Shown here piece by piece: positions 1 to 64,000 of a stretch of 64,000 nucleotides of DNA. Below the pieces are notes generated by a model that worked only from the letters and a program-made list of their open reading frames with translations, was not told where the DNA came from and searched no databases. The stretch's first letter is position 1, and every line of letters starts with the position of its first letter. This DNA comes from Melioribacter sp. (GTDB lineage: Bacteria; Bacteroidota; Ignavibacteria; Ignavibacteriales; Melioribacteraceae). The DNA lies in NCBI GenBank assembly GCA_026417975.1, contig JAOACD010000009.1:124001-188000 (forward strand), written 5' to 3'. Both the position numbers and the translations under genes were made by a program.

Positions 1-336
1 TTCATACTTTAGCGCAGTTCTTGCAAGTCGAACACCGCAATTAATATCGTAGCCTACTCCACCTGGTGAAATTACTCCGTTGTCTAAATCCGTTGCGGCT
101 ACTCCTCCTATTGGAAAACCGTACCCCCAATGGATATCGGGCATTGCAAGGCTGTACATCTGTATACCTGGAAGATGAGCTACATTTATAACTTGTTTAA
201 TTGCTTCATCATTAAAAGATTCTTTTAGCATTTTTTCAGTAGCATATATTCTTCCGGGAACTAACATTTTTCCCTGTTTAGGGATTTCCCAGAGATAATC
301 ATTAATTTTTTCTATCCTAATTCCATTAATTTCCAT
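1..336 (-). CDS. rtcB: RNA-splicing ligase RtcB, N-terminal part (runs off the window)
   Basis: RtcB joins RNA ends carrying a 2',3'-cyclic or 3'-phosphate to a 5'-OH, using GTP and Mn2+. Only the first 112 codons are present; the gene continues past base 1. The visible part has [13 protein letters not shown] and then [12 protein letters not shown], where D97 and C100 are the family's first metal ligands. The ATG at 336 is set by an AGGAGG motif about 7 bases upstream. It lies 19 bases behind the archease gene on the same strand, the usual RtcB-archease pairing. Identification is firm; the C-terminal GMP-binding histidine lies outside the window. Confidence 0.95.
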
Positions 337-355
337 TGTTAAATCCTCCTTAAAA

Positions 356-781
356 CTAAATATCAAAAACAATCATGGTCGAAAAGTTCCCATCTTTTTC
401 TTCTATTTTCATCTGATGGAAGGTGACAGCCTTGATTTCTTCTTTTATTATATGATTTTTTGAATTGTACGACTCTCCTAAGGCCTCTATTTCAAGGTGA
501 TAATTGCTGTTAGTTCTTTCTATTAAAACTTTCTTAACTATGTTTATAATCCATTTTTTTGTATACAATTGATAATTTAGTTCGCCTAAAAATTCAATCA
601 ATAATTCTTCTAAAGATTTAGCTTCAAATAAAAATTTTTTTGAATTTTCATTTGTAACTTTTTTAGACTCTATTGTTATATCTTTCCAAGCGTAAAATGC
701 CGATAAAAACAAATCTTCTATTGATTTGCCTTCAACTAAAATTGCAATATCTGCTGTATGTTCTAGAAATTTATAGCCCAT
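356..781 (-). CDS. archease (RtcB activator)
   Basis: This 141-residue protein matches the archease family. It opens with [12 protein letters not shown], in which the Asp of HTAD is a metal ligand, and closes with a hydrophobic strand ending VFDI, the conserved C-terminal acidic residue. Archease speeds RtcB guanylylation and allows multiple turnover. It sits directly upstream of rtcB on the minus strand, so the two are probably one transcript. No clear Shine-Dalgarno sequence precedes its ATG. The divergent gap to the next gene (782-908) should hold promoters for both directions, but I find no convincing element there. Confidence 0.93.
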
Positions 782-908
782 AGTTTACTCTTGTAATTTT
801 GTTGATAATTTAGTGCTTTTAAGATAAAAATACAGTAATTGATTTTGCATTCTCGAGTTATTATGTTTTATTATAATTGGAATAACGATGGCTAAAATAT
901 AAAATTAT

Positions 909-2990
909 ATGAAAATTCTTTTTTCCTTTGCAACATTAATTTTTTTGCATGTGTCATTTATACTTGATACTATTAGTGCAAATAGTAATCCAACAGAATT
1001 AAATCAAAAGGCTAAAAAATTTCTTGAGCTTAAAGATACTTTAACTGCCGAAAAATATTTTTTAAAGTCAATAAGAAAATATAATGATGCTGATTCTTAT
1101 TATGAACTTGCTAAAATTTACTTAAATAAAAATACATTTACTTCAAGAAATAGAGCACACGAATACTTAAAAAAAGCAACTTTGTTAGAACCAAAAAATA
1201 TTCAGTACAGATTTTTATATGCTTCTTTACTTAAAGATTTAGCTCGCTTATCTGCTTATCAAGAATTTAAAGAAATACTTTCTGTAGATAGCACTCACAT
1301 ACCTTCATTGTTAAGTATAGCTGAGTTAAAAAGTAAAGATTTTGCTGAGTATAACAACTCTGTACGGAAATTGAGTGATGAATTTTATGCAAGCTTGCAA
1401 CAATATGCAAACGAAGATTTCTATGAAGCAGAAAAATATTTTTTAAAAGTTCTTAAGTTAGATTCATTAAATTATGAAGCTATTCTTAAGTTAAGTTTGC
1501 TTTATGAAAATGCCGGGTATTTTGAAAAAGCAATTTATTATTTGAATAAATTAAAAAAAATTAAAAATGAAGATGCAAATATTCATTTATATCTTGGATT
1601 GCTTTATTATAAAACTTCTAAACTTTCTGAAAGTTATAATGAATATAAAAAAGCTTTGGCTTTAATGGACGAAAAAGAAAAAGAAGATTTTACTTTTAAT
1701 ACTGTGAAATTTTTACTTGAACCTGCTTTCGATAATGTTATTAAAGAAATGAGTAAAACAGAACTGAAAAGTTTTATAAATACTTATTGGAAGTTTTTTG
1801 ATCCACTCTATCTAACAGACTATAATGAAAGAATATTGGAACATTATTCACGGGTTGTATATTCCAATTTACATTTTGGGGTTCCTAAATTAGGGCTAAG
1901 GGGATGGCAAACTAACAGAGGTGAAATAGTTTTAAGGTACGGAGAACCTTTAAATTATGTTAGAATTAGACCACAAATGGGAGAAAGTGGATTTATGATG
2001 AAAACAGAAGTTTGGGATTATAAGGATATGAGTTTTGGATTTACAGATATGACTTCTTCAGGTAAGTTTTTATTTAGCGTCCCTTCATATGAAAAAGATA
2101 AGGTGCACTCACAATTTGTAGGTAACTCTCTCGAATTTATTACCTATTTAAGAACAGTTAAACATGCGACTTATGAACCTAAGTATGAAGGTCCGAAATT
2201 TGATGTTGATTTTTCTATTTCTCAGTTTAAATCAAGTGAAATGTGGTATAAAACTGATTTATATGTAAATTATTTAATTGATATTCCAGATTCTTTATTT
2301 GAAAAAACAGAAACTGTTAAGCATAAAATAGGAATTTTCTTTTTTGACAATAACTACGATGAACAGTTTAGAAAAATTGATAGCATCGATATAAAGAAAG
2401 AACAAAGCAAAAATTATTTTAATTCTCTTTTAATTACGTCTTATCCCGATACTGGATTTGCGTCCTTTGAAATAATTAGAGATATAGATAAAGGGGTTTT
2501 TTCCAATAGGTTTAAATTCAGAATTAAAAGGTTCAACAATATAGAATTTGGATTGAGTGATATCTTAATATCGAAAAAAGTTACAACACAAAAAATTTCT
2601 GGTATTAAAAGAGGAAACATTTATTTGTCAGTAGATCCATTAAATCGCTTTTACAAAAGTGATTCTATTTATCTTTACTTCGAAATTTATAATCTTAGAA
2701 GAAATGAAAAAGGTATTTGTGATTATGAACAAAAGATTTCGATAAAAAAATATATTGAAAAACCTACTAATCAAGTTGCAAAATTTGTAAAAAGACTTTT
2801 TGGATTAGATATCAATGAAGAAGTTTCTGTAATAACTAATTATAAAAATTATAATAATAATCCCATTACACTATTAAAACTAAATTTAGATGGTTACTTA
2901 AAAGGAAAATATTTAATAACAGTGACTATAAAGGATAACTTAAGTAAAGAAGAACAATCGTCTAGCCAAGTTATCGAAATTATTGAGTGA
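909..2990 (+). CDS. secreted TPR protein with GWxTD domain
   Basis: The 693-residue product begins with a Sec-type signal sequence (hydrophobic stretch about residues 3-24 ending near ISAN). TPR-like helical repeats follow from about 28 to 260 (for example 'LNYEAILKLSLLYENAGYFE'). A GWxTD domain begins around 285; its signature region is RGWQTNRGEIVLRYGEP at about 331-347, with Asn where the family name expects Asp. The C-terminal half is rich in predicted beta strand. GWxTD proteins are common in Ignavibacteria, Bacteroidota and Acidobacteriota, and their biochemical role is not established. The protein is probably periplasmic or surface-attached. It precedes an ABC ATPase gene by 70 bases, and co-transcription is possible. 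Confidence 0.85.
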   Translation: MKILFSFATLIFLHVSFILDTISANSNPTELNQKAKKFLELKDTLTAEKYFLKSIRKYNDADSYYELAKIYLNKNTFTSRNRAHEYLKKATLLEPKNIQYRFLYASLLKDLARLSAYQEFKEILSVDSTHIPSLLSIAELKSKDFAEYNNSVRKLSDEFYASLQQYANEDFYEAEKYFLKVLKLDSLNYEAILKLSLLYENAGYFEKAIYYLNKLKKIKNEDANIHLYLGLLYYKTSKLSESYNEYKKALALMDEKEKEDFTFNTVKFLLEPAFDNVIKEMSKTELKSFINTYWKFFDPLYLTDYNERILEHYSRVVYSNLHFGVPKLGLRGWQTNRGEIVLRYGEPLNYVRIRPQMGESGFMMKTEVWDYKDMSFGFTDMTSSGKFLFSVPSYEKDKVHSQFVGNSLEFITYLRTVKHATYEPKYEGPKFDVDFSISQFKSSEMWYKTDLYVNYLIDIPDSLFEKTETVKHKIGIFFFDNNYDEQFRKIDSIDIKKEQSKNYFNSLLITSYPDTGFASFEIIRDIDKGVFSNRFKFRIKRFNNIEFGLSDILISKKVTTQKISGIKRGNIYLSVDPLNRFYKSDSIYLYFEIYNLRRNEKGICDYEQKISIKKYIEKPTNQVAKFVKRLFGLDINEEVSVITNYKNYNNNPITLLKLNLDGYLKGKYLITVTIKDNLSKEEQSSSQVIEIIE

Positions 2991-3060
2991 TTATTTTATG
3001 AATGTGTGCTAGTACTTTTTGTATTTTTAAGTCTCAAAAAAATTAATACTGATTTATCCT

Positions 3061-3804
3061 ATGATAGAAATAAGAAATCTTCATAAGACTTTTGGAAATA
3101 ATTATGTTTTACGTGGTATTAATTTAAAAATAAATACAGGTGAATCAGTTGCAATAATAGGAAAGAGCGGTTGTGGTAAAAGTGTACTATTAAAGCATAT
3201 TGTTGGTTTGTTAAACCCAGATGAAGGTGAAGTAATTATTGATGGGATAACAATAAATAAAGTTAATAAGAAAGAAGTCTACAAAGTACGCAGGAAATTT
3301 GGATTTTTGTTCCAAGGAGCTGCATTGTTTGATTCTATGAATGTATATGAAAATGTAAGTTTGCCTTTAATTGAAAATAATTATGGTCTTTCTAAAAAAG
3401 AAGTTGAAAAAATTGTAAGAGAAAAATTGGAATTAGTAGGACTTCCAAATGTTTTTAACCTAAAACCTGCTGAACTTTCAGGAGGAATGAAAAAAAGGGT
3501 TGCATTGGCAAGAGCACTTGTTACAAATCCAGAGTATATTCTTTATGACGAACCAACAACAGGTTTAGATCCAATTATGTCTGATGCTATCGATGAATTG
3601 ATAAAAAACTTAAATGAAAAGTTAAAAGTAACTTCAATTATTGTTACTCATGATATGTTCAGTGTAAAAAATACTGCAGAAAGAATTGCGATGATTCATG
3701 AAGGTAAAATATATTTTACTGGTACTCCTCAGGAATTTTTAGAAAGCAAGGATAGTGTGATAGAGAATTTTATTAAACGAACGGGATTTTTAATAAATGA
3801 GTAA
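3061..3804 (+). CDS. ABC transporter ATP-binding protein, MlaF-type
   Basis: A 247-residue ATPase subunit with Walker A GKSGCGKS at 34-41, signature LSGGMKKR at 139-146, Walker B ILYDE at 160-164 followed by PTTGLDP, and the switch His in VTHD. The signature, and the sequence FLFQGAALFDSM after the Q-loop, are typical of the MlaF/Ttg2A family, which powers phospholipid traffic between membranes with an MlaE permease and an MCE (MlaD) protein. Neither partner is adjacent: a GWxTD gene lies upstream and radA overlaps downstream by 8 bases. The MlaF assignment is by sequence; the transported lipid is inferred. Confidence 0.85.
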   Translation: MIEIRNLHKTFGNNYVLRGINLKINTGESVAIIGKSGCGKSVLLKHIVGLLNPDEGEVIIDGITINKVNKKEVYKVRRKFGFLFQGAALFDSMNVYENVSLPLIENNYGLSKKEVEKIVREKLELVGLPNVFNLKPAELSGGMKKRVALARALVTNPEYILYDEPTTGLDPIMSDAIDELIKNLNEKLKVTSIIVTHDMFSVKNTAERIAMIHEGKIYFTGTPQEFLESKDSVIENFIKRTGFLINE

Positions 3805-5149
3805 ATCAAATATTAAATACGTTTGTTCTAATTGCGGTTATGAATCTATTAAATGGTTGGGCAGATGTCCATCTTGTGAGAACTGGAATACTTTTCTTGA
3901 GGAATTTGTGGAAGAAAAAAAGAAATATTCGCGAAAAAAAATCTCTGATATACATCTTTCTAAATTAAATTCTGCAGATTATGAATTTGAGAAAAGGATT
4001 AAGACATACATTGAGGAATTTGATAGAGTACTTGGTGGAGGTTTAATGCCGGGTTCAGTTGTTTTAATTGGTGGTGACCCAGGTATTGGAAAATCTACGC
4101 TTGTACTTCAAGCCGCAGCTAAAATAAAAAATAAAGTTATCTATGTCTCCGGAGAGGAATCTGTAAATCAAATTAATTTGAGAGCAAAAAGATTAAATAT
4201 TTCATCGAATGAAATTTCGATACTTACTGAGACAAACCTTGATGTAATTTTCAGTGCTATAGAAAAATTTGAACCCGAAGTTGTTATAATTGATTCAATC
4301 CAAACTATTTATAAGCCTGAATTAGAAAATACACCAGGAACCATAACACAAATAAGAGAGTGCACATCTGAATTGATGCAATTAGCAAAGAAAAAGAAAT
4401 GTACTGTTTTAATTGTTGGTCATGTTACGAAAGAAGGTATAATTGCAGGACCTAAAATTCTTGAACATATTGTAGATACTGTTCTACAGTTTGAAGGTGA
4501 ACGAAGTTATTCGTATAGGATTTTACGTGCTCATAAAAATAGATTTGGTAGTACAAATGAAATTGGAATCTTTGAAATGCATGAAGATGGATTACATGAA
4601 GTAAAAAATCCAAGTGAAATTTTTCTTGGTGAACGAGAGAAAGAAATTACTGGTTCTGTAATAACTGCAAGTATTGAAGGAACAAGACCAATTTTACTTG
4701 AAGTTCAAGCACTTGTAACACCATCGTATTATGGTAATCCTCAAAGAGTTGCAACTGGCTTTGATTACAGACGTCTTTCAATTTTACTTGCGGTGCTTGA
4801 AAAAAGAGCAAATCTAAAACTTTCTTCTCAAAATGTTTTTTTGAATATAGCTGGGGGAATAAGGATTGAAGAACCTGCTGTAGACTTAGCGATTTGTTGT
4901 GCAATAGCATCGAGTTATTCAAATCAATTTGTGAAATCTGGAATGGTTGTAATAGGCGAAGTAGGATTAGGTGGAGAAGTTAGAAGTGTAAATAACATCG
5001 AAAAAAGAATTCAAGAAGCTGTAAAACTAGGTTTCAAAAGCATAGTTATCCCAAAAAATAACTATAAAACATTGAACATTAAAAACTCCATCGAGATAAT
5101 TCCTGTAGAAAATGTTACTGCTACTTTAACTAATGTTTTAAAAGCATAA
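3797..5149 (+). CDS. radA: DNA repair protein RadA
   Basis: RadA/Sms is a RecA-like motor that drives branch migration during recombinational repair. The 450-residue protein has an N-terminal zinc finger (C10, C13, C24, C27), a RecA-type Walker A GGDPGIGKST at 92-101, the RadA-specific KNRFG motif at 247-251, and a C-terminal Lon-protease-like domain from about 275 on. Length is normal for the family. Its ATG lies inside the end of the preceding ATPase gene, an 8-base overlap that suggests translational coupling though the two have no known common function. Confidence 0.97.
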   Translation: MSKSNIKYVCSNCGYESIKWLGRCPSCENWNTFLEEFVEEKKKYSRKKISDIHLSKLNSADYEFEKRIKTYIEEFDRVLGGGLMPGSVVLIGGDPGIGKSTLVLQAAAKIKNKVIYVSGEESVNQINLRAKRLNISSNEISILTETNLDVIFSAIEKFEPEVVIIDSIQTIYKPELENTPGTITQIRECTSELMQLAKKKKCTVLIVGHVTKEGIIAGPKILEHIVDTVLQFEGERSYSYRILRAHKNRFGSTNEIGIFEMHEDGLHEVKNPSEIFLGEREKEITGSVITASIEGTRPILLEVQALVTPSYYGNPQRVATGFDYRRLSILLAVLEKRANLKLSSQNVFLNIAGGIRIEEPAVDLAICCAIASSYSNQFVKSGMVVIGEVGLGGEVRSVNNIEKRIQEAVKLGFKSIVIPKNNYKTLNIKNSIEIIPVENVTATLTNVLKA

Positions 5150-5164
5150 AAATTTTTATCTACT

Positions 5165-6028
5165 ATGCTTAAATCTATATCAAGAATATTAATAGGAATA
5201 ATTTTTATTTTCTCAGCTTACACAAAATTAGTTTCTCCTGGTATTGTAGAAATAATTTTAGTTGATCATAATATTTTTTCTACAAGAGAAATAGCAGGTT
5301 TTTTTGTTCGTGTACTTATAGGTATTGAGTTTGCAATAGGAACTCTTTTTATACTCAATATCGAAGTGAAAAGATTTGTTATACCAATATCTATCATTTT
5401 TTTATTTCTTTTTACAGCTTACTTAGTTTATTCAGGATATGTGTTAGGAGATAAACAAAACTGTGGCTGCTTTGGAGAAGTAATTACAATGTCACCTTTT
5501 GAATCTATGATTAAAAATGTTTGTCTATTGATACTAATTTTCTTTTTATATAAGTCGGAAAAAAAAGAGCAAAAGAAAAATTTTTATATACCCATTGCTA
5601 TAACTATTGCAATTACTATTGGAATTTTTATTGTATCACCCATAAAATCAGTAAAGAATTTTAAGTTTAGTCAATACACATTTTTTGAAGGTAAAGGTAG
5701 AGTAGACTTAACAGAAGGAGAAAAATTTATTGTTATATTAAATACTGGCTGCGAACATTGTCAGGAACTAGCTAAAGAACTCGCTACTTTTAAGTTTAAT
5801 CCTAAAATATCATCTAAAATTTATGCACTTGTATATACCGAGGATAATATCAGTATAGATTCATTTAAAACACTAACAAAGTTTGACTACCCTTATTACA
5901 AAATAGACCTAGTAAGTTTCTTTGACTTAATTGGTAAAAGTCCCCCAAGAATTTATTGGTTGAAGAATGGAACTATTAAAGAAGTATGGGATAGTAATTT
6001 TGTAAAAAATATTAATAATATTAAATAA
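5165..6028 (+). CDS. MauE/DoxX-like membrane protein with C-terminal thioredoxin-like domain
   Basis: The 287-residue protein has about five membrane helices (roughly 5-22, 43-65, 71-92, 113-129, 141-158), followed by a thioredoxin-fold region. The helical part carries the NCGCFGE motif of MauE/DoxX-type redox proteins (C100 and C102). The soluble part has a CxxC centre, CEHC, at 196-199. This layout matches Bacteroidota proteins named 'BT_3928 family' and suggests moving reducing or oxidising equivalents across the membrane to periplasmic thiols; the direction is not deducible. It starts 15 bases after radA and probably shares its transcript. Confidence 0.75.
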   Translation: MLKSISRILIGIIFIFSAYTKLVSPGIVEIILVDHNIFSTREIAGFFVRVLIGIEFAIGTLFILNIEVKRFVIPISIIFLFLFTAYLVYSGYVLGDKQNCGCFGEVITMSPFESMIKNVCLLILIFFLYKSEKKEQKKNFYIPIAITIAITIGIFIVSPIKSVKNFKFSQYTFFEGKGRVDLTEGEKFIVILNTGCEHCQELAKELATFKFNPKISSKIYALVYTEDNISIDSFKTLTKFDYPYYKIDLVSFFDLIGKSPPRIYWLKNGTIKEVWDSNFVKNINNIK

Positions 6029-6060
6029 TTCTTAAATAATTTCTTCAAAACAATTGTACA

Positions 6061-7032
6061 ATGACAAAGAAAAATAATTTCGCAATAGATTTAATGAATG
6101 AATATGGAAAAAATAAAATTCCATTTTTATTTATAATAGATTTTGAAATGGAAAGACCTATTGTATTAAAATTGACAGAAATAGATAAATCTGAAATACT
6201 ATATGAATTTGGAAACGAATCATGCAAAAAAAATTCTATTTCAAAAGAAATTTTATTAAAGAAATTTCCAGTATCTTATGAAATATACAAGTCAGTATTT
6301 GACAAAGTTTATAAAGAAATTTATTCAGGTAATACATATTTAATTAATTTAACATTCCCTACAAGGATAGAACTAAATTTATCTTTAAAAGAATTGTTTG
6401 AAATAAGTAGAGCTAAGTACAAATTGTATTACAAAAATGAGTTTTTAGTTTTTTCTCCAGAAACATTTGTTAAAATTAAAGATGGGAAAATTTTTTCTTA
6501 TCCTATGAAAGGAACAATTGACGCATCAATACCTGATGCAGAAAATATTATTTTGAATGATGAAAAGGAAATTGCTGAACATAATACAATTGTAGATTTA
6601 ATAAGAAACGATTTGAGCATGGTTTCAAGAAATGTAAGAGTAAGCAAATTTCGTTATATAGATAAGCTTATGACAAATGATAAAATACTGTTGCAGGTAA
6701 GTTCAGAAATAGTAGGGGAACTTCAAAAAGATTATTTAGAAAACTTGGGTAATATAATTTTTTCTTTATTACCAGCAGGCTCAATAAGTGGTGCACCAAA
6801 AAAGAAAACAGTTGAAATTATTAAAAATGTAGAGTTGGATAAAAGAAGATATTACACGGGAATATTTGGTTTGTTTGATGGAAAAGACCTTGATAGTGCA
6901 GTAATGATTAGATTTATAGAAAATAGAGACGGTAATTTATATTATAGAAGTGGTGGTGGAATTACATTTTTAAGCAATCCTGAATTAGAATATAAAGAAC
7001 TAATTGATAAAGTTTATGTGCCGATTAATTGA
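6061..7032 (+). CDS. pabB: aminodeoxychorismate synthase component I
   Basis: PabB adds ammonia to chorismate to make 4-amino-4-deoxychorismate, the precursor of p-aminobenzoate and folate. The 323-residue protein is the short form seen in Bacteroidota relatives and lacks most of the N-terminal domain of E. coli PabB. It has PMKGT at 148-152, whose lysine (K150) is the PabB nucleophile that separates it from TrpE and isochorismate synthases, then IVDLIRND and the C-terminal PAGSISGAPK and YYTGIFG motifs. No PabA glutaminase gene is in the window, so the amide donor must come from elsewhere, for example a shared TrpG. It overlaps the next gene by 17 bases. Confidence 0.9.
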   Translation: MTKKNNFAIDLMNEYGKNKIPFLFIIDFEMERPIVLKLTEIDKSEILYEFGNESCKKNSISKEILLKKFPVSYEIYKSVFDKVYKEIYSGNTYLINLTFPTRIELNLSLKELFEISRAKYKLYYKNEFLVFSPETFVKIKDGKIFSYPMKGTIDASIPDAENIILNDEKEIAEHNTIVDLIRNDLSMVSRNVRVSKFRYIDKLMTNDKILLQVSSEIVGELQKDYLENLGNIIFSLLPAGSISGAPKKKTVEIIKNVELDKRRYYTGIFGLFDGKDLDSAVMIRFIENRDGNLYYRSGGGITFLSNPELEYKELIDKVYVPIN

Positions 7033-7624
7033 AAGTATAAAAATACTTGATAGAAAAATTTATAATGTTGAATATCATAATAAAAGAATGAACAAATCCA
7101 GGAAGAGTTTATTTAACTGTAAAGATGATTTAAACTTGTTAGACTATATAGAAATACCCGAAGGTGTTTCTAAAGGATTGTATAAGTGTAGAGTACTATA
7201 TTCAGAAATAATAGAATCTATAGAATTTATACCATACAGGAAAAAGAAAATTAATTCAGTAGCTCTTATTGAGGATAATTTTCTTAGTTATGAATATAAA
7301 TATGAAGATAGAAATGGAATTAATGGGTTATTAAGTAAGACTAATGCAGACGAAATAATTATAGTTAAAAACAACTTTTTAACCGATGCATCTTTTGCAA
7401 ATATAGTTTTAAGCGACGGCAATACTTTTTTAACACCATCTACTCCGTTACTTAAAGGTACAAAACGTGCACAACTTTTGGATGAAGGAATTATCAAAGA
7501 AGAAGAATTGAAAAAAGATGATATAAAAAAATTTAAGTTCCTTTACTTAATAAATGCAATGTTGGACATTACTGAAGAAGACAAAATACCCACTGAAAAA
7601 ATATATTTTGAAAGAATTCATTAG
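7016..7624 (+). CDS. pabC: class IV aminotransferase fold enzyme, probable 4-amino-4-deoxychorismate lyase
   Basis: PabC converts aminodeoxychorismate to p-aminobenzoate and pyruvate with PLP. I use the ATG at 7016 (202 residues); an upstream TTG at 7004 is in frame but would only lengthen the overlap with pabB. The sequence has the fold-type IV pattern: a conserved lysine in EYKYEDR (about residue 94, the likely PLP Schiff-base lysine), then DEIIIVKNNFLTDASFANI and PLLKGTKR, which bind the cofactor phosphate. At about 200 residues it is shorter than E. coli PabC (269). Specificity is inferred from its coupling to pabB; a branched-chain aminotransferase activity is less likely. Confidence 0.8.
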   Translation: MCRLIESIKILDRKIYNVEYHNKRMNKSRKSLFNCKDDLNLLDYIEIPEGVSKGLYKCRVLYSEIIESIEFIPYRKKKINSVALIEDNFLSYEYKYEDRNGINGLLSKTNADEIIIVKNNFLTDASFANIVLSDGNTFLTPSTPLLKGTKRAQLLDEGIIKEEELKKDDIKKFKFLYLINAMLDITEEDKIPTEKIYFERIH

Positions 7625-7679
7625 TTATTTTACAAGTTTATCATAATTTTTTTATAAATTTAACAAAAGTTTATACCTC

Positions 7680-7710
7680 TTTGACACAAATAAAATTTTT
7701 TATAAATTTG
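7680..7710 (+). promoter_or_regulatory. Bacteroidota-type promoter of carAB with overlapping inverted repeat
   Basis: TTTG at 7680-7683, a 19-base spacer and TAAATTTG at 7703-7710 match the Bacteroidota consensus TTTG/TAnnTTTG exactly. The expected start site near 7716 leaves a leader of about 53 bases before carA. A perfect 8-bp inverted repeat, ACACAAAT (7684-7691) and ATTTGTGT (7706-7713), is laid over the spacer and -7 element, as an operator would be. Promoter by consensus match; operator role is inference. Confidence 0.55.
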
Positions 7711-7768
7711 TGTAATTTGTATTGACTTCTATTGAATTTTTACCTGCCATAATAATTAGGAGTGAAAA

Positions 7769-8848
7769 TTGAGCAACAAGAAAGATAAAATAAAATTAAA
7801 AGGGAAACTAATACTCAAAAATGGTGATGTATTTGAAGGTTACGTTTTTGGTAGTCATAGGTCAGCAGCTGGTGAAGTAGTATTTAATACGGGAATGGTA
7901 GGATATCCTGAATCTTTAACAGACCCATCTTACAAAGGCCAAATTCTTGTATTGACTTATCCATTAATAGGAAATTATGGTGTACCACCTTTAAATAATG
8001 ATGATATCCCCGAGAATTTCGAATCTAATCGAATTCAAATATCGGGTTTAATTGTTTCAGAAGAGTCAGAGGTTTATAATCATTGGAATTCTGTAGAAAG
8101 TTTGAATGATTGGTTAAAAAGGTATGATGTTCCTGGACTATACGGCATAGATACAAGAGCATTGACAAAAGTTTTAAGAGAGTATGGTACAATGCTTGGT
8201 AAAATTGAGGTTGGTAAAGAGGAGGTAGATTTTTATAATCCAGACGTAGACAATTTAATCTCAAAAGTTACTATTCCTCATGTAGAAAAATATGGAAATG
8301 GCAAGAAGAGAATTTTGTTAATTGACTGTGGATGCAAAAAAAGTATATTAACAAATCTCTTGCAAAGAAATGTTACAGTAATAAGAGTACCTTATGATTA
8401 CGATGTGGAAAAGGAAGATTATGATGGTGTTGTAATCTCTAATGGTCCTGGAAATCCAGTTGTTTATAAGCAACTAATAGAGTCAGCAAAAAAATTGATA
8501 GAGAAACAAGTCCCTATACTAGGAATTTGTATGGGACACCAAATTTTAGCACTCGCCGCAGGCGCAAAAACTTATAAATTAAAGTACGGACATCGTAGTC
8601 AAAATCAACCTGTTAAAGAAGTTGGTTCAAACAAATGTTATGTTACATCTCAAAATCACTCTTTTGCAGTTGATACTAAAAGTTTGCCTCGTGGATGGTA
8701 TCCTTGGTTTGAAAACTTAAATGATTATTCAAACGAAGGAATGATTCACGAAAAGCTGCCATTTAAGAGTGTGCAGTTTCATCCAGAAGCTGCTCCTGGA
8801 CCAGTTGACACTTCATTTATTTTTGATGAGTTCATAAGGAATATTTAA
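7769..8848 (+). CDS. carA: carbamoyl-phosphate synthase small (glutaminase) subunit
   Basis: CarA hydrolyses glutamine and channels ammonia to CarB for pyrimidine and arginine synthesis. The 359-residue protein has the N-terminal CarA domain (GEVVFNTGMVGYPESLTDPSY) and a class I glutamine amidotransferase domain with C254 (GICMGHQ), H338 and E340 (FHPEAA). The start is a TTG at 7769, supported by TAGGAG 6 bases upstream; no ATG fits as well. It is followed after 64 bases by carB, and a consensus promoter lies at 7680-7710. Confidence 0.97.
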   Translation: MSNKKDKIKLKGKLILKNGDVFEGYVFGSHRSAAGEVVFNTGMVGYPESLTDPSYKGQILVLTYPLIGNYGVPPLNNDDIPENFESNRIQISGLIVSEESEVYNHWNSVESLNDWLKRYDVPGLYGIDTRALTKVLREYGTMLGKIEVGKEEVDFYNPDVDNLISKVTIPHVEKYGNGKKRILLIDCGCKKSILTNLLQRNVTVIRVPYDYDVEKEDYDGVVISNGPGNPVVYKQLIESAKKLIEKQVPILGICMGHQILALAAGAKTYKLKYGHRSQNQPVKEVGSNKCYVTSQNHSFAVDTKSLPRGWYPWFENLNDYSNEGMIHEKLPFKSVQFHPEAAPGPVDTSFIFDEFIRNI

Positions 8849-8912
8849 AAATCTCTAATGAAATAAACTTTGAATTAAAACTTCACAATTTATAACAAAA
8901 ATATAAGGAGAA

Positions 8913-11900
8913 ATGAAAATCAAAAAAGTTTTAATCTTAGGAAGTTCTGCATTAAAAATTGGTGAAGCCGGAGAGTTTGATTATTCCGGTTCACAAGCTA
9001 TAAAAGCATTAAAGCAAGAAGGAATTTATACTGTTCTTATAAATCCGAATATTGCAACTATACAAACATCCGACTACTTAGCAAATAAAGTTTATTTATT
9101 GCCAATAAATACACACTACGTTGAAAAAGTAATTCAAAAAGAAAGGCCTGATGGAATCCTTCTTAGTTTTGGTGGTCAGACAGCATTAAATTGTGGCTTG
9201 GCACTTCACCGTGAAGGAATTCTTGATAAATACAAAGTAAAAGTATTAGGAACTCCTATTGAAGCTATTGAGAATACTGAAGACCGCCAGTTGTTCTGTA
9301 ATAAATTATCAGAGATAAATGTTAAATTCCCACAAAGTAAAGCAGTTACTACTGTTGAAGATGCAGTTCGTTATGCACAAGAGATAGGATTCCCAGTAAT
9401 CATTAGAATTGCTTATGCGCTTGGTGGATTAGGTTCTGGTGTATGCAGAAATAAAACAGAAGTAAAAAAACTTGCAACAAAAGCACTATCATATTCTTCA
9501 CAAATTCTTGTTGAAGAATATCTCGAAGGATGGAAAGAAATTGAGTATGAAGTGGTTCGTGATAAATATGATAATTGCATTACTGTATGTAATATGGAAA
9601 ATATTGATCCGATGGGAATTCATACGGGTGAGAGTATAGTTGTAGCACCAAGCCAAACTCTTACGAATTATGAATATCATTTGCTTAGAGAAGTAGCAAT
9701 AAAAACCATACGTCATATTGGTGTTATTGGAGAGTGTAATATACAATTTGCATTAGATCCAAATACAAGTGACTATCGTGTAATTGAAGTAAATGCTAGA
9801 TTGTCAAGAAGTTCTGCATTAGCATCTAAGGCCACTGGATATCCTCTTGCATTTATAGCGGCTAAACTTGCTCTTGGTTATGGTTTACATGAATTACCCA
9901 ACTCTGTTACAAAAACTACTAAGGCATTTTTTGAGCCTGCTCTTGACTATATAGTTGTTAAGGTGCCCAGATGGGATTTGAAGAAATTTAGGCTTGTCAA
10001 AAGGAATATTGGCTCATCGATGAAATCAGTAGGCGAAGTAATGGCTATAGGTAGAAAGTTTGAAGAAGCTATACAAAAAGCAATGCGTATGCTCGATATA
10101 GGTGTCGAAGGTTTAACAGCAAGTAGAACAAAAATTGAATTTGAAAATCTAGAGGAGGCTTTAAGCCATCCTACAGAAGAAAGAATGTTTGCTGTTGTAC
10201 AGGCTCTTAAAAAAGGCTATTCTGTTGATTGGATACACTCTTTAACTCATATAAATAAATGGTTCCTCTATAAAATTCAAAATATTGTTGAGATTGAAAA
10301 GAAAATTGCTTCTGCTCCTAAGTTAACTAAAGAACTTTTATTAGAGGCAAAACAACATGGATTTTCTGATAGACAGATTGCTAATATTCTTAATAAGGAT
10401 GCTCACGATATTTATTTATTAAGAAGAAGATTTAACATTAGACCGTTCATTCAACATATAGATACACTCGCTGCGGAGTATCCAGCTAAAACAAATTATT
10501 TATATCTTACTTACAATTGTTCTTACCATGATTTTGATTTCAAATTAAAAGATAGCATAATAATTCTTGGTTCTGGTCCTTATAGAATAGGAAGCTCTGT
10601 AGAATTTGATTGGTGCTGTGTAAATACTGTAAAAACATTAAGAGAGTTGAAATATAAAACAGTAATGATAAATTGTAATCCTGAAACTGTAAGTACAGAT
10701 TACGATGAATCGGATGCTCTCTTTTTTGAGGAATTAACAACAGAAACTGTTTGGGAGATTTATGATTTAATTAAAGCAAAAGGTGTAATAGTTTCAATGG
10801 GTGGACAAACTCCAAATAATCTTGCATTGAAACTTCACAATATTGGAGTTAAAATTTTAGGAACATCTCCAGAATCTATTGATACTGCTGAAGATAGAAG
10901 TAAATTTTCTGCACTTCTTGATAAGTTAGGGATTGAACAACCGGAATGGAGTAAATTAAATACTATTAATGACGCTTTACAGTTTGCAAATAAAGTTGGT
11001 TATCCGGTCTTAGTAAGGCCATCTTATGTTTTAAGTGGTGCTGCGATGGCAATAGCAACAGATGACGTAGAACTTACAAGATATTTACAAAAAGCTGTTG
11101 ATGTATCTCCAGAACATCCAGTAGTAATTTCTAAGTTTATAGTTAATGCAAAAGAACTTGAATTTGATGCAGTTGCACAAAATGGTGAAATTATTTGTTC
11201 TGCAATTTCTGAACATATTGAAAATGCAGGTGTCCATTCAGGTGATGCAACTTTAGTTTTACCTGCACAAAGGACTTATCTTGAGACTATGCGTCAGATT
11301 AAGAAATTTTCTGCTGCAATTGCTAAGTCATTAAATATTAACGGACCATTTAATATTCAGTTCCTTGCTAAAGATAATAAAGTGAAAGTAATTGAATGTA
11401 ATTTGCGTGCTTCAAGAAGCTTCCCCTTTGTATCAAAGACCCTTAAAAAGAATTTTATTGAATTAGCTGCAAAAGTAATTGTTGGTAAAAAAGTAGAAAA
11501 GCAAGAGGATCTTACTTTTAATTACGATTACGTTGGTGTTAAAGCTCCTGAGTTTTCATTTACTAGACTTGAAGGTGCTGATCCAACTACAGGTGTTGAA
11601 ATGGCATCAACAGGCGAGGTAGCATGTTTAGGAGATGACTTTGATGAAGCGTTTTTGAAGGCATTAACAGCAGTGGGGTATAAGTTCCCAATTAAATCAA
11701 TTTTAATTTCTTCTGGTTCGATTGAGTCGAAATCCGAACTCCTTGAATCTACAAGACAGTTGCTAAAATGTGGAGTGAAGTTTTATGCTACTCCTGGTAC
11801 TGCTAAATTTATGGAGGCAAATGGTATTCCTGTAGAAACACTTGATTGGCCCCTTAATGGAAAATCTCCTAATGCTGTTGATTATATTAAAGCTAGGAAA

Positions 11901-12092
11901 ATTGACTTGGTAATAAATATCCCTAAAAACTACCAAGAAGAAGAGTTAACTAACGATTATATTATCAGAAGAACTGCTGTCGACTTTAAAATTCCACTTA
12001 TTACTAATAGACAACTAGCTATGCGTCTTGCAGAAGCTCTTGTTAACAAAAATCCTCTTGAGCTTCAAGCTAAAAGTTGGGATGAATATTAA
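8913..12092 (+). CDS. carB: carbamoyl-phosphate synthase large subunit
   Basis: CarB makes carbamoyl phosphate from bicarbonate, two ATP and ammonia supplied by CarA. The 1059-residue protein is full length (E. coli 1073). It carries the two tandem ATP-grasp halves: the first from residue 1 to about 400, opening with ILGSSALKIGEAGEFDYSGSQA, and the second from about 545, opening with ILGSGPYRIGSSVEFDW. An oligomerisation domain lies between them, and a C-terminal MGS-like allosteric domain starts near 930. Both halves keep the Glu and Asn ligands (IEVNARLSRSSALASKATGYP and IECNLRASRSFPFVSKTL). AAGGAG lies 6 bases before the ATG. Confidence 0.98.
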   Translation: MKIKKVLILGSSALKIGEAGEFDYSGSQAIKALKQEGIYTVLINPNIATIQTSDYLANKVYLLPINTHYVEKVIQKERPDGILLSFGGQTALNCGLALHREGILDKYKVKVLGTPIEAIENTEDRQLFCNKLSEINVKFPQSKAVTTVEDAVRYAQEIGFPVIIRIAYALGGLGSGVCRNKTEVKKLATKALSYSSQILVEEYLEGWKEIEYEVVRDKYDNCITVCNMENIDPMGIHTGESIVVAPSQTLTNYEYHLLREVAIKTIRHIGVIGECNIQFALDPNTSDYRVIEVNARLSRSSALASKATGYPLAFIAAKLALGYGLHELPNSVTKTTKAFFEPALDYIVVKVPRWDLKKFRLVKRNIGSSMKSVGEVMAIGRKFEEAIQKAMRMLDIGVEGLTASRTKIEFENLEEALSHPTEERMFAVVQALKKGYSVDWIHSLTHINKWFLYKIQNIVEIEKKIASAPKLTKELLLEAKQHGFSDRQIANILNKDAHDIYLLRRRFNIRPFIQHIDTLAAEYPAKTNYLYLTYNCSYHDFDFKLKDSIIILGSGPYRIGSSVEFDWCCVNTVKTLRELKYKTVMINCNPETVSTDYDESDALFFEELTTETVWEIYDLIKAKGVIVSMGGQTPNNLALKLHNIGVKILGTSPESIDTAEDRSKFSALLDKLGIEQPEWSKLNTINDALQFANKVGYPVLVRPSYVLSGAAMAIATDDVELTRYLQKAVDVSPEHPVVISKFIVNAKELEFDAVAQNGEIICSAISEHIENAGVHSGDATLVLPAQRTYLETMRQIKKFSAAIAKSLNINGPFNIQFLAKDNKVKVIECNLRASRSFPFVSKTLKKNFIELAAKVIVGKKVEKQEDLTFNYDYVGVKAPEFSFTRLEGADPTTGVEMASTGEVACLGDDFDEAFLKALTAVGYKFPIKSILISSGSIESKSELLESTRQLLKCGVKFYATPGTAKFMEANGIPVETLDWPLNGKSPNAVDYIKARKIDLVINIPKNYQEEELTNDYIIRRTAVDFKIPLITNRQLAMRLAEALVNKNPLELQAKSWDEY

Positions 12093-12277
12093 TTTGTTTT
12101 TGTCACTCTTATCCATCAAATAATTTTTCTAAAGTAAGTTCTATCTCTTTTTTTCTATTTTTTAGCACCATTCTCTTTTATTCCCACCTTATTTTTTAAA
12201 GTAATTTATTGTATTTTAATTAGAATAGAATCCCAAATGCTCTTTTTAATATTAAAAGTAAAGTTTGAGGGTAATAA

Positions 12278-15268
12278 ATGAAAACAAAAATTAATTCCGA
12301 AGCGAGTATTAATAAGAAACTATTTGAAAAACTATTTGCAACCCACCCTCTCCCAGTCTTAGTTTGCGAAAGAAAATCTTTATTGATTTTAAATGCCAAT
12401 CAAACTACTGTAAGAAAATATGGATATGGCAAAAATAAACTCCTGAAAATGAGGTTAACTGAACTTTATCCTCCCAAGAACCTGGATGTATTAAGGAAGA
12501 AAAATAAGATTAATGGGATTCATCAACATAAGACAATATCTGGTAAAGTTATTGATGTTGAGATTACATCAAGTAAAGTAAATTACGAAGGAAAAGAATC
12601 AATTCTTTTAATTTTTCATGATGTAACAGAACAAAACAAATTAAAGAATAAGCTAATAGAATCGGAAGCTGAATTAAGAACAACATTATACAGTATTGGT
12701 GATGGAGTAATTACAACAAATGATAAAGGGAAAATCCTTTTTATGAATCCAGTAGCAGAGAGATTAACAGGATGGAAAGAGAAAGAAGCTAAAGGATTAA
12801 AACTCGATAAAGTTTTTAATGTTGTAAATGAAAGTACACACAAAAAAGTTGAAAATCCTGTCAAACGAGTATTGCGCGAAGGTGTTGTAGTTGGTTTAGC
12901 TAACCACACTGTACTTATTTCTAAAGATGGAAAAGAAAGGCCTATTATAGATTGCGGAGCACCAATTAAAGATAAAAAGGGGAATATAAAAGGAGTGATA
13001 CTTGTATTTAGAGACCAGACAAAAGAGAGAGAAGCTCAAAGAAAAATTGAAGAAGCAAAAATATTTTCAGAAAGTATTATTGCTACACTCCGCGAACCTT
13101 TTGTTGTTCTTAACTCGAAGATGGAAGTAATTTCTGCTAATAATTCATTCTATTCCACTTTTAAAACTACTCCAAAACAAACTATAGGAAAGCTTCTATA
13201 TAAACTTGGTAATAAACAATGGGATATTCCTAAACTAAGAGAACTGTTAGAGAGTATTATACCACGAAATACATCATTCGAAAATTTTGAAGTAGAGCAA
13301 GAGTTCCCAGCCATAGGAAAAAGAACTATGCTACTTAATGCAAGAAAAATATATAAAGAAACTAACAAAACTGAAATGATTTTACTTGCTTTTGAAGATA
13401 TAACAGAAAGAAAAAAAGCAGAAGAAGAATTAAAACAAATTTTAGAAATGTATTATACTCTCATTGAATCTACGGATGATTCTATTTATATGGTTGATAA
13501 AAATTGCAATTATCTTCACATGAACAAAAAATATCTATCTAGACTTGGAAGAAAATTAGAAGATGTTATAGGTAAATCTTATGGAGAATTTCATACTGCT
13601 GATGGAACAAAAGATTTTCAAGAAAAGGTAAGTAAAGTTTGTAATACAGGAACTTCTATAATTTATGAATATAAAAGTTTTAGAGATGGAAGATATTTCA
13701 TAAGAACATTAAGTCCTGTAAAAGATTCTATAACAAATGAAACAATAGCTGTTACAATTATTTCTAAAGACATAACCCAACAAAAAGAAGTAGAGAGGGC
13801 TTTAAGAGAGAGCGAAGAAAAATTTAGAAAATTAGCAGAGTCAACTCATACAGCAATTTTTATGTATAAAGGTTCTAATTTCATCTATGCTAATAAAGCT
13901 ACAATAGAACTTTTGGGATATTCTGAAGAAGAACTTTTGAATATGAATTTTTGGGATGTAGTTCATCCGGATTATAAGGAGTTGATAAAAGAAAGAGGTT
14001 TAGCAAGACAAAAAGGGAAACCAGTATTGTCGAGTTATGATTTTAAAGTTATAACTAAAACAGGAGAAGAAAAATGGGTTACTTTTACTTCTACTTTAAT
14101 TGATTATAAAGGCGAGGCAATTGCACTTGGGACAGCATTCGATATAACAGAAAGAAAGATTGCTGAAGAAAAACTAAAGGAAAGCGAAGAACGCTTTAGA
14201 AATATATATGAAAGTCTTACAATTGGAGTTTATAGAACAACGCCTGATGGAAAGCTTTTAATGGCCAATCCAACTTTTTTAAATATGCTTGGCTACGAAT
14301 CGTTAGAAGAAGCACAATCAAAAATTATTATGGATGAGGTTTATGTAGAAAAAGGTACAAGAGACTTATTTCTAAAAATTATCTTGGAAGAAGGCTATAT
14401 ATATGGTTTCGAACAAAAGTGGAAAAGAGCAGATGGAAAAATTATTTATATAAGAGAAAATGCAAGAGCATATAAAGATAAAAATGGTAACATTTCTTAC
14501 TTTGAAGGTACAGCTGAGGATATAACTACAAAGAAATTAGGAGAAGAAGAATTACTTAAAGCAAAAGAAAAAGCTGAGCAAGCAGATAGACTTAAGACAT
14601 ATTTTCTTGCGCAAATGTCTCATGAAATTAGAACTCCGCTTAATGTAATTGTTAGTTTTAATAATTTAATCAAGGAAGAAATTAAAGATAAAATTTCTCC
14701 TGAGTTGGAAGATAGTTTTAATAGCGTTGAACTTGCTACAAGAAGAATAATTAAAACAATTGATATGATACTCAATATGTCAGCTTTACAGTCTGGTACA
14801 TATGAAACCTTTTTTAAATTGATTAACATCAAAGATGATGTTTTTATTCCCTTAGAAAATGAATTTAAAATAATTGCACAAAATAAATCATTAGACTTTG
14901 TAATTACCTACAATGCTTCGGATTTACAGATTTATGCGGATGAATATAGTGTAAAACAATTATTTTCAAATTTAATTGATAACGCAATAAAATATACAAG
15001 TAAAGGATGTGTAGAGATTATAGTTAGTAGAAACGAAATGAATAAGTTAACTGTTGAAGTAAAAGATACCGGCATAGGAATTAGCGAAGAATTTCTGCCT
15101 AAGCTTTTCCAGCCTTTTACACAAGAGGACCAAGGATATACAAGAAGGTTTGAAGGAAGTGGCTTGGGTCTTGCATTAGTAAAAAAATATTGCGAAATAA
15201 ATAATGCTCAAATTTCCGTAGAAAGCACAAAAGGAGTAGGTACAACTTTTACTGTGATTTTTAATTAG
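12278..15268 (+). CDS. multi-PAS sensor histidine kinase
   Basis: The 996-residue protein has no membrane segment or signal peptide, so it should sense in the cytoplasm. I count six PAS domains, at roughly 15-120, 130-250, 262-375, 388-505, 512-630 and 640-755, most ending in the PAC-type F.DITERK pattern. The third contains FPAIGKRTMLLNARKI, typical of PAS domains near CheR-type proteins. A HisKA domain follows with phosphoacceptor H782 in SHEIRTPLN, then a HATPase_c domain with N box NLIDNAIKYT, G1 DTGIGI and G2 GSGLGLALVKKY. There is no receiver domain in the protein; the next gene encodes a lone receiver and is its likely partner. The signal is unknown. Confidence 0.93.
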   Translation: MKTKINSEASINKKLFEKLFATHPLPVLVCERKSLLILNANQTTVRKYGYGKNKLLKMRLTELYPPKNLDVLRKKNKINGIHQHKTISGKVIDVEITSSKVNYEGKESILLIFHDVTEQNKLKNKLIESEAELRTTLYSIGDGVITTNDKGKILFMNPVAERLTGWKEKEAKGLKLDKVFNVVNESTHKKVENPVKRVLREGVVVGLANHTVLISKDGKERPIIDCGAPIKDKKGNIKGVILVFRDQTKEREAQRKIEEAKIFSESIIATLREPFVVLNSKMEVISANNSFYSTFKTTPKQTIGKLLYKLGNKQWDIPKLRELLESIIPRNTSFENFEVEQEFPAIGKRTMLLNARKIYKETNKTEMILLAFEDITERKKAEEELKQILEMYYTLIESTDDSIYMVDKNCNYLHMNKKYLSRLGRKLEDVIGKSYGEFHTADGTKDFQEKVSKVCNTGTSIIYEYKSFRDGRYFIRTLSPVKDSITNETIAVTIISKDITQQKEVERALRESEEKFRKLAESTHTAIFMYKGSNFIYANKATIELLGYSEEELLNMNFWDVVHPDYKELIKERGLARQKGKPVLSSYDFKVITKTGEEKWVTFTSTLIDYKGEAIALGTAFDITERKIAEEKLKESEERFRNIYESLTIGVYRTTPDGKLLMANPTFLNMLGYESLEEAQSKIIMDEVYVEKGTRDLFLKIILEEGYIYGFEQKWKRADGKIIYIRENARAYKDKNGNISYFEGTAEDITTKKLGEEELLKAKEKAEQADRLKTYFLAQMSHEIRTPLNVIVSFNNLIKEEIKDKISPELEDSFNSVELATRRIIKTIDMILNMSALQSGTYETFFKLINIKDDVFIPLENEFKIIAQNKSLDFVITYNASDLQIYADEYSVKQLFSNLIDNAIKYTSKGCVEIIVSRNEMNKLTVEVKDTGIGISEEFLPKLFQPFTQEDQGYTRRFEGSGLGLALVKKYCEINNAQISVESTKGVGTTFTVIFN

Positions 15269-15387
15269 AAATTAAATATCAAAACATTTTACATATAAAT
15301 GTTGGTTTCTCTTTATATGTTTGTATGAATTATTTATTTTAGTCTAGTAATTTTTCGTGCAATTAAAATATGTAAGGAATTAATATT

Positions 15388-15798
15388 ATGTCTGAAGTCA
15401 ATGAAAAATCAAAACCTAAATTACTTATTGTAGAAGATGATTTTGAAAATCAAAAATTTTTGCAGCTTTTTCTTAAACGCAAATTTGAAGTAGATGTTTG
15501 CGATTCTGCAGAAACTTTCTATGAAAAAATGAAAGAAAAAAAATTTGATATAATTTTAATGGATATATCACTTAGAGGTAAAAAAGATGGTTTGCAACTA
15601 ACGAGAGAACTAAGGCAATCTGAAGAAACTAAAAATATTCCTATTGTAGGGTTATCTGCGCATGCATTTCAAAGAGATAAAGATAATGCTTATAATGCAG
15701 GTGTAGATTTATTTATAACAAAGCCAGTACAGAACAATGTTCTTATGGAATCTTTAATTAGAACTTATGAAAGCAAAACAGGTAAGAAAATAGAATAA
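15388..15798 (+). CDS. single-domain response regulator (CheY-like receiver)
   Basis: A 136-residue receiver domain with nothing attached. It shows the acidic pocket (VEDD near residues 14-17), the phosphoacceptor D59 in ILMDISLRG, the conserved Ser of GLSAHA and the Lys of ITKPVQ. There is no DNA-binding or enzymatic output, so it would act by protein contact or as a phosphorelay intermediate. It lies 119 bases after the six-PAS kinase, and pairing with that kinase is inferred from position. TAAGGA precedes the ATG. A TATGTTTG element at 15316-15323 could be the -7 box of its own promoter, but I find no matching upstream box. Confidence 0.9.
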   Translation: MSEVNEKSKPKLLIVEDDFENQKFLQLFLKRKFEVDVCDSAETFYEKMKEKKFDIILMDISLRGKKDGLQLTRELRQSEETKNIPIVGLSAHAFQRDKDNAYNAGVDLFITKPVQNNVLMESLIRTYESKTGKKIE

Positions 15799-15845
15799 TT
15801 TTTTAATATTCTAATTTAACTAAAATCCAGCCGAACAAACTTCAT

Positions 15846-15876
15846 TTTCTAAGTTTTTTTAGTTAGAAATTTTTTT
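15846..15876 (+). terminator. weak rho-independent terminator after the response regulator
   Basis: TTTCTAA (15846-15852) pairs with TTAGAAA (15863-15869) around a 10-base T-rich loop and is followed by seven T residues. It lies in the short convergent gap between the response regulator and the GH13 gene. The stem is short and almost all A-T, so the call is tentative. Confidence 0.35.
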
Positions 15877-15881
15877 ATAAA

Positions 15882-17348
15882 CTAATAAAAAAATATGTGA
15901 GAGCTATAAGGTTTTAGTTCAATATATAAACCTGTATAGTAAACTTCTTCGGAAGAACGAAAATAAGTTTGTTCATTCAAAACATCTTTTATTTCAAAAA
16001 CTTCTGGATAATTTCTTGTATCTAGTTTTATTCTACATGAAGATGTTATGTCAGAGTAATTAATTACAACTAAGCAATTTTGAAGTTTATAATTTAATTG
16101 CCATGCTAATAAATTTTGATTAGTATTATTTTCTATCCAAGATGGTAAGGTTTGAATAAGTTTCCAACTACCATGCTTAAATATTTCAGATTTTACAATG
16201 TTTAGTAATTTGTTATAGAACTCTTTTATATCTGTTTGTATTTGTTCTTTTGGTTCCCTGCCTAATTGAATTGGAAGCTTTATTTTTTTTCCTTCAAATT
16301 GTCCATCAAAATAAAGATGCATACCTGGTATAGTACTTATAATAACAGCAGCAGCTTTTGATTTTTCTTTACCCAAGGATGTTAATGCTCTTTCTTCATC
16401 GTGATTTTCAATAAATCGAACTAATTTTTTTTGATATTCTAAATCTGATTGTAGATGTTCATAAATATCTGTAGCTGGGCTTAATTTAAGTTTATCGAGC
16501 AAAGTCTTATCGTATGTATAATCAAAACCAAGTTGCTGTAAATAGGATTCTAAATTCCAATAAACTTCTGCTATAAACACAAAATCACTTCTTTCTTTTT
16601 TGGTAGCAGTTATTATCTCCTCCCAAAATTCATTTGTGGCATCAATATTACTTTTTTGAATAACTCCTGCCCATGTATTTTGAAATACATTATTTAATGC
16701 CAGCATTGCCATGTCACATCTTACGCCATCACAGTATTTTATAAGATTTCTTAAAACTTTTTTAAAATATTCTCTTGTAGATTTGCTAAAAAAATTAACC
16801 TGAACTGTGTCTTGCCAAGCTGGAAAAAATGGGTCTCTTCCATGAGCAAAATACTTTTCTTGATCTTCAAAAGGCCTATAAAAAGTATTTGAATCTTTTT
16901 GATAGATGTTTTTATCTACGCTTAAAAACATTTCAGGACTTTGTTCAATTAATTTGCTGTGTGCACTGAAATGATTAGGAATTAAATCAAGTATTAATTT
17001 AATTCCTTTTTTATTCAAGACAGATTTCAAGTTAAAGAGCATTTCAAAATTCCCAATTTCAGGGTTAACTTCATAGTCATCTATTGAATATGGAGAACCT
17101 ATTACGTCTTCTTTAGTCCAATCCTTTAATGCTTTGCTATAACTTTGTATTAAATAATCCTCAAAACAGTATTGCTCGATAGTAGATTTGCATGTATTCC
17201 ATATTCCCATTAGCCAAATGTACTCAAAACCATTTTTTGCAAAATAGTCCCAGATTTCTTCTGGTATATCCGAAAGTTTGCTTTCGTTGGAAAATCTCTT
17301 TAAAAAAACTCTTGTGTTAATTTCATATAGTAATGAACTTGTAGGCAT
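15882..17348 (-). CDS. glycoside hydrolase family 13 (alpha-amylase type) enzyme
   Basis: The 488-residue protein has the four GH13 conserved regions in order: DLIPNH at 121-126, GVRCDMAM with nucleophile D212, FIAEVYW with acid/base E261, and ENHDEER with D317. The catalytic triad is therefore intact. There is no signal peptide, so it probably acts in the cytoplasm on alpha-glucans, perhaps together with glgC-dependent glycogen metabolism, although glgC is 16 kb away. The exact activity (amylase, glucanotransferase or other) cannot be read from the sequence. It starts 6 bases after the dnaG stop codon and is probably transcribed with it. Confidence 0.85.
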   Translation of the reverse strand: MPTSSLLYEINTRVFLKRFSNESKLSDIPEEIWDYFAKNGFEYIWLMGIWNTCKSTIEQYCFEDYLIQSYSKALKDWTKEDVIGSPYSIDDYEVNPEIGNFEMLFNLKSVLNKKGIKLILDLIPNHFSAHSKLIEQSPEMFLSVDKNIYQKDSNTFYRPFEDQEKYFAHGRDPFFPAWQDTVQVNFFSKSTREYFKKVLRNLIKYCDGVRCDMAMLALNNVFQNTWAGVIQKSNIDATNEFWEEIITATKKERSDFVFIAEVYWNLESYLQQLGFDYTYDKTLLDKLKLSPATDIYEHLQSDLEYQKKLVRFIENHDEERALTSLGKEKSKAAAVIISTIPGMHLYFDGQFEGKKIKLPIQLGREPKEQIQTDIKEFYNKLLNIVKSEIFKHGSWKLIQTLPSWIENNTNQNLLAWQLNYKLQNCLVVINYSDITSSCRIKLDTRNYPEVFEIKDVLNEQTYFRSSEEVYYTGLYIELKPYSSHIFFY

Positions 17349-17354
17349 ATTTAA

Positions 17355-19223
17355 TTAAACCGATTTTGTGAATTTTTTAAGTAGCAACTTTTTTTCTTCT
17401 AAAAGTTCTTTGTTCTTTTGCAATAATTCTATTTGTAAATGTTCGTCTTTAGTATTACCTATTATTTCGTTGTTTATTCTAATTTGCTCTTCGATTTGAT
17501 GTACTAAAAATTTTATTACAGTTTCTCTAGCATAATCAATCGTATCTCTTTCAATTTTTCCGTTGAGTGAATATTCATTCCATTTATAGCTTATAGGGTT
17601 ATCATCAAGTGTAAGTTTATAAATAAAATCTTTTAGTTGCGGTTCGTTTATTTTCTCAATCAAATATGCTGGAGAAATTTTTTTGTCATTAAAACCTTGT
17701 ATAACAATCTCTACTAACAATTTTGTTTTAGGGTTAGAAAAATTTTCGGTGCTTATATTTTCGAGTATTAATTCTACAATTTCTTCGTTGCCGCTATAGA
17801 GTAATCTAATAAGTTCTTTTTCATGTAAATTTATTTCTTTTACAAAATCAATTGAAGTAAGAGATTCTATTAATTTAGGAGCTTTTTTAGATGTTTGGAT
17901 AGTAGACAAGTTATTTTTTTGTTGGTATGAATTTAAAAAGTTATTGAGCTCGGTTTCAATTAGCTTTTCTCTCAAATTGAATTTTTTTGATATAGATTTA
18001 ATATATAAACTGCGTTTAAGTTCATCATTAACTAATGCTAAAGTTTTGACTAGTTCCCTAATTGTTTCTGCTGCTTTAACAGGGTCTTCGAATTTCCCTT
18101 CTGCTTCGAATTGTGATGTTTGGTATTCAAGAAAATTTTTTGCGGATGATATTAGTTCTTCAAATTTTTCTTTTCCAAATTTATTAACGAAGGAATCTGG
18201 GTCTTCATTTTCTGGTAAAGATACAACTTTTATATCAAAATCCTGCTTTAATAATAGTTCGATACTTCTAATAGATGCTTTTTGTCCTGCTGGATCTGCA
18301 TCAAAGATAACCACAATGTTTTTTGTAAATCTAGATAAGAGTTGTACTTGTTCTTCTGTAAGTGAAGTTCCAGAAGAAGCTACTACATTTTTTATTCCTG
18401 CTTGATATAATGAAATCAAATCTAAATAGCCTTCGACAAGAATAGCGCGGTCTAATTTTCGGATTTCTTCTTTTGCGTGAAATAAACCGAAAAGAGATTT
18501 TCTTTTTGAATAAATGGGAGATTCAGGCGAATTCAAATATTTTGCTGTTGTATTGCTATCGTGAAGTATTCTTCCGCCAAAAGCAATAACTCTTCCATTA
18601 GGTGAAAAAATCGGAAAAATTATCCTGTCTCTGAACTTATCATAATATTCACCTTTTTCATTAATATCAATTAAACCAAGAAGCTTGGCCTTTTGTAAAT
18701 TAATTTTATTTTCCTCTGCTGCTCTTAGAAAATTGTACCATCCTGATGGAGCATATCCAATCCCAAAAATTCTCTGAGTTTGTTGTTTGATATTTCTCTT
18801 TTTAAGGTATTGGCGAGCATCTTCGGCTTCATGACTTTTTTGTAGTACATCTACAAAAAACCTTGCTGCAAAGACATTAATTTCATAAAGTTCTTCTAAC
18901 TCACTTTGATATTCAGAAACTTCTCCCTTTACGTACTGAATTTTTATTCCTAAATGATTAGCTATTTCTTCGACTGCTTCAATGAACGAAATATTTTTAT
19001 ACTCCATCAAAAATTTAAATACATTGCCTCCAGCACCGCAACCAAAACAGTGGTAAATTTGTTTATCACTACTTACAATGAATGAAGGCGTTTTTTCCTG
19101 ATGAAAAGGGCATAGGCCAACAAAATTTTTGCCTCTTTTGCGTAAATGAACATATCCAGAGATTATATCAACAATGTCTACTGAACTTCTTATTTCCTCA
19201 ATCTTGTCTTCGGGTATTCTCAA
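17355..19223 (-). CDS. dnaG: DNA primase DnaG
   Basis: DnaG makes the RNA primers for replication. The 622-residue protein has the CHC2 zinc-binding domain (C38, H41, C59, C62; 'CPFHQEKTPSF' and 'HCFGCGAGG'), the catalytic core with RNAP-basic motif region, and a TOPRIM domain with ILVEGYLDLISL and VVIFDADPAGQKAS, whose Glu and Asp residues bind metal. A long helical C-terminal region from about 420 would contact DnaB. Length and order are normal. A promoter candidate lies at 19260-19292. The downstream GH13 gene appears to be a passenger in the same transcript. Confidence 0.97.
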   Translation of the reverse strand: MRIPEDKIEEIRSSVDIVDIISGYVHLRKRGKNFVGLCPFHQEKTPSFIVSSDKQIYHCFGCGAGGNVFKFLMEYKNISFIEAVEEIANHLGIKIQYVKGEVSEYQSELEELYEINVFAARFFVDVLQKSHEAEDARQYLKKRNIKQQTQRIFGIGYAPSGWYNFLRAAEENKINLQKAKLLGLIDINEKGEYYDKFRDRIIFPIFSPNGRVIAFGGRILHDSNTTAKYLNSPESPIYSKRKSLFGLFHAKEEIRKLDRAILVEGYLDLISLYQAGIKNVVASSGTSLTEEQVQLLSRFTKNIVVIFDADPAGQKASIRSIELLLKQDFDIKVVSLPENEDPDSFVNKFGKEKFEELISSAKNFLEYQTSQFEAEGKFEDPVKAAETIRELVKTLALVNDELKRSLYIKSISKKFNLREKLIETELNNFLNSYQQKNNLSTIQTSKKAPKLIESLTSIDFVKEINLHEKELIRLLYSGNEEIVELILENISTENFSNPKTKLLVEIVIQGFNDKKISPAYLIEKINEPQLKDFIYKLTLDDNPISYKWNEYSLNGKIERDTIDYARETVIKFLVHQIEEQIRINNEIIGNTKDEHLQIELLQKNKELLEEKKLLLKKFTKSV

Positions 19224-19259
19224 TTATTTTATTCCTCAATAATAGTTAGAAATATAAAT

Positions 19260-19292
19260 CAAACATAATTTGTTTTATAAGTAGAAGGCAAG
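19260..19292 (-). promoter_or_regulatory. Bacteroidota-type promoter of dnaG
   Basis: Read on the minus strand, CTTG (19292-19289), a 21-base spacer and TATGTTTG (19267-19260) match TTG/TAnnTTTG. The predicted start near 19254 gives a leader of about 30 bases before the dnaG ATG. Match by eye only. Confidence 0.5.
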
Positions 19293-19337
19293 ATTGCTCA
19301 TCAAAATTAATATTATTATTTTCGTTTTGGAAATTTT

Positions 19338-19871
19338 ATGAATATAAATTATTTAATTAAAAACAATATCCTTTTAATCCTACCTGCAAAGGATTTTAAT
19401 GAGCACGAATATTTAATCATTTCTAAAGCTTTAATTGGTGCTGGCAAAAAAATATACATTGTTTCAGATTCAAATTTTTTATGTGTTGGTATGGATAGAC
19501 TAAGAATTGTAAAGGATATTCATTTTTATAATATTCATGAAACAAATTTTAGTTCAGTTATATTTATTGGTGGAACTGGTACAAGAAAATATTTGGATAA
19601 TAAACTTTTGTATTCAGTTACACAAAATTTTAACAATAAAAAGAAATTAATAGAAGCTATTTATAGTGCTCCAGTAATTTTAGTTAAAGCATGTGTAATT
19701 GAAAAAGCTGGTACTTTTTAACTGGATGATAAAAGAGAATTGGAAACTGCTGCAATAAAATATATAGACCAACCAGTTGTAATCGAAAAAAATATAATTA
19801 CTGGAAGAGATCCAGCATCTGCCTTGGAATTTGTTGATAAGTTTTTAATGGAATTTTCAAAGAGTTTGTAG
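19338..19871 (+). pseudogene. DJ-1/PfpI family gene interrupted by an in-frame stop
   Basis: One continuous frame of 178 codons reads as a DJ-1/PfpI-family protein: LILPAKDFNEHEYLIISKAL, a central SSVIFIGGTGTRKYL strand, APVILVKAC, and, beyond the stop, ELETAAIKYIDQPVVIEKN and TGRDPASALEFVDKFL. A TAA at 19719-19721 (codon 128) splits it. The 49 codons after the stop keep family sequence in the same frame, so this is a nonsense change rather than a true end. In addition, the nucleophile position, normally Cys in AIC.AP, is Tyr (AIYSAP), a TGT to TAT change. Either a decaying gene or, for the stop, a sequencing error. TAA is used as a normal stop elsewhere in the window, so recoding is unlikely. 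Confidence 0.8.
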
Positions 19872-19895
19872 AACTGTAAATATGTTTATTTTGTT

Positions 19896-21872
19896 ATGAA
19901 AAATATGAAAACTAAAGTTGAATTAATAAAAAAGTATTGTAATAGCTTAACAAAGTACACACGTTATAAAACCAGAGAAGTTTTTATAGGCGATATACCT
20001 CTCGGGGGAAATAATCCTATCCGTATTCAATCGATGACTACAACCAACACAATGGATACCATTGCAACTGTTGAACAAGCTATTAGAATGATAGAGGCAG
20101 GTTGTGATTATGTTAGAATTACCGCTCCAAGCATCAACGAAGCAAAAAATTTATTAAACATAAAGAATGAATTGAGAAGAAGAGGTTTTAGGACTCCATT
20201 AATTGCAGATATCCATTACACGCCGAATGCTGCTGAGATAGCTGCAAGAATAGTTGAAAAGGTAAGAATTAATCCTGGCAATTTTGTAGATAAAAAGAAA
20301 TTTCAAATTATTGAATATACTGATGCTCAATATAATGAAGAACTTGAGAGAATTAGAGAAAAACTTATTCCATTATTGAAAGTATGTAAGGAATATGGTA
20401 CGGCAATTCGAATAGGAACAAATCACGGTTCACTATCAGATAGAATAATGAGCCGTTATGGAGATACTCCACTTGGAATGGTTGAATCTGCCATGGAATT
20501 TTTAAGGATATGTGAAGAAGAAAACTTTCATTCAGTTGTGCTTTCTATGAAAGCAAGTAATCCGCAAATTATGGTACAAGCTTATCGTCTTTTGGTTAAT
20601 AAAATGGAAGAAGAAGGGATGAATTATCCATTGCATCTTGGAGTAACTGAAGCTGGCGATGGTGAGGATGGAAGGATTAAGTCTTCTGTAGGAATAGGAA
20701 CTTTGCTTGAAGATGGCTTAGGAGATACAATTAGAGTTTCTTTAACCGAAGAACCAGAGTATGAAGTTCCTGTAGCAAAAATACTTGTAAGTAGATATAA
20801 AGGAAGAGAGAATCATAAACCAATTGTTGAAATAAATGATAATCCTATAGACCCTTTCAGTTATAAAAGAAGAGAAACATTTGAAGTGGCCAATATTGGA
20901 GGCACAACAGTTCCAAAGGTTATATCTGATTTTAGTGATTTAATGAACTTAACATTCGAAAATTTTGAGGATATTGGATACAAGTATGATAAGGTAACAG
21001 ATAAGTGGTCATTAACCGATTTTGCCTCGGATATAATTTACCTTGGCAAAAATGAATTGCACTTTGAGCCACCTGTTAACCTAAAAATTGTTTATGATTA
21101 TGAAACATGGAAAATGTTATTAAATAAAACTAACAGCTACCCTCTTTATAAAAGTTGCAAAGAATTTTTATTGGCAGGTAATAAATCATTTTTGCTCAAT
21201 TTTATTGAAATAGGTATAGATGATATTTTTTCTAATGAATTTAACAGTGTTGCAAATAAAAATAATGTAGTTTTTGTAGTTAATACCAATAATTTGCATG
21301 GAATGGCAGAACAAAGAAGGATATTTTTTGAGTTTGTAATAAAAGATATTAAAAATCCAGTTATTATTAGAAGAGATTATCAAAATATTAATGAAGAAAA
21401 GCTTAGGCTTTATGCTTCAACAGATTTAGGAGCACTTTTAATAGATGGTTTTGGTGATGGGGTTTGGATTACTGCTAAAAACGAAAATGGTCAAAGCTTA
21501 AGCAAGTCTTTTTTGAATAGAACCTTATTTGGTATATTACAAGCTGCGAGAGTTAGAATCACAAAGACAGAATATATTGCTTGCCCTTCATGTGGTAGAA
21601 CCTTATTTGATTTGGTTGAGGTTACGAATAAAGTTAGAATGAAAACAGAGCATTTAAAAGGCTTAAAAATTGCAATTATGGGTTGTATAGTTAATGGGCC
21701 AGGGGAAATGGCTGATGCAGATTACGGGTATGTAGGCTCGGGTCCAGGAAAAGTTACTTTATATAGAGGTAAAGAAGTCGTTAAAAGAAATATTAGCGCA
21801 GAAAATGCTCTAAATGAACTAATTGAATTAATCAAAGAAGATGGCAAATGGGTAGAAAAAAAGGATTTTTGA
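19896..21872 (+). CDS. ispG: 4-hydroxy-3-methylbut-2-enyl diphosphate synthase, long form
   Basis: IspG (GcpE) reductively opens the cyclodiphosphate in the MEP isoprenoid pathway. The 658-residue protein is the three-domain form known from plants, chlamydiae and Bacteroidota/Chlorobi, with an extra domain of about 250 residues between the N-terminal TIM barrel (IRIQSMTTTNTMDT near 30) and the C-terminal iron-sulfur domain. The 4Fe-4S ligands are C563 and C566 (CPSCGRTLFDL) and C597 (MGCIVNGPGEMADADYG). A second in-frame ATG at 19905 is possible. It follows the broken DJ-1-like gene by 24 bases and ends before a strong terminator. Its product feeds the squalene genes at 39-42 kb. Confidence 0.96.
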   Translation: MKNMKTKVELIKKYCNSLTKYTRYKTREVFIGDIPLGGNNPIRIQSMTTTNTMDTIATVEQAIRMIEAGCDYVRITAPSINEAKNLLNIKNELRRRGFRTPLIADIHYTPNAAEIAARIVEKVRINPGNFVDKKKFQIIEYTDAQYNEELERIREKLIPLLKVCKEYGTAIRIGTNHGSLSDRIMSRYGDTPLGMVESAMEFLRICEEENFHSVVLSMKASNPQIMVQAYRLLVNKMEEEGMNYPLHLGVTEAGDGEDGRIKSSVGIGTLLEDGLGDTIRVSLTEEPEYEVPVAKILVSRYKGRENHKPIVEINDNPIDPFSYKRRETFEVANIGGTTVPKVISDFSDLMNLTFENFEDIGYKYDKVTDKWSLTDFASDIIYLGKNELHFEPPVNLKIVYDYETWKMLLNKTNSYPLYKSCKEFLLAGNKSFLLNFIEIGIDDIFSNEFNSVANKNNVVFVVNTNNLHGMAEQRRIFFEFVIKDIKNPVIIRRDYQNINEEKLRLYASTDLGALLIDGFGDGVWITAKNENGQSLSKSFLNRTLFGILQAARVRITKTEYIACPSCGRTLFDLVEVTNKVRMKTEHLKGLKIAIMGCIVNGPGEMADADYGYVGSGPGKVTLYRGKEVVKRNISAENALNELIELIKEDGKWVEKKDF

Positions 21873-21982
21873 TGAAATCCTTGAAGTTCATATTCAATTA
21901 TTATATATTTTGACCATACATATGGATAATTATCAAAAAAGAAAAATAAAAGATCAACTTACATTTAAAGTTTTTATAAGGG

Positions 21983-22017
21983 AATGCACCCCATCTTTAG
22001 AGGGGTGCATTTTTTTT
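21983..22017 (+). terminator. rho-independent terminator after ispG
   Basis: AATGCACCCC (21983-21992) pairs perfectly with GGGGTGCATT (22002-22011) around a 9-base loop and runs into eight T residues (22010-22017). It is the strongest intrinsic terminator in the window together with 43736-43773. It ends only 4 bases before the ATG of the Nif3-like gene. Confidence 0.9.
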
Positions 22018-22021
22018 ATAT

Positions 22022-23134
22022 ATGATTACAGGTGAATTGATAGATTACATCGAAAGCTGGGCTCCCCCTGGAGCCTCTTGGGAAAAAGATAATGTTGGAA
22101 TTCAAATAGGCTCTCGGGGGTTGAAAATAAAAAACATAATGGTTTGCTTAGAATTGACTGAGGAAGTGCTAAAGGATGCAATTAATAAAAATTGTAATTT
22201 TATTTTTACCCACCATCCGCTTATTTTTAATCCAATCTATAAATTAAATTTTGATACAACATTAGAATCGAAATTAATTGAACAAATTATTAAGAATGAT
22301 ATCACAGTCTATTCAGCACATACAAATCTAGATTTTACTATTGATGGCGTTTCGTACCAATTGGCGCAAAAGTTAAATCTTAATAATATACAATTCCTTC
22401 AGCATCAGGAATCCAATCAATTAAAAGTAGTTGTTTTTGTCCCAGAGAAACATTTGGATGAAGTGTCTAATGCTGTTTTTTCAGCAGGGGCTGGAATTAT
22501 TGGTGAATATAAAAACTGTAGTTTTAGACTAAAAGGAGTAGGAACATTTAAAAGCTCCGAAAAAGCAAATCCATCGATTGGAAGAAAAAATGTATTCGAA
22601 AAAGTAGAAGAGGTGCGATTAGAGTTTTTAGTAGATAGCTGGAATTTGAATAAAGTAATTTCATCAATGCTTAAAGTTCACCCTTACGAAGAACCAGCAT
22701 TCGATATTTATCCTTTGAAAAATCGAAATGTAAATTTTGGAATGGGTGCTATGGGGTACCTTTCGCAAGAAATGACTGAGACGGATTTTTTAAGTTTTGT
22801 AGCCGAGAAACTAAATTTAGAAGGATTGAAATATTGCGATGGAAAAAATGGTGTGATAAAAAAAGTAGCTGTATGTGGCGGTGCAGGTTCAAGTTTATTA
22901 AAAAAAGCAATAAGTATTGGAGCCGATGCATTTGTTACAGCTGATATTAAATATCATGAATTTCACGAAGCAAAAAATAAAATTATGTTAATTGATGCTG
23001 GACACTACGAAACTGAAGCTATTGTACTTGATATAGTAAAGAAAAAAATAGAGAATTTTTTAGGCAAAGAAAATAAAATAAAAGTTTATAAATTTAAAAA
23101 AAGTACAAATCCTATAAAATTTTATAAACATTAA
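22022..23134 (+). CDS. Nif3-like dinuclear metal centre protein (YqfO type)
   Basis: The 370-residue protein belongs to the Nif3/YqfO (DUF34) family, toroid-forming hexamers with a two-metal site; some members are GTP cyclohydrolase I type 2-like, but the general function is unsettled. The N-terminal half has FTHHPLIF and YSAHTNLD, and the C-terminal half GGAGSSLLKKA, TADIKYHEFHE and DAGHYETE, which supply the metal ligands. The extra middle domain (about 135-240) is the CutA-like insert of the longer YqfO form. The ATG lies 4 bases after a strong terminator with no Shine-Dalgarno sequence, so expression must come from readthrough or a nearly leaderless start. The next gene follows after 12 bases. 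Confidence 0.9.
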   Translation: MITGELIDYIESWAPPGASWEKDNVGIQIGSRGLKIKNIMVCLELTEEVLKDAINKNCNFIFTHHPLIFNPIYKLNFDTTLESKLIEQIIKNDITVYSAHTNLDFTIDGVSYQLAQKLNLNNIQFLQHQESNQLKVVVFVPEKHLDEVSNAVFSAGAGIIGEYKNCSFRLKGVGTFKSSEKANPSIGRKNVFEKVEEVRLEFLVDSWNLNKVISSMLKVHPYEEPAFDIYPLKNRNVNFGMGAMGYLSQEMTETDFLSFVAEKLNLEGLKYCDGKNGVIKKVAVCGGAGSSLLKKAISIGADAFVTADIKYHEFHEAKNKIMLIDAGHYETEAIVLDIVKKKIENFLGKENKIKVYKFKKSTNPIKFYKH

Positions 23135-23146
23135 GGAGTGATCAAA

Positions 23147-23884
23147 TTGGTAGAACGACTAACAATACTCTACGAACTTCAATTAATTGATGACCAACTT
23201 GATGAACTGGAGGATTTAAGAGGAGATCTTCCGGCAATTGTCAATGAATTATCAGCACAAATCCAATCAATTCAAGAGCAAATTGAATTAAAAGAAGAAG
23301 AAAAGAAAAAATCATTACAAAAAAGAAAACAAAATGATGAAGATGTGGAAAGATTAAAGGCAAACCTAAAAAAATTCAAAAGCCAGCTCTATCAAGTGCG
23401 CAATAATAAAGAGTACGATGCTCTTACGAAAGAGATTGATCATACTGAAGAGCAGATTGATAAGCTTGAAACGGAAAGCTTGGCACTTGAAGATTTAATT
23501 CAAAAATTAAAAGCAGAAATAGCAGAAATAGAGCCCCAACTTCAAGCTCTTACTAAGGAATTAAAAGAGAAAGAAGCTGAGCTTAAACAAATAATAAAAG
23601 CTAATGAAAAAGAGGAATTGAAATTAAAAGAAATAAGAGAGAAAATAGCCGCGAAGGTAAAAAAACCTGATTATGCAACATACATGAGAATACGTAAAGC
23701 TCTCGGTGGTAAAGCAGTTGTTACTATAGTTCGTTCTGCATGCTCTGGGTGCCATAATGTCGTTCCACCACAAAGACAAATAGAAATTAAACAAAACAAA
23801 AGAATTTACTCTTGTGAATCCTGCGGAAGAATCCTTGTTTCTGCTGAAATTGCAGAAGAAGCAAGGAAGAAACTACAACTGTAA
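23147..23884 (+). CDS. coiled-coil protein with C-terminal C4 zinc ribbon
   Basis: This 245-residue protein is almost entirely coiled coil from residue 10 to about 175 (heptads rich in Glu, Lys and Leu), then has KKPDYATYMRIRKALGGKAV and a zinc ribbon C..C (SACSGCHNVVPPQ) with C..C (YSCESCGRIL). It matches the CT398/CdsZ-like zinc-ribbon family; a regulatory or adaptor role is suggested in some bacteria but not proven here. I choose the TTG at 23147 because AAGGAG at 23133-23138 is 8 bases upstream; the GTG at 23138 overlaps that ribosome-binding site and cannot use it. It is probably co-transcribed with the Nif3-like gene, a pairing common in bacteria. Confidence 0.85.
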   Translation: MVERLTILYELQLIDDQLDELEDLRGDLPAIVNELSAQIQSIQEQIELKEEEKKKSLQKRKQNDEDVERLKANLKKFKSQLYQVRNNKEYDALTKEIDHTEEQIDKLETESLALEDLIQKLKAEIAEIEPQLQALTKELKEKEAELKQIIKANEKEELKLKEIREKIAAKVKKPDYATYMRIRKALGGKAVVTIVRSACSGCHNVVPPQRQIEIKQNKRIYSCESCGRILVSAEIAEEARKKLQL

Positions 23885-23931
23885 CTTTTTTAAGCCAATT
23901 TTTTTACAGTAATACTGAAGGGTATTGTTTT

Positions 23932-24147
23932 ATGATATCTAAAGAATTATTAGAAATATTATGTTGTCCTTTATCAAAGGCAGATTTGATTCTTGATGGC
24001 AATTATCTTGTCTCTACAGATAAAAATACAAGAAGAAGATATAGAATTGAAGATGATATTCCAATATTGTTAATAGATGAATCTGAAGAACTTGACTTTG
24101 AGACTTGGGAAGAAATTATGAAAAAACATGGAAGAATAATTGATTAA
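23932..24147 (+). CDS. Trm112/YcaR-like small zinc-ribbon family protein
   Basis: A 71-residue protein of the Trm112 family (UPF0434): it opens ISKELLEILCCPLSKADLIL and ends its core with RRRYRIEDDIPILLIDE. The usual CP.C pair is present only as CCP, and the second cysteine pair is not visible, so zinc binding is doubtful. In eukaryotes and archaea Trm112 activates methyltransferases; in bacteria the role is poorly known. It lies 47 bases after the zinc-ribbon coiled-coil gene and 23 before the oxidoreductase gene, in an apparent operon. Confidence 0.8.
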   Translation: MISKELLEILCCPLSKADLILDGNYLVSTDKNTRRRYRIEDDIPILLIDESEELDFETWEEIMKKHGRIID

Positions 24148-24170
24148 TTCACAAAAAAATTTAAGGTGTT

Positions 24171-25649
24171 ATGATAATTAAAACAAAGCAAGATGAAATA
24201 CAGGATTTTTTAACTGATGCATCAAATTATAAAGGTAAATGTGATGCAGTATATTTTCCTGAAAATGAAACTGAAATACTGGAAATACTTAAACATTGTA
24301 ATGAAAATAAAATAAGATTAACTGTTTCAGGAAATGGTACGGGGTTAACTGGTGGTAGAGTTCCTGAAGGTGGAATTGTTGTTTCAATGATGAATATGAA
24401 CAAAATTTTGGAAGTTAACGAAAAAGAGAAATACGCAGTTATACAACCCGGAGTGATATTAAAAGATTTTCAGGAATATGTTGAAGAAAAAAAATTATTG
24501 TACCCACCTGATCCTACTGAAAGATTATGTCACATAGGAGCTAATGTAGCAACTAATGCCTCTGGTGCAAGAACCTTTAAATATGGTCCAACAAGAGATT
24601 TTGTAATTGCGCTAAAAATTCTACTGCCTTATGGTGATATTTTGCAAATTGAAAGAGGAAATTTTTTTGCAGAAGGCTACTATGCACAATTAAAAACCGA
24701 AAATGGAAAGTTAATAAATTTTGAATTGCCCGAATTTGAAATGCCTAAAACGAAAAATGCTGCCGGATATTACTGCAAAAAAGATATGGATTTGATAGAC
24801 TTGTTTATAGGCTCGGAAGGTACGTTAGGAATTATTACCGAGATAAAATTGAAATTAATTGAACTTCCTGAAAATATACTTTCTTGCGTTGTCTTTTTTG
24901 ATGATGAAGATAATGCACTAAATTTTATTAACGAAGCGAGGTCTTTATCGAAAAAAAATTATGACTTTAAAGATTCGTTTATCTCTGCAAGAGGTTTAGA
25001 ATTTTTTGATTTTTATACGTTAGAGTTCCTTTCCAAAGATTATCCAAGTATTCCACAAAATTCTAAAGCAGCTGTCTGGTTTGAACAGGAAATTGATAAA
25101 GACGAAGAAGAAATTATCTCTGAATGGATGGAACTTATTAATAAATATAATGGCATGGAAGAGGAATCCTGGATTGCTTCAGATAAAAAAGAACAGGAGA
25201 AATTTAAAGATTTTCGTCATGCTATTGCGTGGAAAGTAAATGAATATATATCGCAAAGAAAATTAAAAAAAGTTGGGACAGATGTAGCGGTGCCTGATGA
25301 TGTTTTCAAAGATTTTTATTATGAAACAAAAAAATTAGTTGAAAGTAACGGTTTAAAGTATGTTGTATATGGTCATTTCGGTAACTCTCACATGCATTTA
25401 AATATGCTACCGGAAAACTCAGAAGAATATGATGTTTCAAAAGACATTTATATGAAAATTTGTAATAGAGCAGTTGAATTAAAAGGTACGATATCTGCTG
25501 AACATGGAATAGGGAAATTGAAACGTGAGTACTTTTTGAAAATGTACGATGAAAATATTATTCGACAGATGGCAAAGATAAAGTTAGTTTTTGACCCTAA
25601 TAAGATATTGAATATTGGAAATATCTTTTACGAGAATTACTTTGAATAA
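24171..25649 (+). CDS. FAD-linked oxidase, GlcD/D-lactate dehydrogenase type
   Basis: The 492-residue protein has an N-terminal PCMH FAD-binding domain (SGNGTGLTGGRVPEGG near 55-70, then GANVATNASGARTFKYGPTRD and IGSEGTLGIITE) and a C-terminal FAD-linked oxidase domain with YGHFGNSHMHLN and TISAEHGIGKLKREYF. These are the hallmarks of glycolate oxidase subunit GlcD and D-lactate dehydrogenases, which pass electrons from a 2-hydroxy acid to a quinone, iron-sulfur subunit or ETF. An etfAB pair lies elsewhere in the window, but there is no direct evidence of linkage. Substrate is not decidable. Its 3' end overlaps the TPR gene by 8 bases. Confidence 0.87.
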   Translation: MIIKTKQDEIQDFLTDASNYKGKCDAVYFPENETEILEILKHCNENKIRLTVSGNGTGLTGGRVPEGGIVVSMMNMNKILEVNEKEKYAVIQPGVILKDFQEYVEEKKLLYPPDPTERLCHIGANVATNASGARTFKYGPTRDFVIALKILLPYGDILQIERGNFFAEGYYAQLKTENGKLINFELPEFEMPKTKNAAGYYCKKDMDLIDLFIGSEGTLGIITEIKLKLIELPENILSCVVFFDDEDNALNFINEARSLSKKNYDFKDSFISARGLEFFDFYTLEFLSKDYPSIPQNSKAAVWFEQEIDKDEEEIISEWMELINKYNGMEEESWIASDKKEQEKFKDFRHAIAWKVNEYISQRKLKKVGTDVAVPDDVFKDFYYETKKLVESNGLKYVVYGHFGNSHMHLNMLPENSEEYDVSKDIYMKICNRAVELKGTISAEHGIGKLKREYFLKMYDENIIRQMAKIKLVFDPNKILNIGNIFYENYFE

Positions 25650-27486
25650 AATAATTTTTTGGCTGGGATTTCTTTTTATATCACTGAAATTAGCTGCTCA
25701 AATAGATTTAAATTACGATAATAAATTCCAACTTGCCTTAAGCTACGAGGATGCAGGACAGCTAGAAAAGGCCGAGGCAATTCTTCGTGAACTAACAAAC
25801 TTGCAGCCTTGGAATTATTCTTACTTTGATTCTCTTACAAGAATTCTTCTTAAGCAGAAAAAATATCCTGATGCAATTTCATTAATCGAGAGTAAAATTA
25901 ATCAGTCACCACAAGACATAAACTTATACGGCCTACTTGGTTCTGTTTATTTTATGTCAGATAATGTTGTAAAAGCTTATGAAGTATGGGAAAAAGGATT
26001 AAACGTAAGCCCTGGTTCTGTTGTTACTTATAGAATAATTGCAAATTATGCAATCGAAAATAGAGCGTTTGAAAAAGCTATCGAAATTCTTCAAAGAGGA
26101 AAAAAAAATACTGATGAACCTGAAATATTTTCTTTTGATCTTGCAAATGTCTATTTAGCAAATATGAGATTTTCTGAAGCTGCAAATGAGTATTACGAGT
26201 TGTTAATAAGAAAACCAGATCAACTTGGAAATATAAAATCAAAACTTAGTTTATATTCTGATAATAAAGCTGCTCTTATACAATTTATAGAAACATTAAA
26301 AAATAAAATTAAAGATGACAAAACCCCTAATCTGTATGATTTATTATCTTACATTTATTCACTGAATAGCGACTACGATTCTGCATTTAAGATTTTAGTT
26401 GATTATGAAAATAAAATTAAAGGGAATGGAAATACAATTTTATCTTTTGCAAGAAGCGCACAGTTAAATGGTGAATATGAAGTAGCTTTAAAAGCATATG
26501 AATATTTAATGAAAAATTTTCCTAGTTCTTTGCAAAGTGCTTTGATTAAATTTTATCACTCTACGGCGTTGGAGGAAATTTTGAATAAAAAATATCAAAG
26601 TGAATTAGAATCGTGGAAACCGATACAAAGCAAAAAAATAATTTATCAAAATGAATTCAATGGAATAATAAAGACTTATGAAAGTCTAATAAAAGATTCT
26701 TCTGTTAATCTTAATAGAATAGAAATATTATACAGAATAGCAGAAATTTATTTTAATAGATTATTAGATTATAAGAAAGCCGATAGCTTATATACGTTAA
26801 TAAATCTAAGGGGTGCTAATACAGAGTTTTCCATATTTTCGTTTTTAAGGCGAGGGATAATTGCCATATTAAATGATCAGCTTGATGATGCAAATTCCCT
26901 TTTTGAAAAAGTATTAATGAATAATCGAACAAATATGGAGCAAAAAGCAGAAGCAAATTATTTTATAGCAAAGATAAATTTCTGGAAATCTAATTTTGCA
27001 GGAACAATTAAATATTTAGATGAAACAACCAAAAATTTATCAAATGATTTTGCAAATGATGCTATAGAGCTTTTATCGTTAATTAATTTTTGTAGAAAAG
27101 ACTCAATTAATCTTAGTAAATATGCATTGGCAGATTTATTATCCTTTCAATCAAAATTTTCTTTAGCAATTGAGGAATTAAAACCATTAGCTGCAAATTT
27201 GAATTTATTTTTATTAAATGATTATGCTAACTATAAAATAGCTGAATTATTATTGGTTGTTAGCGATATTCCAACTTCGTTAAAGATATTAGAAGATATT
27301 GCTGAAAAAAATGGAATTTTTGCTGATAAAGCATTATTACTTTTAGGGAAAATATATCAATATGGAGTTAAAGATAGAACAAAAGCGAGCCAAATTTATC
27401 AAAAACTTCTTGAGAAATTCCCAAATTCATTATATTTTGACCAGGCAAGAGATTATTTAAATAATTTACAAATAAATAATGGATAA
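25642..27486 (+). CDS. secreted TPR-repeat protein
   Basis: From a TTG at 25642 the 614-residue product begins [20 protein letters not shown], a standard signal peptide with cleavage after Ala-Ala; this is why I prefer it to an in-frame TTG at 25615, which would put nine residues in front. The rest is TPR-like helical repeat from about 28 to the end, with motifs such as [15 protein letters not shown] and [21 protein letters not shown]. The final repeat resembles outer-membrane assembly lipoprotein-type TPRs. The function is not recognised; periplasmic scaffold is a guess. It overlaps the oxidase gene by 8 bases and ends 2 bases before clpX. Confidence 0.8.
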
Positions 27487-27488
27487 AT

Positions 27489-28742
27489 ATGGCTTATCAT
27501 AGAGAACCAAAAACTATAAGGTGTTCTTTTTGTGGTAGAGATGGTAGTGAAGTAACAAGTATGGTTGCTGGACCAGATGTTTACATTTGTGATATATGTA
27601 TAAAAACAAGTGTAGAAATATTGAAGAATAATACTGCAACTTTTCATAAAAAGGACACAATAAGTCTATCTCTGACACCAGAACTTATTAAAAAGAGTCT
27701 TGATGAATATGTTGTTGATCAAGAACTTGCTAAAAAAATATTAGCTGTTGCAGTTTATAATCATTATAAAAGAATCAATGCACCTTCTTCTTATTTCGAT
27801 GTTGATGATGTTGAAATTGAAAAAAGTAATATTCTTTTAATTGGCCCAACTGGCGTGGGAAAAACTCTTTTAGCTCAAACACTAGCAAGAATTCTTGACG
27901 TTCCATTTGCTATTGCAGATGCAACTACATTAACAGAAGCAGGTTATGTTGGGGATGATGTGGAGACAGTTTTAGTTAGATTACTACAAGCGGCAGATTA
28001 TAATCTTGAAAAAGCACAGAAAGGTATTGTTTACATTGACGAGATAGACAAAATAGCACGAAAAAGTGAAAGTGTTTCTATTACCAGAGATGTTTCAGGA
28101 GAAGGAGTACAACAGGCATTACTCAAAATATTAGAAGGAACCATAGCTGGTGTACCCCCCCGTGGTGGTAGAAAACATCCTGAGCAAAGCCTTATAAATG
28201 TTAATACAAAAAATATTTTATTTATTTGTGGTGGAGCTTTTGAAGGAATTGAAAAAATTATTGCTTCAAGAATAAATCGCAATCCAATAGGATTTGATAC
28301 TGATGTATCAAAAGCAGAAGAAATTGATAAAGATAATCTTGTTCAAAAAGTTCAACCGGAAGATTTAATAAAGTTTGGTTTAATTCCTGAATTAGTTGGT
28401 AGGTTACCTGTAATAGCACCTCTTCATTCATTAAGCCCAAGAGCACTCAGAAACATATTAACTGAACCAAAAAATGCAATTATAAAACAATATAAAAAAT
28501 TGTTTGCACTCGAAGGGGTCGAATTGGAATTTGATCCACTTGCACTAGATGAAATTGTTAAAAAAGCTATAGAAAGAAAAACAGGTGCACGTGCTCTACG
28601 CTCTATTGTGGAAGGAATTCTTCTTGATGTAATGTATGAAATTCCAACAATGGAAAATGTTGATAAATGTATTATTACACGTGATGTAGTTGTTAAAGGT
28701 GAGAAACCTGTTTATATAGAATCTGATAGAAAAATTGCATAA
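27489..28742 (+). CDS. clpX: ATP-dependent Clp protease ATPase subunit ClpX
   Basis: ClpX unfolds proteins and feeds them to ClpP. The 417-residue protein has the N-terminal C4 zinc-binding domain (CSFCGRDG and CDICIK), Walker A GPTGVGKT, the GYVGDD pore loop, Walker [11 protein letters not shown], the RKH-type loop RGGRKHPEQ, the IGF ClpP-docking loop (IGFDTDV) and the C-terminal sensor 2 region with [11 protein letters not shown]. No clpP or lon gene is adjacent, unlike the usual clpP-clpX order. Translation starts 2 bases after the TPR gene, so the two are co-transcribed. Confidence 0.98.
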
Positions 28743-28757
28743 TATATAAACTATTTA

Positions 28758-28811
28758 TGCGCCTTCTTTGAATACTTTGCGACTTGGTCGTTAAGTAATA
28801 AAGAAGGCGCA
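28758..28811 (+). repeat. long near-perfect hairpin between clpX and a secreted protein gene
   Basis: TGCGCCTTCTTT (28758-28769) pairs with AAAGAAGGCGCA (28800-28811), a perfect 12-bp outer stem. Inside it, ACTT/AAGT and CGAC/GTCG continue the stem, broken by small internal loops, to a TTG apical loop. GC content of the stem is well above the surroundings. No T-tract follows on either strand, so it is not a classical terminator. It may be a processing or stabilising element for clpX mRNA or a copy of a REP-like repeat. Confidence 0.7.
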
Positions 28812-28863
28812 AAAGTTTTAAAAACACAAACATTTCTTTTTGTTAAAACTTGATTATAATTAT

Positions 28864-30117
28864 ATGAATAAATTTTTTCTGATTTATATTTGTTTATCCA
28901 CTCTAATCCTTGCTCAAGCAAAAATTCTTATTTATATGGATTTACAACAGACTGACCATCTTAAGGCTTATGGTATAGCTTATAATGCGCTTAAAGAAGG
29001 TATGGTAGGTGATTGGTTGTTAAACTATAGAGGTGGCTCGTTTATGTTTGATTATTCTGATAAATTAGCAGCAAAATGTAGACTAAAGGGAGTTGCATTT
29101 CAAACATTATCGCAGCAAGAAGCTGTTCAAGTTTACTCATTGGTTCAAAGTGAAGATCAGAACATGGAGGTCATTAGACTTGAAAAAGCTCCTAAAATTG
29201 CCGTTTATGTTCCTCCAAATTTTAAGCCGTGGGATGATGCAGTCACCCTTGCACTCGATTATGCAGAAGTTCAATATGATAGAGTTTGGGTTGAAGAAAT
29301 TTTAAGGGGTGACTTAGAGAAGTATGATTGGTTACATCTTCATCATGAGGATTTTACAGGACAGTATGGAAAGTTTTATGCATCTTTTAGTAATGCTCCG
29401 TGGTACATAGAACAGCAAAAAATTTATGAAAATGAAGCAAAAAAACTTGGTTTCAAAAAAGTATCTGATATGGAAAAGGCGGTAGTGGTTGCTATAAAAA
29501 ATTATGTTGGCCAAGGTGGGTTTTTATTTGCAATGTGTTCTGCTACAGATACCTATGATATTGCACTTTCAGCGCTAAATGTAGATATTGTTGATAAAAT
29601 GTATGATGGTGACCCACCAGACCCAAATGCACAATCTAAGCTCGATTTTTCTCAAACTTTAGCTTTTCAGGATTTTAAACTTGAGATGAACCCTTTAATT
29701 TATGAATACAGTGATATTGATATCCAACCTTCTGAAATAGGAACTGAACAAAATGACTATTTTACACTTTTTGAATTCTCTGCAAAATATGACCCTGTAC
29801 CAACTATGTTAACTCAAAATCATGTAAATGTAATTCATGGTTTTATGGGCCAGACTACAATGTTTAGAAAAAAATATATTAAAAATTCAGTATATATCCT
29901 TGCAGAACGAGCTGGTACAGACCAAGTGAAGTATATTCATGGGAATTATGGAAGAGGAACTTTTACTTTTTATGGCGGGCATGATCCAGAAGATTACCAA
30001 CATGCCGTGGGAGATCCACCTACAGATTTAAGTCTCTATAAAAATTCACCAGGTTATAGATTAATACTTAATAATATTTTATTCCCAGCAGCTAAAAAAA
30101 AGGAGCAGAAAACTTAA
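28864..30117 (+). CDS. secreted conserved protein of the family often labelled 'asparagine synthetase B'
   Basis: The ATG at 28864 gives a 417-residue protein with a clear signal peptide (MNKFFLIYICLSTLILAQA); an upstream TTG at 28840 would spoil it. Close relatives in Bacteroidota and Ignavibacteria carry the name asparagine synthetase B in databases, but neither the N-terminal Cys glutaminase nor the SGGxDS PP-loop of AsnB is present. Instead it has IYMDLQQTDHLKAYG near the start, a motif GGFLFAMCSATDT with C225, and YGGHDPEDYQH with H373 and E376. These resemble the nucleophile and His-x-Glu of class I glutamine-amidotransferase folds. The function is unknown; location is probably periplasmic. 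It stands alone between a hairpin and the SRP RNA. Confidence 0.75.
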   Translation: MNKFFLIYICLSTLILAQAKILIYMDLQQTDHLKAYGIAYNALKEGMVGDWLLNYRGGSFMFDYSDKLAAKCRLKGVAFQTLSQQEAVQVYSLVQSEDQNMEVIRLEKAPKIAVYVPPNFKPWDDAVTLALDYAEVQYDRVWVEEILRGDLEKYDWLHLHHEDFTGQYGKFYASFSNAPWYIEQQKIYENEAKKLGFKKVSDMEKAVVVAIKNYVGQGGFLFAMCSATDTYDIALSALNVDIVDKMYDGDPPDPNAQSKLDFSQTLAFQDFKLEMNPLIYEYSDIDIQPSEIGTEQNDYFTLFEFSAKYDPVPTMLTQNHVNVIHGFMGQTTMFRKKYIKNSVYILAERAGTDQVKYIHGNYGRGTFTFYGGHDPEDYQHAVGDPPTDLSLYKNSPGYRLILNNILFPAAKKKEQKT

Positions 30118-30151
30118 AGATGCATTTTATAGAGTAAATTTAATTTATATA

Positions 30152-30180
30152 TTTACACCCGAAAGTTTTAATAGTAGTAT
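30152..30180 (+). promoter_or_regulatory. possible promoter of the SRP RNA gene
   Basis: TTTACA at 30152-30157 and TAGTAT at 30175-30180 are 17 bases apart, which would start transcription near 30187, two bases before the RNA's first paired base. The boxes are only moderate sigma-70-like matches in AT-rich DNA, so position is the main support. Confidence 0.35.
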
Positions 30181-30188
30181 AAGTTTAT

Positions 30189-30283
30189 GCCAGATCAAAG
30201 ACCGGCAGGTAGATACCCAACCCCGCCAGGTCCGGAAGGAAGCAACGGTAAGTATCGTGCCTGGGTGGTCTATTTGATCTGGC
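30189..30283 (+). ncRNA. ffs: signal recognition particle RNA, small bacterial type (4.5S-like)
   Basis: The terminal helix GCCAGATCAAA (30189-30199) pairs with TTTGATCTGGC (30273-30283). The tip contains GGTCCGGAAGGAAGCA at 30229-30244, the near-invariant domain IV with the GGAA tetraloop and the asymmetric loop that binds Ffh. The RNA is about 95 nucleotides, typical of the short SRP RNA without an Alu domain. Five T residues follow the closing helix (30284-30288), so the terminal stem probably doubles as the terminator; this overlaps the 3' end of the convergent uvrC gene. Confidence 0.97.
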
Positions 30284-30286
30284 TTT

Positions 30287-32122
30287 TTATTTGTTTTCGA
30301 AAATAGTTTTTTTGTGAAAATATTCAAAAATTAATTTGGCTTTAGCTTTGCCAATAATTTCAGCTAATTTTTCTTCTTCTAAATTTTTTATTTCTTCAAT
30401 GCTAAATTTAGATAAAAGTTTCTGTGCAATTTTTTCTCCTATACCTTTTATTTCAAGAAGTTCGCTTGTAAATGTTCTTTTATTTCTTCTCTCCCTATGA
30501 AATGTGATTGCAAAACGATGAGCTTCGTCTCTAATTTGCTGAAGCAATTTTAAGCTTGATGATGTTTTTGGAATTAGTAACGGTTCCGATTCGTCTTGTA
30601 AGTAAATTTCTTCAAGTCTTTTGGCAAGTCCAATTATTTCGTAATCTTTGATTCCAAGATTTTTTAATGCTTCAATAGCACTTGAAAGCTGACCTTTACC
30701 TCCGTCTACCATAATTAGGTCAGGCATTGTTTCGTTTTCTTCTAATATTTTACTATAACGTCTGTAAATAACTTCTTGCATACTTGCAAAATCGTTTGGG
30801 CCATCTACAGTTTTAATAATGAATTTTCTATATAAGCTTTTTTTTGGTTTGCCATCAATAAAAACTACCATACTTGCAACAGAATCACTACCTTGCAAAT
30901 TTGATATGTCAAAACATTCAATTTTTCTTGGAAGTTTTTTTAGATTCAAGTCTCTTTGAAGAGCTGAAAGAACATATGGAACACTTCCTTCTTTTTTCAT
31001 TCTCTGAAGTTGAATTTCTTCAAGATACAATTGTGCATTTTGTTTGCACATCATTAAAAGGGCTTTTGCCTCGCTTTGCTTTTGGGGAATAATAAATCTA
31101 CATTTTTTAATAGCTCTTTTATTTAACCATTCAATTAAAGTATCAGAATCTTCAGGTTCAACTTCAATTATAATTTCTTTTGGAATTTCAACATACTCAT
31201 TGTAATAAAACTTTATTATTGCAGAGTAAATCTGATTTATGTCTTCATTTTCTTCAGTAGTAAGTGCAAATTGTCTTTTTCCTACAAGTTTTCCAGAACG
31301 AATATTTAAAATTGTTGCTGCCACATCTTTCCCTTCATATGCAGCACTTATGATATCTTTATCTTCCAAATCTGTTGAAACAACTTTTTGTTTAGATGAA
31401 TAGATTTGAAGTTGTTCAATTCTATCGCGAAGTTCCGCAGCTTTTTCAAATTCTAATTTGGATGCAGCTTCATTCATTTGGTGCTTTAACTCTTCAATTA
31501 AATCATCAGTTTTTCCACGCAATACTTTAATGACTTGATTTACCATTTGGTTGTATTGATATTGCGAAATTAGACCTTCGCATGGACCATCACATTTTTT
31601 TATGTGATAATCAAGACATACTTTAAACTTCTTTTTCTGAATTGCTTCTTCAGTTATTTCATATTTGCAACTTCTAATCTTGAAAATCTTATTTATCAAT
31701 CTGAGTGATTGCTTCATATTTTTTACATCGGTATAAGGACCAAAATATTTTGAACCATCATTAACGACATTCCTTGTAGGGTAAATTTGCGGATAAGGTT
31801 CGTTAGTGACTTTAATGTATGGGTATGATTTATCGTCTTTTAAGTTAATATTGTAGCGAGGTTTTAATTCCTTAATTAAATTGTTTTCTAGAACTAAAGC
31901 TTCTATTTCATTATCTGTTACAATTAATTCAATATCAGAAATTTTTGAAACGAGTGCAGCAGTTTTAGGTGAATCAATGTTTTTTTGAAAATAAGAACGA
32001 ACACGATTTCTTAAGTTTTTTGCTTTACCTACATAAATGACTTTTCCTTTATCATTTTTAAATTGATATACGCCAGGTAAAGCAGGGAGATTTTTTAATT
32101 TATCTTCTAATAGTGGGTTCAT
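30287..32122 (-). CDS. uvrC: excinuclease ABC subunit C
   Basis: UvrC makes both cuts around a lesion in nucleotide excision repair. The 611-residue protein has an N-terminal GIY-YIG nuclease domain (GVYQFKND..VIYVGKAKNLRNRVRSYF), a cysteine-bearing region (KVCLDYHIKKCDGPC), a UVR motif near 205-240 (KLEFEKAAELRDRIEQL), the RNase H-like C-terminal nuclease (ECFDISNLQGSDSVASMVVF with catalytic Asp, then MVDGGKGQL) and a helix-hairpin-helix pair at the end (LLEIKGIGEKIAQKLLSKF). It converges on the SRP RNA, with only 3 bases between them. Confidence 0.97.
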   Translation of the reverse strand: MNPLLEDKLKNLPALPGVYQFKNDKGKVIYVGKAKNLRNRVRSYFQKNIDSPKTAALVSKISDIELIVTDNEIEALVLENNLIKELKPRYNINLKDDKSYPYIKVTNEPYPQIYPTRNVVNDGSKYFGPYTDVKNMKQSLRLINKIFKIRSCKYEITEEAIQKKKFKVCLDYHIKKCDGPCEGLISQYQYNQMVNQVIKVLRGKTDDLIEELKHQMNEAASKLEFEKAAELRDRIEQLQIYSSKQKVVSTDLEDKDIISAAYEGKDVAATILNIRSGKLVGKRQFALTTEENEDINQIYSAIIKFYYNEYVEIPKEIIIEVEPEDSDTLIEWLNKRAIKKCRFIIPQKQSEAKALLMMCKQNAQLYLEEIQLQRMKKEGSVPYVLSALQRDLNLKKLPRKIECFDISNLQGSDSVASMVVFIDGKPKKSLYRKFIIKTVDGPNDFASMQEVIYRRYSKILEENETMPDLIMVDGGKGQLSSAIEALKNLGIKDYEIIGLAKRLEEIYLQDESEPLLIPKTSSSLKLLQQIRDEAHRFAITFHRERRNKRTFTSELLEIKGIGEKIAQKLLSKFSIEEIKNLEEEKLAEIIGKAKAKLIFEYFHKKTIFENK

Positions 32123-32150
32123 ATCTTAAATGAAAATAAAAATTATACTT

Positions 32151-32181
32151 CAAAGATAAATGCAAGATTTATAAGAGTAAA
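32151..32181 (-). promoter_or_regulatory. possible Bacteroidota-type promoter of uvrC
   Basis: On the minus strand TATCTTTG (32158-32151) fits TAnnTTTG exactly. The upstream box is TTTA (32181-32178) at a 19-base gap, one mismatch to TTTG; a perfect TTTG lies 25 bases away, outside the usual spacing. The predicted start is near 32145, about 22 bases before the uvrC ATG. Confidence 0.35.
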
Positions 32182-32339
32182 TACAAATAGTTTAGAACAA
32201 AGCTTTAATACACGGCTATTGATTAGAGATAAAGAAATTAACTCATACTTGAGAGGGGTAAATGCTCATTTTTAGAATTTTGATAAGCGTATTTAAGCAA
32301 GTGACTTAATTACTTAGGAGGTGAACAAGATACTACCTT

Positions 32340-33581
32340 TCAATTGAATTTATAATTCTTTGGAATAACAACAATTCCTGTTTCAGAAACTGTAAATCTT
32401 TTTTTGTCTGCTTCTGGATCAAAGCCTATTTCAGTGCCCTCTGGAACAATAACGTTTTTGTCGATTATTGCTCTACGAATTCTTGAGTGTCTGCCAATAT
32501 TACAGTTGTCCATAATAATTGAGTCTGTAATGTAAGTATAGCTATTTACACGAACGTTAAAACCAAGGATTGATCTTTCAACTAATCCTCCAGAAATAAT
32601 TGTTCCATCGGTTATAAGTGAATTTATTGCACGACCTACTCTTTCTCCTTCGTGTGAAACAGTTTTAGCTGGTGGAAATTGTCGTTGCTCTGTTCTAAGT
32701 GGCCACTCTTGGTCGTAAAGGTTAAAATGTGGGTTTACACTTATTAAGTCCATACTCGCTGCGTAATAGCTTTCGATAGTTCCTACATCTACCCAATAAG
32801 GTTGCTCTTTTTTGTTTTCATCAACAAATCTATAAGCTTGAACATGATAATCATTTTTAATCATGTAAGGAATTACATTTTTTCCAAAATCTATATTAGG
32901 TACTTTTTCAGCTTCCATTCTATTCATAACTTCCTTAATTACAGAAACGTTGAAAACATAAATTCCCATATTTACAAATGAGTAATCAGGTTTGTCGGGA
33001 ATCACAGGTGGATTTTTAGGTTTTTCTTGAAATGATGTTACACAATAGTTTGAATCAACTTCTAAAACTCCAAATCTATTTGCTTCATATTTTGGTATAT
33101 CGATAGCAGACAATGTTAATGCTGCTTTTTTTTCGATGTGGTATTGAATCATTTTTAAATAATCCATTTTATAGATGTGGTCGCCAGATAAAATTAATAG
33201 CCATTCATAAACATTATCTAAAATCAAATTGAAGTTTTGGTGAATTGCATTTGCAGTACCTAAATACCATTCTCTTCCTGTTTTGAATTGTGGAGGAATT
33301 GAGTAAATAAATTCCCCTAATTCAGGATTGAAAATGTTCCATGCTTCATAAAGATGACGATTTAAAGAGTCTGATTTATACTGAGTTAATACATAAATTT
33401 TTCTAAATCCAGAGTTTAAGCAATTTGATAAAGTAAAGTCAATTATTCTATACTTCCCACCAAATGGGACTGAAGGCTTGGTTCTTTCTTTTGTAAGAGG
33501 ATAGAGCCTTTCACCTTGTCCTCCAGCTAATATCATTGTTAACGTTTTTCTTAAAATTTCGGAACCAGCATAATTTCTCAT
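32340..33581 (-). CDS. glgC: glucose-1-phosphate adenylyltransferase
   Basis: GlgC makes ADP-glucose for glycogen synthesis. The 413-residue protein has an N-terminal nucleotidyltransferase domain with LAGGQGERLYPLTKERTKPSVPFGGKYRIIDF (activator-binding and ATP sites near 18-48), then WYLGTANAIHQN, SGDHIYKMDY and FQEKPKNP, and a C-terminal left-handed beta-helix of hexapeptide repeats (SIIMDNCNIGRHSRIRRAII). Length is normal. GGAGG lies 5 bases before the ATG. The 217 bases downstream, to uvrC, hold no gene; on the plus strand they carry an isolated AGGAGGTGA (32316-32324) without a useful reading frame. Confidence 0.97.
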   Translation of the reverse strand: MRNYAGSEILRKTLTMILAGGQGERLYPLTKERTKPSVPFGGKYRIIDFTLSNCLNSGFRKIYVLTQYKSDSLNRHLYEAWNIFNPELGEFIYSIPPQFKTGREWYLGTANAIHQNFNLILDNVYEWLLILSGDHIYKMDYLKMIQYHIEKKAALTLSAIDIPKYEANRFGVLEVDSNYCVTSFQEKPKNPPVIPDKPDYSFVNMGIYVFNVSVIKEVMNRMEAEKVPNIDFGKNVIPYMIKNDYHVQAYRFVDENKKEQPYWVDVGTIESYYAASMDLISVNPHFNLYDQEWPLRTEQRQFPPAKTVSHEGERVGRAINSLITDGTIISGGLVERSILGFNVRVNSYTYITDSIIMDNCNIGRHSRIRRAIIDKNVIVPEGTEIGFDPEADKKRFTVSETGIVVIPKNYKFN

Positions 33582-33602
33582 GGCAACCTCCAGTCTTTAC
33601 AT

Positions 33603-33634
33603 AAAATATATTTAATTAAAAATTGATTGGCAAT
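33603..33634 (-). promoter_or_regulatory. possible promoter of glgC
   Basis: On the minus strand ATTG (33634-33631), a 20-base gap and TATATTTT (33610-33603) fit the Bacteroidota pattern with one mismatch in each box. The same bases also read as sigma-70-like TTGCCA, 17 bases, TATATT. The start would be near 33597, 16 bases before the ATG. AT-rich context makes chance matches likely. Confidence 0.35.
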
Positions 33635-33687
33635 TTAATAAATGATTAACTTTGAAATATCTATAGATTATTTGTTTGTAAATAAAT

Positions 33688-35403
33688 ATGAAGCTAGATA
33701 AAAATCCTTTAAGAACTGCATTAATAATAGGATTTATTTCTATACTTGTCTCATTAATAATTATTGTACCTTTAGCAAAAAAAATTATACTTTCTCAATA
33801 TGGTTTTACAAACTTATTTAGGGGTTCACAAAAAGTTCCTGTATTAAGTAGTCATTTTATAGAGAAGTATAATCCTAAAACTCAAGCTATAATTGATGTA
33901 CTTCATTATAGCATACATATAGAACTGTTGCCTGAGAGTAAAACGATTAAAGGAAAAGTCTTAATAAAGTTTGCGATAAATAATAAAAATGCAGAAAAAA
34001 TAGATATTAACTTTTATGATAACCTAAAAATTTTGGATGTAAGAATTAATGATCAAAAAATAGAATACGAGAGGGATGAAACAATTATTCATTTTTATAC
34101 TAAAGGAATTCTAAAAGATACATCTGAAATTAAAATAGTCTATGAAGGCGAACCTAAAAATTTGGGATTTGGGTCTTTTTGTTTTGAAGATAATCAAGGA
34201 GAAAGTTTTGTTTACACTATTAGTGAACCTTTTTATGCATCAACTTGGTTTCCATGCGTCGATAAACCAGACGACAAAGCTTTAGCAGATATATACATTA
34301 CTAACGATTCTTCTTATGTTTCTTTATCAAATGGCAAATTGATAAGAGTATTATCAAATAATTCTAAAAAAACTTACCATTGGAAAACAATTTATCCAAT
34401 CTCTACATATCTTATTACTATTTATTCTGGTAAATACAAATCATATAATCAAAAATATGTTTCAATTACAAATGATACCCTTGACCTTTATTATTATGCA
34501 CTTGCTAATAAATTTGAAGATGCAATTAAGGATTTTTCTGATCATCCTAAGTATATTTATACTTTCGAAAAACTTTTTGGTCCTTATCCTTTTTTAAAAG
34601 AAAAATATGCAGTAGCAGAATTTTTGTGGGAATATGGGGCTATGGAACATCAGACAATTACAGGCATTGGTTCAAGGTTTATAACTGGGAAGAGATTTTT
34701 TCAGGATATGTTGATTCACGAATTAGCTCATCATTGGTGGGGAAATGCTGTTGGGCCAAAGACATGGAAAGATATTTGGCTTAATGAAGGATTTGCTACT
34801 TATTCAGAGGCGTTATATTGGGAATTTCAGGCGGGAAAAAATGCTTTACAATCTACCTTAAATACTAAACGTGGAAAATTTTCATATGGAACTTTGTATA
34901 ATCCAGAAAATAATTTGTTTAGCAATTTAGTTTATAATAAAGGTGCATGGGTACTTCATATGTTAAGAAGAGAAGTTGGTGATTCTAACTTTTTTAAAAT
35001 TCTTAGAACATATTTTCAAACATATAAATATAAAAATGCATCTACAGAAGATTTTCAAAATGTATGCGAAAAAGTTTCTAACAAAAATTTAGATTTCTTC
35101 TTTGATCAGTGGGTTTACAAGGGAGAAGGTATTATTGAGTCCGAATATAATTGGGACGTAAACTTTGAAGGTAATATGTACAAAGTTGTTTTTCAATTAA
35201 ATCAACTTCAAACTGGTTATGATGTATATAAATTTCCTTTCGATATTAAAATTTATTTTGAAAACGATGACCAACCATTAACTAAAAGTTTTTATGTAAA
35301 AGAAAGAAATAGTAAATTTGAATTTTATACCTTAAATAAACCAGTAAAAATAGAAGTTGACCCAGAGAAATGGCTTCTTGCAGAATTTAAAACAGCAAGA
35401 TAA
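33688..35403 (+). CDS. M1 family zinc aminopeptidase, membrane-anchored
   Basis: The 571-residue protein has an N-terminal hydrophobic segment (about residues 11-31) that should anchor it or serve as a signal. It has the M1 exopeptidase motif as GAMEH (canonical GAMEN) near 319 and the zinc site HELAHH..E with H344, E345, H348 and E367 (spacing HExxH-x18-E). The catalytic Tyr region follows near 430 (NLVYNKGAWVLHMLRRE). It is shorter than many M1 enzymes, lacking the large C-terminal helical domain of PepN. It probably trims peptides in the periplasm. The LpxH-type gene follows after 5 bases. Confidence 0.9.
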   Translation: MKLDKNPLRTALIIGFISILVSLIIIVPLAKKIILSQYGFTNLFRGSQKVPVLSSHFIEKYNPKTQAIIDVLHYSIHIELLPESKTIKGKVLIKFAINNKNAEKIDINFYDNLKILDVRINDQKIEYERDETIIHFYTKGILKDTSEIKIVYEGEPKNLGFGSFCFEDNQGESFVYTISEPFYASTWFPCVDKPDDKALADIYITNDSSYVSLSNGKLIRVLSNNSKKTYHWKTIYPISTYLITIYSGKYKSYNQKYVSITNDTLDLYYYALANKFEDAIKDFSDHPKYIYTFEKLFGPYPFLKEKYAVAEFLWEYGAMEHQTITGIGSRFITGKRFFQDMLIHELAHHWWGNAVGPKTWKDIWLNEGFATYSEALYWEFQAGKNALQSTLNTKRGKFSYGTLYNPENNLFSNLVYNKGAWVLHMLRREVGDSNFFKILRTYFQTYKYKNASTEDFQNVCEKVSNKNLDFFFDQWVYKGEGIIESEYNWDVNFEGNMYKVVFQLNQLQTGYDVYKFPFDIKIYFENDDQPLTKSFYVKERNSKFEFYTLNKPVKIEVDPEKWLLAEFKTAR

Positions 35404-35408
35404 TCTAA

Positions 35409-36131
35409 ATGGAAAATATTAAAACATATTTTTTTATCTCAGATTTACATTTGGGACTTGATTCTAAAGAAATAGAAAATCAGAAAGAAAAAAAATTAAT
35501 TTCTTTTCTAAAATTTGCTACAGATAACTGTGATGAGTTATTTATAATGGGTGATTTGTTCGATTATTGGTTTGAGTATAAAAGAGTTATTCAAAAAGGC
35601 TTTTACAGAATTTATGCTGCTATGAAAGAGTTTTCTGAAAATGGTAAGAAAATACATTACTTCATTGGAAACCATGACTTTCTTCACGTGGATTTTTTTG
35701 AAAAAGAGATAGGGGCTTTTCTTTATTACAAACCTTTAACAGTTGATTTAAATGGTAAAAAATTTTTTATAGGACATGGTGATGGATTAATTAAAAATGA
35801 TGTGGGTTATAAAATTTTAAAATCTTTTCTTAGAAATAAATTACTGCAAAGAATTTATTCTCTAATTCATCCAGACTTAGGTATTAAAATTGCAAGCTTT
35901 TCAAGTAAAACTAGTAGACATTATAACTCACGGAAACATAAAGAGGATAATCTTTTCGATATTGCAAAAGAAAAGATTGACTCGGGTTACGATTATGTAG
36001 TGTTTGGCCATTCTCATGTAAGAACTTTTAATAGATATAAACATGGAATATATATAAACCTTGGTTCATGGTTAGAAAAACCATGTTATGGTAAATTTAC
36101 AAATCAATTTGAAATAATTGATTGGGAATAA
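35409..36131 (+). CDS. lpxH: metallophosphoesterase, probable UDP-2,3-diacylglucosamine diphosphatase
   Basis: LpxH removes UMP from UDP-2,3-diacylglucosamine in lipid A synthesis. The 240-residue protein carries the calcineurin-like metal-binding series: SDLHLG (D12, H14), GDLFDYWFEY, GNHD, GHGDG and GHSHV. The motif GDLFDYWFE and the overall length are typical of the LpxH/YbbF family in Bacteroidota. No other lpx genes are near, so lipid A synthesis is inferred from the family. It lies between the peptidase and the penicillin-binding protein genes with gaps of 5 and 2 bases. Confidence 0.8.
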   Translation: MENIKTYFFISDLHLGLDSKEIENQKEKKLISFLKFATDNCDELFIMGDLFDYWFEYKRVIQKGFYRIYAAMKEFSENGKKIHYFIGNHDFLHVDFFEKEIGAFLYYKPLTVDLNGKKFFIGHGDGLIKNDVGYKILKSFLRNKLLQRIYSLIHPDLGIKIASFSSKTSRHYNSRKHKEDNLFDIAKEKIDSGYDYVVFGHSHVRTFNRYKHGIYINLGSWLEKPCYGKFTNQFEIIDWE

Positions 36132-36133
36132 GT

Positions 36134-38398
36134 ATGATGAAAAGTCAAGTCCCTCTTAAAAAGAAAAAGAAAAGTAAAACGTTTTGGTATTTTATTTTTT
36201 TTACGGGATTAATTTTTTTAACAGCTTTTATCTTGCTTGTTAAGTATATTTTCGAAGGACTACCATCACTAGATGAACTTGAAAATCCAAAACCTCAACT
36301 TGCTAGTAATGTTTATAGTATTGATGGAGAGTTAATTGGGCAATTTTTTAAGGAAAACAGAGTTGAAGTTAGTATTGATAGTATTCCTCCATATGTAATT
36401 CATGCATTAATTGCAACTGAGGATAGAAAGTTTTATGACCACTGGGGAGTTGATTTGAGTCGTTTTATTAAGGCGATGATAAAGAATATATTTTTGTTTA
36501 AGAGAGAAGGAGCAAGTACAATTACTCAACAACTTGCAAAAAATCTTTATGAATTAAAAATGCAAAATGAATCATTGTTTGATACAATAATAAGAAAAAT
36601 AAGAGAGTGGATAACAGCTGTTCAGATTGAAAAAACTTATACAAAAAGAGAAATACTTGAAATGTATTTTAATGTACAATGGTTTGGACATGGAGCATAC
36701 GGAATTGCAATGGCTGCTAAAGTTTATTTTGATAAAGATGTCAAAGAGCTAACTATAGATGAAGCCGCGCTACTTATTGCACTTCTTAAGTCGTGGGTTT
36801 ATTATGACCCATATGAAAAATATGATAGAGCAATTATGAGAAGGAATCTTGTATTAAAAAATATGGTTGAAATGGGTTATCTAAGCGAAGAAGAATATGA
36901 AAGGTTAAAAGTAAAACCAATTAAACTATCTTATAAAAGAATTGAACAAGGGATTCGAGGCACTATTGCCCCTCATTTTGTTGAGTATGTACGACAACAA
37001 ATGGAAAAAATTTGTGCAAAATATGGGTATGATTTATATCGTGATGGATTAAATATATATACTACACTCGACAGTAGAATGCAAAGAATCGCAAATAATG
37101 CCGTACAAGTTCATTTATCAGAATTCCAAAAGCAATTTGATAAAGCATGGAGCTGGGAAAAATATAAAGGCGTTATAGATGATTTAATAGACAGAGCGAT
37201 AAAAGATAAATTTGAATATAAGACTGCAAAAAATGAAACTGAAAGAAAAAGTATCTATTACAAACTAAAGAATAACCCGTCTTTTATTGATTCTGTAAAA
37301 AATGCTGCAAAAAATATTGAGGTTGGTTTTGTTGTTTTAGATGTTAAGACAGGTGAAATTAGAGCTATGGTAGGTGGTAGAAATCAAAGATTTTTATATG
37401 GATTAAATCATGTTACTCAAATTCGTAGACAACCAGGCTCGGCATTTAAACCAATTGTCTATACTGTAGCTATCGATAGAGGACTATATCCAGCCTATCC
37501 TATCTTGAACCAACCATTTAATTATAATGGTTGGAGCCCTCAAAATTTTGACTTATCAACAGGAGGGTTTACAACATTAAGACAAGGATTAGCTTATTCA
37601 ATAAATATTGTTGCAGCAAGATTAATAGTAGAAAACTATGCTCCACTCCCAGAGATAGGTAGAATAGCAGAACGAATGGGAATAAAAAGTAAGCTTGAGC
37701 TTTATCCATCTATTGCACTTGGAACTTCTCTTGTGACTCCTCTTGAATTAACTGCAGCTTATGGTACCTTAGCTAATCATGGAATTTATAATGAACCAAT
37801 TTCTATCTTAAAAATAGAAGATAAAGATGGAATGTTGATTGATAAATTTACATCAGAATCACGAGAAGCGATCTCAGAAGAAACAGCATACATAGTAACC
37901 GATATGATGAGAACAGCAATAGATCAAGGTACAGGTGTAGCTGCAAGATATAGATTTAATTTTCAAAGACCAGCTGCAGGTAAAACAGGAACAACACAGG
38001 ATTATGCAGATGCGTGGTTTGTTGGATTTACACCACAACTAGTTGCTGGTGTTTGGGTGGGATTTGATGATCAGAGAATTTCGTTTACCGGAGAGTATGG
38101 ACAAGGAGCTAGAGCGGCCTTACCAATTTGGGCAATTTTTATGCATGATGTTTATGAACAGTTGAAGCTTCCTTTAGAGGATTTTCAACCTCCGTCAAGT
38201 GGTAATGTAGTACCCGTTAAATTTTGTAGGGAATCAATTTTTGAATATGGAAATCCTCGACTTTATTCGAATGATTGTAGGGGTGGTGTATATGTTGATA
38301 TCGCTAATATTAAAAATTTACCATCAAGCTATGATGCAATAAGTGATGCTAAGATTATTAAACCCGACACAGTTTTCGGTAATGGTTTTGGAAGGTGA
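36134..38398 (+). CDS. class A penicillin-binding protein (PBP1a type)
   Basis: This bifunctional enzyme polymerises and cross-links peptidoglycan. I take the ATG at 36134 (754 residues); the upstream in-frame TTG at 36122 lies inside lpxH. After a basic cytoplasmic tail and one membrane helix (about 18-38) comes the GT51 glycosyltransferase domain with catalytic E96 in ATEDRKFYDHWGVD and EGASTITQQLAKNLY. The transpeptidase domain has S436-x-x-K439 (RQPGSAFKP), the SxN motif SIN in AYSINIVAAR, and KTG at 617-619. It is the second wall synthase in the window besides the mre/rod cluster. Confidence 0.96.
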   Translation: MMKSQVPLKKKKKSKTFWYFIFFTGLIFLTAFILLVKYIFEGLPSLDELENPKPQLASNVYSIDGELIGQFFKENRVEVSIDSIPPYVIHALIATEDRKFYDHWGVDLSRFIKAMIKNIFLFKREGASTITQQLAKNLYELKMQNESLFDTIIRKIREWITAVQIEKTYTKREILEMYFNVQWFGHGAYGIAMAAKVYFDKDVKELTIDEAALLIALLKSWVYYDPYEKYDRAIMRRNLVLKNMVEMGYLSEEEYERLKVKPIKLSYKRIEQGIRGTIAPHFVEYVRQQMEKICAKYGYDLYRDGLNIYTTLDSRMQRIANNAVQVHLSEFQKQFDKAWSWEKYKGVIDDLIDRAIKDKFEYKTAKNETERKSIYYKLKNNPSFIDSVKNAAKNIEVGFVVLDVKTGEIRAMVGGRNQRFLYGLNHVTQIRRQPGSAFKPIVYTVAIDRGLYPAYPILNQPFNYNGWSPQNFDLSTGGFTTLRQGLAYSINIVAARLIVENYAPLPEIGRIAERMGIKSKLELYPSIALGTSLVTPLELTAAYGTLANHGIYNEPISILKIEDKDGMLIDKFTSESREAISEETAYIVTDMMRTAIDQGTGVAARYRFNFQRPAAGKTGTTQDYADAWFVGFTPQLVAGVWVGFDDQRISFTGEYGQGARAALPIWAIFMHDVYEQLKLPLEDFQPPSSGNVVPVKFCRESIFEYGNPRLYSNDCRGGVYVDIANIKNLPSSYDAISDAKIIKPDTVFGNGFGR

Positions 38399-38422
38399 AT
38401 TTTATGTAATTAACACATATTT

Positions 38423-38451
38423 TTTGTTCATCTAGTTTGTGATTATTTTTG
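38423..38451 (+). promoter_or_regulatory. Bacteroidota-type promoter of tRNA-Leu
   Basis: TTTG at 38423-38426, a 17-base gap and TATTTTTG at 38444-38451 match both consensus boxes. The predicted start near 38457 lies about 7 bases before the mature tRNA 5' end. The spacing is at the short end of the accepted range. Confidence 0.45.
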
Positions 38452-38463
38452 AAATATAAATTT

Positions 38464-38547
38464 GCCCGGATGGTGGAATTGGTAGACACGCTAGCTTCAG
38501 GAGCTAGTGGCGGTAACGCCGTGCAGGTTCGAGTCCTGTTCCGGGCA
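38464..38547 (+). tRNA. tRNA-Leu (anticodon CAG)
   Basis: The acceptor stem GCCCGGA (38464-38470) pairs with TCCGGGC (38540-38546), with A38547 as discriminator. The anticodon stem CTAGC/GCTAG (38491-38495, 38503-38507) holds loop TTCAGGA, anticodon CAG at 38498-38500, reading CUG. The long variable arm (TGGCGGTAACGCCG) is the class II type expected for leucine. The T arm contains GGTTCGAGTCC. CCA is not encoded; CAA follows the discriminator. Confidence 0.97.
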
Positions 38548-38674
38548 CAACCCACAAAATTCTCCAAATTTGTTCCCTTACTGTAATTTTTCTAAAAAAT
38601 ATCGATTATAAATTATCTCAACGTTCCTTTTATAATAATTTATGAATGTATCTTGATTACCAAATTAAGCTAAC

Positions 38675-39388
38675 ATGAAAAAATTTATCTTATACATACT
38701 TGTTATTTTTTTACAAGGCTGCATAGAATACTTTGAAAAAATGAAGTTAAATGATGATGGCTCTGGCGAACTTGTTTTTTATGCTCGCATTAATAGGGAA
38801 ATTTTTAGTATAAAATTAAAGAAAGGTGAATTGAAAAATTTTAATGCAGACTCTATAAGGAAAATATTTTCAAACAAAGAGGGAATAGAATTAATAAGTT
38901 GTAAGACTTACTTAAAGGATAATTACGTTTGGATTGAAACAAAACTTAATTTTGCATCAACCGAGCAATTGTTAAAATTAAACAATTATAGCCCACTAAA
39001 AGGTTTATTGGGTAAAATTACTTTTTCAAAAGATAAGGATGGAAATTTTATTTACTATCGCGAAATATTTTATGATTCAGAAATGAATAGTAAAGAATAT
39101 GGTATTATAACTCTTTTACTTTCTCAATATAGATGGAACTATGAATTGATACTTCCTTCAAAAATTATTTCTGCAAACTCAAGTGAAATTTACTCAGATT
39201 CAAATAAAGTAAAGTGGTCATTTTCTTTAATGTCTTTATTGCATAAAAAAGTAATGAGTGTAACATTCGAAAGAAACAAAAAATTTTCGGGTTTGTACGT
39301 TTTTGTATTGTTAATAGTTTTAGTCTTGTTGAGTATTTTATTTTATCTTGTTTTTAAAAGGATTATTAAAAATGAAAAAAGTTTATAA
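38675..39388 (+). CDS. lipoprotein with LppM-like domain and C-terminal membrane helix
   Basis: The 237-residue protein begins with a lipoprotein signal ending FLQGC (lipidated C16). The region after it, with MKLNDDGSGELVFYARI and later YYREIFYD and RWNYELILPSKIISANS, resembles LppM/DUF3153-type domains, small beta-rich domains found in envelope lipoproteins. A C-terminal helix (about 206-230) and a basic tail would place a second anchor in the inner membrane. The function is unknown. Its last 17 bases overlap hpnC, so it appears to head the squalene operon, perhaps by accident of packing. A start TTG or ATG further upstream is not supported. Confidence 0.7.
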   Translation: MKKFILYILVIFLQGCIEYFEKMKLNDDGSGELVFYARINREIFSIKLKKGELKNFNADSIRKIFSNKEGIELISCKTYLKDNYVWIETKLNFASTEQLLKLNNYSPLKGLLGKITFSKDKDGNFIYYREIFYDSEMNSKEYGIITLLLSQYRWNYELILPSKIISANSSEIYSDSNKVKWSFSLMSLLHKKVMSVTFERNKKFSGLYVFVLLIVLVLLSILFYLVFKRIIKNEKSL

Positions 39389-40229
39389 TTTAGGTAAAGC
39401 ATATAAAAATGCTGTTAAGTTTACATCTAGTCATTACGAAAATTTCCCTGTAGCTTCAATTTTGTTACCTTTAAAAATTAGAAAACATGTAGCAATAATT
39501 TATCAATTTGCAAGACAAGCTGATGATATGGCCGACGAGGGAAACTATCCAGTCGATTTTAGATTAATGTTGTTAGAAAACTATAAAAAAAATTTTATTG
39601 CTGCATTAAATGGAAATTTTGAAAATGATTTTTGGCATGCATTAAAAAATACAATTGATAATAAGAGATTATCAGTTAATAATTTCTTTAATTTACTAAG
39701 TGCATTTGAACAAGATGTAGTAAAAAATAGATATAAAACATTCGAGGAAGTCATAAGCTATTGTCAGAGATCAGCAAATCCTATAGGAAGGCTAATACTT
39801 GAATTATTTAATATACGGGATAATGAAATAATTAGTTATTCGGATTCAATATGTACTGCCTTACAACTTACAAATTTTTATCAGGATATATTACAGGACT
39901 ATGAAAAAGGCAGAATCTATATCCCCCTTGATGAAATGATTCAATATGAAGTTAACGAAAATATTTTTGAGTTAAAAAAAAATAATGTTAACTTTAAACG
40001 GCTTATGAAACTACAAATAGAAAGGACAAGAGAATTTTACAATAGAGGAGAAAAAATTTTAAAGTATCTTAGTGGAAGATTAAAATTACAAATAAAACTT
40101 ACAATCCTAGGAGGAAGAGAAATTTTAAAGAAAATAGAAGAGATTGAATATGATACTTTAAATAAAAGACCTATATTAACTAAGCATGATTTAATAAAGT
40201 TGCTTTATAAATCACTAAGTACTTTATGA
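39372..40229 (+). CDS. hpnC: squalene synthase-like protein HpnC
   Basis: In the HpnCDE route HpnC converts presqualene diphosphate to hydroxysqualene. The 285-residue protein (ATG at 39372; an in-frame upstream start at 39348 would only extend the overlap) belongs to the trans-isoprenyl diphosphate synthase fold. It has the two acid-rich motifs, first RQADDMADEGN near 40-50 and second TNFYQDILQDYEKGRIYIP near 165-185. The opening sequence YKNAVKFTSSHYENFPVAS is characteristic of HpnC rather than HpnD. It is followed by hpnD with a 4-base ATGA overlap. Confidence 0.92.
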   Translation: MKKVYNLGKAYKNAVKFTSSHYENFPVASILLPLKIRKHVAIIYQFARQADDMADEGNYPVDFRLMLLENYKKNFIAALNGNFENDFWHALKNTIDNKRLSVNNFFNLLSAFEQDVVKNRYKTFEEVISYCQRSANPIGRLILELFNIRDNEIISYSDSICTALQLTNFYQDILQDYEKGRIYIPLDEMIQYEVNENIFELKKNNVNFKRLMKLQIERTREFYNRGEKILKYLSGRLKLQIKLTILGGREILKKIEEIEYDTLNKRPILTKHDLIKLLYKSLSTL

Positions 40230-41068
40230 AAGACGAATCCAATATAATATCAAAGGAAAGTAAAAGCAGTTTTTATTATGCATTTAGTTTGTTGCCTTCT
40301 CATAAACGAGATGCTATGAATACAATTTATGCTTTTTGCAGAAAAACTGACGATATTGTTGATGAAGGCGAAGAAGCTGAAGAAATAAAATACGAAAGAC
40401 TGAGAAAATGGAAAATAGAATTTGAAAAAGCTCTAAAGGGCAACTCAGAATATCACTTACTAAATAAGCTGAATCACGTTATTCGACACTTTAATATTCC
40501 TATAGAACCTTTCTTTGAATTAATCTCTGGAATGGAAATGGACTTACAGAGAAAAAGATATTTTAGTTTTGACGATTTAGTTCAATACTGTTATAAAGTT
40601 GCTTCTACAGTTGGACTTATGTGTATAGAAATTTTTGGATATAAAGATAAATCGGCTAAAGATTACGCTGTTAATCTTGGTATTGCAATGCAGCTTACGA
40701 ATATTTTAAGAGATGTTGGTAAAGATATTGAAAAAGGAAGAATTTATATACCACAAAAAGATTTAATTAAATTTAACTATAGTGAAGAAGAACTAATTCA
40801 AAAACTATACAATGATAGATTTAGAAAACTTATGGCATTTGAAAGTGAAAGGGCACATCAATACTTTTTGAAAGCTGAAGAGTCGATTAATTATGAAGAT
40901 AAACCTTCCTTATTCCCTGCACGTGCTATGCAACATATATATCTTAAACTTCTTAAAAAAATACAAGCTGCTAACTTTGATGTTTTCAACAAACAGATTA
41001 AAGTAAGCACAATTGAAAAGGCAGCAATCTCATTTGGTGTATGGGCAAAATATAGTCTTGTGTATTAA
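40226..41068 (+). CDS. hpnD: presqualene diphosphate synthase HpnD
   Basis: HpnD joins two farnesyl diphosphates into presqualene diphosphate. The 280-residue paralogue of hpnC has SSFYYAFSLLPSHKRDAMNTIYAFCRK, the first Asp-rich motif KTDDIVDEG and the second LTNILRDVGKDIEKGRIYIP, as in bacterial phytoene/squalene synthases. Order and overlap (ATGA with hpnC, one base with hpnE) support tight co-expression. A phytoene synthase role is unlikely given the flanking hpnC and hpnE. Confidence 0.92.
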   Translation: MKDESNIISKESKSSFYYAFSLLPSHKRDAMNTIYAFCRKTDDIVDEGEEAEEIKYERLRKWKIEFEKALKGNSEYHLLNKLNHVIRHFNIPIEPFFELISGMEMDLQRKRYFSFDDLVQYCYKVASTVGLMCIEIFGYKDKSAKDYAVNLGIAMQLTNILRDVGKDIEKGRIYIPQKDLIKFNYSEEELIQKLYNDRFRKLMAFESERAHQYFLKAEESINYEDKPSLFPARAMQHIYLKLLKKIQAANFDVFNKQIKVSTIEKAAISFGVWAKYSLVY

Positions 41069-42372
41069 TGAAAAGATGTTTGATAATTGGAGGAGGCTTT
41101 GCAGGTTTAAGTAGTGCTGTTTTTCTTGCCGAGAAGGGATTTCAAATTACTTTGTTAGAAGCTAGCCCTAAATTGGGAGGACGTGCTTATGCTCTTTATG
41201 AACCCAAGTATGATGATTACTTTGATAATGGGCAACATATATTAATGGGTTGTTACAAAACTACCTTAGAATTATTAAATAAAATAAATGCATTAAGTGA
41301 TTTTAATTTCCCAGAAATTCTAAAGGTAAATTTTGTCGATAGTAACGGAAGGATTTTTCAATTAAAAACTGTTCCTTCAATTTATCCAATCAACTTAATT
41401 TTAGGGTTTTTTGGTTATAGGGCAATATCTAGGAGAGCGAGATTAAATATCATTAAGTTATTAATAAAAAATTTTTTTACACGTTTAGATTCACTAGAAA
41501 ATTATACTGTTGAAGAGTGGTTAAGAGTTAATAAACAGTCTAATGAGTCAATTAAAAATTTTTGGGAAATAATAGCTATTGCAACGCTGAATACTAAGAT
41601 TAATAAAGCTTCTGCTCATATTTTTGTGAATGCAATTAAAAAAATGTTTAATAGTGGGCATAAATCTTACTTGTTGATAATCCCACATTATGATTTAAAT
41701 AACTTCTATGTTAACAAGGCAAAAGAATTTATTGAAAAGTTTGGTGGAAAAATATTAACATCACAAAAAGTAGTTAAACTTGTTGCCGAAGGTAATAAGA
41801 TTATCAAAGTAATAACTAATAACACAGTTTTTAATGAGTATGATTATATAATTTCTTGTATACCTGAATACTCATTAAGAAAGATTAAAATAGAAAACTC
41901 GTATTACAAAGACTTTTCGTTCATACCAGAATTTAAGTATTCCCCTATTTTAAATGTTCATTTGTGGCTTAAAGAAAATCCATTTAATGAAAGATTCTAT
42001 GGTTTATTAGATTCCTCAATTCATTGGTTATTTAATCATGGAAAACACATTTCCCTTACAACAAGTGCAGCTGAAGAATTAATAAAACAGAGTGATAAAG
42101 AAATTCTATCTCTTTTTTATTCGAATTTAGAAAGATATTTTCCTATATTCAAAAGTGAATTTGTAATTGATTATAAAATTATCAAGGAGAAAAGAGCTAC
42201 ATTTATACCCGACAAAGATTTTGTTAAACAAAGAAAAGAAATTTTTTCACCATTTGAAAATTTATTTTTAGCAGGTGATTGGACAAATACTGAATTGCCA
42301 TCAACAATAGAGAGCGCAGTATTTAGTGCTTATAAGATAGCAAAAGAAATCATTAATACTTCTAAGTTGTAA
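41068..42372 (+). CDS. hpnE: hydroxysqualene dehydroxylase HpnE (FAD-dependent)
   Basis: HpnE reduces hydroxysqualene to squalene. The 434-residue flavoprotein starts with the dinucleotide-binding sequence CLIIGGGFAGLSSAVFLAEKG, then the amine-oxidase-type LGGRAYAL and FDNGQHILMGCYKTTLELL. Near the C-terminus is LFLAGDWTNTELPSTIESAVFSAYKIA, the usual end of the FAD site. The DNGQHILMG segment is typical of HpnE. No squalene-hopene cyclase or other consumer of squalene is in the window. The start codon overlaps the hpnD stop by one base. Confidence 0.92.
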   Translation: MKRCLIIGGGFAGLSSAVFLAEKGFQITLLEASPKLGGRAYALYEPKYDDYFDNGQHILMGCYKTTLELLNKINALSDFNFPEILKVNFVDSNGRIFQLKTVPSIYPINLILGFFGYRAISRRARLNIIKLLIKNFFTRLDSLENYTVEEWLRVNKQSNESIKNFWEIIAIATLNTKINKASAHIFVNAIKKMFNSGHKSYLLIIPHYDLNNFYVNKAKEFIEKFGGKILTSQKVVKLVAEGNKIIKVITNNTVFNEYDYIISCIPEYSLRKIKIENSYYKDFSFIPEFKYSPILNVHLWLKENPFNERFYGLLDSSIHWLFNHGKHISLTTSAAEELIKQSDKEILSLFYSNLERYFPIFKSEFVIDYKIIKEKRATFIPDKDFVKQRKEIFSPFENLFLAGDWTNTELPSTIESAVFSAYKIAKEIINTSKL

Positions 42373-42415
42373 ATTCCTAATTTCGTAAATAAAAAGTAAT
42401 TGGAGGAGGAATAAC

Positions 42416-43726
42416 ATGGCTTCCTTAAAAGAAAAATTGTTAGAAAAAATTCTTCAGGAAAGGCCCCGCACGGAAAGGTTGTTGAAAGAATATGGTGATG
42501 TAAAAGTAGATGAAGTTAAAATTAATCAAGTTATTGGTGGAATGAGAGATATTAAATGTTTGGTTACAGATATTTCTTACTTGGATCCATACGAAGGTAT
42601 TAGGTTCCGTGGAATGACAATACCAGAAGTGCTTGAAAAATTACCCAAGGCCCCTGGTGGAGAAATGCCATATGTTGAAGGATTGTTTTATTTACTATTA
42701 ACAGGAGATATACCTACAGAAAAAGAAGTTGAAGATGTTCATAATGAGTTTAATCAAAGAAAAGAAGTACCTACTTATGTTTTTGATATCATTCATGCAA
42801 TGCCAAAAGATTCTCATCCTATGACAATGTTTGCAACAGCAGTAATGTCTATGCATAGAGAATCTGTATTTGCTAAGGAATATAGAAAGGGATTGAAGAA
42901 AACTGATTATTGGTCAGCTTATTATGAAGATGCTATGAATTTACTTGCTAAACTACCTGAAATTGCCGCTCATATTTATAGATGGAAATATCGTGATGGT
43001 GATATTATACCTGGCGATGCACATCTTGATTTTGGAGGTAATTTTGCAAAAATGATGGGAATAGATAAACCTTATGATGACGTTTCTAGACTTTATTTTA
43101 TACTTCACAGCGATCATGAGAGTGGAAATGTTAGTGCACATACAGGTCACTTAGTTGCAAGTGCACTTTCAGATATTTATTATTCAATTAGTGCTATGCT
43201 GAATGGACTTGCAGGACCTTTACATGGCCTTGCTAACGAAGAGGTATTGAGATGGTTGCATGGCGTTATGGAAGCTATGGGTGGTAAAGTACCTACAGAA
43301 GAAGAAATGAAACAATTTGTTTGGGATACTCTTAAGGCAGGTAAAGTTATACCAGGATTTGGACACGCAGTTTTAAGGAAAACTGATCCACGTTATATGG
43401 CTCAAAGAGAATTTTGCTTAAAACATATGCCCGATGATCCATTGTTCAAGTATGTTGATCTGTTATTCAAAGTTGTACCTCCAATTTTACTTGAACAAGG
43501 AAAAGCTAAAAATCCATGGCCAAATGTGGATGCTCAATCAGGTGTAATTCAGTGGCATTATGGAGTAAAAGAATACGATTTCTATACTGTTTTATTTGGA
43601 GTAGGAAGAGCATTAGGAGTCTGCTCTAATATAATATGGGCAAGAGCTCTTGGATACCCAATTGAAAGACCTAAATCTGTTACAACTGCTATGCTCGAAG
43701 AAATAGCTTTTGGTAAAAAAGAATAA
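42416..43726 (+). CDS. gltA: citrate (Si)-synthase, eukaryote-like type
   Basis: Citrate synthase condenses acetyl-CoA and oxaloacetate at the head of the TCA cycle. The 436-residue protein resembles the dimeric mitochondrial type more than E. coli GltA: it opens SLKEKLLEKILQERPRTERLLKEYGD, and the catalytic residues sit in GPLHGLANEEVL (H270), GFGHAVLRKTDPRY (H317) and WPNVDAQSGV (D372). GGAGGAGG lies 6-7 bases before the ATG, one of the strongest ribosome-binding sites here. A perfect terminator follows, so the gene is probably transcribed alone or at the end of the hpn transcript. Confidence 0.96.
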   Translation: MASLKEKLLEKILQERPRTERLLKEYGDVKVDEVKINQVIGGMRDIKCLVTDISYLDPYEGIRFRGMTIPEVLEKLPKAPGGEMPYVEGLFYLLLTGDIPTEKEVEDVHNEFNQRKEVPTYVFDIIHAMPKDSHPMTMFATAVMSMHRESVFAKEYRKGLKKTDYWSAYYEDAMNLLAKLPEIAAHIYRWKYRDGDIIPGDAHLDFGGNFAKMMGIDKPYDDVSRLYFILHSDHESGNVSAHTGHLVASALSDIYYSISAMLNGLAGPLHGLANEEVLRWLHGVMEAMGGKVPTEEEMKQFVWDTLKAGKVIPGFGHAVLRKTDPRYMAQREFCLKHMPDDPLFKYVDLLFKVVPPILLEQGKAKNPWPNVDAQSGVIQWHYGVKEYDFYTVLFGVGRALGVCSNIIWARALGYPIERPKSVTTAMLEEIAFGKKE

Positions 43727-43735
43727 AATCCTAAA

Positions 43736-43773
43736 AATAGAGCCAGCATTAATTTGCTGGCTCTATTTTTTTT
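43736..43773 (+). terminator. rho-independent terminator after citrate synthase
   Basis: AATAGAGCCAGC (43736-43747) pairs with GCTGGCTCTATT (43756-43767), a perfect 12-bp stem with an 8-base loop, followed by eight T residues ending at 43773. The transglycosylase gene begins only 24 bases later. Confidence 0.93.
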
Positions 43774-43797
43774 ATTTTCTCTTGTATTGCTTGCCTT

Positions 43798-44751
43798 ATG
43801 GAAAAGAAAAATACACTTGTATTGGTAGGTATATCTATAATAATTCTTGTTTCCATAGCCTCATTAATTTTAAGTTATCTTGCCTTTAAGGAAAGGAAGA
43901 ATATTCAACAAGTAATCGTAAAAGTTGAACCCTCTGAATACAAAATCTTTGTTCCTACTTTACCTCATGAATTAGATTTTTGTGGAGAGAAAGTACCTTT
44001 GGAGGATATTGATGTTAAAGAACGAATAGAAAGGGAATTATTAGTAAATGTTTATTGGTATTCATCCACAATTTTAGCAATAAAGAGGGCTAATAGATGG
44101 TTCCCTGTAATTGAGCCAATACTAAAAAAATACGGAATACCTGAGGATTTTAAATACCTTGCGGTAATAGAAAGTAATTTGTCTAATGTAGTTTCTCCAG
44201 CCGGGGCGGTAGGATTTTGGCAGTTAATGGAGTCTACCGCAAAAAAATATGGCTTAGAGGTAACTAAAGAAGTAGATGAACGCTATAATATAGAGAAATC
44301 AACTGAAGCTGCTTGTAAATATTTAAGAGAAGCGTACTCAAAATATAGAAGTTGGACTTTGGCAGCTGCTTCGTATAACTATGGAATGAATGGAATTGAT
44401 ATACAGGTAAGTCGTCAGAAAACTAAAAATTATTATAATCTTTTTCTTAATACAGAAACCTATAGATTTGTAGCAAGAATAATTGCTATGAAAGAAATTA
44501 TGAATAACCCTGAAAAATATGGATATTTTTTAAAAGAGGAGGAATTGTACAAACCAATTGAAACAAAGGAAATTAAAGTTAAAAGTTCAGTTAACGATCT
44601 TGTTGTTTTTGCAAAGGAACATAATATTAATTACAAAATATTAAAATTGCTTAACCCCTGGCTCAGAGAAAACTATCTACCAAACAAATCTAAAAAAACT
44701 TATTTAATTAAAATTCCAAAAAATAATGAATACTTCGCTATTGATGAGTAA
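43798..44751 (+). CDS. membrane-anchored lytic transglycosylase (SLT domain)
   Basis: The 317-residue protein has an N-terminal membrane helix (about 8-27), then an SLT domain with catalytic E125 in LAVIESNLSNVVSPAGAVGFWQLM and the later AAASYNYG motif. The C-terminal part (about 262-312), DLVVFAKEHNINYKILKLLNPWL..YLIKIPK, looks like a LysM-type or MltD-like glycan-binding repeat. It should cleave peptidoglycan strands on the outer face of the inner membrane. There is no recognisable ribosome-binding site, and the gene begins soon after a terminator, leaving little room for a promoter. Confidence 0.88.
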   Translation: MEKKNTLVLVGISIIILVSIASLILSYLAFKERKNIQQVIVKVEPSEYKIFVPTLPHELDFCGEKVPLEDIDVKERIERELLVNVYWYSSTILAIKRANRWFPVIEPILKKYGIPEDFKYLAVIESNLSNVVSPAGAVGFWQLMESTAKKYGLEVTKEVDERYNIEKSTEAACKYLREAYSKYRSWTLAAASYNYGMNGIDIQVSRQKTKNYYNLFLNTETYRFVARIIAMKEIMNNPEKYGYFLKEEELYKPIETKEIKVKSSVNDLVVFAKEHNINYKILKLLNPWLRENYLPNKSKKTYLIKIPKNNEYFAIDE

Positions 44752-44766
44752 AAATTTTCATTTTTT

Positions 44767-44791
44767 TATCATTCTTTGTCAAAGAATGATA
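44767..44791 (+). repeat. perfect 25-bp palindrome upstream of pyrG
   Basis: Arms TATCATTCTTT (44767-44777) and AAAGAATGATA (44781-44791) flank a 3-base centre, GTC. It begins 16 bases after the transglycosylase stop codon and ends 62 bases before the pyrG ATG. Seven T residues sit on its left side, not after it in the direction of transcription, so it is a poor intrinsic terminator. A protein-binding site is at least as likely. Confidence 0.75.
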
Positions 44792-44841
44792 GATAAATGA
44801 ACAATTTTTGTTATTTTTCATTCCAAAATTTTCTACCATAA

Positions 44842-47984
<3,143 letters not shown>

Positions 47985-48053
47985 TCCATATTCTACATGA
48001 TTTCATTGATTATTCATTTCATTTTAGATAATTTTTTGATGAATTAAAAAAAT

Positions 48054-48665
48054 ATGTTAAACATAGCGGTGTTTGTATCAGGACGGGGATCAAATTTAAA
48101 AGCAATTTACCAGAAAGTCCCTAAAGAAAAAGTAAATATTTGTGCAGTTGTAAGTGATAGGAAAGATTGTCCTGCAATTAATTTTGCTTTAGAGAAAAAT
48201 ATCCCAGTTTTTTTTGTGAGTATAAATCAAAAAGAAAATTTTATTACTTATTCTGATTTAATTAGAGAGTTTAGAAAATTAGAAATTGGACTTATTGTTC
48301 TAGCAGGATTTTTGAAAAAAATTCCAGATGAATTTGTAGATGCTTTTGAAAATAAAATAATAAACATTCACCCTGCGTTACTTCCCTCTTTTGGTGGGAA
48401 AGGGATGTACGGAATGAATGTTCATAATGCAGTTTTTAATTCTTCGGCAAAAGTTTCTGGTGCTACCATACATTTTGTTGATAAAATTTATGATAATGGG
48501 AAAATTATAGCTCAGCGTGCAGTAGATATAGAAGATGTTAATTCACCAGAAGAAATTGCTGAAAGAGTCTTGAAAATTGAACATGAACTTCTTCCTTTTG
48601 TTATAGAAAAATTTGCAGATAATAAAATTGTAGTTGTAAATAATCGAGTAAAAATTTTAGATTAA
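48054..48665 (+). CDS. purN: phosphoribosylglycinamide formyltransferase
   Basis: PurN transfers a formyl group from 10-formyltetrahydrofolate to GAR in purine synthesis. The 203-residue protein has the N-terminal FVSGRGSNLKAI phosphate loop, the catalytic Asn and His in INIHPALLPSFGGKGMYG (Asn-x-His-Pro), and the catalytic Asp in HFVDKIYDNGKIIAQ. Length is normal. It is followed 15 bases later by purH. A weak candidate promoter (ATTG at 48005, 20-base gap, TAATTTTT at 48029) lies ahead. Confidence 0.96.
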   Translation: MLNIAVFVSGRGSNLKAIYQKVPKEKVNICAVVSDRKDCPAINFALEKNIPVFFVSINQKENFITYSDLIREFRKLEIGLIVLAGFLKKIPDEFVDAFENKIINIHPALLPSFGGKGMYGMNVHNAVFNSSAKVSGATIHFVDKIYDNGKIIAQRAVDIEDVNSPEEIAERVLKIEHELLPFVIEKFADNKIVVVNNRVKILD

Positions 48666-48680
48666 CTGTGGAGTTTAGAA

Positions 48681-50198
48681 TTGAAAAAATTAGCTTTAAT
48701 AAGTGTATCAGATAAAACAAAAATAGTTGAATTTGCAAAAGAACTTAATCTTCTAAGCTATCAAATTCTTGCTACAGGTAATACAGCAAAACTTCTTATT
48801 GAAAATAATATTGATTGTTTAGAAATAAGTTCTTTTACATCTTATCCCGAAATTTTTTCAGGAAGAGTGAAAACTCTAAATCCCAAAATTTTTGGCGGCA
48901 TTTTAATGAGAAGGGATAATGATATTGATAAAAAACAAGCTGAGGAAAATAGTATTACTCCAATTGATATAGTTTGTGTAAACCTTTATCCTTTCCCTCA
49001 AGTAGTAAATAGAAATGATATCTCACTAGAAGAAAAAATTGAGAATATAGATATTGGTGGACCCAGCTTAATTCGTGCAGCAGCTAAGAATTATAAATTT
49101 GTGTCTGTTCTAACAAATCCAAATCAGTACGATGATTTTATTAATGAATTAAAGAAAGGAGAAATTAGCTTAGAAACAAGAATAAAATTAGCTTATGCAG
49201 CTTTTGCATATACTTCATATTATGATACTTTAATAGCAAATTATTTTGAGAAAGAATTTAATCAGCCTAAAACCGAAATTCGATTAAATTATAAAATTTC
49301 TTTCCATTTACGTTATGGAGAAAATCCTCATCAAAAAGCATATTTGTTTGGTGATTTCGAGAATTACTTTGAAGTATTGCATGGGAAAGAGCTTTCTTAT
49401 AATAACATAGTAGACATAACATCTGCTACTGAACTTATAAGTGAAATGGAAAAATTTGGTTGCGCTATTATTAAACATACAAATCCATGTGGAGCAGCTA
49501 TAGGTAGCAGTGTGAAAGAGTCATATGAGAAGGCTTTATCATGTGACCCAGTTTCTGCATTTGGTGGTATCGTAGCTTTCAACTCTGAAGTTGATGAAGA
49601 GACAGCAGAAAAGCTAAATGAGATTTTTCTTGAAATTATTTTAGCTCCTTCCTACTCAGAAAAAGCACTCGAAAAGTTAAAATTAAAGAAAAATCGTAGG
49701 ATTATTAAAATAAAAAGTACTTTACCAGATAATGAATTTATTATCAAAAGTGTTCCAGGAGGATTACTTGTTCAGGAAAAAGACAATTCTAAACTTGAAA
49801 ACATTGTTCTTAAATTTGTGACAAATAAAAAGTGTACGGAAAAAGAACTTCAAGACTTGAAATTTGCATGGGTTGTATGTAAACATACTAAATCGAATGC
49901 AATAGTATTTGTTAAGGATAAAAAAACTATAGGTGTTGGGGCAGGACAAATGTCAAGGCTCGATTCAGCAAAAATAGCAGCTATGAAAGCTAAGGAGTTT
50001 GGTCATGATTTAAAAGGAGCTGTAGCAGCATCTGATGCATTTTTCCCATTTGCCGATGGTGTTGAAGAAATAGCTTCGCATGGTATTACTGCTATAATTC
50101 AGCCAGGTGGTTCTGTGCGTGATGAAGAAGTAATAAATGCTGCTAACGAAAAAAATATATCAATGATTTTTACTGGAATAAGAAATTTTAAACATTGA
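48681..50198 (+). CDS. purH: bifunctional AICAR formyltransferase / IMP cyclohydrolase
   Basis: PurH performs the last two steps of IMP synthesis. The 505-residue protein has the N-terminal MGS-like cyclohydrolase domain (KLALISVSDKTKIVEFAKEL, GGPSLIRAAAKNY near 120) and the C-terminal formyltransferase domain with RYGENPHQKAY, IIKHTNPCGAA and SDAFFPFADGVE. The start is TTG at 48681 with GTGGAG about 7 bases upstream. It ends 8 bases before mreB, linking purine and cell-shape genes in one apparent transcript. Confidence 0.97.
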   Translation: MKKLALISVSDKTKIVEFAKELNLLSYQILATGNTAKLLIENNIDCLEISSFTSYPEIFSGRVKTLNPKIFGGILMRRDNDIDKKQAEENSITPIDIVCVNLYPFPQVVNRNDISLEEKIENIDIGGPSLIRAAAKNYKFVSVLTNPNQYDDFINELKKGEISLETRIKLAYAAFAYTSYYDTLIANYFEKEFNQPKTEIRLNYKISFHLRYGENPHQKAYLFGDFENYFEVLHGKELSYNNIVDITSATELISEMEKFGCAIIKHTNPCGAAIGSSVKESYEKALSCDPVSAFGGIVAFNSEVDEETAEKLNEIFLEIILAPSYSEKALEKLKLKKNRRIIKIKSTLPDNEFIIKSVPGGLLVQEKDNSKLENIVLKFVTNKKCTEKELQDLKFAWVVCKHTKSNAIVFVKDKKTIGVGAGQMSRLDSAKIAAMKAKEFGHDLKGAVAASDAFFPFADGVEEIASHGITAIIQPGGSVRDEEVINAANEKNISMIFTGIRNFKH

Positions 50199-50206
50199 GA
50201 GGTGCT

Positions 50207-51232
50207 ATGGGATTATTTGATTTATTTTCTACTGATGTTGCAATAGACCTTGGAACGGCTAACACTTTAATTTACATTAAAGGTAAAGGAATTGTATTGA
50301 ATGAACCGTCAATAGTGGCTTTTGATAGAAATACAAAAAAAATAATAGAAATTGGAAATAAAGCAAAAGAAATGCAAGGACGAGAACACCGTGATATTAG
50401 GGTAACAAGACCAATGAGAGATGGTGTTATTGCAGATTTTGAAATAGCTGAAGGAATGATACGCGCTTTTATAAAAAAAGTAACACCTAATTCGTTTACA
50501 AGTAAAAGAATTGTTATTGCTGTACCAAGTGGAGTAACAGAAGTAGAAAAACGTGCTGTAAGAGATGCAGCTGAACATGCAGGAGCTAAAGAAGTTCATT
50601 TGATTGCAGAACCTATGGCTGCTGCTATAGGAATTGGAATAGATGTAGAAGCACCTGTCGGAAATATGATTATTGATATTGGTGGAGGGACTACAGAGAT
50701 TGCTGTAATAGCATTAGGAGGAATAGTAAACGAAGAATCAATTCGTATCGCAGGCGATGAAATGAACAATGCTATTATGCAATTCTTTAAGAAGAACTAT
50801 AATTTGCTAATAGGTGAAAGAACTGCCGAAGCAATTAAGTGCGAGGTTGGCTCTGCAGTGCCTTTGAAAGAAGAAGTTACAATACAGGTTAAGGGAAGAG
50901 ACCTTGTGGGTGGAATTCCTAAAACTACAGAGGTTAGTTCAGTCGAAATTCGAGAAGCTCTTAATGAAAGCATTACACAAATAGTCGAAGCAGTTCGGCA
51001 GACTCTCGAAAGAACTCCTCCCGAGCTTTCAGCAGATATTTTGGATAGAGGAATAATGTTAACTGGAGGAGGAGCTTTGTTAAAGGGTCTTGATGAAAGA
51101 ATTAGAATGGAAACAAATTTACCAGTTCATGTTGCAGATGACCCTCTAACTGCTGTTGTTCGTGGAACTGGAAAAGCACTTGAAAATATGAATAAATATT
51201 CTAAAGTCTTCATTCGCAAAAGAACTTACTAA
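50207..51232 (+). CDS. mreB: rod shape-determining protein MreB
   Basis: MreB is the bacterial actin that guides lateral wall synthesis. From the ATG at 50207, with GAGAGG ahead, it is 341 residues; an in-frame TTG at 50195 would run back into purH. It has the actin phosphate loops AIDLGTANTLIY near 12-23 and DIGGGTTEIAVI near 155, and AEPMAAAIG. It opens the mreB-mreC-mreD-PBP2-rodA cluster, each gene overlapping or touching the next. Confidence 0.98.
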   Translation: MGLFDLFSTDVAIDLGTANTLIYIKGKGIVLNEPSIVAFDRNTKKIIEIGNKAKEMQGREHRDIRVTRPMRDGVIADFEIAEGMIRAFIKKVTPNSFTSKRIVIAVPSGVTEVEKRAVRDAAEHAGAKEVHLIAEPMAAAIGIGIDVEAPVGNMIIDIGGGTTEIAVIALGGIVNEESIRIAGDEMNNAIMQFFKKNYNLLIGERTAEAIKCEVGSAVPLKEEVTIQVKGRDLVGGIPKTTEVSSVEIREALNESITQIVEAVRQTLERTPPELSADILDRGIMLTGGGALLKGLDERIRMETNLPVHVADDPLTAVVRGTGKALENMNKYSKVFIRKRTY

Positions 51233-52062
51233 TGATAAATTTCTTTAGAAGAATACTAACTGAATTTAAAGAATATGTTTTGTTTGTATCCCTTTCAATA
51301 ATTAGCTTCTTTATTCTTTCTCTTAATGAAAAACCTGCAATAAAAAAATTACGAACTTTTGCATTTGGGAATTTTGCTCTGGTGAATCAAGTTGCTAATT
51401 ATCCATTATCAATATTTAAGTATGATTATTCTCTTAGAGAGCTCGAAAAAGAAAATGCTAAACTAATGCTAGAAGTAAATAGATTAAGAAAACTTAGTGT
51501 AGAAAATGAAAATCTACGTTCAATGCTCCAGTTTAGAGATACTTGTAACTTCCCTCTTATAAGTGCAGATGTAATTTCCAAACTTGTAAACAAAATGCAA
51601 GGTAACTTTGTAATTAATAGGGGATCTAATGAAGGTATTACAATTGGAATGCCAGTTCTAAATAGTAAAGGATTAATAGGTATTGTTATAGATACTACTA
51701 AGGACTTTTCACTCGTAAGAACTTTGTATAATGTAAACCTAAATGTAGCTGTAAGAATAGAAAGATTAAATATAGATGGTGTGCTAAGCTGGGATGGAAA
51801 TAAATTAATTATCAAAAATATTCCATCAACTTATGATGTAAGAATTGGTGATAGAGTGGTAACATCTGACTTTAGTACTATTTTCCCACCTAAGATTTCT
51901 ATCGGTATTATATCAGAAAGGGAGCAAGTTCCGGTTGGATTACTTCATAATTTAACTGTAAAACCTTTTGCTGATATAAACACGGTAGATAATGTATTCG
52001 TGCTTAAAATAGTTCCAAGTAAGCAAATCAATCATCTAGAAATGAATTTATTAAAAAAGTAA
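51232..52062 (+). CDS. mreC: rod shape-determining protein MreC
   Basis: The 276-residue protein has one N-terminal membrane helix (about 15-33), then a coiled coil (LRELEKENAKLMLEVNRLRKL, about 67-95) and the beta-barrel periplasmic domain with NFVINRGSNEGITIGMPV and GLIGIV. MreC links MreB inside the cell to PBP2 outside. It overlaps the mreB stop by one base and precedes mreD by two bases. Confidence 0.95.
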   Translation: MINFFRRILTEFKEYVLFVSLSIISFFILSLNEKPAIKKLRTFAFGNFALVNQVANYPLSIFKYDYSLRELEKENAKLMLEVNRLRKLSVENENLRSMLQFRDTCNFPLISADVISKLVNKMQGNFVINRGSNEGITIGMPVLNSKGLIGIVIDTTKDFSLVRTLYNVNLNVAVRIERLNIDGVLSWDGNKLIIKNIPSTYDVRIGDRVVTSDFSTIFPPKISIGIISEREQVPVGLLHNLTVKPFADINTVDNVFVLKIVPSKQINHLEMNLLKK

Positions 52063-52064
52063 TT

Positions 52065-52553
52065 ATGTTATGGAATTTTGTTAAACCCATTTTAATTTTT
52101 ATACCTCTTGCAGTTATTCAACTTGTTGTACTACCATTGTTTTCCATTGATGGAATATCACCGAATCTTATTGTAATTTTAATCTGTTACTTTACATTAA
52201 AATTTGGACAGATGTATGGAACTTTTTTAGGCTTTGTACTTGGTCTTCTGTTGGATTTAATTTCAGGTGGTTTAATAGGATCATTTATGTTTTCATTTAC
52301 AGTTACAGGCTTTTTAGCTGGTTATTTTTTTAATGAAAACAAAATAGAAATCAATGTTGCCACTTATGTTTTTCTAATTGTAGTATCTCTATGTGGAATT
52401 GTAAGTTCATTTTTGTATACTTTAATATCTAGTCCGTATGATAGGCTAAATATTCTCTCTTTAATACTTGAAGCAGGAATTTTACCTGGTCTTTATACAG
52501 CATTTTTTGCTTTGCCTATAGTAATATTTAGTTCTAAGAGGGAATTAGGATGA
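52065..52553 (+). CDS. mreD: rod shape-determining protein MreD
   Basis: A 162-residue very hydrophobic protein with five or six membrane helices, matching MreD in length and character (for example YGTFLGFVLGLLLDLISGGLIGSF). Sequence conservation in MreD is low, so its position between mreC and the PBP2 gene is the main support. It shares an ATGA overlap with the PBP2 gene. Confidence 0.88.
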   Translation: MLWNFVKPILIFIPLAVIQLVVLPLFSIDGISPNLIVILICYFTLKFGQMYGTFLGFVLGLLLDLISGGLIGSFMFSFTVTGFLAGYFFNENKIEINVATYVFLIVVSLCGIVSSFLYTLISSPYDRLNILSLILEAGILPGLYTAFFALPIVIFSSKRELG

Positions 52554-54370
52554 ATAATTATGATTTTGGTTCTAATAAAAGAGAAAAAATCGTTACGTTG
52601 GTAATAATAGGTTTTATTCTTATTTCGATTATACAATTGTTTAATATGCAGATTTTGCAGAATGAAGCTTATGTTGTTAAAGCAAACGAGAATAGTATAA
52701 AACCAATTTATCAGATTGCTCCTCGTGGAGTATTTTATGATAGAGAACACAAAATTCTTGTTGGCAATAAACCTACTTTTACCTTGCGAATTACACCCGC
52801 AGATTACGATAAAAGATTAAACCCATACTTAGAAGCAATTTTAAATGTCAAACCTGGTTATATAGACAAAATATTAAAACAAACTCAAAACTATTCCCGC
52901 TATATTCCCAGAAGGATTGCAAAGGATGTTCCATATGATGTAATTGCATGGTACGAAGAAAATGCTTCTAAACTGCCAGGAGTAGATTATGTTATTGAAA
53001 CACAAAGAGATTATTCTTACGGTGTAATGGGTTCACATATGTTCGGATATACTAAAGAAATTCCACCTGAAATTCTTCAAAAAAGGAAGAATGAATATAT
53101 GATGGGGGATGAGATAGGATATGTTGGTATCGAAAAAAGTTATGAAGATTTATTAAGAGGAGAAAAAGGTGTGAAATATGTTCTTGTTGATTCACGACAG
53201 AAAATAATTGGAAGCTACGAAGATGGTAAGAAAGATAAAAAATCTATTAAGGGTTGCGACTTAATTTTATCAATTGATAAGGATGCTCAATTAGCTGCTG
53301 AACTTGCATTCAAAGATAAACGCGGCGCGGTAGTGGCACTTGATCCATCAACAGGTGAAATATTGGCTTTCCTAAGTTCGCCACAATATGACTTATCTGA
53401 ATTGGCAGCAGTAACCTCAGGCGAGGCATGGAAAAGATTAAACTTAGATGAAAATAGACCATTGTTCAATCGTGCTACTATGTCAATGTATTCACCTGGC
53501 TCTACTTTTAAAATGGTTTCAGCTATAGCAGCTCTTGAAGAAGGAATTATTGATTCAAATTATAGATCTTTTTGCGGCGGGGGATTTCAGTTTGGTAATC
53601 GATTTTTCAAATGTCTTCATGTTCATGGTTCTATTGATTTAGAAAGTTCTATAGAAAAATCATGTAATACATTCTATTATCAGCTTGCATTAAAAATAGG
53701 AATAGATAGATGGTCTAAGTATGCTAAAAAATTGGGCTTTGGTAAAAAAACAGGTGTTGATATTAGTGAAGAAAGTGCTGGGATTGTCCCTACAAAAGAG
53801 TACTATGATAAGGAATTTGGTAAGGACAAATGGCCTAAAGGTATATTAGTTAGCTTAGGAATAGGTCAAGGAGAGCTGAGTGTTACTCCTATACAGCTTG
53901 CACAGTATGCAGCACTAATAGCGAATTATGGTAAAACAGCAAAGCCTCATTTCTTAAAAGGCTATGTAGAAACAAAAACTGGAAGGTACGTAGAAACTAA
54001 ACCCGAATATATAGAAACAGGTATAAGTAGAAAAACTTTTGAAATTATACGAAGAGCAATGTTTAAGGTTGTTAATGGAGCAGGCACTGCTACTAATATT
54101 CGAATGCCAGATATTGAAATTGCTGGTAAGACAGGAACTGCCCAAAATCCACATGGAAAAGACCATGCAATATTTATAGGCTTTGCACCTTATAAGAATC
54201 CTAAAATAGCTATTGCAGTAGTTGTTGAAAATGCTGGATTCGGAAGTGTTAATGCTGCTCCAATAGCAAGGGATATTATAAAAGCATATTTGAAAAAGGA
54301 AAAAATTAATATTGAAAAACCTATCTATCTGAGTAAATTGGAAATAAAGGAAGCAAGAAATGAAAATTGA
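52550..54370 (+). CDS. mrdA: penicillin-binding protein 2 (class B transpeptidase)
   Basis: PBP2 cross-links peptidoglycan in the elongasome. The 606-residue protein has one N-terminal membrane helix (about 15-32), a dimerisation/pedestal domain with [14 protein letters not shown] and [13 protein letters not shown], and a transpeptidase domain with S318-x-x-K321 (SPGSTFKM), SCN in [10 protein letters not shown] and KTG in AGKTGTAQN. It is encoded between mreD and rodA and overlaps rodA by 11 bases. Confidence 0.97.
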
Positions 54371-55589
54371 ATATAGGTTACAAGATAAGTTTGATTTAAC
54401 TATTTTTATTTCAGTTATGCTTCTTATGGCTATTGGATTAGCAGCAATATATAGTTCAACAGTAAATCACCCAACTGCAAGTGGAAATTTTTATAAGCAA
54501 CTTTTTTTTATAATAATATCATTAATTTTGTTTTTTATTATTTATTCACTTCCTCAACAAACATTTAAGAAATTTGCTATACCTACTTATTTATTCTCAA
54601 TATTTCTGCTGATTCTTGTACTTGCAATTGGTAAGTCTGTCTATGGTTCTAAAAGTTGGTTAGATTTTGGTCCAATTGGTTTTCAGCCATCTGAGTTTGC
54701 TAAAATAGGAACAATACTTTGTTTATCTTATTGGTTGACTTATAAAGAAAGAGATATTAATAATTTATTTGATGTAGGAATTGCTCTTTTCATAGGATTT
54801 ACACCAGTGATATTAATTTTACTAGAACCTGATACAGGTACTTCTATTGTTTTTGCTATTATAACTATTTTTTTGATTTTTTGGAGTGGTATTACTTTAT
54901 TTGGATTATTTGTTGTTCTTTCTCCTGCTGTTGTTACAGTTGCATCTATGTTTGGAACTATCATGTTTATTTTTTCACTAATAGGTGTGGTAATTGCTTT
55001 ATTTTTATTTAAGAGAGACTTGTTCAATAGTATAATCGTGTTTGTAATAAATCTTGGTGCAAGTTTCTTTTTTGATTATGTCTATAAAATTCTTAAACCT
55101 CATCAACAAAAAAGAATAGCAGCATTTTTAGATCCCATGTCAGACCCATTAGGCTCGGGCTATAATGCTTTACAGGCAAAACTAGCAATTGGTTCTGGGG
55201 GTTTATTTGGTAAAGGTTTTATGCAAGGAAATCAAACACAGCTTAGATTTATTCCTGAACAGTGGACAGATTTTATTTACTGTGTAATAGGTGAAGAATT
55301 TGGGTTTGTTGGAAGTGTAATAGTATTAATACTTTTTTTAATAATCTTTATCAGACTTCTTAAACTTACCTCGCTAGCAAAAGATAGATTTAGCATTCTT
55401 GTTATTGCTGGATTTTTATGTTTACTATTTTCACATTTTGCAATTAATATAGGAATGAATTTGGGCTTAACTCCAGTTATTGGTTTGCCTCTACCTTTTA
55501 TGAGCTATGGTGGAAGTTCATTAATAAGCAATATGATATTGCTTGGTATTGTCTTTAATATTTATAAAAACCGTAAACTTCATACTTAA
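54360..55589 (+). CDS. rodA: rod shape-determining protein RodA (SEDS glycosyltransferase)
   Basis: RodA polymerises peptidoglycan glycan strands together with PBP2. The 409-residue protein has about ten membrane helices and the SEDS hallmarks [19 protein letters not shown] near 100-118, [12 protein letters not shown] with the catalytic Asp, [23 protein letters not shown] near 295-318, and [14 protein letters not shown] near the end. It closes the mre/rod cluster; pyrF follows after 12 bases. Confidence 0.97.
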
Positions 55590-55601
55590 GATAAAATTAA
55601 T

Positions 55602-56417
55602 ATGAATGCTCTCGAAAAATTAAAATTAAAATTTGAAAACAATTTACACGTTTGTATTGGCCTAGATACAGATGTAAACAAAATTCCCGACTTCTTAAAA
55701 AAATCGTCAAACCCTGTTTTTGAATTTAATAAAATAGTAATCGAAAATACTTGTAGAGAAGTTGCCGCATATAAAATTAATTTTGCTTTTTATGAAAAAG
55801 ATGGCCTAAAAGGTATCGAAAATCTTTTAAAGACAATCGAACTAATTCCACAAGATATTTTAATAATTGCCGATGCGAAACGTGGCGATATTGGAAATAC
55901 TTCAAAGATGTATGCCGAATCTGTGTTTAATTATTTTCGATGCGATGCAGTTACTTTACATCCTTATATGGGTTACGATTCACTCGAACCTTTTCTTGAA
56001 TATGAAGATAAATTGAGTTTTATTCTAACTTTAACTTCAAATAAAGGAGCGAATGATTTTGAAAAACTCAAATTGGATACTGGAGAATTTCTTTTCCAAA
56101 TAGTAATAAAAAAGGTGAAAGAGTGGAATAAGAAAAAAAATTGCGGAATTGTATTTGGTGCTACTAATTTAGAAGAGTTAAGGAAAAATATCGAAGTTTT
56201 TGAAGATCTTCCTGTTCTTTTGCCTGGAGTAGGAGCACAGGGTGGTGATTTAAACGAAATTGCAAATATATTTGCATTAAATAATAAATTTGATTATTTA
56301 GTAAATGTAAGCAGAGCTTTAATATACTGTGATAAAACTGAAAATTTTCCTTTATCTATAAAGCAAGAGTTAAGCAAATTAAACTCTGTAATAAAAATGG
56401 CACTATTAAAACAGTAG
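55602..56417 (+). CDS. pyrF: orotidine 5'-phosphate decarboxylase (type 2)
   Basis: PyrF converts OMP to UMP. The 271-residue protein is the type 2 form: CIGLDTDVNKIP near the N-terminus, YKINFAFYE, the active-site series DAKRGDIGNTSKMYAE near 88-103, TLHPYMGYDSLEPF, and PGVGAQGGDL near the C-terminus. It lies just after rodA and may be read with the mre/rod transcript. Confidence 0.96.
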   Translation: MNALEKLKLKFENNLHVCIGLDTDVNKIPDFLKKSSNPVFEFNKIVIENTCREVAAYKINFAFYEKDGLKGIENLLKTIELIPQDILIIADAKRGDIGNTSKMYAESVFNYFRCDAVTLHPYMGYDSLEPFLEYEDKLSFILTLTSNKGANDFEKLKLDTGEFLFQIVIKKVKEWNKKKNCGIVFGATNLEELRKNIEVFEDLPVLLPGVGAQGGDLNEIANIFALNNKFDYLVNVSRALIYCDKTENFPLSIKQELSKLNSVIKMALLKQ

Positions 56418-56493
56418 CATTTACTAAAATAATATGTTAATTTGAGTATAATTGAAAAGAGAATTCTTTTCAGAATAAAATGATAGCGGACCG

Positions 56494-57975
56494 ATGGGTT
56501 CAGAACCAAAAATTCAAGAGAGCATTCTTTACGAAATTTGGCAAAAACAAAATTTTAACTCTCCTATAAAGATTGATGATAATAATGATATAGTAATTAT
56601 AGACAAGGGAAACCGCAATGATAATGCCCCAGGTCCAGACTTTAAAAATGCACGCATTAGAATAGGCAATTTAACTTATGTGGGTGATGTTGAGATTGAT
56701 ATTGATTACTCTGATTGGAAATCACATGGACATAATATCGATAATAAGTATAATAGTGTAATATTGCACGTAACATTAATAAATAAAAATCGACATTCAT
56801 ATGTATATACTAGAAATGGAAGAAAAGTCCCTTCTATATGTTTGTCTGATATAATTCATAATGAAACAATAGAAAAATTAATTAATAGTATAAAAGATGT
56901 TAAGAATGAGACAATTGGATTATTGAAATGTAGAGAAACTAACTATCTAGTACCATTTGATTTAAAAGAAAAGTTTCTTATTCAGTTAGGTATAGATAGA
57001 TTTAACAAAAAGTGCAAAAGAATTTACGAAAGACTTAAGGAACTACAATTTTTGAGAGAACTTAATATTAAAGAGCCTGTAGTTACATATGAATTGACCT
57101 CACAATTTCACGAAAGGGAATTTAAGCATTCGGATTTTGCAAATAAGGAAGTTTGGCAACAGTTATTTTATGAACTTGTCTTTGAGGCACTTGGATATTC
57201 TAAAAATAAAGTTCCTATGGCAACTTTAGCTCAGTACGCTGATATTGAATTTCTTAAAAAAATTGAAAAAGATGGAGTAATTATACAAAAATATGAAGCT
57301 ACTCTATTTTTTGTATCCGGTTTAATTAATTCGAACTCTAATCCAAATAATTTAGAGAGTAAAAAATACCTTGAAACCATACTGCTTCATTGGAATTCTG
57401 TAAAGCCTTTCTACGATAGGAAATATATGAATGAGTCTCAATGGCATTTCTTTAGGCTACGTCCACAAAACTTTCCTACAATTAGAATTGCAGCAGGGGC
57501 AAGAATTTTAAATGAAATTATTAATAATGATATGATAGGAGTGATTGCAAAAAAAATTGCGGAAATACATAATCTGAAAGTATTAATAAATTCTTTGCGT
57601 TCATTATTTGTGATTAAATCGGATGGTTATTGGAAAAATCATTATGTATTTGACCAACCAGCAAAAGGTGAAATAAAATATTTTGTAGGAGCAATTAGAG
57701 CGGATGAAATCGTAATAAATGTTGTATTGCCATATTTTGCTCTATACTTTGAGATATTTGGTAACAAAGATTTATCAAAGAAAATAATGAAAATATATAG
57801 TATTTATGAACAGAAATCTGAAAATCAAATTATAACAGAAATAGGCACAATACTTTGTATGAATGAACATATAAATAGAACAATACTTTCTCAAGGTATG
57901 ATAGATTTATTTAGAAGTTTTTGTTCTAAAAGTAAATGCCTTGAATGTGAAATAGGGAAAATAGCTTTTAATTGA
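56494..57975 (+). CDS. conserved protein of unknown function, DUF2851 family
   Basis: This 493-residue protein matches DUF2851, a family found mainly in Bacteroidota and Chlorobi/Ignavibacteria. Its marks are ESILYEIWQKQNF at the start, then APGPDFKNARIRIG and GDVEIDIDYSDWKSHGHNIDNKYNSVILHV (residues about 46-92). The C-terminus has a Cys cluster, FCSKSKCLECEIG. The GDVEI/SDW region with its acidic residues could be a nuclease-like core, but that is only a resemblance. No signal peptide or membrane helix is present. A small hairpin (GAAAAGA/TCTTTTC, 56454-56471) lies just upstream. The function is unknown. Confidence 0.75.
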   Translation: MGSEPKIQESILYEIWQKQNFNSPIKIDDNNDIVIIDKGNRNDNAPGPDFKNARIRIGNLTYVGDVEIDIDYSDWKSHGHNIDNKYNSVILHVTLINKNRHSYVYTRNGRKVPSICLSDIIHNETIEKLINSIKDVKNETIGLLKCRETNYLVPFDLKEKFLIQLGIDRFNKKCKRIYERLKELQFLRELNIKEPVVTYELTSQFHEREFKHSDFANKEVWQQLFYELVFEALGYSKNKVPMATLAQYADIEFLKKIEKDGVIIQKYEATLFFVSGLINSNSNPNNLESKKYLETILLHWNSVKPFYDRKYMNESQWHFFRLRPQNFPTIRIAAGARILNEIINNDMIGVIAKKIAEIHNLKVLINSLRSLFVIKSDGYWKNHYVFDQPAKGEIKYFVGAIRADEIVINVVLPYFALYFEIFGNKDLSKKIMKIYSIYEQKSENQIITEIGTILCMNEHINRTILSQGMIDLFRSFCSKSKCLECEIGKIAFN

Positions 57976-57986
57976 TTCTATAAAAA

Positions 57987-58595
57987 TTAATTCTGCTTGC
58001 CTTTGAGTTTATTAATCTCGTCTCTTAATTTAGCGGCTCGTTCGTAATCTTCTTTCTCAATTGCTTCTCTTAATTGTTCTTGAAGCTCGGCTAATCTTGA
58101 TTCTTGCGAAGCTTTTTTGCTTGGTTTTTCTTCATCATCTTCTTCAATATCGTGTTCATGAGAAATTTCTTCATCAATATCTTCACTCGAAGGAACGAAA
58201 GCAGCAAGTCTCATTACTTCTTCTGCAACATATAAAGGTGAACCAGTTCTTACAGCAAGAGCAATAGCATCGCTTGGACGTGAATCAATTTCATGAATAA
58301 ACGAAGAAATTTCGATTTTAATTTTCGCATGAAAAGTATTGTCTTTAAGTTCATCAATTATAACTTCGTTTACTGTACCACCAAGATGTTCAATTACACT
58401 TTTGAGTAAATCGTGAGTTAAAGGTCTTGGCGGTTTAATTCCTTCCATTTCGAGAGCAATTGATTGAGCTTCGAAAGAGCCAATAATTATAGGTAAGCGT
58501 CTTACGCCATAAACCTCTTTAAGAAGTAATGCATAAGCCCCTCCAGCAGAGGGACTTGCAGATAACCCTAATATTTCTACTTGTACCTTATTCAA
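57987..58595 (-). CDS. bifunctional-nuclease (DUF151) domain protein with C-terminal UVR motif
   Basis: The 202-residue protein has an N-terminal DUF151/BFN domain: VEILGLSASPSAGGAYALLLKE, RRLPIIIGSFEAQSIALEM, then EIDSRPSDAIALAVRTGSPLYV. After an acidic linker (about 140-165, EDIDEEISHEHDIEEDDEE) comes a UVR motif, EKEDYERAAKLRDEI, as in UvrB and UvrC where it mediates their contact. BFN-domain proteins show nuclease activity in some plants and bacteria; the role here is not known. It follows etfA by 3 bases on the minus strand. Confidence 0.85.
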   Translation of the reverse strand: MNKVQVEILGLSASPSAGGAYALLLKEVYGVRRLPIIIGSFEAQSIALEMEGIKPPRPLTHDLLKSVIEHLGGTVNEVIIDELKDNTFHAKIKIEISSFIHEIDSRPSDAIALAVRTGSPLYVAEEVMRLAAFVPSSEDIDEEISHEHDIEEDDEEKPSKKASQESRLAELQEQLREAIEKEDYERAAKLRDEINKLKGKQN

Positions 58596-58598
58596 TTT

Positions 58599-59567
58599 TT
58601 ATGACTTAATTTTTTTTATTTCTTCAATCATTTTTGGAACAATTTCTAAAACGTCTCCAACAATACCATAATCCGCAATTTGAAAAATAGGAGCATCCTT
58701 ATCTTTATTTATTGCAACAATATATTTTGAAGACCTCATTCCTGCAAGATGTTGAATTGCACCAGAAATTCCTAATGCAATATACAAAGTCGGTGAAACA
58801 GTTTTACCTGTTTGTCCAACTTGTTCACTATGTGGTCTCCAGCCAGCATCAACAACTGCACGTGAAGCTCCTACAGCACCTCCTAAAACTTCTGCTAACT
58901 GCTCTACAAGATAAAAGTTTTCAGGTCCATGTAATCCTCTTCCACCTGCAACTACTATGTCTGCTTCTGCTACATCTAATTTACCATTTGATTTATTAAT
59001 TTCTATTACCTTTGTGGATAAGTCTACATTTTCTAGCTCAACTATTTTTACTTGTGCTTTTTCTTCAGTAATTTTTTCTGCCTTAAAAACATTAGGACGA
59101 ATTAAGAATATTTTTCTAGGACTTGTTATTCTAACATCAGTTAAAATTTTTCCGGCATAAATTGGCCTTGTTGCAATTAATTCTCCATTTTGATACTCTA
59201 AAGCTATACAATCGGTAACTAAACCACAATCCAATTTTGCAGAAACATAAGGGGCTAAATCTTTGCCTAAGGATGTTCCAGATAATAAGATTATTTCTGC
59301 ATCCGTACTAATTATATGATCATATAAGATTTTTTTGTAAGCGCTATTTGAGTAATTTTCTAATTGAGGATTTTTGTAATGAACTATTTTTTTAATTCCG
59401 TAATTTCCAACTTCTTCTAGTTTATCAATATCATTTCCAATTGTTATAGCCTCAACTTCATAATTCATTTTTGATGAAATATCAAAAGCTAATTTAGCTG
59501 TTTCAATAGAAGATTTTTTTACCTGGCTTTCTCTCTGCTCTAGAAATACTAAAATTTTTTTAGTCAT
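58599..59567 (-). CDS. etfA: electron transfer flavoprotein alpha subunit
   Basis: EtfA binds FAD and, with EtfB, carries electrons from acyl-CoA and other dehydrogenases. The 322-residue protein has the C-terminal FAD domain signature: VAGGRGLHGPENF, AVGASRAVVDAGW, SEQVGQTGKTVSPTLYIALGISGAIQHLAGM and the closing KDAPIFQIADYGIVGD. The pattern is that of ordinary (non-bifurcating) ETF, judging by length and the absence of an extra ferredoxin domain. It is 10 bases after etfB. Confidence 0.96.
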   Translation of the reverse strand: MTKKILVFLEQRESQVKKSSIETAKLAFDISSKMNYEVEAITIGNDIDKLEEVGNYGIKKIVHYKNPQLENYSNSAYKKILYDHIISTDAEIILLSGTSLGKDLAPYVSAKLDCGLVTDCIALEYQNGELIATRPIYAGKILTDVRITSPRKIFLIRPNVFKAEKITEEKAQVKIVELENVDLSTKVIEINKSNGKLDVAEADIVVAGGRGLHGPENFYLVEQLAEVLGGAVGASRAVVDAGWRPHSEQVGQTGKTVSPTLYIALGISGAIQHLAGMRSSKYIVAINKDKDAPIFQIADYGIVGDVLEIVPKMIEEIKKIKS

Positions 59568-59577
59568 ATTATCTCCG

Positions 59578-60324
59578 TTAAATTACTTTTGCTTCTTCTC
59601 TTAATAGACGTACTAATTCTGGAACAGCAGAAGCATCTGTCCCTAAAATTCTTCCAGCTTGCTTCTGAGCTGGTCTTTTTAATTCGATAATTTCTACATA
59701 GTTTTGATAGCTTTTAGGTTGTTTCTCAATTATTGTTTTTTTCTTTGCTGCCATAATTCCTTTTAAGGATGCGTATCTTGGTTCGTTTAGTCCTTTCTGA
59801 GTAGTAATTACTACAGGAATTGATGTCTCTACAATTTCTTTTCCACCTTCTATTTCTCTTTCTGCTACAATATTATTTCCGTTAATATTTAACTTTACAA
59901 CCGTTGTAATCGAATTATAGTTCAAAAGTTCTGCTACTAACTGTCCTACAATTGAATTATCATAATCAACTGATTGTTTGCCAAAAAAAACAATTTCGGC
60001 ACCAATTAATTTGATTTCATCTGATAATGCCTTGGCTACTGATAAAGAATCTCTTACATTTTCATCTTTTAATAAAATAGCCTCATCTATACCCATAGCC
60101 AAGGCTTTTCTTAAAGTTTCCTTGTTAGCTTCACCTCCAAGACTAATTGCTATTGTTTCACCACCTAATTTCTCTTTTGTTCTTAAGGCTTCTTCAATTG
60201 CGAATTCATCATATGGATTTACTACATACGCAGCACCAGAAGTTTCAACACCTTTTCCGTCACTAGTAATACTAATTTTTGCAGCTGTATCTGGAACATG
60301 ATTTATACATACGGCAATTTTCAT
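59578..60324 (-). CDS. etfB: electron transfer flavoprotein beta subunit
   Basis: The 248-residue beta subunit begins MKIAVCINHVPDTAAKI and contains VNPYDEFAIEEALR, the AMP-binding KQSVDYDNSIVGQLVAELL and the ETF beta signature region VAEREIEGGKEIVETSIPVVITTQKGLNEPRYASLKGIMAAKKK. It leads the operon etfB-etfA-BFN, with AGGAGG 5-6 bases before the ATG and a promoter candidate at 60355-60386. The GlcD-like oxidase and the acyl-CoA synthetase in this window are possible metabolic partners, by inference. Confidence 0.96.
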   Translation of the reverse strand: MKIAVCINHVPDTAAKISITSDGKGVETSGAAYVVNPYDEFAIEEALRTKEKLGGETIAISLGGEANKETLRKALAMGIDEAILLKDENVRDSLSVAKALSDEIKLIGAEIVFFGKQSVDYDNSIVGQLVAELLNYNSITTVVKLNINGNNIVAEREIEGGKEIVETSIPVVITTQKGLNEPRYASLKGIMAAKKKTIIEKQPKSYQNYVEIIELKRPAQKQAGRILGTDASAVPELVRLLREEAKVI

Positions 60325-60354
60325 TAGTCCTCCTAAAATATTCTATCTACTTAT

Positions 60355-60386
60355 TAAATATATTATCACTTAATGGAAATTTCAAA
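60355..60386 (-). promoter_or_regulatory. Bacteroidota-type promoter of etfBA
   Basis: On the minus strand TTTG (60386-60383), a 20-base gap and TATATTTA (60362-60355) match the consensus with one mismatch at the last base. The start would lie near 60349, about 25 bases before the etfB ATG. Confidence 0.45.
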
Positions 60387-60573
60387 ACTTGTTACAAAAA
60401 AAAATATTTTGTGCTTAAATTACAAATATGCTGAATAGTAGTTTTTAGGGGAATAATTAGTTTATCTGAATTCGGGTAAGTGGTTTTAGCTATGAAAGAT
60501 TTTTTAAGTATTATAAATAATTCACTTTTAAACTCAATTTTTATAATTTAGTAATGAATTAGGAGGTGATATC

Positions 60574-60858
60574 ATGGAAGAAATAAAGACTGGAAAAATT
60601 GAACCAGAAGTAATTGAAGATATAGGAACTACATACCCGTACAAAGTGATTTTATATAATGATGATATACACACTTTTGATGAAGTTATAGAACAATTAA
60701 TTAAAGCTACCGGATGCAGTTACGAGCAAGCAAGAAAATATGCTTTCGAAGCTCATGTCAAAGGGAAAGCTGTTGTGTTTTCAGGAGAATTGAATGAATG
60801 TTTAAAAGTTACTTCTATCCTAGAAGAGATAGCACTTCATACACAAATAGTTTCATAA
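60574..60858 (+). CDS. clpS: ATP-dependent Clp protease adaptor ClpS
   Basis: ClpS delivers N-end-rule substrates to ClpA or ClpC. The 94-residue protein has YKVILYNDDIHTFDEVIEQL (residues 22-41), the segment that forms the N-degron pocket, then the conserved His of AFEAHVKGKAVVFSG and a Cys-containing C-terminal helix. The ATG has a strong AGGAGG 7 bases upstream. No clpA or clpC lies nearby. The 249-base gap before it also holds the etfB promoter on the other strand; I find no clear promoter for clpS. Confidence 0.93.
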   Translation: MEEIKTGKIEPEVIEDIGTTYPYKVILYNDDIHTFDEVIEQLIKATGCSYEQARKYAFEAHVKGKAVVFSGELNECLKVTSILEEIALHTQIVS

Positions 60859-60938
60859 ACTAGTAAAATTTCATACTTCTTTTATACTTTTTGTAATAAT
60901 TTCGAATATTATAAAGGGGAGGGGTTTTTTTATTTTAT

Positions 60939-60973
60939 TTTGCTCTTAATCTTATTCTTTTTAATTATATTTG
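60939..60973 (+). promoter_or_regulatory. Bacteroidota-type promoter of the YchF-like gene
   Basis: TTTG at 60939-60942, a 23-base gap and TATATTTG at 60966-60973 match both consensus boxes, with spacing at the upper end of the accepted range. The start would be near 60979, 20 bases before the ATG. Confidence 0.45.
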
Positions 60974-60998
60974 AGTAGTTAACAAAAAAGAATTAATA

Positions 60999-62078
60999 AT
61001 GCAGATTGGCTTAGTAGGATTGCAGAACTCGGGTAAGTCTACTCTTTTTCATACCTTATCTAAAAATTCACCTAATCTAGGGTTTTCCAGGGAAGAAGCA
61101 TTAGTAGAGGTTGTGAAAGTTCCGGATGAAAGATTGGATAATCTTACTAAAATTTTTAACCCTAAAAAACAGGTGAATGCAACAATTGAAGTATTTGACA
61201 TCCCTGGCTTAAGAATGTCAGAAGATAAAAAAGTCAAAATTACCCCAGCATTTCTAAACAATGTTAAAAATAATGATGCATTGTTTTATGTAATCAGAGC
61301 TTTTCATGATGAATCAATCGTTCATCCATTAGGAAACATAGATCCTATTAGGGATATAAAATTTCTTGAAACAGAATTTCTACTTTCAGATTTATCTTTA
61401 CTTGAAAATAGATTAGAAAAACTTAAAAAAGATTTACAAAAGTCTAAGGACGAAAAATTAAAGCGAGAGTTCCCTGTTATTGAAAAATGTTTTTTACATT
61501 GCGAAAAAGAATTACCACTGCGCACACTTAATCTTGATGATAATGAATTGAAAATACTTTCCGGTTTTCAACTAATTACTCTTAAACCACTTGCAATTGC
61601 TATAAATTTTGGTGAAAATTCAATTTCTACTGTTGAGGAAGAGATTGAAAATATTAAAAGTAAACTAAATGGAATGAATGTTCCTATAATCCCTTTCTTT
61701 GCAAAAATTGAGCTTGAGTTATCTCAACTTAATGAAGATGAGCAAAAAATATTTATGGAAGATTATGGTATAAAGGAATCCGCATTAAATAAAATACTAA
61801 GAACATCATATGAAATACTAGGTTTACAATCCTTCTTTACAGTGGGAGAAGATGAATGTAGAGCATGGACTATAAAGAAGAATTATAATGCACAGCAGGC
61901 TGCTGGTGTTATACATTCCGATTTTTATAATAGATTTATTAGAGCTGAAGTTGTTCATTATAATGATTTTATTAAATATGGTTCATTTAGTAAATGTAAA
62001 GAAGCTGGGGTATGGAGACTAGAAGGAAAAGAATATATTGTAAAAGATGGTGATATTCTTACTATAAGACATAATTAA
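60999..62078 (+). CDS. YchF-like P-loop GTPase/ATPase, divergent
   Basis: The 359-residue protein has the YchF layout: a G domain with GLQNSGKST at 7-15, a helical insertion (about 130-170), and a C-terminal TGS-like/DUF933 domain with HSDFYNRFIRAEVVHYNDFI and VKDGDILTIRHN. The G4 position reads NFGE, the NxxE type that makes YchF prefer ATP. It departs from ordinary YchF in two places: NSGKS instead of NVGKS, and DIPGL followed by SEDKKVKITPAFL where YchF has the Gly-rich GEGLGN switch. It may be a second, specialised paralogue. YchF binds ribosomes in other bacteria; the role of this variant is unknown. Confidence 0.82.
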   Translation: MQIGLVGLQNSGKSTLFHTLSKNSPNLGFSREEALVEVVKVPDERLDNLTKIFNPKKQVNATIEVFDIPGLRMSEDKKVKITPAFLNNVKNNDALFYVIRAFHDESIVHPLGNIDPIRDIKFLETEFLLSDLSLLENRLEKLKKDLQKSKDEKLKREFPVIEKCFLHCEKELPLRTLNLDDNELKILSGFQLITLKPLAIAINFGENSISTVEEEIENIKSKLNGMNVPIIPFFAKIELELSQLNEDEQKIFMEDYGIKESALNKILRTSYEILGLQSFFTVGEDECRAWTIKKNYNAQQAAGVIHSDFYNRFIRAEVVHYNDFIKYGSFSKCKEAGVWRLEGKEYIVKDGDILTIRHN

Positions 62079-62092
62079 TTAAAAAATAATTT

Positions 62093-63580
62093 ATGTTGAC
62101 AGAACAAAAATATGAAGTAATTGAAGGATTAATTCCTTATGATTTGTGGAAAAAATTTTATGAAATTTCTCAAATACCTAGACAATCGAAGCACGAAGAT
62201 AGAATAAGACTTTACCTAAAAAATTTTGCTGGTCAAAATAATCTGAACTTTAAAGAAGATAGCGCAGGAAATATTCTGATTTATATCCCGCCACAACCTG
62301 GATTTGAAAACACTCCTACTGTAATATTACAAAGTCACGTAGATATGGTTTGTGAAAAAAATAAAAATGTAGTTCATGATTTTAATAAAGACCCTATCAA
62401 ACTAATAAGGTCTGGCGATTGGATTAAAGCGGATGGTACAACTTTAGGAGCTGACAATGGAATAGGCGTAGCTGCAGCTTTAGCTATTGCTACTGATGAG
62501 TCATTTGATCATGGACCAATTGAGTTGTTATTTACAGTAGATGAAGAAACAGGTTTAACAGGTGTAAATAATCTTAGTAATGATTTTATTAGCGGTAAAT
62601 ATTTGCTTAACTTAGATACCGAAGAGGAAGGAGTGTTTTATATCGGATGTGCAGGTGGGATGGATACAGTGGGTTCATTTAAAATTGAGTATGGTAAACT
62701 AAAAAAAGATTATCAGCCATATTATTTATTCATCACAAATTTGAGAGGTGGGCACTCTGGGTTGAATATACACGAAGGAAGGGCAAATGCAATAAAATTT
62801 TTAGCATTTATCTTGAAAAATTTACAAGAGCTAGATTATCAGATTAGTTATTTATCTGGTGGCTCAAAAAGAAATGCCATACCCCGCGAAGCAGAGGCAA
62901 TATTATGGTTACATCCAGAAGATGAAATAAAAGCAATAGAAATAGTAAATGCCTTTGCTATTGAAGCAGCACTTGAATTTAAGAACAGGGAAAATGACAT
63001 TAAAATTATCTTTGAAAGGAAGGAAAATAATTCTATCACAAAAAAAGTTTTTGATGATAAATTTATTCGAAAAGTGATTAATGTTTTATTAGCAATCCCT
63101 CATGGGGTTATTTCTATGAGTTCTGAGATAGAAGGGTTGGTAGAAACATCAACAAATTTAGCTACTCTTGCTATTGAAGAAGATTATTTAAAAATTGGAA
63201 CAAGTCAAAGAAGTTCAATTGAGAGTGCAAAAAGAAATATAGGAAATTCAATTCGTGCTTTGTTTGAATTGGCAGAAGCCGAAGTAAAAGTTAGTGATGG
63301 CTATCCTGCTTGGCAACCAAATGTGAACTCTAATTTGCTTAAACTTTCTAAAAAAGTTTACAAGAATTTGTATGGTGAAGAACCCGAAATAAAAGCTGTT
63401 CATGCAGGATTAGAATGTGGTGTTCTGCTTGAAAAATTTCCATGGTTAGATATCATATCTCTTGGACCTACAATTGAAGGAGCCCACTCCCCCGAAGAAA
63501 GAGTAAAAATTTCTGACGTAAATAAATTTTATAATCTCTTAAAGGCAATCTTGACAGAAATCTCTAAGGAATATCTTTAG
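62093..63580 (+). CDS. pepD: aminoacyl-histidine dipeptidase (M20C), PepD
   Basis: PepD (carnosinase-type) cleaves Xaa-His dipeptides with two zinc ions. The 495-residue protein has VILQSHVDMVCEKN with the metal-binding His and catalytic Asp (near 83), DGTTLGADNGIG with the bridging Asp, LFTVDEETGLTG with the Glu pair, a dimerisation lid domain, and LECGVLLEKFPWLDIISLGPTIEGAHSPEERV near the C-terminus with the last ligand His. Length is normal. It is the second peptidase in the window, here cytoplasmic. It starts 14 bases after the YchF-like gene. Confidence 0.94.
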   Translation: MLTEQKYEVIEGLIPYDLWKKFYEISQIPRQSKHEDRIRLYLKNFAGQNNLNFKEDSAGNILIYIPPQPGFENTPTVILQSHVDMVCEKNKNVVHDFNKDPIKLIRSGDWIKADGTTLGADNGIGVAAALAIATDESFDHGPIELLFTVDEETGLTGVNNLSNDFISGKYLLNLDTEEEGVFYIGCAGGMDTVGSFKIEYGKLKKDYQPYYLFITNLRGGHSGLNIHEGRANAIKFLAFILKNLQELDYQISYLSGGSKRNAIPREAEAILWLHPEDEIKAIEIVNAFAIEAALEFKNRENDIKIIFERKENNSITKKVFDDKFIRKVINVLLAIPHGVISMSSEIEGLVETSTNLATLAIEEDYLKIGTSQRSSIESAKRNIGNSIRALFELAEAEVKVSDGYPAWQPNVNSNLLKLSKKVYKNLYGEEPEIKAVHAGLECGVLLEKFPWLDIISLGPTIEGAHSPEERVKISDVNKFYNLLKAILTEISKEYL

Positions 63581-63612
63581 ACTAACTCTGAAATAAATAA
63601 ATGGGATTATAC

Positions 63613-64000
63613 ATGAAAAAAGAATTAAAACTCTTTGAGGTTCCATTTATTGAATCAATTCAAGATATGATACTCCAGTCTACGAGAAAGTTTCCTAACA
63701 AACTTGCTTTAGAAGATTTAAATGATACACCGATTAGTAGAGTCACTTACAGTGAATTACTTGATAATATATTGAGATTTGGCAGTGCGTTAAAAAAATT
63801 AGGAATTAATGAAAGAACTCATATTGCTGTGATAGGTGAAAATAGAGTTCAATGGGCAATAAGTTATTTGACAGCTATGTGCTTTAATTATGTAATAGTT
63901 CCTATTGACAGAAATCTTACTACTAATGAAATAATGAATATTATTCATGAATCGGATGCAGAAGCTATAATTTTTTCGGGTAATTTTGCAAGTTTAATGG
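63613..64000 (+). CDS. AMP-dependent acyl-CoA synthetase/ligase, N-terminal part
   Basis: The open frame runs off the window after 129 codons. It reads KELKLFEVPFIESIQDMIL, then SRVTYSELLDNILRFGSALKKLGI, ERTHIAVIGENRVQWAISYLTAM and NYVIVPIDRNLTTNEIMNIIHESDAEAIIFS, the classical start of long-chain fatty-acid CoA ligases of the AMP-binding superfamily. The P-loop SSGTTG and the CoA-binding part lie outside. I prefer the ATG at 63613; the ATG at 63601 is in frame four codons earlier. Substrate is not decidable from this part. Confidence 0.88.
   Translation, partial: MKKELKLFEVPFIESIQDMILQSTRKFPNKLALEDLNDTPISRVTYSELLDNILRFGSALKKLGINERTHIAVIGENRVQWAISYLTAMCFNYVIVPIDRNLTTNEIMNIIHESDAEAIIFSGNFASLM

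Follow-up and report, generated by a model that had tools for sequence, protein, structure and literature searches.

We analyzed a 64,000-nucleotide window of the genome of Melioribacter sp. (Ignavibacteria), which covers positions 124,001 to 188,000 of contig JAOACD010000009.1 in assembly GCA_026417975.1; all coordinates given below are positions in this window. A Pfam profile scan identified, at 19338-19871 on the forward strand, a gene of the DJ-1/PfpI family (PF01965). Its translation consists of 127 residues, a TAA stop codon, 49 further residues, and a TAG stop codon. The N-terminal part of 127 codons spans 19338..19718, the premature TAA is codon 128 (19719..19721), and the C-terminal remnant, which continues in the same frame for 49 codons and ends with the TAG at 19869-19871, occupies 19722..19871. 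The 127 residues preceding the stop scored 47.8 bits against the DJ-1_PfpI profile and covered profile positions 4-114 of 165, whereas the read-through protein scored 78.4 bits and covered positions 4-163, a near-full span that is reached only when the stop is ignored. Since the score increases in this way, family sequence is present on both sides of the TAA at codon 128, as a previous sequence-only reading of this DNA had proposed, and the truncated 127-residue product lacks profile positions 115-165. Possible in-frame starts within the remnant are TTG at 19740, TTG at 19824, ATG at 19848, and TTG at 19866, and there are no others. A profile search of the genome retrieved a single full PF01965 match, which is the gene described here; two other places match about 58 profile positions only, one of them above the cutoff. 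The assembly has a completeness of 79% and could thus lack a paralogue.

The divergent neighbor at 17355..19223 on the minus strand is, as judged from its sequence, presumably dnaG (primase), and ispG (GcpE; PF04551, E value of 6.1e-124) is an open frame located at 19896..21872 on the plus strand, 24 bases past the end of the remnant. The placement directly upstream of ispG, already pointed out in the sequence-only reading, is conserved: in 45 of the 50 homologous loci searched, some of which are from the same genome, ispG is found 3' of the DJ-1 gene and on the same strand. Three of the other five loci (L054, L086, and L090) reach contig ends, and no ispG match was found in the remaining two (L093 and L094), which belong to other phyla or are unplaced. 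On the opposite flank, most of the loci with sufficient sequence carry a divergent dnaG, which in some is separated from the DJ-1 gene by a few kilobases; the DNA retrieved for G023 and G036 gave no dnaG match. The names nif3-like, zinc-ribbon, and amylase-like used below for neighboring genes are likewise our presumptive readings of their sequences. A scan for sigma-70 promoters gave 5 sites versus 6.4 expected, and one terminator-like site was detected on the minus strand; neither was used in the analysis.

The nucleophile motif of the window copy is AIYSAP, with Tyr109 (TAT, 19662..19664, plus strand) in place of the catalytic cysteine. To place this residue among homologues, we aligned 117 sequences, namely, the window copy, 36 loci from related whole genomes, and 80 named loci; some genomes are represented twice, and the named loci are a nonrandom sample, since they were fetched via the motif just after the Cys and with Gly119 demanded. 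The Cys column contained Cys in 114 sequences, Ser in one (L026 of genome G040), Tyr in the window copy alone, and a gap in one fragment; Cys is found in 114 of the 115 other sequences with a residue. The 36 whole-genome loci by themselves gave 34 Cys, 1 Ser, and 1 gap. Removal of near-identical rows left 58 distinct Ignavibacteria-type sequences, 54 of which have more than 150 residues; the 57 others in this set showed 55 Cys, 1 Ser, and 1 gap, so that the Tyr claimed by the sequence-only reading stands against Cys in 55 of 56 distinct homologues with a residue. A divergent copy in G030 with Gln in place of the Cys was found later and is outside these counts. The catalytic Glu (Glu24), which is Glu in 113 of the 114 rows with a residue, window included, and the GG pair are retained in the window copy. 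In terms of what a functional DJ-1/PfpI enzyme contains, the gene thus has the conserved N-terminal Glu and, upon read-through only, a near-full profile match, and it lacks the nucleophilic Cys and an uninterrupted frame.

Seven further departures that the sequence-only reading had not mentioned were detected at columns at least 90% conserved, namely, F40Y, G54R, V57I, A116V, G119C, C127F, and G139A. Together with C109Y, six of these eight (C109Y, F40Y, A116V, G119C, C127F, and G139A) are unique to the window copy in the distinct set, and for the latter five the usual residue is kept in both congeners (G001 and G002) or in the one with data. G119C (TGT, 19692..19694, plus strand) affects a position that is Gly in 34 of the 35 whole-genome loci with a residue. 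G54R and V57I are weaker departures, with Arg or Ile common to some other members and Asn at position 54 in both congeners. Among the 54 sequences, the window copy had the highest number of departures at columns at least 80% conserved (13 of 47) and at least 90% conserved (8 of 34, seven of which precede the stop), and it ranked second at columns at least 95% conserved, with 3 of 22 versus 4 of 23 in the full-length G040 copy.

We then compared the rate of evolution of the DJ-1 gene with that of five neighboring control genes, namely, dnaG, ispG, and the nif3-like, zinc-ribbon, and amylase-like genes. In protein trees, the DJ-1 branch from the genus node was 0.487 in the window lineage as compared to 0.146 and 0.165 in the congeners, corresponding to an approximately 3-fold difference; the largest ratio among the controls was 1.7-fold, observed for the nif3-like gene (0.271 versus 0.164 and 0.157). 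Tajima relative-rate tests with two congeners and four outgroups gave P values of 0.0004 to 0.043 for DJ-1 in all eight comparisons, which share sequences and are not independent. For the controls, tested with one outgroup, all ten comparisons gave P values of 0.069 to 1.0; the amylase-like gene also leaned to the window lineage (38:24 and 44:30, P = 0.075 and 0.10). When the protein was split at the stop, both parts were accelerated, with branches of 0.509 and 0.403 versus 0.13 to 0.18 in the congeners; the Tajima counts for the part after the stop are small.

A number of results at the codon level bear on the loss of constraint. (i) Lineage-specific changes at codon positions 1, 2, and 3 were distributed 21:27:22 in DJ-1 versus 250:146:487 in the pooled controls (Fisher P = 1.6e-4), and no such shift was seen in the DJ-1 genes of the congeners (P = 0.74 and 0.17). 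(ii) In a joint codon model of six genes with shared branch times, the relative omega was 1.85 for DJ-1 versus 0.86 for the rest, a 2.2-fold difference (P = 6.5e-5). None of the controls taken in turn as the test gene was significantly raised (dnaG, 1.06 versus 0.89, P = 0.21), and the zinc-ribbon gene was lowered (P = 0.006). (iii) A two-ratio model of DJ-1 alone showed no significant rise (omega of 0.032 versus 0.016, P = 0.44) and is uninformative because synonymous change is saturated. (iv) An omega of 1 over the whole window DJ-1 branch was rejected by the single-gene model (P = 3.7e-4), and an omega of 1 throughout fitted far worse in an earlier, incompletely optimized joint run (lnL of -36281 versus -36207); the null fit of the final joint model is about 10 log units above that run. 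A neutral phase can therefore cover only part of the branch, and we conclude that the gene was constrained for most of it, with the constraint lost late. (v) In neutral simulations starting from the G001 copy, the probability of at most one stop was 0.67 after 30 substitutions and 0.28 after 70. The single stop and the absence of indels are compatible with tens of neutral substitutions.

The DJ-1 gene is also frequently missing or altered in relatives. We searched 58 genomes, including that of the window, and obtained a protein match in 40. The flanks of ispG were inspected in the 18 genomes without a match and in G046, G049, and G054, which had weak or odd matches, and all but one of these 21 genomes gave an ispG match. 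In 17 of the 20, no DJ-1 gene was found beside ispG within flanks of about 1.5 kb or up to the contig end; of the other three, G049 and G054 carry the gene, and the copy in G030 is full length and very divergent. In 11 of the 17 (L140, L142, L144, L146, L147, L152, L153, L155, L156, L157, and L158), the dnaG match is separated from the ispG match by 126-232 bp that contain no DJ-1 gene; for the remaining six, the distance is 565-1347 bp in three, and no dnaG match lay within reach in three. The suggestion of the sequence-only reading that decay of the gene may affect ispG finds no support in these data, as ispG is an open frame in the window, evolves at a normal rate according to branch lengths and the Tajima test, and stands this close to dnaG in 11 relatives that lack DJ-1. 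As a separate observation, ispG of the single-contig relative G046 (L156, at about position 1513) is distributed over two frames, with the change near codon 283; this is either an error or a real break.

In an ispG tree of 54 genomes (without G010, G015, G031, and G052), the DJ-1 absences formed 14 separate clades, a figure that is an upper guess from one poorly resolved gene tree with loss, not gain, assumed. This distribution suggests that relatives may have lost the gene several times. Other copies are damaged or have replaced active-site residues. The gene in G028 (L040) contains an 11-base tandem duplication (L040:275, 275-296) that shifts the frame near its start and keeps the catalytic Cys; G040 (L026) has Ser for the Cys and Gly for the catalytic Glu in a full-length open frame; and G030 (L154) has Gln for the Cys and, with the Glu aligned by eye, Ala for the Glu, also in a full-length open frame. 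An internal stop in G027 was considered as a further lesion and rejected, since it precedes an in-frame TTG able to start and the remainder is open. None of the 36 homologous loci is split at the position of the window's stop; in G002, contig ends interrupt the copy. When the window protein was the only query, an initial scan of named genomes retrieved no relatives. Matches obtained in 114 of 245 genomes of the class mix the DJ-1 gene with paralogues and were not used.

Taken together, these data indicate that the window gene is a recent pseudogene of what is the sole full DJ-1/PfpI match in a genome 79% complete, a reading to which we assign a probability of about 0.86. It carries disabling lesions relative to orthologues at the same place, and the loss of constraint is confined to the affected lineage, with the reservation that the single-gene model is nonsignificant and that neutrality over the full branch is rejected. 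The view of the sequence-only reading that the gene is losing function is thus supported by the lesions, the acceleration in the window lineage, and the loss or breakage in relatives. Selection on the gene would have been lost late in the lineage, after which changes may have accumulated freely; the truncated product would neither fold nor work, because it is without the nucleophile and the last third of the domain. Several observations count against a pseudogene: (i) the copy contains no indel, (ii) the single-gene codon model gave a P value of 0.44, (iii) an omega of 1 was rejected, (iv) the G040 copy exceeds it at the columns at least 95% conserved, (v) at columns at least 90% conserved, all but one of the eight departures precede the stop, and (vi) the amylase-like control leans the same way.

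The main alternative, which the sequence-only reading had also raised, is a full-length, noncatalytic DJ-1 variant that is still in use and whose stop codon is an artifact of sequencing or assembly. A single base separates the TAA from the Tyr codons, and the column of the stop, which by eye probably corresponds to pocket residue H126 of human DJ-1 (F127 in YajL), contains Y 50, F 38, W 15, H 8, S 2, L 1, and N 1 in the 115 other sequences, i.e., an aromatic residue or His in 111. The missing indel, the rejection of an omega of 1 along the whole branch, and the Cys-less full-length copies of G040 and G030 are in agreement with such a variant, as is the best-scoring solved structure, PDB 4HCJ, a ThiJ/PfpI domain protein that, like the window gene, lacks the nucleophile Cys in the profile alignment (Gly occupies that column); 4HCJ, however, is a full-length protein, unlike the interrupted window gene. 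Most of the window runs collinear with a single stretch of G001, of the same genus, in which 48 of the 49 listed window genes have an in-frame match above 40% identity, each in one frame. A general sequencing error is unlikely because DJ-1 is the only one of these 48 comparable genes with an internal stop; for five other genes, stops were found in the same-frame match upstream of the listed ORF starts and are outside the genes. The acceleration on both sides of the stop also counts against this alternative, as do the replacements F40Y, A116V, G119C, C127F, G139A, and Cys to Tyr, absent from other distinct homologues and from congeners. We consequently regard an erroneous stop in a living variant as improbable.

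Still less probable, to a degree that we consider it slight, is that the 127-residue product or a reinitiated C-terminal piece is a working shortened protein. The N-terminal part does retain Glu24 and the glycine pair, but it is devoid of profile positions 115-165, both parts are accelerated, the in-frame starts after the stop are TTG codons and a single late ATG, and a split at the same place was seen in none of the 36 homologous loci. Decoding of the TAA as an amino acid, by recoding or readthrough, is favored by nothing but the continuation of the frame past it, and we give it next to no weight, since the DJ-1 TAA is the sole internal stop among the 48 genes compared.

The window gene is best described as a real but ordinary pseudogene, which resembles common bacterial nonsense pseudogenes in its stop, in the loss of an active-site residue, and in its faster evolution in one lineage, with no distinctive difference from them. 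A more speculative extension, which we consider doubtful, is that the DJ-1 gene beside ispG repeatedly passes through a noncatalytic full-length stage (Ser in G040, Gln in G030, and Tyr in the window), in which it would have a temporary second, nonenzymatic role, before it is lost; the window copy would then represent the last step of a route from enzyme to pseudoenzyme to pseudogene.

The gene is similar to members of the DJ-1/PfpI family (PF01965; NCBIfam TIGR01382 for PfpI and TIGR01383 for DJ-1) in its sequence, catalytic Glu, and glycine pair, and its orthologues mostly carry an AICSAP-like nucleophile motif; it differs in its premature stop and in the absence of the nucleophilic Cys. The one orthologue scored, that of G001 (L005), was below the curated cutoffs of both NCBIfam models. 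By analogy, the intact orthologues are most likely cysteine-dependent DJ-1-type hydrolases or glyoxalases that clear reactive by-products. For human DJ-1, two reports state that C106S abolishes the hydrolysis of cyclic 3-phosphoglyceric anhydride and list E15, E18, G74, G75, and P158 as essential (PMC10915168, PMC12135873). According to the second report, YajL alone among the prokaryotic homologues tested showed the activity found in human DJ-1 (PMC12135873). In the limited collection of literature searched, we found no paper on DJ-1/PfpI pseudoenzymes with cysteine loss, on DJ-1/PfpI proteins of Melioribacter or Ignavibacteria, or on pseudogenes of Melioribacteraceae. The present analysis corrects the reading of one gene and provides a clear example of a DJ-1 gene in the course of being lost. 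A group in which DJ-1 is missing, frameshifted, stopped, or Cys-less depending on the lineage is a natural place to ask when this enzyme is dispensable.
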